From Pseudomonadota bacterium (GTDB taxonomy: Bacteria; Pseudomonadota; Gammaproteobacteria; Acidiferrobacterales; Acidiferrobacteraceae): a stretch of DNA of 41,356 bases. The notes beneath the pieces were generated by a model. The model was not told the origin of the DNA. It worked only from the letters and a program-made list of their open reading frames with translations, and did not search any database. Shown here in pieces: positions 1 to 41,356 of this stretch (positions are counted from its first letter, which is position 1; every line of letters begins with the position of its first letter). Position numbers and translations under genes: made by a program. The stretch spans positions 1-41,356 of the forward strand of contig JAKAXM010000018.1 of NCBI GenBank assembly GCA_021816625.1, written 5' to 3'.

Positions 1-238
<238 letters not shown>

Positions 239-341
239 ATAACACCCAAGGTGTTTTAGGGTTGCTTATAGAGATCGACATCCCCCTTGTTGCATCACTA
301 TCCAGTTTTAGTCGGGCCCCGGTGGGGCGCGACGTAAGGTT

Positions 342-460
342 TGCCTGGTAGCCATAGCGAGCGGGAACCACCCGATCCCATTCCGAACTCGGAAGTGAAA
401 ACGCTTAGCGCCGATGATAGTATGGGGTCTCCCCATGCGAAAGTAGGACACTGCCAGGCA
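342..460 (+). rRNA. rrf: 5S ribosomal RNA
   Basis: The 119-nt sequence has the terminal helix TGCCTGG/CCAGGCA and the conserved 5S blocks ACCACCCGATCCCATTCCGAAC, AAACGCTTAGCGCCGATG and GAAAGTAGGACACTGCC (quoted only in part). It lies about 100 nt behind the 23S gene, as in standard bacterial rRNA operons. The spacer 239-341 holds no tRNA. It is the last gene of the rRNA operon, since a terminator follows 10 nt later. Confidence 0.97.
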
Positions 461-469
461 TTTAATGCA

Positions 470-508
470 AAACCCTGACCACACCTTTGTGTGGCCAGGG
501 TTTTTTTT
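470..508 (+). terminator. Intrinsic terminator of the rRNA operon
   Basis: A stem of AACCCTGACCACAC against GTGTGGCCAGGGTT (one C-A mismatch) with a 4-nt loop is followed by a run of eight T. It lies directly after the 5S gene, so it should end rRNA transcription and separate it from birA. Confidence 0.93.
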
Positions 509-523
509 GGGCTGCGGCATGGT

Positions 524-553
524 TTCTCTTAAGGCATGCGGCTTTGCTAGACT
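524..553 (+). promoter_or_regulatory. Possible birA promoter, leaderless arrangement
   Basis: TAGACT at 548-553 resembles a -10 hexamer. The best -35 is weak (TTCTCT at 524-529, 18-nt spacer). The -10 lies only 6 nt before the birA ATG, so a transcript from here would begin at or next to the start codon. This is a pattern match only. Confidence 0.35.
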
Positions 554-559
554 CCCGCT

Positions 560-1507
560 ATGAACCTGTGTCAGGCGATCCTGAAGACTTTGGGCGATGG
601 AAGGCCTAAGTCGGGCCCGGCGCTTGCGCGTGAACTCGGCGTGCGGCCCGCGGCCGTGCGCGCGGCGATCGCCGGCCTAAGCGAGGGTTTAGTCCAGCGC
701 TATGGCGGCCGGTATGTCGTCCCGAAGGTCTTTCGGCCCCTCGATGGGGCGCGGATCCGTGCGGCCCTCGGCGCGCAGGCATCGGCGCTCGCCGAGATCA
801 CGATCGCAGACGAGATCCCCTCGACCAATCTTGCCCTGCTCGCACGCGATGCCCCGGGGGTCTGCGTATGCCTTGCCGAGCGTCAGACGGCCGGCCGCGG
901 GCGGCGCGGTCGGAGCTGGCAGGCCACGGCCTACGGCAATCTCCTGTTATCGATCGCCTGGAATACGCAGCAGACGGCGCGCTTGGGGGCCGTGAGTCTG
1001 GGCAGCGGTGTGGCCCTCGTACGCGCCCTGGAGGACTTAGGGGTGGCGGGCGCGGCCTTGAAGTGGCCAAACGATGTCTTATGGCAGGGCCGCAAGCTCG
1101 CCGGGATATTGGTCGAGATGCGGGGCGGGCCAAGCGCCATGCGCGTGGTGGTGGGGGTCGGTCTCAACGGGACTGTGGGGCCGCGGGAGGCGGCGGCCAT
1201 CGATCAGCCGTGGGTCGATCTGCGCACCATCCTCGGTGAGGTCGATCGCGATCGGGTGGCTGCGGCCGTCATGGCGCGGCTTCTGGAGCTGATTCAAGAC
1301 TATGAGGCGCAGCGCCTCGAGGAACTAATCCAGGCCTGGCGGACGCATCACGCCTGGGCGGGGCGGCTTGTGGAGGTTCACGAACGCGAGGGCGTGTCTT
1401 GGGTGGGTACCGCCGTCGACGTGGATGAGGACGGCGCACTGGTGGTAGAGACGGCCGCCGGCCGCCGAACGGTACGGGCTGGCGAAGTCAGCGTGCGTTC
1501 GACATGA
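560..1507 (+). CDS. birA: Biotin--[acetyl-CoA-carboxylase] ligase / biotin operon repressor BirA
   Basis: This 315-aa protein activates biotin with ATP to biotinyl-AMP and transfers it to the biotin carboxyl carrier protein of acetyl-CoA carboxylase. Residues about 1-55 form a winged-helix region (ALARELGVRPAAVRAAI), as in the two-function BirA of E. coli, so it probably also represses biotin synthesis genes. The catalytic domain shows GRGRRGR at 112-118 (biotinyl-AMP loop), KWPNDV at 168-173, GRKLAGILVE at 177-186 and GVGLN near 199. A small C-terminal SH3-like domain follows. Length is close to E. coli BirA (321 aa). It overlaps coaX by 4 nt (ATGA), indicating translational coupling. No clear ribosome binding site precedes the ATG, which fits the possible leaderless promoter. 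Confidence 0.95.
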   Translation: MNLCQAILKTLGDGRPKSGPALARELGVRPAAVRAAIAGLSEGLVQRYGGRYVVPKVFRPLDGARIRAALGAQASALAEITIADEIPSTNLALLARDAPGVCVCLAERQTAGRGRRGRSWQATAYGNLLLSIAWNTQQTARLGAVSLGSGVALVRALEDLGVAGAALKWPNDVLWQGRKLAGILVEMRGGPSAMRVVVGVGLNGTVGPREAAAIDQPWVDLRTILGEVDRDRVAAAVMARLLELIQDYEAQRLEELIQAWRTHHAWAGRLVEVHEREGVSWVGTAVDVDEDGALVVETAAGRRTVRAGEVSVRST

Positions 1508-2232
1508 AACTCCTCGTAGATCTCGGCAATAGCCGTATCAAGTGGGCATGGCTCGCGGCCGGCGGACCCTGCGACTTCGGCTCCGCGCCCTATGATGGGC
1601 CGTCGGGTTACGCCGCGCCGCTTGCCAGTCTCCCCTGTCCCGCGGCCATCGCCGCGATCTCGGTGGCGCATCATCACGACGCCGAGTTTATGACGTTTTG
1701 TCGGGATCGCTGGGGTAGGGCGCCGGTATGGTATGGTGCCGCCCGGGCGGCCCATGGGGTTGTCAATAGCTACGAGCCGCCCGAGGCGCTGGGCGTGGAC
1801 CGCTTTGCCGCGCTCGTGGGGGCCCGCCGCCGCTACCCGGGGCGGCCGGTCTGCGTGGCCGATTGCGGCACGGCCATCACCGTGGATGGACTGGATGCCG
1901 GCGGGGTGTTTCGCGGCGGCATCATCGCCCCGGGCCTCACCGCGAACCGCGAGGCGCTGCGTCGTTTGTCGCCGGTGCTCGCCGCGGTCGCCGTGGGTGA
2001 CATATCCACGCCTTGCGGCCGGAATACCGCCGATGCCGCTGCCGCCGGTCTCCTGTTCGCGGCCGCGGGGCTCATCGAGCGCGTCTTTCGGGAGCAGGCC
2101 ACCGTACTCGGGCCAGGGGCGGCGCTGGTCCTCACCGGTGGCGATGGCGAGCGGGTGGGGCGCTATCTGCCCGGCCCGCACGACTACCAAGCCCACCTCA
2201 CGCTTGAGGGGCTGGCGGTCATGGCGGCATGA
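1504..2232 (+). CDS. coaX: Type III pantothenate kinase
   Basis: This 242-aa enzyme phosphorylates pantothenate in the first step of coenzyme A synthesis. Type III enzymes are insensitive to CoA feedback and belong to the ASKHA (actin-like ATPase) fold. Seen in the sequence are the N-terminal phosphate motif LVDLGNSRIKW (residues 4-14), the GVDR motif (97-100), the second phosphate motif DCGTAITVD (120-128), GGIIAPG (138-144) and a C-terminal adenosine motif LTGGDG. In E. coli the unrelated coaA occupies this position behind birA; here coaX does. The gene overlaps birA and the next gene by 4 nt each, so the three are probably one operon. Confidence 0.95.
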   Translation: MKLLVDLGNSRIKWAWLAAGGPCDFGSAPYDGPSGYAAPLASLPCPAAIAAISVAHHHDAEFMTFCRDRWGRAPVWYGAARAAHGVVNSYEPPEALGVDRFAALVGARRRYPGRPVCVADCGTAITVDGLDAGGVFRGGIIAPGLTANREALRRLSPVLAAVAVGDISTPCGRNTADAAAAGLLFAAAGLIERVFREQATVLGPGAALVLTGGDGERVGRYLPGPHDYQAHLTLEGLAVMAA

Positions 2233-2918
2233 AGCTCGCAATCGGCATCCTCGCGTTTTTGAATCTCGCGCTCGGCGCATGGATCTATACCCACGGGGCG
2301 GAGCGCGTCCACGCGCCGCGTCCGGTCCATCCGGAGCTCTTGCGCATCGTCGGCACCCCCACCGCCGCGCCCCCTCGGCCCCCCATCCGGCCCGCTCCGG
2401 CGCCCCCCGCCCCGCAGCCGCCGGCCTCGCCGGCCCCCGTCCCTGCCACGCGTCCCTTGAAGAAGGCGGTGTTCGAGCGGGCCACGCTGGCCGCCCGAGG
2501 GGTATGTGTGCGGCTGGGCCCTCTGGCGAGCCCCGCGGCAGCGCTCCGGCTCCTCCAGAGACTCAAGCTACCCGGGCGCTGGGTCGAAGGCCCTGGATCG
2601 CCGGCCTACCGTCTTTATCTCCCGATCGGCCGCCCCTGGCCCCCCGCCGCGCGCCTCGCGGCGGCGGGGGTGCGGGGGGCTTATGTGACGCATGGGCCTT
2701 CCGGGGGCGAGGTCTTGTCGCTTGGGGTGTTTGTCGAACGATCGGCGGCGCGGCGGGAGCGCTTGATCCTGCGCGCCCATGGCATCGATCCGAGCCTGGC
2801 GGCGTTCGGTGCGCCCGGGCCCTTCTATGCTGAGATACGGTCTGCGATACCCCGGGTCGCCTTCGGGAAACGGCTAGGCGCGGTCGGTCCTCACCGCTGC
2901 CCGGCGCCCCAGGGCTGA
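2229..2918 (+). CDS. Membrane-anchored SPOR-like hypothetical protein
   Basis: I cannot give this 229-aa protein a defined function. Residues 4-20 are a hydrophobic helix, either a single membrane anchor or an uncleaved signal. Residues about 44-78 are a long Pro/Ala linker. About 90-190 is a compact region with the feel of a SPOR peptidoglycan-binding domain (GVCVRLGPLASPAAALRLLQRL, then two similar strand-helix units); this is a pattern judgement, not a profile match. A periplasmic protein tethered to the inner membrane is the likely topology. It overlaps coaX by 4 nt. Genes of this type often follow birA-coaX in gammaproteobacteria. No terminator with a T-run follows. Confidence 0.75.
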   Translation: MKLAIGILAFLNLALGAWIYTHGAERVHAPRPVHPELLRIVGTPTAAPPRPPIRPAPAPPAPQPPASPAPVPATRPLKKAVFERATLAARGVCVRLGPLASPAAALRLLQRLKLPGRWVEGPGSPAYRLYLPIGRPWPPAARLAAAGVRGAYVTHGPSGGEVLSLGVFVERSAARRERLILRAHGIDPSLAAFGAPGPFYAEIRSAIPRVAFGKRLGAVGPHRCPAPQG

Positions 2919-2956
2919 TGCTCCGCCTCCGGTCGGCTGGGACCTTGGCCGGAGGC

Positions 2957-2985
2957 TTGCGGAGGGGACCCGCCTTGCCTAGAAT
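2957..2985 (+). promoter_or_regulatory. Putative sigma-70 promoter of tRNA-Thr(UGU)
   Basis: TTGCGG (2957-2962), a 17-nt spacer, then TAGAAT (2980-2985). The predicted start near 2992 lies about 11 nt before the tRNA. The stretch 2919-3002 otherwise contains only an imperfect GC-rich inverted repeat (GCCTCCGG/CCGGAGGC) between the SPOR-like gene and this promoter. Confidence 0.55.
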
Positions 2986-3002
2986 AACGAGCCGCTTTGC
3001 GT

Positions 3003-3292
3003 GCCCGCATAGCTCAGCTGGTAGAGCATCTGATTTGTAAAATTGCACCTGTCCGGGGAAACTCAGACAGTGGAGATGGCTAAAACGGGGAAACCTTACG
3101 GACCGCGTCCCTGGCAATCCCGTGCTAGCCGCGCGAGCGGCGAGTGTAGAGACTTTACACCATCCACCTAAACCGCCGCAGTCCAGGCGGCAGGGTGAAG
3201 AGAAAGTCCAGACCCCAAACCCCTCGCGGGGGCTGCGAAAGCAGTAGCGGGTATGAATCAGAGGGTCGGGGGTTCAAATCCCTCTGCGGGCT
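3003..3292 (+). tRNA. thrU: tRNA-Thr(UGU), split by a group I intron
   Basis: The exons are 3003-3038 and 3256-3292. Joined, they give a 73-nt cloverleaf: acceptor GCCCGCA/TGCGGGC, D arm GCTC/GAGC, anticodon arm TCTGA/TCAGA with loop TTTGTAA (anticodon TGT at 3036-3038), five-base variable loop, T arm GGGGG/CCCTC with TTCAAAT, and discriminator T at 3292. CCA is not encoded. The gene corresponds by order to E. coli thrU. Intron insertion falls right after anticodon base 36, which ends in U as group I splicing requires. Without splicing the anticodon arm cannot form properly, so the gene depends on intron removal. Confidence 0.93.
3039..3255 (+). ncRNA. Group I self-splicing intron (Azoarcus-like, IC3 type)
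   Basis: This 217-nt insertion in the anticodon loop has no room for a homing endonuclease. Visible elements: guide GCA at 3045-3047 pairs with the exon anticodon UGU, giving the required U-G pair at the splice site (P1); P2 CTGTC/GACAG (3049-3053/3066-3070) capped by GAAA; P3 GTGG-ATGG/CCATCCAC (3070-3079/3160-3167); P4 ACGGG/CCCGT (3085-3089/3119-3123); P5 GGAC/GTCC; P6 GCCGC/GCGGC with a GCGA loop; P7 GACTTT/AAAGTC (3151-3156/3203-3208); P8 CCGCC/GGCGG (3173-3177/3186-3190); P9 hairpins, one CTGC-GAAA-GCAG. Terminal G at 3255 is omega-G. From memory, the blocks GAAACC, GTGTAGAGACT, CCACCTAA, GGTGAAG and AGTCCAG also occur in order in the 205-nt Azoarcus tRNA-Ile intron. Confidence 0.93.
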
Positions 3293-3341
3293 ATCTATTC
3301 CGGTCGACCCCCGGCGGGGCGGCCCTTCAGAGACCATGTTC

Positions 3342-5615
3342 ATGGAAAAATTTCCGGCTGACGCCGAAAACGGCGCGCTCGCTTACTATGCGGGACTTGC
3401 GGATCGTCTGAGGGCGATCCGAGACCGCGTGCAGCGGCCACTTTCTCTGGCTGAGAAGATCCTGTATGCGCATTGGGTGGATCGGGGGACCCTCCCGGTC
3501 CCCGGTGTCAGCACCGAGGCCTTCCATCCGGATCGCGTGGCCATGCAGGATGCCACGGCGCAAATGGCCCTTTTGCAGTTCATGAGCGCGGGCCGCCCTG
3601 AGGTTGCGGTGCCCACCACAGTCCATTGTGATCACCTGATCCGCGCCCATGTCGGGGCGCGCGCGGATCTAGCGGTGGCGGAGGCCAGCAATGCCGAGGT
3701 CTACGCCTTCTTGTCTTCGGTATCGGCCAAATACGGCATCGGATTCTGGCAGCCCGGCTCGGGCATCATCCATCAGGTGGTCTTGGAGCATTACGCCTTT
3801 CCGGGCGGCTTGGTGATCGGTACGGACTCCCATACCCCCAATGCCGGTGGCCTTGGGATGCTCGCGATCGGCGTGGGTGGGGCGGACGCGGTCGATGTCC
3901 TGGTCGGCATGCCTTGGGAGCTGCAGTGGCCGAAATTGATCGGTGTGCGGCTGGTGGGCGCGCTCTCGGGATGGGCGAGCGGCAAGGATGTGATCCTAAA
4001 GCTTGCCGGTCTGCTTACGACGAGCGGCGGGACCGGCCATATCATCGAGTATTTTGGGCCGGGAACCGCCGCGCTCAGTGCCACGGCCAAGGCGACGATC
4101 ACCAATATGGGGGCCGAGCTGGGGGCCACCACCTCGGTCTTCCCGTTCGATGAGCGTATGGCCGTTTATCTCGAAAAGACCGGCCGACCGCGTCTTGCGC
4201 AGCAGGCCCGCGCGCTCGCGGCCCACTTGACCGCCGACGCCGAGGTCGCCGCCCATCCCGAGGACTACTTCGACCGGGTCATCACTATTGATCTCGCGAG
4301 CCTCGAGCCGCATGTCGTGGGACCCCATACCCCCGATCTCGCGCGGCCGGTATCGGCATTGGCCGACGCGGTACGGGAGCACGCCTATCCGGAAGCCTTG
4401 CAGGCGGCCTTGATCGGCAGCTGCACGAATTCCTCTTACGAGGACATCGGCCGTGCCGCCCATGTCGCGCGCCAGGCCCGTGCGCGGGGCCTCAAGGCCC
4501 GCGTGCCGTTTCTCGTGACGCCCGGGTCCGAGCAGGTGCGGGCCACCATAGAGCGCGACGGCCTGCTCGCCGATCTGACCGCCATCGGGGCCTCGGTGCT
4601 CGCCAATGCCTGCGGTCCGTGCATAGGCCAATGGGATCGGGACGGCGCCACGCCGGGTGCCAGCAATAGCATCCTGACCTCGTATAACCGGAATTTTCCG
4701 CGCCGTAACGACGGCAATCCGGGTACCCATGCCTTTATCGCAAGCCCTGAACTCGTCACGGCCTATGCGCTTACCGGTTCCCTTACGGATAATCCGCTAG
4801 ATGGGGTCAAGGTCGACGGTGAGGTCGTGTTTTTGACGCCGCCGGTGGCCGAAGAACTCCCCACCGCGGGCTTTGTGACCGAGGCCGGCGGCTATACGCC
4901 TCCCCGGGAGGACCGCGATGCGGTGGCCGTCGCCATCCGGCCGGATAGCGAAAGGTTGAGCCTCCTTGAGCCCTTTCCGGCGCCCGCGGCCGCGGATTTT
5001 CAGGGGCTGCCCATCCTGCTCAAGGCGGTCGGCAAATGCACGACCGATCACATATCGGCGGCCGGCCCCTGGCTGCGTTACCGCGGTCATCTCGACAAGA
5101 TCAGCGACAACCTATTCTTGGGGGCCACCAACGCCTGCAGCGATACAGTCGGGACCGGTCTCGATGTCCTGACGGGCGAGTCCGGCGTGGCACTGCCCGT
5201 CCTCGCCCGGCGCTACCATGCCCAAAGGCAGGGTTGGGTAGTGGTGGGGGACACCAATTACGGCGAAGGGAGCTCGCGCGAACACGCCGCCATGTCGCCC
5301 CGCTATCTGGGGGCCCGCCTGATCGTGGTGCGCAGCTTTGCCCGGATCCATGAGACCAATCTCAAAAAGCAGGGGGTCCTGCCGCTTACCTTTGCCAAGG
5401 CCGCCGACTACGAACGCCTAGGCTGCCGGGACCGGTTGAGTCTGCCCGATATCGCCCAGTTGCAGCCCGATACCCCACTGCGTGTGGTGGTTACGCCCCC
5501 TGAGGCCCCGTCCTGGGAGTTTTTGGCCCAACATACCCTGACCGCCGAACAGATCAATTGGTTCTGGGCCGGATCGGCCTTGAACCTCATGGGGGCCCGC
5601 GCCCGAGGCGTTTGA
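3342..5615 (+). CDS. Aconitate hydratase, mitochondrial type
   Basis: The 757-aa enzyme interconverts citrate and isocitrate through cis-aconitate in the TCA cycle, using a [4Fe-4S] cluster. The cluster ligands are Cys361 in GSCTNSS and Cys424/Cys427 in ACGPC. Other family blocks are VPTTVHCDHLI, GSGIIHQ, GTDSHTPNAGGLG, SYNRNF, KCTTDHISAAGPW and NYGEGSSREHAA. Residue for residue it follows animal mitochondrial aconitase rather than the AcnA/IRP1 or AcnB forms. The frame is open back to 3195, but that part lies inside the intron and tRNA-Thr. I chose ATG 3342, 8 nt behind CAGAGA; ATG 3336 is the alternative. It sits 49 nt behind tRNA-Thr with no clear terminator or promoter between, so co-transcription is likely. 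Its position inside a tRNA operon is unusual. Confidence 0.95.
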   Translation: MEKFPADAENGALAYYAGLADRLRAIRDRVQRPLSLAEKILYAHWVDRGTLPVPGVSTEAFHPDRVAMQDATAQMALLQFMSAGRPEVAVPTTVHCDHLIRAHVGARADLAVAEASNAEVYAFLSSVSAKYGIGFWQPGSGIIHQVVLEHYAFPGGLVIGTDSHTPNAGGLGMLAIGVGGADAVDVLVGMPWELQWPKLIGVRLVGALSGWASGKDVILKLAGLLTTSGGTGHIIEYFGPGTAALSATAKATITNMGAELGATTSVFPFDERMAVYLEKTGRPRLAQQARALAAHLTADAEVAAHPEDYFDRVITIDLASLEPHVVGPHTPDLARPVSALADAVREHAYPEALQAALIGSCTNSSYEDIGRAAHVARQARARGLKARVPFLVTPGSEQVRATIERDGLLADLTAIGASVLANACGPCIGQWDRDGATPGASNSILTSYNRNFPRRNDGNPGTHAFIASPELVTAYALTGSLTDNPLDGVKVDGEVVFLTPPVAEELPTAGFVTEAGGYTPPREDRDAVAVAIRPDSERLSLLEPFPAPAAADFQGLPILLKAVGKCTTDHISAAGPWLRYRGHLDKISDNLFLGATNACSDTVGTGLDVLTGESGVALPVLARRYHAQRQGWVVVGDTNYGEGSSREHAAMSPRYLGARLIVVRSFARIHETNLKKQGVLPLTFAKAADYERLGCRDRLSLPDIAQLQPDTPLRVVVTPPEAPSWEFLAQHTLTAEQINWFWAGSALNLMGARARGV

Positions 5616-5625
5616 CGGCCAGGTG

Positions 5626-5654
5626 TTGACAAGGACTCATCCCTTAATCACAAT
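5626..5654 (+). promoter_or_regulatory. Putative sigma-70 promoter of the tyr-gly-thr-tuf operon
   Basis: A perfect TTGACA (5626-5631), a 17-nt spacer and CACAAT (5649-5654) lie between the aconitase stop and tRNA-Tyr. The predicted start near 5661 is 10 nt upstream of the tRNA. This would uncouple the downstream tRNAs and tuf from the tRNA-Thr(UGU)-aconitase unit. Confidence 0.65.
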
Positions 5655-5670
5655 TCGCGGCTTACTGTTT

Positions 5671-5752
5671 GGAGGGGTACCCAAGCGGCCAAAGGGATCA
5701 GACTGTAAATCTGACGGCTCTGCCTTCGGAGGTTCGAATCCTCCCCCCTCCA
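5671..5752 (+). tRNA. tyrU: tRNA-Tyr(GUA)
   Basis: The acceptor GGAGGGG pairs with CCCCTCC. The anticodon arm TCAGA/TCTGA encloses loop CTGTAAA with anticodon GTA. There is a long variable arm (ACGGCTCTGCCTTC region) as expected for a class II tRNA, and T loop TTCGAAT. Discriminator is A at 5752; the next bases are CCG, so CCA is not encoded. The order tyr-gly-thr-tuf matches E. coli. Confidence 0.96.
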
Positions 5753-5796
5753 CCGACAGTGACGGCGGGCAAGCAAGGCCATGCTGGGCGTGTCAG

Positions 5797-5870
5797 GCGG
5801 GTGTAGTTCAATGGTAGAACTTCAGCCTTCCAAGCTGATAGCGTGGGTTCGATTCCCATCACCCGCTCCA
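5797..5870 (+). tRNA. glyT: tRNA-Gly(UCC)
   Basis: The acceptor GCGGGTG pairs with CACCCGC. The anticodon arm TCAGC/GCTGA has loop CTTCCAA with anticodon TCC. The T loop is TTCGATT, and CCA is encoded at 5868-5870. It lies 44 nt after tRNA-Tyr in the same transcription unit. Confidence 0.96.
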
Positions 5871-5897
5871 GTTTGGGATCTTGAGCGAGGACAGTTG

Positions 5898-5973
<76 letters not shown>

Positions 5974-6024
5974 GATTACCAACCCGAACGGTACGAAGCC
6001 GGTCGGTAAAAAAAGTCATAAACT

Positions 6025-7227
<1,203 letters not shown>

Positions 7228-7255
7228 CTTGTCGAGCCGTGAGTGGTCCGAGTTT

Positions 7256-7331
7256 AGGCCAGTAGCTCAATTGGTAGAGCGTCGGTCTCCAAAACCGAAG
7301 GTTGGGGGTTCGATTCCCTCCTGGCCTGCCA
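7256..7331 (+). tRNA. trpT: tRNA-Trp(CCA)
   Basis: The acceptor AGGCCAG pairs with CTGGCCT. The anticodon arm TCGGT/ACCGA has loop CTCCAAA with anticodon CCA. The T loop is TTCGATT, the discriminator is G, and CCA is encoded at 7329-7331. It lies between tuf and secE, a common place in proteobacteria other than E. coli. A T7 run at 7336-7342 follows, but no convincing terminator hairpin. Confidence 0.96.
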
Positions 7332-7359
7332 GTCGTTTTTTTGGGATGCATGGGCAGTG

Positions 7360-7704
7360 ATGGTGGATAAGCTAAAGCTGACCGCGGCGATGATGTTGTT
7401 CGCAGCCGGCGTCGTCGGGTATTACATTCTTGCCAATCAACCCGAACTTTGGCGAGTCCTTGCGTTATTGGCGGGCGCTGCACTAGGGATCGTGGCGGGG
7501 ATGCAGACCAGCACCGGCCGTGCGGCCTGGACCTTTGTCAAGGAGGCCCGTGTCGAGCTGAGCAAGGTCGTTTGGCCCACGCGCAAGGAAACCATACAGA
7601 CGACCCTCGTGGTCATCGTCCTTGTCGTCGTGGTAGCGCTCTTCCTTTGGGTCGTAGACCTCGGTTTGATCAAGGGCGTGAGCATGTTGACCGGGAGGTC
7701 GTGA
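7360..7704 (+). CDS. secE: Preprotein translocase subunit SecE
   Basis: SecE clamps the two halves of the SecY channel in the inner membrane and is essential for protein export. The 114-aa product has two N-terminal hydrophobic segments (about 8-24 and 30-46), the conserved cytoplasmic amphipathic helix ending in [18 protein letters not shown], and a long C-terminal membrane helix ([20 protein letters not shown]). That is the three-helix proteobacterial form. ATG 7360 is chosen; an in-frame GTG at 7357 is directly before it. It precedes nusG by 4 nt, the universal secE-nusG pairing; its partner secY lies at 32500. Confidence 0.95.
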
Positions 7705-7708
7705 TCCG

Positions 7709-8242
7709 ATGGCTATGCGTTGGTACGTCGTACATGCCTTCTCAGGTTTCGAGAAGCAGGTACAGAAGACCCTGAAGGAACACATTGCGCGGGCCGGCAT
7801 GCAGGACATGTTCGGCGAGATCCTGGTGCCGACCGAGGAAGTGGTCGAGATGAAGAGCGGCCAGCGGCGCACGAGCGAGCGCAAGTTCTTCCCGGGCTAT
7901 GTGCTCGTGCGGATGGAGATGACCGACGAGTCCTGGCATCTCGTGAAGGCGGTTCCTAAGGTGAGCGGTTTTATCGGCGGTTCGGGCACCAAGCCGACGC
8001 CGATCACCGACAAGGAGGCCGAGATGATCCTTCGCCAGGTCCAAGACGGCGTTGAAAAGCCGCGCCCGAAGTTCTCCTTTACGAGCGGCGAACAGGTGCG
8101 GGTGATCGACGGGCCCTTCTTGGACTTCAATGGCACGGTTGAAGACGTCAACTACGAAAAAAGCAAACTCCGGGTATCGGTATCGATCTTTGGTCGCCAG
8201 ACCCCGGTGGAGCTCGATTTCAGTCAGGTAGAGAAGGCGTAA
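7709..8242 (+). CDS. nusG: Transcription termination/antitermination protein NusG
   Basis: The 177-aa protein binds RNA polymerase, suppresses pausing, and couples transcription to Rho or to the ribosome through S10. The N-terminal NGN domain (about 1-115) shows [16 protein letters not shown] and the [10 protein letters not shown] segment. The C-terminal KOW domain (about 125-177) shows [26 protein letters not shown] good ribosome binding site (GGGAGGT, about 7692-7698) precedes the ATG. Length and domains match E. coli NusG (181 aa). Co-transcription with secE is expected from the 4-nt gap. Confidence 0.97.
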
Positions 8243-8246
8243 GAGC

Positions 8247-8303
8247 GCGCCTTTCGCAATCGCAAAGGGGGAGCCGCAAGGCGCTTGGACCCCGCATAAG
8301 GAG
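8247..8303 (+). promoter_or_regulatory. rplKA leader, candidate L1 autoregulatory site
   Basis: The 66-nt gap between nusG and rplK can fold: GCGCCTT (8247-8253) pairs with AAGGCGC (8278-8284), enclosing a smaller repeat around CTTTCGCAATCGCAAAG. A TAAGGAG ribosome binding site follows at 8297-8303. In E. coli, L1 represses the rplKA mRNA at a structure in this place. The function here is inferred from position and fold only. Confidence 0.4.
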
Positions 8304-8308
8304 CCGTC

Positions 8309-8740
8309 ATGGCAAAGAAGATCGACGCCTATATCAAATTGCAGGTGCCCGCCACCAAAGCCACGCCCGGACCGCCGATCGGCCCGGCGCTGGGTCAGCG
8401 GGGTCTCAACATCATGGAGTTCTGCAAGGCCTTCAATGCCCGTACGCAGGGCATGGAAGAGGGGCTGCCGATCCCGGTCGTCATCACCGCCTACAGCGAC
8501 AAAAGCTTCACCTTCGTCACCAAGACCCCGCCTGCGAGCATCCTCTTGAAGAAGGCCGCGGGCGTGACGAGCGGCAGCAAGACGCCGCATACGCACAAGG
8601 TGGGCAAGGTTACGCGCGCCCAGCTCGAGGATATCGCGCGCCTGAAGATGCCGGATCTCAACACGACCGATCTCGAGGCGGCGGTTCGGTTGATCGCGGG
8701 GAGTGCCCGGAGCATGGGCCTCGAGACGGAGGGCGTCTAA
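8309..8740 (+). CDS. rplK: 50S ribosomal protein L11
   Basis: L11 binds the GTPase-associated centre of 23S rRNA and is needed for stringent factor activation by uncharged tRNA. The 143-aa product has the N-terminal Pro-rich switch region [17 protein letters not shown] (about 18-34) and the C-terminal RNA-binding helix end ([25 protein letters not shown]). E. coli L11 is 142 aa. A TAAGGAG ribosome binding site lies 5 nt before the ATG. The rplA start codon follows its stop with no gap, so the two are translationally coupled. Confidence 0.98.
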
Positions 8741-9445
8741 ATGGCCGAGATCGTTAAGGGTGGGAAGCGTTTGCGGGGCTTGCGGCCGCTCGTGGACCGG
8801 TCGCGTGCCTATGGCCTGGACGAGGCCTTTGCGCTGGTAAAGAAAACGGCGAGCGCCAAGTTCGACGAGGCCATCGATGTCGCGGTCAATCTCGGTATCG
8901 ACCCGCGCAAGTCGGATCAGAACGTCAGGGGTTCTGCGGTGATGCCGCGGGGCACGGGCAAGACGGTGCGGGTGGCGGTGTTCGCCGAAGGCGAGGCTGC
9001 GGCTGCCGCGCGCAAGGCCGGCGCCGATGTGGTGGGCTTTCAGGACCTGGCCGATCAGGTGAAGGCCGGTAATCTGAACTTCGATGTCGTGATCGCGACC
9101 CCGGAGGCCATGCGCATCGTCGGGCAGCTGGGTCAGATCCTGGGGCCGCGCGGTCTCATGCCGAACCCCAAGGTGGGGACGGTGACCCCGAACGCCGCTA
9201 AAGCCGTCGAGAATGCGAAGGCCGGGCAGGTGCAGTATCGCGCCGACAAGGCGGGTATCGTGCATTGCGCCATAGGCAAGGCGTCCTTCAGCGAAGAGGC
9301 GCTCAAAGAGAACTTCTTGGCGCTGGTGGCCGCCCTGCAAAAGGCCCGGCCCACGGCTGCCAAGGGCATCTACATAAAGCGTGTCACCGTGTCTGCCACG
9401 ATGGGGCCGGGGGTACGCATCGATCAAGGGACTTTACCGCAGTAG
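8741..9445 (+). CDS. rplA: 50S ribosomal protein L1
   Basis: L1 forms the mobile stalk near the E site and helps release deacylated tRNA. In many bacteria it also represses its own rplKA mRNA. The 234-aa protein carries the signature region [30 protein letters not shown] and the conserved [12 protein letters not shown]. Length equals the family norm (E. coli 234 aa). Start and stop follow directly from rplK with TAAATG. Downstream lies the 158-nt L10 leader. Confidence 0.98.
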
Positions 9446-9603
9446 TCGAGATGTAAGGCTGGGACTGCCTCGTGGTTTAGGGCAGATGTCGAAGACCGCC
9501 GGTGCGGCAACGCTTAAATCTTGCCGGCGCAGATGGTGTCCGGGGCCTTTAAAGCCGCGCGATCACCGCCCCCCTGAACGGGGGGAATGAAGGAGGTGAT
9601 TCG
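9446..9603 (+). promoter_or_regulatory. L10 leader RNA of the rplJL operon
   Basis: This 158-nt untranslated stretch stands where L10(L12)4 binds its own mRNA in other bacteria. It contains a helix CGCCGG/CCGGCG (9497-9502/9524-9529) flanked by A/G-rich asymmetric strands (CGAAGA opposite CAGATGG) that could form a kink-turn. A second hairpin GGCCTTTAAAGCC (about 9544-9556) and a GC hairpin CCCCCC-TGAAC-GGGGGG (9569-9574/9580-9585) sit just before the ribosome binding site AGGAGGTGAT. The family assignment is by position and partial fold. Confidence 0.7.
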
Positions 9604-10122
9604 TTGAGTTTGAATCTGGAGCAGAAAAAGGCAGTGGTGGCCGAGGTCTCCGCCGCGATACAGGGGGCCGAGGCGGCCGTCGTCGCCGAGTACCGGGGCT
9701 TGACCGTGGCGCAGATGACGACCTTGCGGGCCGCCGCCCGTCAGGCTGGCGTCTACGTCAAGGTCGTCAAGAATAGCCTGGTGCGGCGGGTGGTGGCCGG
9801 TACCTCGTTTGCCTGTCTAGACGGCCACTTGCGCGGACCGCTCGCGTTTGCAGCGTCGTCTGATCCGGTGGCGGTTGCCAAGGTCTTGAGCGAATTTGCG
9901 CGTGCCAACGACAAGTTCGTGATCAAGGTAGGCGCCATGGATGGGGCGCTCATGACGGGCGAGCAGTTGCAGGCGCTCGCGCTTCTGCCGAGCCGCGAGG
10001 TATTGCTCGCTACCTTGATGCGCACCATGCAGGCACCGGCCGCGCAGTTCGTGCGGACCTTGAACGAGATACCGGCCCGCTTCGTGCGGACGCTCGCTGC
10101 CATTCGCGACAAGGCGCAGTAG
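9604..10122 (+). CDS. rplJ: 50S ribosomal protein L10
   Basis: L10 anchors L7/L12 dimers to the ribosome stalk and, with L12, represses translation of its own operon. The 172-aa product begins [22 protein letters not shown] and contains the RNA-binding core ([32 protein letters not shown]) and a C-terminal L12-binding helix ([30 protein letters not shown]). The start is TTG, supported by homology and by AGGAGGTGAT (9591-9600), a near-perfect anti-16S complement 3 nt upstream. A rare start codon with a very strong ribosome binding site may suit tight autoregulation. Confidence 0.97.
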
Positions 10123-10168
10123 ATTCCAGGGCTTTAAAGGCCACGTTAATTTTTTAAGGAGACACACC

Positions 10169-10546
10169 ATGGCGGTAACGAAAGAAGAGATTTTGGATGC
10201 GATCGGCAACATGTCGGTGCTCGACCTGTCGGCCTTGATCAAGGAAATGGAAGAGAAGTTTGGCGTCTCTGCGGCGGCTGCGGCCGTGGCGGTGGCGGCG
10301 CCCGGCGGGGCCGCTGCGGCTCCGGCGGCCGAGAAGGACAGCTTCGACGTGGTCTTGGCGGCGGTCGGCGAGAACAAGGTCGGCGTCATCAAGGCGGTCC
10401 GCGCGATTACCAACCTCGGTCTCAAGGAAGCCAAGGACTTGGTGGAGTCCGCGCCGGCACCCATCAAGGAAGGCGTGGCCAAAGCTGAGGCCCAGAACAT
10501 GAAGAAGCAGCTGGAAGAGGCGGGTGCCAAAGTTGAACTGAAGTAA
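10169..10546 (+). CDS. rplL: 50S ribosomal protein L7/L12
   Basis: The 125-aa stalk protein recruits and stimulates the translational GTPases EF-Tu, EF-G, IF2 and RF3. It has an N-terminal dimerisation domain (about 1-35), an Ala/Gly/Pro-rich flexible hinge (about 36-53), and a C-terminal domain with [27 protein letters not shown]. The N-terminal domain binds L10, encoded 46 nt upstream. The AAGGAG site (10156-10161) is 7 nt before the ATG, in keeping with the fourfold dosage of this protein. It is followed by an attenuator. Confidence 0.98.
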
Positions 10547-10596
10547 GGGTAGGCTGATTGCCCCTAGAAAAGGCTGTGGCGACAGGATGATCGTCA

Positions 10597-10634
10597 GGAC
10601 AGGCTGGTGCAAACCGGCCCGTCCGTCTTTTTTT
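10597..10634 (+). terminator. Attenuator between rplL and rpoB
   Basis: The hairpin GGAC-A-GGCTGGT / ACCGGCC-C-GTCC with a GCAA tetraloop (10597-10624, one A-C mismatch and one G-T pair) is followed by T7 at 10628-10634. It lies 40 nt before the rpoB start. In E. coli a partial terminator here lowers rpoBC transcription relative to the ribosomal genes; the same role is inferred. Confidence 0.85.
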
Positions 10635-10674
10635 GTCGTTCGGGACCTTCCGGACATCAAGAGCTGAGGAACCT

Positions 10675-14766
<4,092 letters not shown>

Positions 14767-14833
14767 TGCAGCCCTGCGACATCTGATCGAAACGAAAGGC
14801 CGGCCTTGAACCGGCGGCGTTGAGGAGATCGAC

Positions 14834-19039
<4,206 letters not shown>

Positions 19040-19043
19040 AGCC

Positions 19044-19083
19044 CTGGCCGCCCCTGTCGGGCTTACTTGACAGGGGCGGCCAG
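19044..19083 (+). terminator. Perfect 15-bp hairpin after rpoC, no T-tract
   Basis: CTGGCCGCCCCTGTC (19044-19058) pairs perfectly with its complement at 19069-19083 around a 10-nt loop. No T-run follows on either strand, so classical intrinsic termination is doubtful. It could be an RNase III or 3'-end stabilising element, or a weak terminator, at the joint between rpoBC and the str operon. Confidence 0.55.
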
Positions 19084-19164
19084 AATGCCTAAAATCGCGC
19101 ACCTTTGAAGCCAGGCCCGTTTGCGCATAGGGGTCTTGGGTGAGTGTTTGCATCGGAGCCATGA

Positions 19165-19539
19165 ATGCCCACGATTAATCAGTTGGTCCGTAAGCCGCGC
19201 GTACAGCCGCAGAAAAAGACGACTGTGCCGGCCTTGAACGCCTCCCCGCAGAAACGGGGGGTCTGTACACGCGTCTACACGACAACGCCTAAGAAGCCAA
19301 ACTCGGCCTTGCGCAAGGTCGCGCGCGTGCGGCTTACCAACGGCTACGAGGTTACGAGCTATATCGGTGGCGAGGGGCACAACCTGCAGGAACACTCGGT
19401 AGTCTTGATTAGAGGCGGCCGCGTAAAGGACTTGCCAGGCGTGCGCTATCACACGGTCCGCGGATCGCTGGATACGGCGGGGGTCGCCGATCGTCGTCAG
19501 GGACGGTCGAAATACGGGGCCAAGCGGCCGAAGTCGTAA
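19165..19539 (+). CDS. rpsL: 30S ribosomal protein S12
   Basis: S12 sits at the decoding centre and controls accuracy. The 124-aa sequence starts [12 protein letters not shown] and holds [17 protein letters not shown] and [16 protein letters not shown]. Both lysines whose replacement gives streptomycin resistance in E. coli (Lys42 and Lys87) are present, so the wild-type sensitive form is expected. An extra internal Gly-Val-Cys segment ([18 protein letters not shown]) is normal for the family. It opens the str operon (rpsL-rpsG-fusA-tuf), which here begins only 125 nt behind rpoC. Confidence 0.98.
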
Positions 19540-19559
19540 AGAAAACTGGATTCTGGTTA

Positions 19560-19586
19560 CGCCGCACTTTAAGGTTGCGGCGTTTT
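19560..19586 (+). promoter_or_regulatory. Hairpin between rpsL and rpsG, candidate S7 target
   Basis: CGCCGCA (19560-19566) pairs with TGCGGCG (19576-19582) over a 9-nt loop and is followed by TTTT. In E. coli, S7 represses the str operon by binding the rpsL-rpsG intercistronic RNA. Position supports a similar role; a weak terminator is the alternative. Confidence 0.4.
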
Positions 19587-19614
19587 CTCGTTTATATGGT
19601 GTGAAGGTTGACAG

Positions 19615-20085
19615 ATGCCGAGAAGAAGAGAAGTCCCTAAGCGTCCCACCCGTCCCGATCCCAAGTACGGGAGCGAAGTGCTCACGAAGTTCATGAGCGT
19701 GGTGATGCAAAGCGGCAAGAAGTCCGTCGCCGAAAAGATCATATACGGTGCCCTCGAGACGATCGCGTCGCGCAACAAGGGCGAGCCCCTGGCGGTGTTC
19801 CAGCAGGCGATCGATAACGCCAAGCCGCTCGTGGAGGTCAAGAGCCGCCGGGTCGGAGGCGCTACCTACCAGGTCCCCGTGGAAGTCCGGCCGGGGCGGC
19901 AGCTTGCTCTTGCCATGCGTTGGGTCGTCGACGCGGCGCGGGCCCGTGGCGAGAAATCGATGGGCGCGCGGCTGGCAGGCGAGATCCTGGATGCGGCCGA
20001 ACGGCGCGGTAACGCCGTGAAGAAGCGCGAAGAGGTCCACCGAATGGCGGAAGCCAATAAGGCGTTTTCGCACTACCGCTGGTAG
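19615..20085 (+). CDS. rpsG: 30S ribosomal protein S7
   Basis: S7 nucleates assembly of the 30S head and contacts E-site tRNA. The 156-aa product begins [23 protein letters not shown] and contains [23 protein letters not shown], the RNA-binding beta hairpin. It ends in AFSHYRW. Length matches strains with the short S7 form (E. coli B and most bacteria, 156 aa). S7 is the expected autoregulator of this operon. The gene lies 75 nt after rpsL and 39 nt before fusA. Confidence 0.98.
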
Positions 20086-20124
20086 AAATCGCAAACACAC
20101 GCTTTTAGCCCTAAGGATCTGGCC

Positions 20125-22224
<2,100 letters not shown>

Positions 22225-22246
22225 GAACGAAAACGATTCAGTCTAC

Positions 22247-23449
<1,203 letters not shown>

Positions 23450-23452
23450 ACC

Positions 23453-23764
23453 ATGGCCAATCAGAAGATAAGAATTCGTCTCAAGGCGTTCGATCATCGA
23501 CTTATAGATCGTTCGGCAGGTGAGATCGTGGATACCGCGAAGCGGACCGGGGCGATTGTGAAGGGCCCGATCCCGTTGCCGACCAAGATCGAGCGATACA
23601 CCTTGCTCCGGTCCCCGCATGTCGACAAGAGTTCGCGGGATCAATTTGAGATCCGCACGCATAAGCGCATCATGGACATTATCGAGCCGACTGAAAAGAC
23701 GGTGGATGCGCTTTTGAAGCTTAATCTCGCAGCCGGCGTGGATGTCGAGATCAAGGTCAGCTAG
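23453..23764 (+). CDS. rpsJ: 30S ribosomal protein S10
   Basis: S10 is part of the 30S head; as NusE it binds NusB and NusG in antitermination and transcription-translation coupling. The 103-aa protein has the family signature [20 protein letters not shown] and begins [19 protein letters not shown]. It opens the S10 operon but lies only 3 nt behind tuf, leaving no space for the L4-controlled leader known from E. coli. Its ribosome binding site must lie inside the tuf 3' end (no strong one is visible), so coupling to tuf translation is likely. Confidence 0.98.
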
Positions 23765-23772
23765 GAGCGGTC

Positions 23773-24435
23773 ATGGCACTTGGAATTGTGGGCAAAAAGA
23801 TCGGGATGACCCGGGTATTCGCGGCAGACGGGGCAGTGGCGCCGGTGACCGTGGTGTCGGTGGAGCGCAACCACGTAGCTCAGATCAAGGACGTGGCTAC
23901 CGACGGTTACCGGGCCGTGCAGATCGCAGCGGGCCGCCGCCGTCCCTCACGGGTCACAAAGGCCCTCGGTGGGCACTTTGCGAAGGCAAAGATCGAGCCG
24001 GCCGCGAGTCTCTGGGAGTTCCGGCTCGAGGCTGGCGAGGGTGAAGGTCTAGAGGTGGGCTCGGAGGTGCGCGTCGACATCTTCAGCGCCGGCCAGAAGG
24101 TCGATGTCCAGGGCACGACGATCGGTAAGGGGTTCGCGGGCGTCATTAAACGCCACCACTTCGGTGGCGGCCGGGCAAGCCATGGTAACTCGCTGTCGCA
24201 TCGGGCCCCGGGCTCGATCGGACAGCGCCAGACCCCCGGACGGGTATTCCCCGGTAAGAAGATGGCGGGTCACCTGGGGGCCAAGATACGCACTCAGCAG
24301 AACCTCGTCATCGTGCGCGTCGATGCGGAGCGTAATCTTTTGCTGATTCGGGGCGCCGTGCCCGGGGCCGCAGGTTCCGATGTCGTGGTGCGCCCGGCGG
24401 TTAAGGCGCCGAAGACGGAGGCCAAGCAGGCATGA
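23773..24435 (+). CDS. rplC: 50S ribosomal protein L3
   Basis: L3 binds 23S rRNA near the peptidyl transferase centre and is one of the first proteins in 50S assembly. The 220-aa product shows [13 protein letters not shown] at the N-terminus and the extended loop [20 protein letters not shown]; the Gln in GQRQTPG corresponds to the residue methylated by PrmB in E. coli. The C-terminal tail is Lys/Ala-rich ([10 protein letters not shown]) and a little longer than in E. coli (209 aa). An AGGAG site lies before the ATG. It overlaps rplD by 4 nt. Confidence 0.98.
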
Positions 24436-25055
24436 AGATGACAGTGGTTAAGGCCGCCGGCGGGACGGACGAGCTCGAGATCGCGGAAGGGACGTTTGGG
24501 GTTCCTTTTAAGGAACACCTGATTCATCAGATCGTCGTTGCCTATCAGGCCGGCGGTCGGCAGGGCACGCGGGCCCAGAAAAACCGCTCGGCCGTGAGCG
24601 GCAGCACGAGAAAGCCGTGGGCGCAAAAGGGCGGCGGACGGGCGCGTGCGGGCAACATCCGCAGCCCGATCTGGCGCGGGGGCGGCAAGACCTTTCCGGC
24701 CACCACCCAGGATTTCAGTCAGAAGGTCAACAAAAAGATGCGGCGCGTGGCGCTGCGTTCCATCGTATCGGAACTGATTCGCCAGGATCGTCTGATCACA
24801 GTCGATGAGATGCAGTCGGGGCCGAAGACAAAGGATCTGCTGGCGCGGCTGGCGGCATTCGGTGTGACAGGGCGGTCGCCCAACGTGTTGATCGTCGCGG
24901 AGGCCGTCGATGACGGCTTGGCGCTTGCAGCGCGGAATCTGTTTCGCGTATCGGTACGGCCGTGTGACCGTGTGGATCCCGTGTCCTTGATCGCGCATGA
25001 GAGGGTGATCATGACCGTGGGTGCGGTGCGCAAGCTTGAGGAGATGTTGGCATGA
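24432..25055 (+). CDS. rplD: 50S ribosomal protein L4
   Basis: L4 lines the exit tunnel. In E. coli it represses the S10 operon and inhibits RNase E. The 207-aa protein contains the tunnel loop [22 protein letters not shown] and the conserved [16 protein letters not shown] 24432 overlaps the rplC stop (GCATGA); ATG 24438, two codons later, is a possible alternative. The usual mRNA target of L4, the S10 leader, is absent here, so operon control by L4 would need another site. Confidence 0.97.
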
Positions 25056-25342
25056 GCAGCGATATCTACGGAGTACTACTCGCGCCCCATATCTCGGAGA
25101 AGGCCACACGGCTGGCCGAGAAGCACCGGCAGTTCGTGTTTCGCGTGCGCCGGGATGCGACCAAGGCGACCGTGAAGGTGGCGGTGGAGAAGTTCTTTAA
25201 GGTCGAGGTGGCGGACGTGCGCATGGCGGTCTTGAAGGGCAAGACCAAGGGCGGAAAGCGGCCGGGGCGGCGCTCCGACGTCAAGAAGGCCTATGTTGCC
25301 CTGAAGCCCGGTTTCGATATTCAGTTTGGAACGGGGCAATAA
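25052..25342 (+). CDS. rplW: 50S ribosomal protein L23
   Basis: L23 lies at the tunnel exit and is the docking point for trigger factor and SRP. The 96-aa product shows [22 protein letters not shown], the helix [20 protein letters not shown], and the basic loop [21 protein letters not shown]. It overlaps rplD by 4 nt (ATGA) and is followed by rplB after 9 nt. Length is normal (E. coli 100 aa). Confidence 0.98.
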
Positions 25343-25351
25343 GGGGGAAGT

Positions 25352-26179
25352 ATGCCAATCGTCAAAGTTAGGCCGACATCAGCCGGTCGTCGCGGCCTCG
25401 TAAAGGTCGTAAACCCCGGTCTGCATAAAGGGGCGCCCTTTGCAGGCCTGGTCGAGAAGAAGGCGAAGATCGATGGGCGCAACAATAGCGGGCGGGTTTC
25501 GGTACGCCATCGCGGCGGGGCCCATAAGCGTCATTACCGTTTGATCGACTTCAAGCGCGACAAAGACGGGATTGCCGCGCGCGTGGAGCGTCTCGAGTAT
25601 GACCCGAACCGCAGCGCACACATCGCGCTCGTGCTTTATGCCGATGGCGAGCGGCGCTATATGATCGCTGCCAAGGGCGTAGAAGTCGGCCAGGAGATCC
25701 TGTCGGGCAGCGATGCGCCTATCCGGGTCGGAAATTGCCTGCCGCTGCGCAATATTCCCGTGGGTACCACGGTGCACTGCGTGGAGCTGAAGGTCGGGCG
25801 GGGTGCGCAGATCGGGCGCTCGGCCGGCGCGGCCCTGCAGTACGTGGCCCGTGAGGGGGAGTACGCGCAGCTTCGGTTGCGCTCGGGTGAGGTTCGTAAG
25901 GTGCACATCGAGTGCCGGGCGACGGTAGGCGAGGTGGGGAACACCGAACACTCGCTGCGTAAGCTTGGTAAGGCAGGAGCAGCGCGGTGGCGCGGCATAC
26001 GCCCGACGGTACGGGGCGTGGCCATGAATCCGGTCGACCATCCGCACGGTGGTGGTGAAGGGCGTACTTCAGGCGGCCGCCATCCGGTGAGCCCGTGGGG
26101 TACCCCGACCAAGGGCTATAGGACACGTATGAACAAGCGGACCGACGGCATGATCGTGCGTCGGCGGTATCAGAAGTAA
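25352..26179 (+). CDS. rplB: 50S ribosomal protein L2
   Basis: L2 is needed for subunit joining and supports the peptidyl transferase centre. The 275-aa sequence includes the RNA-binding [20 protein letters not shown] and the C-terminal signature [20 protein letters not shown] (in part) with the conserved histidine implicated in peptidyl transfer. AAGGGGGAAG before the ATG serves as ribosome binding site. Length equals the norm (E. coli 273 aa). Confidence 0.98.
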
Positions 26180-26201
26180 CGGAAGAGAGTGAGGGCGCAG
26201 C

Positions 26202-26480
26202 GTGCCACGTTCGATTAAGAAAGGACCGTTTCTCGATGGCCATCTGGCAAAGAAGGTCGATGAGGCGCAGCGGACGGGGAATAAAAAACCCATAAAGACC
26301 TGGTCGCGCCGCTCGACCATCATGCCGGACTTCATTGGTCTTACGATCGCAGTCCACAACGGGCGCCAGCATGTGCCGGTGCTGATTTCTGACAACATGG
26401 TCGGACACAAGCTCGGCGAGTTTGCGGCGACACGGACCTTCAAAGGCCATACGGCCGACAAGAAGGCCTCGGGAGGCTAA
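26202..26480 (+). CDS. rpsS: 30S ribosomal protein S19
   Basis: S19 sits in the 30S head with S13 near A-site tRNA. The 92-aa sequence starts [19 protein letters not shown] and carries the signature [27 protein letters not shown] (in part). The start is GTG at 26202, fixed by homology, with GTGAGGG upstream. It is 2 nt from rplV, so the two are probably coupled. Confidence 0.98.
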
Positions 26481-26482
26481 GC

Positions 26483-26827
26483 ATGGCGACCAAGGCGGTA
26501 TTGAAGAACGTGCACGTGTCGGCGCAGAAAGGGCGTCTGGTAGCTGACCTCATTCGCGGCATGCCCGTAGGGCGTGCGCTTGAGGTCTTGGAGTTCAGCC
26601 CGAAAAAGGCCGCGCGCATCATGAAGAAGGTCTTGGAATCGGCGATCGCCAACGCCGAGAACAACGACGGCGCGGATGTAGACGAGCTCAAGATATCGGA
26701 GATTCAGATCAATGGCGCGTCGTCCATGAAACGATTCCACGCCCGGGCCAAGGGGCGCGGGGCGCGGATTTTGAAGCGGACCAGCCATATCAGCGTGACA
26801 GTCGCCGCAGCCGAGAGGGGCAATTAA
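26483..26827 (+). CDS. rplV: 50S ribosomal protein L22
   Basis: L22 extends a beta hairpin into the exit tunnel, where mutations give macrolide resistance in other bacteria. The 114-aa product shows [22 protein letters not shown] and the hairpin and tail [18 protein letters not shown]. The hairpin has no visible insertion or deletion. It lies 2 nt after rpsS and 2 nt before rpsC. Confidence 0.98.
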
Positions 26828-26829
26828 AG

Positions 26830-27507
26830 ATGGGTCAGAAGATCAATCCAATCGGAATGCGGCTGGGCATCGTCCGGGACTGGACGGCTAAGTGGTATGC
26901 GCACCGTGGGGCCTATGCGGCCAACGTGCGGGCGGATGTCGAGTTGCGGGCCTGGCTCAAGGCGAAGCTCGCCCATGCGGCGGTGAGCTCGGTCGTGATT
27001 CAGCGGCCGGCGCAGAGCGTCAATATCACGATCCGTACGGCGCGCCCCGGCATCGTCATCGGGAAAAAGGGCGAAGATATCGAGCGCATGAGGCAGGAAC
27101 TTGCCAAGCTCGCTGGCGTGCCCGTACAGCTGAACGTCGAGGAGATCCGCAAGCCCGAACTCGATGCTACCTTGGTGGCGGAAAATATCGCCCAGCAGCT
27201 CGAGAAGCGGATCATGTTCCGACGCGCCATGAAGCGCTCAGTCACCAATGCCATGCGCTTGGGGGCCTTGGGCGTCAAGATCATGTGCGCAGGCCGTCTG
27301 AATGGGGCAGAGATCGCGCGCACGGAGTGGTATCGCGAGGGCCGAGTGCCGCTGCATACCCTGCGCGCCGATATCGACTACGGTGTAGCCGAGGCTCATA
27401 CGACCTACGGCATCATTGGGATCAAGGTGTGGATCTTCAAAGGCGAGATCTACGGCCATATGAACACCGCCGAGGCGGATACGGAGGGGAAGAAGGCGAC
27501 GGCCTGA
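26830..27507 (+). CDS. rpsC: 30S ribosomal protein S3
   Basis: S3 lines the mRNA entry channel and contributes helicase activity. The 225-aa protein begins [18 protein letters not shown], has an N-terminal KH domain with [18 protein letters not shown] (about 74-91), and a C-terminal domain with [31 protein letters not shown] (in part). Length is close to E. coli (233 aa). GGGGCAATTAAAG precedes the ATG as a weak ribosome binding site. Confidence 0.98.
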
Positions 27508-27519
27508 TTCCGATAACAG

Positions 27520-27933
27520 ATGCTGCAACCTAAAAGAACGAAATTTCGGAAGCAACACAAGGGCCGTAACCGCGGCCTGGCGTCGCGCGGCAGCAAGGTG
27601 AGCTTCGGTGCCTTTGGGCTCAAGGCTCTCGGCCGCGGGCGGCTGACGGCGCGGCAGATCGAGGCGGCGCGGCGGGCGTTGACCCGGTCGATCAAGCGCG
27701 GCGGGCGCGTCTGGATCCGCGTGTTCCCGGACAAGCCGATCTCAAAGAAGCCCCTTGAGGTGCGTATGGGTAAGGGTAAGGGTAACCCCGAGTATTGGGT
27801 CGCCCTCGTTCAGCCCGGCAAGGTGCTATACGAGATGGAAGGTGTGACCGAGGCAGTTGCGCGCGACGCGTTTCGTTTGGCCGCCGCCAAGCTGCCGGTG
27901 CAGACCGCGTTCGTTGCGCGGCAAGTCTTTTAA
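27520..27933 (+). CDS. rplP: 50S ribosomal protein L16
   Basis: L16 helps shape the A site and the binding place of tRNA elbows on 23S rRNA. The 137-aa product starts [19 protein letters not shown] and includes the segment [29 protein letters not shown] (in part); its Arg in EVRMGKG corresponds to the residue hydroxylated in E. coli L16. It is 12 nt after rpsC. Confidence 0.98.
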
Positions 27934-27942
27934 GGGGCTTTT

Positions 27943-28134
27943 ATGGATCTAAAGGAGATGCGCACGGCCTCGGTCGAGGAGCGGCGTAAGGAGCTCGAAG
28001 CGTTGCGTGAGAGACAGTTTGCGCTGCGTATGCAGAAGGCGACCGGGCAGCTCACGAACGCGACGGAGATCGGTAAGGTCCGGCGGGATATTGCGCGGAT
28101 GTTGACGGTTATGAAGCAGGCGGGGAGCGAGTAA
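27943..28134 (+). CDS. rpmC: 50S ribosomal protein L29
   Basis: L29 is a small two-helix protein beside L23 at the tunnel exit. The 63-aa product reads [37 protein letters not shown] in its first part and ends with the signature [15 protein letters not shown]. Length equals E. coli L29 (63 aa). It lies 9 nt after rplP and 3 nt before rpsQ. Confidence 0.97.
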
Positions 28135-28137
28135 GTC

Positions 28138-28410
28138 ATGACGGAAGAGACTTTAGAGAAACCCGCGCGCACGGCCACGGGCCGGGTCACGAGCAGCAAG
28201 ATGGACAAGACCATCACTGTGCTGGTCGAGCGCAAGACCCCGCATCCGGTCTATGGAAAGTTTATTCGGCGGAGCACGAAGCTCCATGCGCATGATGAGA
28301 ATAACGAGGGGCGCGAGGGTGATCTGGTGCTGCTGGAGCAGTGCCGGCCGCTGTCGAAGACCAAGACGTGGCGCCTCGTAAAGGTATTGGACCGGCCACC
28401 CGTGGTGTAG
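28138..28410 (+). CDS. rpsQ: 30S ribosomal protein S17
   Basis: S17 is an early-binding OB-fold protein of the 30S body. The 90-aa product contains [42 protein letters not shown] (family signature, in part) and [21 protein letters not shown]. The short N-terminal extension ([11 protein letters not shown]) is a little longer than in E. coli (84 aa). It is the last gene of the S10 group; the longest gap of the region, 71 nt, follows it. Confidence 0.97.
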
Positions 28411-28434
28411 GGCCTATGGCGCGGTGGGGAACGA

Positions 28435-28443
28435 TGTTATGAT
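28435..28443 (+). promoter_or_regulatory. Possible spc promoter (extended -10)
   Basis: TGTTATGAT at 28435-28443 is an extended -10 element (TGn plus TATGAT) in the 71-nt gap between rpsQ and rplN, where E. coli has the spc promoter. No convincing -35 lies 16-18 nt upstream. The predicted start is near 28450. Confidence 0.35.
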
Positions 28444-28481
28444 GGCGGGCTTTGCAGTGCGCGCCAAACGGAAGGAACACC

Positions 28482-28850
28482 ATGATTCAGATGCAGAGCG
28501 TGCTGTCCGTCGCGGACAATAGTGGGGCCAAGAAGGTTCAGTGCATCAAGGTCCTCGGGGGATCAAAGCGCCGGTACGCGGGGATAGGCGACATCATCAA
28601 GATCAGCATCAAGGAAGCGGTGCCGCGCGGCCGCGTGAAGAAGGGCGATGTCTACGATGCCGTGATCGTGCGCACCAAGGTTGGCGTGCGCCGTGCGGAT
28701 GGTTCGGTCGTTCGTTTCGATAGCAATGCTGCGGTGTTGCTGAATCCGCAGCATCAGCCGGTCGGGACCCGTATCTTTGGGCCCGTCACCCGCGAACTTC
28801 GCGGAGAGCAGTTCATGAAAATTATTTCGCTTGCTCCTGAAGTGATATAG
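28482..28850 (+). CDS. rplN: 50S ribosomal protein L14
   Basis: L14 binds 23S rRNA at the subunit interface near the sarcin-ricin loop and is the target of the silencing factor RsfS. The 122-aa product has the family core [37 protein letters not shown] (in part) and ends [18 protein letters not shown]. The frame is open to 28452, but ATG 28482 gives the family N-terminus [15 protein letters not shown] and has GGAAGGAAC just upstream. It opens the spc group. Confidence 0.97.
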
Positions 28851-28857
28851 GTGCGTC

Positions 28858-29175
28858 ATGCAAAAGATCCGAAAAGGCGATGAGGTGGTGGTACGCGTCG
28901 GTAAGGACAAGGGTAAGCGCGGCAACGTGCTGCGCGTCTTGGCCGACGGCCGCGTGCTTGTCGAGAACGTGAACCGCGTGAAGCGGCACGTGCGCCCAAA
29001 CCCCAACAAGAACGTGACTGGCGGCATTGAGGAGCGTGAGGCCCCCATCGCCGGCGCGAACGTGGCCTTGTTCAACAAGGCAACCGGGAAAGGGGAGCGG
29101 GTCGGGTTTCGGGTCTTGGATGACGGCCGTAAGGTGCGCGTATTCAAGCGCAGCGGCGAAGTCGTTGACGTTTAG
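28858..29175 (+). CDS. rplX: 50S ribosomal protein L24
   Basis: L24 initiates 50S assembly. The 105-aa product has a KOW motif near the N-terminus ([24 protein letters not shown]) and the conserved [22 protein letters not shown]. Length equals E. coli (104 aa). It lies 7 nt after rplN and 3 nt before rplE. Confidence 0.97.
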
Positions 29176-29178
29176 GGG

Positions 29179-29727
29179 ATGGCGATGACGAGCAGGCTGC
29201 AGGAACTATACGAAAAGACGATCCGCCCGGAGCTCATGAGCCGGTTTAACTACGCCAATGCCATGCAGGTCCCACGGCTCGTGAAGGTGACGCTCAATAT
29301 GGGCGTGGGCGAGGCCTTGGCCGATAAGAAGGTCATAGAGAACGCGGTAGGGGACATGCAGGCGATCAGCGGCCAGAAGCCGGTGGTGACGCGGGCGCGC
29401 AAATCGGTGGCGGCCTTCAAGGTACGCGAGGACTGGCCCATCGGTTGCAAGGTGACGCTGCGGCGCACGCGGATGTACGATTTCATGGACCGCTTGATCA
29501 GCGTGGCGTTGCCCCGGGTCCGGGACTTCCGGGGCTTGCCCGGTCGGTCGTTCGACGGTCAGGGCAATTACTCCCTAGGGATCAAGGAACAGATCATCTT
29601 CCCGGAGATCGAGTACGACAAGATCGACGCGATCCGGGGCATGGATATCACCATTACGACGACTGCGAAGACCGACGAGGAGGCCCAGGCCTTGTTGTTG
29701 GCGTTCAAGTTGCCGATTCGGGTTTAA
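29179..29727 (+). CDS. rplE: 50S ribosomal protein L5
   Basis: L5 binds 5S rRNA together with L18 and forms the central protuberance. The 182-aa sequence contains [43 protein letters not shown] and [30 protein letters not shown] (in part). ATG 29179 is used; ATG 29185 is an alternative two codons on. In E. coli the spc repressor S8 acts at the rplE start; I could not establish an S8-like stem here. Confidence 0.97.
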
Positions 29728-29736
29728 GGGGCGCAC

Positions 29737-30042
29737 ATGGCGAAAAAGTCCAAGATTTGGCGTAATCGGCAGCGGATCGCGGTAGTGGCGAAGTTTGCGG
29801 CCCGGCGGGCGGAGCTCAAGGCAGCCTCCGTGAACATGCGGTTGTCGGAAGAGGAGCGCCAGCAGGCCTTCGCGGAGCTTGCCAAGCAGCCGCGCAATGC
29901 CTGTCCGGTGCGGGTGCGTAACCGATGCTATATGACCGGGCGCTCGCGGGGTTATTACCGGAAATTTGGCCTGGGGCGCAATAAATTGCGCGAGATGATG
30001 ATGCGCGGCGAGATACCGGGCGTCGTGAAGGCGAGCTGGTAG
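29737..30042 (+). CDS. rpsN: 30S ribosomal protein S14 (zinc-free long form)
   Basis: S14 belongs to the 30S head. The 101-aa length and the motif [35 protein letters not shown] (in part) identify the long C-minus form without the CxxC zinc ribbon. It ends in VKASW as in E. coli (101 aa). It lies 9 nt after rplE. The contrast with the zinc-type S4 at 34856 is noted as a finding. Confidence 0.97.
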
Positions 30043-30052
30043 GGGCTGACTT

Positions 30053-30442
30053 ATGATGAACGATCCGATCGCAGACATGCTTACGCGTATCCGCAATGCC
30101 CAGCGGGCCGAGAAGGTGAGCGTGCGTATGGCGGCCTCCAAGCCCAAGAAGAGCCTGGCAAAGATCCTGAAGGACGAGGGCTATGTGACCGATTTCCGGG
30201 TTATCGATGGTCCCAAGCCCGAGCTTGAACTTGAGCTTAAGTATTATGCCGGCCGGCCCGTGATCACGCGGATCGACCGCGTGAGCCGGGGGGGGCGCCG
30301 CGTGTATCGGGCACGGGACGCCCTGCCCACGGTGGAAGGCGGGCTCGGGATAGCGGTCGTGTCCACGTCCAAGGGTCTCATGACCGATAGGGCCGCACGG
30401 CAGGCGGGTCTCGGTGGCGAGATCGTGTGCGTGGTGGTCTAA
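30053..30442 (+). CDS. rpsH: 30S ribosomal protein S8
   Basis: S8 binds the central domain of 16S rRNA and represses the spc operon in E. coli. The 129-aa protein starts [21 protein letters not shown] and ends with the RNA-binding block [28 protein letters not shown] (in part). Two ATG codons are adjacent (30053, 30056); the first has the better spacing to AGGGG. Length matches E. coli (130 aa). Confidence 0.97.
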
Positions 30443-30452
30443 GGAGTAGGGT

Positions 30453-30986
30453 ATGTCGCGAGTAGCAAAGAATCCGGTCGCCCTTCCCAATGGCGTCGTG
30501 ATGAGCCGGAATGGCGCGGAGCTTACGATTAAAGGACCGAAGGGCGAGCTCGCCCATCGGCTGCACGCCTTGGTGGAGCTCGAGCAGGACGGTGCGACCT
30601 TGAAGTTTGCGCCGTCCGACGCGTCGAGTTTCGCCAACGCCCTGTCGGGAACGACGCGGGCCTTGGTACAGAACATGGTCACGGGCGTCACCAAGGGTTT
30701 CGAGCGGCGGCTTACGATCATTGGGGTCGGTTATCGGGCGGCGGTCCAAGGCCGCAAGCTCAACCTGACTCTGGGTTTTTCGCATCCGGTCGTCTATGAC
30801 ATCCCCGCGGGGATCACGATCGAGACGCCAAGCCAGACCGAGATCGTCATTAAAGGGGCCGACAGGCAGCGCGTCGGTCAGGTTGCCGCCGAAGTTCGCA
30901 GCTTTCGTCCGCCTGAGCCCTACAAGGGTAAGGGTGTGCGCTATAGCGACGAAGTGGTGGTGAAGAAAGAAGCGAAGAAGAAGTAA
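30453..30986 (+). CDS. rplF: 50S ribosomal protein L6
   Basis: L6 lies near the sarcin-ricin loop and the factor-binding site. The 177-aa product begins [15 protein letters not shown] and carries the signature [24 protein letters not shown] (in part) at the C-terminus. It consists of two similar alpha/beta domains. It lies 10 nt after rpsH with TAAGGAG overlapping the rpsH stop. Length equals E. coli (177 aa). Confidence 0.98.
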
Positions 30987-30995
30987 GGCGGCCCT

Positions 30996-31349
30996 ATGAA
31001 AGATAAGGTGGGATCACGGAAGCGGCGGGCATTTCGCGGCCGCAAGCGTATCGCGAGCCTGGGCGTGCAGAGGCTTTGCATACACAGGACGCCGCGGCAT
31101 ATGTATGCGCAGATCATAGGACCCGATAGCCGGGTGATCGCGAGCGCATCGACTGTGGAGGCCGAGGTACGCAAGGGCCTGGCCACGGGCGGTAACGTGA
31201 ACGCCGCGCAGATCGTCGGCAAGAGAATTGCCGAGAAGGCGAAGGCCGTGGGAGTCAGCAAGGTGGCGTTCGACCGGTCGGGGTTCCGCTACCATGGGCG
31301 CGTGAAGGCCCTGGCGGACGCGGCGCGCGAAGGCGGACTGGAGTTCTAA
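30996..31349 (+). CDS. rplR: 50S ribosomal protein L18
   Basis: L18 binds 5S rRNA with L5. The 117-aa product begins with a basic tail [21 protein letters not shown], then [28 protein letters not shown] (in part), and ends [26 protein letters not shown] (in part), the typical terminus. Length equals E. coli (117 aa). It is 9 nt after rplF. Confidence 0.98.
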
Positions 31350-31359
31350 GGAGGCGGCG

Positions 31360-31875
31360 GTGGCGGCAGGCGGATCGGAAAACGAAGGCTATAGCGATAA
31401 CCTTCAAGAGAAACTCATAAGCATCAATCGCGTGGCCAAGGTCGTTAAGGGAGGCCGGCAGTTCGGCTTTGCCGCCTTGACCGTGGTCGGTGATGGGGAT
31501 GGACGTGTCGGTATCGGCCAGGGTAAGGCCCGCGAGGTACCCGTCGCCGTGCAGAAGGCAATGGACGATGCGCGGCGCAATATGGTGCGGGTGCACCTGA
31601 AGAACGGGACCTTGCACTATGGCGTGACGGCAAACCACGGTGCGTCGAAGGTCGTCATGCGGCCAGCCTCGGAAGGCACAGGGGTTATCGCCGGTGGGGC
31701 GATGCGCGCGGTATTTGAAGTGGTGGGCGTGCGTAACGTGCTGGCGAAATGCCTGGGTTCAACGAACCCGATCAATGTCGTGCGGGCGACACTCAAGGCC
31801 TTGCTCGATATCAGCAATCCAGCGGAGATAGCCGCCAAGCGCGGTAAGACCGTGGAAGAGATCACGGGCGGCTAG
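31360..31875 (+). CDS. rpsE: 30S ribosomal protein S5
   Basis: S5 contacts mRNA at the entry channel and influences accuracy. The 171-aa sequence has the dsRBD-like signature [31 protein letters not shown] (in part), including the loop altered in spectinomycin-resistant mutants elsewhere; no deletion is evident. The start is GTG 31360, directly after TAAGGAGGCGGC, a strong ribosome binding site. Length is close to E. coli (167 aa). Confidence 0.97.
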
Positions 31876-31883
31876 GGGCAGAT

Positions 31884-32072
31884 ATGAGCAAGAAGCAGCT
31901 TAAGGTGACGTTGGTGCGGAGCATGTTCGGCACGGGTGCGCGGCACCAGGCCTGCGTACGTGGGCTGGGTTTGCGCCGCATGCACCATACGGTGCTGGTC
32001 GAGGACAGTGCGGCCACGCGCGGCATGGTACGCAAGGTCTCGTATATGGTGAAGTGTGAGGAGGTGCAGTGA
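31884..32072 (+). CDS. rpmD: 50S ribosomal protein L30
   Basis: L30 is a small 50S protein bound near 5S rRNA. The 62-aa product begins [41 protein letters not shown] (in part), the family core, and ends [11 protein letters not shown]. It is 8 nt after rpsE. Its stop TGA overlaps the rplO ATG (TGATG). Confidence 0.97.
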
Positions 32073-32500
32073 TGCGGCTCAATACCATCAAGCCGGATCA
32101 GCACCGGACGGCGCCGCGGCGCGTTGGACGCGGCGGGGGTTCCGGCCTTGGCAAGACCTGCGGACGCGGCCATAAAGGGCAGCGCGCGCGGGCCGGCGGT
32201 TATCACAAGCTCGGATTTGAAGGCGGCCAGATGCCCTTGCAGCGGCGGCTACCCAAGTTCGGCTTCCGCTCGCCGGTGGCTGCGGATACCGCGGCCGTGC
32301 GTTTGGGCGAATTGCGGGGCCTGGAAGGGACCGTGGATCTCGCCGCGCTGAAGGCGGCCAATATCGTGGGCACCGCGGTCTTGAAGGCCCGCGTGTTCCT
32401 GTCGGGATCGGTCGAGAAGGCCCTCGTGCTGCGCGGCATCGCCGTCACCAAGGGTGCGCGAGCCGCGATCGAGGCGGCGGGCGGTCGGGTCGAGGACTAA
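32072..32500 (+). CDS. rplO: 50S ribosomal protein L15
   Basis: L15 is a late assembly protein spanning several 23S domains. The 142-aa product has the Gly/Arg-rich extension [25 protein letters not shown] and a C-terminal globular part ending [18 protein letters not shown] 32072 is chosen over GTG 32069 because GAGGAGG lies at the right distance. It overlaps rpmD by 1 nt and secY by 1 nt (TAATG). Confidence 0.97.
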
Positions 32501-33861
32501 TGGCCCTTAAGGACGTCAAGCGGCAGGGAACCCTGACGCCCGGCATGCTGGGGCGCTTGAGCGACCTCAAGCAGCGGCTGCTGTTCCTGCTAGGGGCGCT
32601 GGTGGTGTTCCGGGTCGGTACGCATATCCCGGTCCCGGGTATCAATGGCGCGGCGCTGGCGGCGCTCTTCCAGAAGGCGAGCGGCTCCATCATCGGGATG
32701 TTCAATATGTTTTCCGGTGGGGCGCTGCAGCGCCTTTCGGTGTTTGCGCTCGGGATCATGCCGTATATCTCGGCGTCTATCGTGATCCAGATCCTGACGC
32801 CGGTGATTCCGAAGCTCGAGGAGCTGCGCAAAGACGGGGGCGAGGCCGGGCGTCGCAAGCTGACCCAGTACACGCGGTATGGCACGGTGATATTGGCGGC
32901 CTTTCAGGGGCTTGGCATATCGATAGCGCTCGAGCACCAGACCGCAGGTGGGGTGTCGGTCGTGATGCACCCGGGCCTGGCCTTCGAGCTCTTTACGATG
33001 GTGACCCTGGTCGCCGGGACCATGTTTCTTATGTGGCTTGGGGAGCAGATCACCGAGCGCGGTATCGGCAACGGGATCTCGATGATCATTTTTGCCGGGA
33101 TCGTGGCGGGGCTTCCGCAGGCGATCGGCGGGACCCTTGAGCTTGCGAGCAATGGCTCGTTCCAGCCTCTGTTCGTGTTGCTGTTGTTTGTCGTAGCCCT
33201 TGGTGTGACGGCCTTCGTGGTGTTTGTAGAGCGGGGCCAGCGGCGTGTGACGGTGACCTATGCCAAGCGCCAGCAAGGCCGCAAGGTGTTTGGGGGCCAG
33301 ACCACCCACCTGCCGCTCAAGGTAAACACCGCGGGGGTCATTCCGCCGATCTTTGCCTCGAGCATGATCTTGTTCCCGACCATGGCGGCCAATTGGTTTG
33401 GGCAGGCGAAGGGCATGGGCTGGTTGCACGCAGTGTCGGCCGCGCTAGCGCCCGGCCAACCGATTTATTTGATCGTATTTACCGTCGCGGTGATGTTTTT
33501 TTCGTTCTTTTACACCGCGATGATCATGGACCCGAAGGATACGGCGGACAACCTGAAGAAATCCGGGGCGTTTATCCCCGGAATACGGCCCGGTGAGCAG
33601 ACCCGGCGCTATATCGATGACGTGATGTCGCGGCTCACCTTGTCGGGAGGCATCTACATCACCTTGGTGTCCTTGCTGCCGGAATTCTTGATCTTGAAGT
33701 GGAATGTGCCGTTTTACTTTGGAGGCACATCGCTATTGATCATCGTGGTGGTGAGCATGGATTTCATGGCACAGGTGCAGGCGCACCTGATGTCGCACCA
33801 GTACGAAAGTCTTTTGAAGAAAGCGAACCTCACGGCTGGGGTAAGCGGGCTGCCTAAGTAG
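32500..33861 (+). CDS. secY: Preprotein translocase subunit SecY
   Basis: SecY is the channel protein of the Sec translocon in the inner membrane, working with SecE (7360-7704) and SecA. The 453-aa product shows ten hydrophobic segments, the plug region after [15 protein letters not shown], the cytosolic loop [14 protein letters not shown], the signature [36 protein letters not shown] (in part), and [25 protein letters not shown] (in part) at the end. Length is near E. coli (443 aa). Its location in the spc operon ties channel supply to ribosome synthesis. Confidence 0.98.
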
Positions 33862-33869
33862 GGGAAACC

Positions 33870-33983
33870 ATGAAAGTCAGGGCATCGGTAAGAAAGTTAT
33901 GCCGTAACTGCAAGATAGTGCGGCGCAAGGGCGTGGTTCGTATCGTGTGTAGCGAGGCTCGGCACAAGCAGCGCCAGGGCTAG
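33870..33983 (+). CDS. rpmJ: 50S ribosomal protein L36 (zinc-binding form)
   Basis: This 37-aa gene reads [20 protein letters not shown] then [17 protein letters not shown]. Cys11, Cys14, Cys27 and His32 form the zinc site of the C-plus L36. GGGGAAACC precedes the ATG. It lies 8 nt after secY, the standard place at the end of the spc operon. It is easily missed because of its size. Confidence 0.97.
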
Positions 33984-33985
33984 GG

Positions 33986-34059
33986 TTGATCTTCGCGTGT
34001 TTCTAGGCTAGGCTTGCGCGCTTTTCGGTGGCGAAGAGGCGTTTAGGAGAGAGAGTACG
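33986..34059 (+). promoter_or_regulatory. Alpha operon promoter and leader candidate
   Basis: TTGATC (33986-33991), a 17-nt spacer and TAGGCT (34009-34014) form a moderate sigma-70 promoter between rpmJ and rpsM. Just after it CTTTTCG (34021-34027) pairs with CGAAGAG (34032-34038), and GGAGAGAG follows before the ATG. In E. coli, S4 represses the alpha operon at a pseudoknot overlapping the rpsM start. A pseudoknot here is not shown. Confidence 0.4.
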
Positions 34060-34416
34060 ATGGCCCGTATTGCAGGCATCAATATCCCCAACCACAAGCA
34101 TGTGGAGATTGGGCTTACGTCCATTTACGGCATCGGTCGGCAGCGCTCGCGGCAGATCTGTGGGGCGGCCGGGGTCGCTACGACGGCTAAGGTCAAAGAC
34201 TTGACGGACGCCGAGGTCGAGAAGATTCGTGCCGAGGTCGGCAAGCTCACGGTCGAGGGCGATTTGCGCCGGACCGTTTCTATGAATATCAAGCGACTCA
34301 TGGATATTGGCAGCTACCGCGGTATGCGGCATCGCCGGGGACTGCCGGTGCGCGGGCAGCGGACCAAGACCAATGCCCGCACCCGCAAGGGGCCGCGCAA
34401 GGGCATCCGCAAGTAA
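34060..34416 (+). CDS. rpsM: 30S ribosomal protein S13
   Basis: S13 lies in the 30S head and forms bridges with 50S and contacts to P-site tRNA through its C-terminal tail. The 118-aa product begins [30 protein letters not shown] (in part) and ends with the basic signature [20 protein letters not shown]. Length equals E. coli (118 aa). It opens the alpha operon. Confidence 0.98.
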
Positions 34417-34438
34417 AAAGGATTAATTAAGGACACGT

Positions 34439-34840
34439 ATGGCGACGACTAATACACCCGCAGCGAGCAAGGCCAAAAAGCGCGTCAAGAAAAACGTGGC
34501 CGAAGGCGTTGCGCATATCCAGGCCTCTTTCAATAACACGGTGATTACGATTACCGATCGCCAGGGCAACGTACTGTCATGGGCGACGGCAGGTGGCGCC
34601 GGGTTCCGGGGCTCGCGCAAAAGCACGCCGTTTGCGGCACAGGTCGCCTCTGATAAGGCGGGACGCGCCGCCCAGGAATTTGGCGTAAAGGCGCTTGAGA
34701 TCCGCGTTAAAGGTCCAGGGCCGGGGCGCGACTCGGCCGTCCGGGCCTTGCACTCGGCGGGTTTTGAGATCAGCAACATCATAGACGTGACACCTATCCC
34801 CCACAACGGTTGTCGTCCGGCCAAGCGCCGGCGTGTATAG
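34439..34840 (+). CDS. rpsK: 30S ribosomal protein S11
   Basis: S11 lies on the 30S platform at the mRNA exit near the Shine-Dalgarno helix. The 133-aa product has a basic N-terminal tail, [22 protein letters not shown], and the C-terminal signature [18 protein letters not shown]. Length is close to E. coli (129 aa). TTAAGGAC precedes the ATG, and rpsD follows after 15 nt. Confidence 0.98.
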
Positions 34841-34855
34841 CGGAGAGAGATAAGA

Positions 34856-35482
34856 ATGGCCCGTGAGACCGATGCAAAATGCCGTCAGTGCCGGCGCGAG
34901 GGCGGTAAGCTCTTTCTGAAGGGAGAGAAGTGCTTTACGGACAAGTGTCCGGTGTCGAAGCGCACCTATCCGCCGGGGCAGCATGGGCAGCGGCGCAGCC
35001 GTTTGTCGGATTACGGGACGCAGTTGCGCGAGAAGCAGAAGCTTCGCCGGATCTATGGCGTGCTCGAGGCGCAGTTTGCGAATTACTATGGCGAGGCGGA
35101 CCGGCGCCGGGGCAATACGGGCGAGAACCTATTGAAGCTCTTGGAGTCGCGGCTCGATAACGTCGTGCATCGCATGGGCTTTGGGGCATCCCGGTCGGAG
35201 GCACGCCAGCTCGTCCGTCACAATAGCATTTTGGTGAACGGCAAACGTGTGAACATCCCGGCTTATCAACTGAGCGCGCAGGATACCGTGGAGTTGAGCG
35301 TCAAGGGCAAGGAGCAGCTGCGCGTGAAGGCAGCCCTCGAGGCCGCCGAGCAGCGCGGGTTTCCGGAATGGGTGGATGTCGACGTCAAGGGAATGAAGGG
35401 TACTTTCAAGGCGGTTCCGGAGCGTACGGATCTGCCGAGCGAGATCAACGAGCAGTTGGTGATAGCCCTGTACTCCAAGTAA
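34856..35482 (+). CDS. rpsD: 30S ribosomal protein S4 (zinc-finger form)
   Basis: S4 nucleates 30S assembly, helps decoding accuracy, and in E. coli represses the alpha operon. The 208-aa protein carries Cys9, Cys12, Cys26 and Cys31, the same spacing as the zinc finger of Thermus S4 and absent in E. coli S4. The rest is typical: [38 protein letters not shown], and the S4 RNA-binding domain [23 protein letters not shown] (in part). GGAGAGAG precedes the ATG. Confidence 0.98.
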
Positions 35483-35501
35483 GCGGCGAGAGAGGATCGA
35501 T

Positions 35502-36506
35502 ATGCAGAGTTCGGCAGCGGAATTTCTTAAGCCTCGCAACGTTGGCGTCCAAACCCTGGGGCCGATGCGCGCACGCATCACGCTCGAACCGCTCGAACGC
35601 GGTTTTGGCCACACCCTAGGCAACGCGTTGCGCAGGATCTTGTTATCGTCCATGCCTGGCTGTGCGGTAACCGAGGCGCGGATCGAAGGCGTATTGCATG
35701 AGTACTCGACCATCGAAGGCGTACAGGAGGACGTGATCGACATCCTTTTGAACCTGAAGGGGTTGGCGATGCGCATGGAAGGTCGGGGCGAGACGCGGCT
35801 GATCGTGGACAAGATGGGCCCCGGGGTCGTGACGGCCGCCGATGTGCGCACCGACCAGAACGTCGAGATCGTGAACCCTGACTACGTCATTGCGACATTG
35901 ACCAAGGCCGTGCCGCTCAAGATGGAACTTACGGTGGTGGCGGGGCGGGGTTATGAGCCCGTACCGGCGCGGGCCGTGAACGAGGAGCGTGCGTTGGGCA
36001 GCATGCAGATCGATGCGTCCTTTAGCCCGATCCGCCGGGTCTCTTATACCGTGGAAAACGCGCGCGTAGAGCAGCGGACCGATCTCGATAAGCTCGTCTT
36101 GGATATCGAGACCAATGGCGCCATCGATCCTGAGGCCGCGGTACGCCGGGCCGCCAACATTCTGCGCGACCAGATGGCGGTGTTTGTCGACCTCGAGAGC
36201 AAGGGCAGCGAGGTCCGCGTCGAGGAAGAGCCGGATGTAAATCCGATTCTGCTGCGGCCGGTCGATGATCTGGAGCTCACCGTACGGTCGGCGAACTGCC
36301 TCAAGGCGGAGAACATCTTTTACATCGGCGATCTTGTGCAAAAGAGCGAGATGGAGCTTTTGAAGACGCCGAACCTCGGCAAGAAATCGCTGACCGAGAT
36401 TAAGGACGTCCTGGCGTCGCATGAGTTGACCCTAGAGATGAAGTTGGAAAACTGGCCGCCGGCATCGCTACGGAACAAGGTTCCCGGCGAAGGCCTGGAT
36501 CGGTAA
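35502..36506 (+). CDS. rpoA: DNA-directed RNA polymerase subunit alpha
   Basis: The 334-aa subunit dimerises to start polymerase assembly (N-terminal domain, about 1-235: [26 protein letters not shown]). Its C-terminal domain (about 250-334) binds UP elements and activators: [36 protein letters not shown] contains the Arg that corresponds to E. coli Arg265. Length is close to E. coli (329 aa). With rpoB and rpoC all core subunits are encoded in this window. GAGAGGATCG precedes the ATG. Confidence 0.98.
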
Positions 36507-36522
36507 GAGAGAGGAATGATCC

Positions 36523-36918
36523 ATGCGGCACGGTAAGAGCGGACGGAAATTCAACGTAACGAGCGCGCACCGTAAGGCGCTTTTCAAGAACATGGCGGTA
36601 TCTCTGCTGCGCCACGAGCAGATCGTGACGACCTTGCCCAAGGCGAAGGAGCTGCGGCGTATCGCGGAGCCGCTCATCACCATGGGGAAGACGGCGACGG
36701 TTGCGAACCGGCGGCTGGCCTTTGCACGGCTTGGCGATCGCGAGATCGTGGGTAAACTCTTTGACGAGATCGGGGTGCGCTACCAGAATCGGCCGGGCGG
36801 TTATCTGCGGATCCTGAAGATGGGCCTGCGGGCCGGCGATACCGCGCCCATGGCGCTCGTACAGTTAATGGATCGGCCAGTAGCGGCCGAGGAAGAGACG
36901 GCGGGGGACGCGGCCTAG
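36523..36918 (+). CDS. rplQ: 50S ribosomal protein L17
   Basis: L17 lies near the tunnel exit. The 131-aa product begins [52 protein letters not shown] (family core, in part) and ends with an acidic tail ([12 protein letters not shown]). Length matches E. coli (127 aa). It is the last gene of the ribosomal protein supercluster; a terminator follows 29 nt after its stop. Confidence 0.98.
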
Positions 36919-36947
36919 ACCGCCTCCCCGCAGGCAGAAAGATACGC

Positions 36948-36975
36948 AAGGCCGGCAGCGATGCCGGCCTTTTTT
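36948..36975 (+). terminator. Intrinsic terminator after rplQ
   Basis: AAGGCCGGCA (36948-36957) pairs perfectly with TGCCGGCCTT (36962-36971) over a GCGA tetraloop and runs into TTTTT. It closes the alpha operon. The rest of the 156-nt gap to the next gene shows no other clear signal. Confidence 0.95.
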
Positions 36976-37074
36976 GTGGGGGCACCGAACCTGTCCGGCC
37001 CCGTCCCTTCGCCCGATGGTCGGAGCGCGCCGAGGGCGTTGTAATGGCCCCTCGCAAAACAGGGCGGATAGGGC

Positions 37075-38154
37075 ATGGAGGCCTTCAGGGACGCACGGCG
37101 CGCGCTTTTGGTGCGCCTGGACAATATCGGCGATGTCGTGATGCTGTCGCCGGCGGTGCGCGCGATCAAGCGGGCCTTGCCCCGCTTGCATCTGACTTTG
37201 ATGGTATCGCCGGCTGGGTCGGCCGTCGCCGGACTCATCCCCGGGGCAGACGAGGTCTTCGTGCACCGGGCCCTCTGGCAGGATGCGCGTGGCGAGATGG
37301 CCTTTGCCCCGGAACGGGAGCGGGGACTCATCGACGAACTGCGGCGGCGCCGTTTCGATGTCGCCTTGCTCTTTACGAGTTTTTCGCAAAGCCCTTATCC
37401 GGCCGCCTATGTTTGTTACCTAGCGGGGATACCGCGGCGCATCGGCCAGTCGCGGGAATTCGGGGGCGCGGTGTTGAGCCAGTGGGTGCCGCCGCTTCCC
37501 GACGCCACGCACCAGGTGGACCGCAACCTGCATTTGCTGGCTGGTGTCGGGATCCCCATCGGGGGCCCCGGGGCCTCCGCCCTGCGGCTGGCTGTGCCGC
37601 GCGCGGCCCGGCTGCAGGCCGAGACGCTCCTCAAGGCCCAGGGCGTGCGCGGGGGCTTCGTGGCGCTGGCGCCGGGGGCCACCTGTAGCGCCCGGCGCTA
37701 TCCCGCCGAGCGCTATGTCGAAGTGGCGGCCCGTTTGCAGCGCTTGGGGCATCAGGTTGTGGTGCTGGGGGGGGTTAAGGATAAGTCCTTGGGGGAGCAG
37801 GTGATCGCCTCGGCCTCGGGCGCGGTGTCCCTGTGCGGGCTTACGACTATTGCCGATCTCGCGGCGATCCTGCAGCGCGCCCGGCTGTTGGTGGCGAACG
37901 ACTCCGGCCCCATGCACGTCGCCGATGCCGTCGGCTGTCCGATGGTCATCCTGTATGCCGGTACCGAGCTCGAAGAGCAGTGGCGGCCCCGCACGGCCCC
38001 CGCCCGACTCTTGCGCCGGCCCACCTCCTGTTCCCCTTGTTACCGTTTCGAGTGCCCCAATGCCCTGGAGTGCCTGGCCTTCGGCCCCCAGGAGGTCGTA
38101 GCGGAGGCCTTGGCGCTGCTGGGCGAGACCCATCGGGAGGTGGCTGATGGCTGA
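37075..38154 (+). CDS. Glycosyltransferase family 9 (heptosyltransferase-like)
   Basis: The 359-aa protein belongs to the ADP-heptose:LPS heptosyltransferase family, which adds L-glycero-D-manno-heptose to the lipopolysaccharide inner core on the cytoplasmic face. Seen are the N-terminal VRLDNIGDVVMLSPAVRAIKRALP, the mid-protein VALAPGATCSARRYPAERYVEVA, GLTTIADLAAILQRARLLVANDSGPMHVADAVG (in part), and a Cys-rich C-terminal block (PTSCSPCYRFECPNALECL) typical of the family. Which heptose position it serves cannot be told. It overlaps the ADP-heptose synthesis gene hldE by 8 nt, which supports the substrate. ATG 37075 has only a weak ribosome binding site. Confidence 0.9.
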   Translation: MEAFRDARRALLVRLDNIGDVVMLSPAVRAIKRALPRLHLTLMVSPAGSAVAGLIPGADEVFVHRALWQDARGEMAFAPERERGLIDELRRRRFDVALLFTSFSQSPYPAAYVCYLAGIPRRIGQSREFGGAVLSQWVPPLPDATHQVDRNLHLLAGVGIPIGGPGASALRLAVPRAARLQAETLLKAQGVRGGFVALAPGATCSARRYPAERYVEVAARLQRLGHQVVVLGGVKDKSLGEQVIASASGAVSLCGLTTIADLAAILQRARLLVANDSGPMHVADAVGCPMVILYAGTELEEQWRPRTAPARLLRRPTSCSPCYRFECPNALECLAFGPQEVVAEALALLGETHREVADG

Positions 38155-39613
38155 TGGCCAGACCGTGATCCGCCTCTTACTGTCTTTTGGGAAGCGTCCG
38201 GTGGCGCTCCTGGGAGAGGCAATCCTGGACCGCTACCTGAAGGGCCATGCGGTCGGCATCTGTCGAGAGGCGCCGGTCCCTGTCGTAGGACTGCAGGAGG
38301 TCCATGAGGCCCCGGGGGGAGCTGCCAATGTGGCCGCGAACATGGCGGCCCTGGGGGGGCGCGTCCGCTTCGTGTCGGCGGTAGGCGAGGATGGTTATGG
38401 CGAGCGTCTAAGGACCCTACTGACCGCGCAGGGGGTGAATACCCAAGGCGTTCTCCCGGTCCCGGGTCGGCGGACGCTCGTCAAACACAGACTGCGCTGC
38501 GACGATCAGTTGGTGGCCCGTTTTGACGAGGGGGACGGGGGGCCCATAGACCGAAAGAGCGAGCAAGCGCTCGCTCAGGCACTCATGGTGGCGGCCGAAG
38601 ACAGCGCGTGCATCGTGATATCGGATTATGATCTGGGCCTGATCGGACCCACGTTGCAAGCTACCCTAAAGACCTTACGCGCAGCCGGTCATGTGCTGAT
38701 CGTCGATGCCAAGCGCCCCGCCCGTTACCGCGATTTACATCCCGACCTAGTCAAGCCCAATTTCGCCGAGGCCGCCGGTCTGCTCGCGGCGCGCGACCCC
38801 GGCGGCGACCGGGTCGTTTTCGTGCGGGGCGCTGAAGGGGCGCTTTTGGCGGCCACCGGGGCTCGCTCCGTGGTGGTGACGCTCGACCGGGACGGTGCCT
38901 TGCTGCTGGGCCCGGAGGGCCCCTACCGGACATCCGGCCGCGCCGTGCCCGCGGCCTATGCCGCCGGCGCCGGTGACACCTTTTTGAGCGTGCTTGCACT
39001 GGGCTTGGCCCACGGCGGCCCACTCCCGGCGGTCATGGATCTCGCGGCCGCAGCAACCGACCTCATACTCGAGCATGACGGCACGGTGCGTTGTGGCCAA
39101 GAGGAATTGATCCGGGAGCTTGCCGGTCAGGGCAAGCTATTGCGTGATGCCGCACAGATCGGCCGGGCGGTGGCGCAAGCGCGTACGGCCGGGCGGCGCA
39201 TCGTCTTTACGAACGGTTGTTTCGACATCCTGCACCGCGGACACATTACCTACCTGGAGCGTGCCAAGGCCCTGGGGGATGTGCTGATCGTGGGCCTTAA
39301 CGACGATGCCTCGGTCCGGCGCCTCAAGGGCCCGGACCGTCCCGTAAACGGCCTCGCCGACCGTATCGCCGTGGTGGCCGCGTTGGGCTGTGTCGATCAT
39401 GTACTGGCCTTCGCCGGCGATACCGCCCATGAACCCATCGCCCGGGTGCAGCCGGATATTTTTGTGAAGGGGGGAGACTACGCGGCCAAGGCCTTGCCCG
39501 AAGCACCCCTCGTCGAGGATCTGGGCGGCCGTGTGCGGATTCTGGAATACGTTGATAACAATTCCACGAGCGGCCTCATTGAGCGGATCCGCCGCGATCT
39601 CAAAACCGGATAG
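38147..39613 (+). CDS. hldE: Bifunctional heptose 7-phosphate kinase / heptose 1-phosphate adenylyltransferase
   Basis: The 488-aa protein makes ADP-D-glycero-beta-D-manno-heptose precursors. The N-terminal PfkB-type kinase domain (about 1-320) has GEAILDRYLKG, APGGAANVAANMAALGG and the catalytic AAGAGDTFLS. The C-terminal nucleotidyltransferase domain (about 345-488) has FTNGCFDILHRGHITYLERAK with the GCFD and HxGH motifs, then GLNDDASVRRLKGPDRPVN and VKGGDY. This is the full fusion form known from E. coli HldE (477 aa). It overlaps the upstream glycosyltransferase by 8 nt and the downstream one by 1 nt, so the three form one operon. Confidence 0.96.
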   Translation: MADGQTVIRLLLSFGKRPVALLGEAILDRYLKGHAVGICREAPVPVVGLQEVHEAPGGAANVAANMAALGGRVRFVSAVGEDGYGERLRTLLTAQGVNTQGVLPVPGRRTLVKHRLRCDDQLVARFDEGDGGPIDRKSEQALAQALMVAAEDSACIVISDYDLGLIGPTLQATLKTLRAAGHVLIVDAKRPARYRDLHPDLVKPNFAEAAGLLAARDPGGDRVVFVRGAEGALLAATGARSVVVTLDRDGALLLGPEGPYRTSGRAVPAAYAAGAGDTFLSVLALGLAHGGPLPAVMDLAAAATDLILEHDGTVRCGQEELIRELAGQGKLLRDAAQIGRAVAQARTAGRRIVFTNGCFDILHRGHITYLERAKALGDVLIVGLNDDASVRRLKGPDRPVNGLADRIAVVAALGCVDHVLAFAGDTAHEPIARVQPDIFVKGGDYAAKALPEAPLVEDLGGRVRILEYVDNNSTSGLIERIRRDLKTG

Positions 39614-40389
39614 TGGACGTCCTTATTCCGACCTGTGACCGTCCGGGCGCCCTGGCGGTGACCTTGACCGGCCTGCTTAGCCAGGACATGGTCTTGCGTA
39701 TCGTGGTTTCTGACCAGGGGGACCGGGATGCCCGCGCGGTGCCCGAGGTGATGGCGGTAAGCCGCGTCCTCGAGGCGCAGGGTCACACGGTCGTGTGGTT
39801 CCGTCATCTGCCCCGGCGGGGGCTCGCCGAACAACGGGCCTTCCTGCTGAGTCAGGCCGAGGCCCCGCAGGCCCTATTTCTGGACGACGACGTCATTCTG
39901 ACGCCCCATGCGCTAGCGCCCCTGCGCGCGACGCTTAAGGCCGAGCGCTGCGGTTTCGTAGGCTATGGTCTGATCGGTCTCAGTTTTCGTGATGACGAGC
40001 GCCCCCACGAGCAAGAGCTTACGTGTTGGGAGGGACCGGTGCAGCCTGAGCGCGTAACACCCGACTCCCCGGCCTGGCTGCGCCATCGCCTCCATAATGC
40101 CGCCAACCTCTATCATGTTGGCAAAAAAGTAAGCGGACACAAACGGTATCGGGTGGCCTGGATCGGCGGTTGTGTCCTTTACGACGTAGGCGCCCTGCGT
40201 GCGGTGGGGGGTTTTTCGTTCTGGCGCGACCTGCCGGAGCATCACTGCGGGGAGGATGTCCTGGCGCAGCTGCGGGTCATGGCCCGGTTCGGTGGCTGTG
40301 GTCTGCTCCCCTCCTGTGCCTACCACCAGGAATTGCCGACGACGGTCAGAGACCGACGTGTCGATGCGGCCCGGGTATTGTCGCTCTGA
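39613..40389 (+). CDS. Glycosyltransferase family 2-like protein
   Basis: The 258-aa protein looks like a cytoplasmic GT-A glycosyltransferase: an N-terminal nucleotide-sugar fold (VLIPTCDRPGALAVTLTGLLSQ), the metal motif LDDDV (90-94), and a later WIGGCVLYDVGALRAVGGF acceptor-side block followed by HHCGEDVLAQLRVMARFGG. No membrane segment is present. The donor and acceptor sugars are unknown; the place behind hldE suggests lipopolysaccharide or another surface glycan. The start is GTG 39613, overlapping the hldE stop by 1 nt (TAGTG). No internal ATG gives a better fold start. Confidence 0.85.
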   Translation: MDVLIPTCDRPGALAVTLTGLLSQDMVLRIVVSDQGDRDARAVPEVMAVSRVLEAQGHTVVWFRHLPRRGLAEQRAFLLSQAEAPQALFLDDDVILTPHALAPLRATLKAERCGFVGYGLIGLSFRDDERPHEQELTCWEGPVQPERVTPDSPAWLRHRLHNAANLYHVGKKVSGHKRYRVAWIGGCVLYDVGALRAVGGFSFWRDLPEHHCGEDVLAQLRVMARFGGCGLLPSCAYHQELPTTVRDRRVDAARVLSL

Positions 40390-40402
40390 GATTGCGTGGG
40401 AC

Positions 40403-40431
40403 TTGGGCGCGGTGGCCCCCTGTCATACACT
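40403..40431 (+). promoter_or_regulatory. Possible promoter of the DUF62 gene, leaderless arrangement
   Basis: TTGGGC (40403-40408), a 17-nt spacer and TACACT (40426-40431) lie behind the glycosyltransferase stop. The -10 ends 7 nt before ATG 40439, so the message would start at the initiation codon. No ribosome binding site is visible before this ATG. Confidence 0.4.
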
Positions 40432-40438
40432 CGTGGCC

Positions 40439-41152
40439 ATGATCGTACTGGTGACGGATTTTGGTACCCACGACCCTTATGTCGGCCAGATGCACCTGCG
40501 TCTCGCGCAATTGGCCCCGCAGGTCCCGGTCGTGGATCTTTTTCATCACGCGCCGGCCTTTGCGCCCGAGGCCACCGCTTATCTCCTACCGGCCTATTGC
40601 CGGGAAGTGCCCCGGGGGGCGGTGGTCGTGGTCGTTGTGGATCCCGGTGTGGGCGGTCCGCGCGCCGCGCTCGTGCTGGAAATCGATGGCCGGTTTTATG
40701 TCGGACCAGACAATGGGGTCTTTGAGATGGCGGTACGCAGGTCCGGTCTGAGCTCTTGCGCGGCGCTCGCCATACCGGCCACGGCGGCCCCGAGTTTTCA
40801 TGGCCGCGACGTCTTTGCGCCGGCCGCCGCGGCCCTCGCCCTGGGCCGCCGTCCGGCCCTGGTTGCCGCCTCCTTGACCCGTTATCCGGCGTGGCCGGAT
40901 GACCGTCTCGAGGTGCTTTTTATCGACCATTACGGCAATGCCGTCACGGGTCTGCGGGCGACTCCACGACAGCGGGCGCTCACTATCCGTGGGCACGTCT
41001 TGGAGCGTGCCCGGACCTTTACGGACAAGCCGCCGGGCGTGCCGTTCTTTTACGAAAACGCCAATGGCCTGATCGAGATCGCTGCCAATCAGGTATCGGC
41101 GGCCGCGCTCCTCGGTTTAGAGCTCTCCGACCCGTTTGGGGTTCTGGAATGA
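40439..41152 (+). CDS. SAM hydroxide adenosyltransferase family protein (DUF62)
   Basis: The 237-aa protein belongs to the family of SAM hydroxide adenosyltransferases, relatives of fluorinase and chlorinase that convert S-adenosylmethionine and water to adenosine and methionine. Motifs seen are [13 protein letters not shown] (6-18), DLFHHAP, VDPGVGG (67-73), GPDNG (89-93) and [13 protein letters not shown], then the C-terminal barrel with [11 protein letters not shown] and [14 protein letters not shown]. The halogenase loop is not apparent, so hydrolysis is the likely reaction; its cellular role is not settled. The frame is open back to 40199, inside the upstream gene, but ATG 40439 gives the family N-terminus. 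Its 3' end overlaps the convergent uvrA by 36 nt. Confidence 0.9.
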
Positions 41153-41356
41153 GCGGCGCTTTTCCCCAAGGTCTGCGTGCCGCTGCAAGGTCCGTTTCAG
41201 ATAACGTCCCGTATGCGAGGCCGGATGGCTTGCGACCTCCTCAGGCGTGCCGGTCGCCACGATCTGGCCGCCGCCGCTGCCGCCTTCGGGCCCTAAATCC
41301 ACTAGATAGTCGGCGGTCTTGATGACGTCTAGATTATGCTCGATGACGACCACGGT
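41117..41356 (-). CDS. uvrA: Excinuclease ABC subunit A, C-terminus (partial)
   Basis: The last 79 codons of UvrA, the damage-sensing ATPase of nucleotide excision repair, run in from beyond the window end. The sequence [41 protein letters not shown] (in part) is the Walker B-proximal EHN (His switch) and D-loop region of the second ABC domain; [10 protein letters not shown] is the usual ending, followed by an extra 23-residue tail ([22 protein letters not shown] region). It converges on the DUF62 gene and overlaps it by 36 nt. Confidence 0.95.

Follow-up and report, generated by a model that had tools for sequence, protein, structure and literature searches.

Background

Compact group I introns of the IC3 type, such as that of the Azoarcus tRNA-Ile(CAU) gene, are small and ORF-less, reside in the anticodon loop, and are characterized by a short P1 helix with a U-G pair, GAAA-capped P2 and P9 hairpins, and a terminal omega-G. 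The intron described here, which splits a tRNA-Thr(UGU) gene at positions 3003-3292 of a 41,356-nt stretch of DNA (the window), resembles this type in those traits; it differs in its host tRNA, and the sampled tRNA-Ile(CAU) introns do not group with it. The tRNA-Leu(UAA) and tRNA-Arg(UCU) introns of gammaproteobacteria belong to the same class and have a common core with the window intron, but they are inserted after U34 (by reading), carry guides for CUU, and differ in P3 and J3/4. The tRNA-Thr(UGU) and tRNA-Tyr(GUA) introns of Clostridia share the GCA guide, the UGU target and the J3/4 sequence GCTAA, and the tRNA-Thr ones lie at the same site, whereas they are AT-rich, mostly have a longer P1 loop, and form separate clades in the broadest tree.

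In published accounts, putative introns are described in the tRNA-Leu(UAA) and tRNA-Arg(UCU) genes of Beggiatoa and Thiomargarita (PMC4853749), 36 genomes are listed as missing tRNA-fMet or tRNA-Ile2 owing to introns (PMC8450103), and tRNAs with group I introns in metagenome-assembled genomes are presented as hard to detect (PMC8172020). A 2014 review states that introns of phages were so far known from protein-coding genes alone (PMC3984707). A 2025 intron database was assembled from Rfam hits and GenBank annotation (PMC11835236), and it may hold bacterial tRNA-Thr introns. No group I intron of a bacterial tRNA-Thr was found in the open-licence PMC literature, judged mostly from titles and the starts of abstracts, and the present element is a sound group I intron, of a known kind, in a host tRNA not found reported for bacteria. 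With it, tRNA-Thr(UGU) joins the set of bacterial tRNAs in which group I introns occur.

The locus is very probably explained by a compact, ORF-less group I intron that splits the genome's only detected tRNA-Thr(UGU) gene, would be spliced by way of a GCA guide, and belongs to a lineage shared with introns of phage-like contigs and of Clostridia, the origin being the less sure part of this reading.

Gene structure and genomic context

The joined exons (73 nt) were identified by ARAGORN as tRNA-Thr(tgt) with a cloverleaf structure, and the insertion point was located directly after anticodon base U36, between bases 36 and 37 of the anticodon loop (Table 1). Five further genomes of the order (G021, G026, G028, G034 twice, and G042) have uninterrupted genes that were identical to the joined exons at 39 of the 39 bases reported by the pattern, which fixes the intron boundaries. 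The insertion after base 36 proposed in the earlier note is supported. The default tRNA scan of the window returned four other tRNAs and nothing at the split locus, and an intron-aware scan mislabelled the locus as tRNA-Tyr(gta).

Upstream of the split tRNA, the window has genes whose products carry biotin-ligase, type III pantothenate kinase and SPOR domains; downstream lies an aconitase gene, followed by tRNA-Tyr, tRNA-Gly, tRNA-Thr(GGU) and EF-Tu genes. In genome L271, an intact tRNA-Thr gene sits in a Thr-Tyr-Gly-Thr tRNA row. The aconitase gene (3339-5615) separates tRNA-Thr(UGU) from tRNA-Tyr in the window, and the two adjoin directly in L271. CCA is absent from the tRNA-Thr(UGU) gene of the window (end 3292). 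Of the 15 further family members that were read (L002-L016), 14 likewise do not encode it and L016 does, while the tRNA-Gly, tRNA-Thr(GGU) and tRNA-Trp genes of the window encode CCA. A promoter and terminator scan found nothing.

Table 1. Features of the split tRNA-Thr(UGU) gene and its intron (window coordinates)
Feature	Position	Strand	Basis
5' exon of tRNA-Thr(UGU), last base U36	3003..3038	+	ARAGORN on joined exons; empty-site comparison
Anticodon UGU, forms the 5' strand of P1; splice-site U-G pair involves U3038	3036..3038	+	16/16 family members
Group I intron of 217 nt; no room for an endonuclease gene	3039..3255	+	Family pairing counts; model R2
AUU pairing with exon 2 bases 3256-3258 (P10)	3042..3044	+	Structure count; splice-site count
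Internal guide GCA, 3' strand of P1, pairs with UGU 3036-3038	3045..3047	+	Structure count; splice-site count
P2 hairpin, GAAA loop (3058-3061)	3049..3070	+	Two-sided changes in 7/8 pairs
P3 5' strand, partner 3160-3164	3075..3079	+	1 pair with two-sided change; 100% paired
P4 (3085-3090 with 3118-3123) around P5 (3094-3095 with 3113-3114)	3085..3123	+	Invariant within family
P6 and P6a (3128-3131 with 3138-3141)	3124..3145	+	Two-sided changes in 2 P6a pairs
P7 5' strand, partner 3204-3208 (guanosine-binding helix)	3151..3155	+	Paired in 16/16 and 17/17 rows; invariant
P8 domain (3166-3168 with 3194-3196) and variable inner helix	3166..3196	+	Family and 17-intron counts
P9 region: 3212-3215 with 3249-3252, two inner hairpins, the second with GAAA loop (3237-3240)	3212..3252	+	Two-sided changes
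Omega-G, last intron base	3255	+	16/16 family members; model R2 match ends here
3' exon of tRNA-Thr(UGU), A37 to discriminator U73, no CCA encoded	3256..3292	+	ARAGORN on joined exons

Intron structure and covariance models

Helices P1-P9, including P7, and P10 were drawn by hand on the window sequence and then counted over 16 family members. Pairing was retained in 98.7% of 878 cells, compared with 35-40% when the partners were slid, and two-sided changes were observed in 12 of 55 pairs, a number reached in 0 of 500 shuffles (shuffled mean 5.8). P1, P4, P5, P7, P8, P10, the P9-closing helix and the last P9 hairpin are invariant within the family, and covariation there is uninformative either way. 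Over a set of 17 introns that includes those of tRNA-Leu and tRNA-fMet, two-sided changes were counted in 11 of 29 pairs (P4, P5, P8 and three helices of the P9 region; none in P6 or P7), and the Leu and fMet introns have U-A where the window intron has an A-U pair in P4. The splice-site features were constant in all 16 family introns: a 5' exon ending in UGU, the guide GCA, the U-G pair at the splice site, a terminal G, and a P10 of three or four pairs. The window intron had a folding z of -2.5.

A model built from 19 related introns, R2, matched the window intron with 127 bits (E 3.5e-34; 3084-3255) and nothing else in the window up to E 1; none of the 19 comes from the window family, and they were found by searches partly seeded with it. 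The Rfam model RF00028 (Intron_gpI) gave 21 bits against a gathering cut-off of 50 (E 0.003 on 401 nt), and the Rfam check suggested in the earlier note fell short of that cut-off; nothing was found at gathering level, and there was no match genome-wide at E 0.001. When eight related loci were searched with RF00028, L149 passed the cut-off (85 bits), L021 scored 42.5 bits, and three Clostridial tRNA-Thr loci, one tRNA-Tyr, one tRNA-Arg(UCU) and one sister tRNA-Thr locus had no match at E 0.01. The RF00028 cut-off serves for detection and does not define group I introns, and because the model made from related tRNA introns scores the window intron strongly, the low Rfam score looks like the poor reach of one general model. 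A silent default tRNA finder, an intron-aware finder that says tRNA-Tyr and a sub-cut-off Rfam score together show a blind spot of annotation at this locus.

Judged from its sequence, 3039-3255 is a group I intron, with a P3-P9 core including P7, the conserved core segments, omega-G and P10 all present. The earlier note had drawn this anatomy, from P1 to P9 with a P7 helix, a GCA guide on UGU and an omega-G at 3255, and each of these elements stands in the counts and model match given above. Traits that would fit the IC3 type are also visible, namely small size, a short P5 without P5abc, and GAAA loops on P2 and P9. Archaeal-type protein splicing of the tRNA was set aside, as all group I parts are present. 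From this anatomy, the pre-tRNA would be expected to fold through P3-P9, and the guide GCA would pair with the anticodon UGU to form P1. A guanosine bound in P7 would then cut after U36, and U36, aligned by P10, would attack after omega-G to give an intact tRNA-Thr(UGU).

Distribution

Using blastn, the intron was found in 15 of 17 family relatives, with no match in G001 (92% complete) and G012 (77%), both of which also had no intact tRNA-Thr(UGU) by pattern. Model R1, built partly from the window family, detected it in 16 of 18 family genomes, its own included, and the 16 intron-bearing genomes of this family (f1) span three genera. R1 matches were obtained in 45 of 57 genomes of the order (E 0.001), in 52 of 369 sampled class genomes and 40 of 398 phylum genomes (1e-9), and in 8 of 341 genomes of one Clostridia class (1e-7; three in tRNA-Thr, three in tRNA-Tyr and two other). 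By exon reading, the hosts of R1 matches were mostly tRNA-Leu(UAA) and tRNA-Arg(UCU), together with tRNA-Ile(CAU), tRNA-fMet, tRNA-Arg(CCU), tRNA-Lys(UUU) and tRNA-Ser; no tRNA-Thr or tRNA-Tyr host occurred among 28 phylum loci read.

Named genomes were scanned for tRNA-Thr(UGU) exons 191-251 bases apart, which gave at least 80 loci. Among the 80 listed, at least 25 held an intron by filter (6 in the window family, 1 in family f124 and 18 in Clostridia), and the remaining listed loci look like tandem tRNAs. The window-family loci carried the title 'Proteobacteria bacterium' and came from isolates DBS1, YF and DS4. At least 18 Clostridia loci have the intron at the same tRNA-Thr(UGU) site with the guide region TTGCACC, and another search added two sequences. 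In the gammaproteobacterial family f124 (L149, L150), a tRNA-Thr(UGU) intron with guide GCAA and a different body occupies the same site. Group I introns were also noted in apparent tRNA-Lys(UUU) genes of family f102 (L134, L141).

The GCA guide and related introns of viral contigs

In three Clostridial loci (L280, L281, L282), tRNA-Tyr(GUA) is interrupted after U35 by a group I intron whose guide is GCAG. A 5' exon ending in UGU together with a GCA guide, forming four to six P1 pairs, was found in these three Clostridial tRNA-Tyr introns, four viral tRNA-Tyr introns (two of them near-duplicates) and six viral tRNA-Asn introns (L325, L330, L371, the second one in L338, L339 and L347), in a comparison that was not blind, as the script sought the UGU exon end and GCA. 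P10 in these Tyr and Asn introns ranged from 0 (L325, L330, L371) up to six pairs. In L160, L171 and L196 the script picked another GCA, and by eye they have the TTGCACC guide of the others. The ARAGORN label for L325, L330 and L371 is tRNA-Thr(tgt), with the loop split two bases earlier; they were read as tRNA-Asn(GUU) because that reading gives the U-G pair and P1. By reading, one guide and target (GCA on UGU) thus appear to serve tRNA-Thr, tRNA-Tyr and tRNA-Asn introns. Since GCA fits all three unchanged, hops among tRNA-Thr(UGU), tRNA-Tyr(GUA) and tRNA-Asn(GUU) would need no new guide, and the common guide offers a concrete, testable account of host change.

A search of IMG/VR with the J3/4-P4 pattern yielded 49 stretches, here called viral after the label of that collection. 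An intron inside a tRNA gene was read in 21 of the 49 (8 Leu, 6 Asn, 4 Tyr, 2 Lys and 1 Thr(UGU)), a count that includes near-duplicates (L337/L370, L342/L357) and several hosts identified by exon reading alone. The sole viral tRNA-Thr(UGU) intron, in L372, seemingly lies at another site, and some of the remaining stretches are in apparent protein genes. L372 seems to hold three introns and L338 two. An internal ORF resembling a PD-(D/E)XK endonuclease was seen by eye in L339, L340, L344 and L347, and related introns occur in apparent phage protein genes in L327, L328 and L329, with an HNH-like stretch upstream of the core in L327 (by eye). L351 adjoins a clamp-loader gene and a gene matching RCC and tail families; two L345 proteins had no match in PHROG. 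Blastn of the window intron gave no match among annotated phages and two weak core matches among plasmids, and none of the viral sequences scanned had the exact Thr-type 5' domain.

Relationships and origin

The broadest tree comprised 89 rows, 26 of them viral, and 161 columns, and its bootstrap had not settled. The viral rows were drawn from 27 of the 49 stretches, and the tree excludes eight of 97 matches (the near-duplicate L357, L339 with 72 bits, and six with 27-33 bits). The tree contained a 98/98 split, with cellular Leu, Ile, fMet, Arg(CCU), Lys and f124 Thr introns and two viral Leu introns on one side, and Arg(UCU), other viral, Clostridial and window-family introns on the other. 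The window family joined the viral tRNA-Leu introns L351, L345 and L364 with moderate support (90/84), in a comparison whose viral rows had been chosen by a pattern containing part of the core, which favours likeness. These nearest rows differ from the window intron in host, and L364 carries an HNH endonuclease ORF; L345 and L351 are identical to it across J3/4-P4. They also share with the window family the P4 variant AACGGGG...CCCGTG, which occurs as well in viral L353 and L362, placed elsewhere in the tree.

A tie of the window intron to phage-borne introns is plausible but unproven, and phage-like contigs with introns in their tRNA genes point to a possible vehicle. Tentatively, and with more doubt than confidence, a lineage of phage-tRNA introns, some with homing endonucleases, may settle where a bacterial anticodon loop contains UGU, with one copy fixed by the window family in its only tRNA-Thr(UGU) gene. 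Within the family, inheritance would have been vertical, although this too belongs to the less sure part of the reading.

It is rather unlikely that the family received a ready-made tRNA-Thr(UGU) intron, host unchanged, from Clostridia or from a shared source. The Clostridial loci with the same site and guide region speak for such a transfer, as does the 81-row tree without viral rows, in which the window family grouped with the Clostridial Thr/Tyr introns (84/89). The 69-row tree, with P2-P3 columns added, also joined them (24/86), and in the 71-row tree without viral rows they lay apart in the best tree with joining not rejected (p 0.448). With viral rows included, grouping with Clostridial Thr introns had an AU p of 0.15, and with Clostridial Thr plus Tyr of 0.14 (six groupings were tested in the broadest tree, p values uncorrected). 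Against the transfer stand the position of the family beside the three viral Leu introns in the broadest tree and the P4 variant held in common with two of them. Grouping of the window family with f124 gave p 0.0434 in the 71-row tree and 0.214 in the 69-row tree. A single origin of all tRNA-Thr introns, f124 included, was rejected as a candidate (AU p 0.0515 with 71 rows, 0.0486 with 69 rows and 0.0002 with 89 rows).

The earlier note had favoured an Azoarcus-type intron that reached another anticodon by changing its guide. Descent of the same intron from a resident proteobacterial tRNA-Leu(UAA) intron or an Azoarcus-like tRNA-Ile intron, moved to tRNA-Thr after a guide change, now appears improbable. 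The Leu and Thr introns have a common core, Leu introns are present in many genomes of the order, and the guide regions of the gammaproteobacterial Leu introns (ATTGAGCACC) and the window intron (ATTGCACC) differ at two bases, a difference that alone would turn a CUU guide into a UGU guide. Of three tests of a grouping with gammaproteobacterial Leu introns, the two on earlier trees that had no viral rows did not reject it (p 0.104 with 71 rows, 0.0575 with 69 rows), but it was disfavoured in the broadest tree (AU p 0.017, L102 and L103 left out), where grouping with the three sampled Ile(CAU) introns was rejected (p 0.0055; the Azoarcus intron is in no tree). Moreover, J3/4 is GCTAA in 27 of 27 Thr/Tyr introns of the window family and Clostridia, against 0 of the 42 other cellular rows of the set. 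A guide change may still have occurred if the family's intron came from a tRNA-Leu intron; a source already directed at UGU would not have required one.

Only detected copy and probable requirement for splicing

The genome (2.19 Mb, 99.1% complete, 52 contigs) has 43 tRNA matches, among which ARAGORN gave GGU, CGU and CGU as the tRNA-Thr anticodons, with no UGU. The tRNA-Ala(UGC) and tRNA-Ile(GAU) genes were also absent, so the tRNA list of the draft is incomplete. By pattern, an intact tRNA-Thr(UGU) was found in 0 of 18 family genomes, one of which is a single 3.4-Mb contig with 99% completeness, compared with 21 of 39 other genomes of the order, a yield at which the pattern misses many genes. 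Likewise, the pattern found none in a further 12 genomes that carry a Thr intron (11 Clostridia and one f124; completeness not given). A second intact gene, which the earlier note had named as evidence that would count against its reading, was therefore not found in this draft genome. As no intact copy was detected and the intron is present in 16 of the 18 family genomes, reading of ACA probably depends on splicing. A dead tRNA gene, in which the insertion no longer splices and ACA is read by another tRNA, would accord with the low Rfam score but is barely credible against an invariant core and helices kept by paired changes in 16 genomes of three genera, with no other tRNA-Thr(UGU) found.

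In G023 (L019), the remnant of a tRNA-Leu intron, truncated at its 5' end and still joined to its 3' exon, stands downstream of an uninterrupted tRNA-Leu(UAA) gene, as if a split gene had been replaced. The tRNA-Leu(UAA) and tRNA-Arg(UCU) genes of the window genome are uninterrupted.
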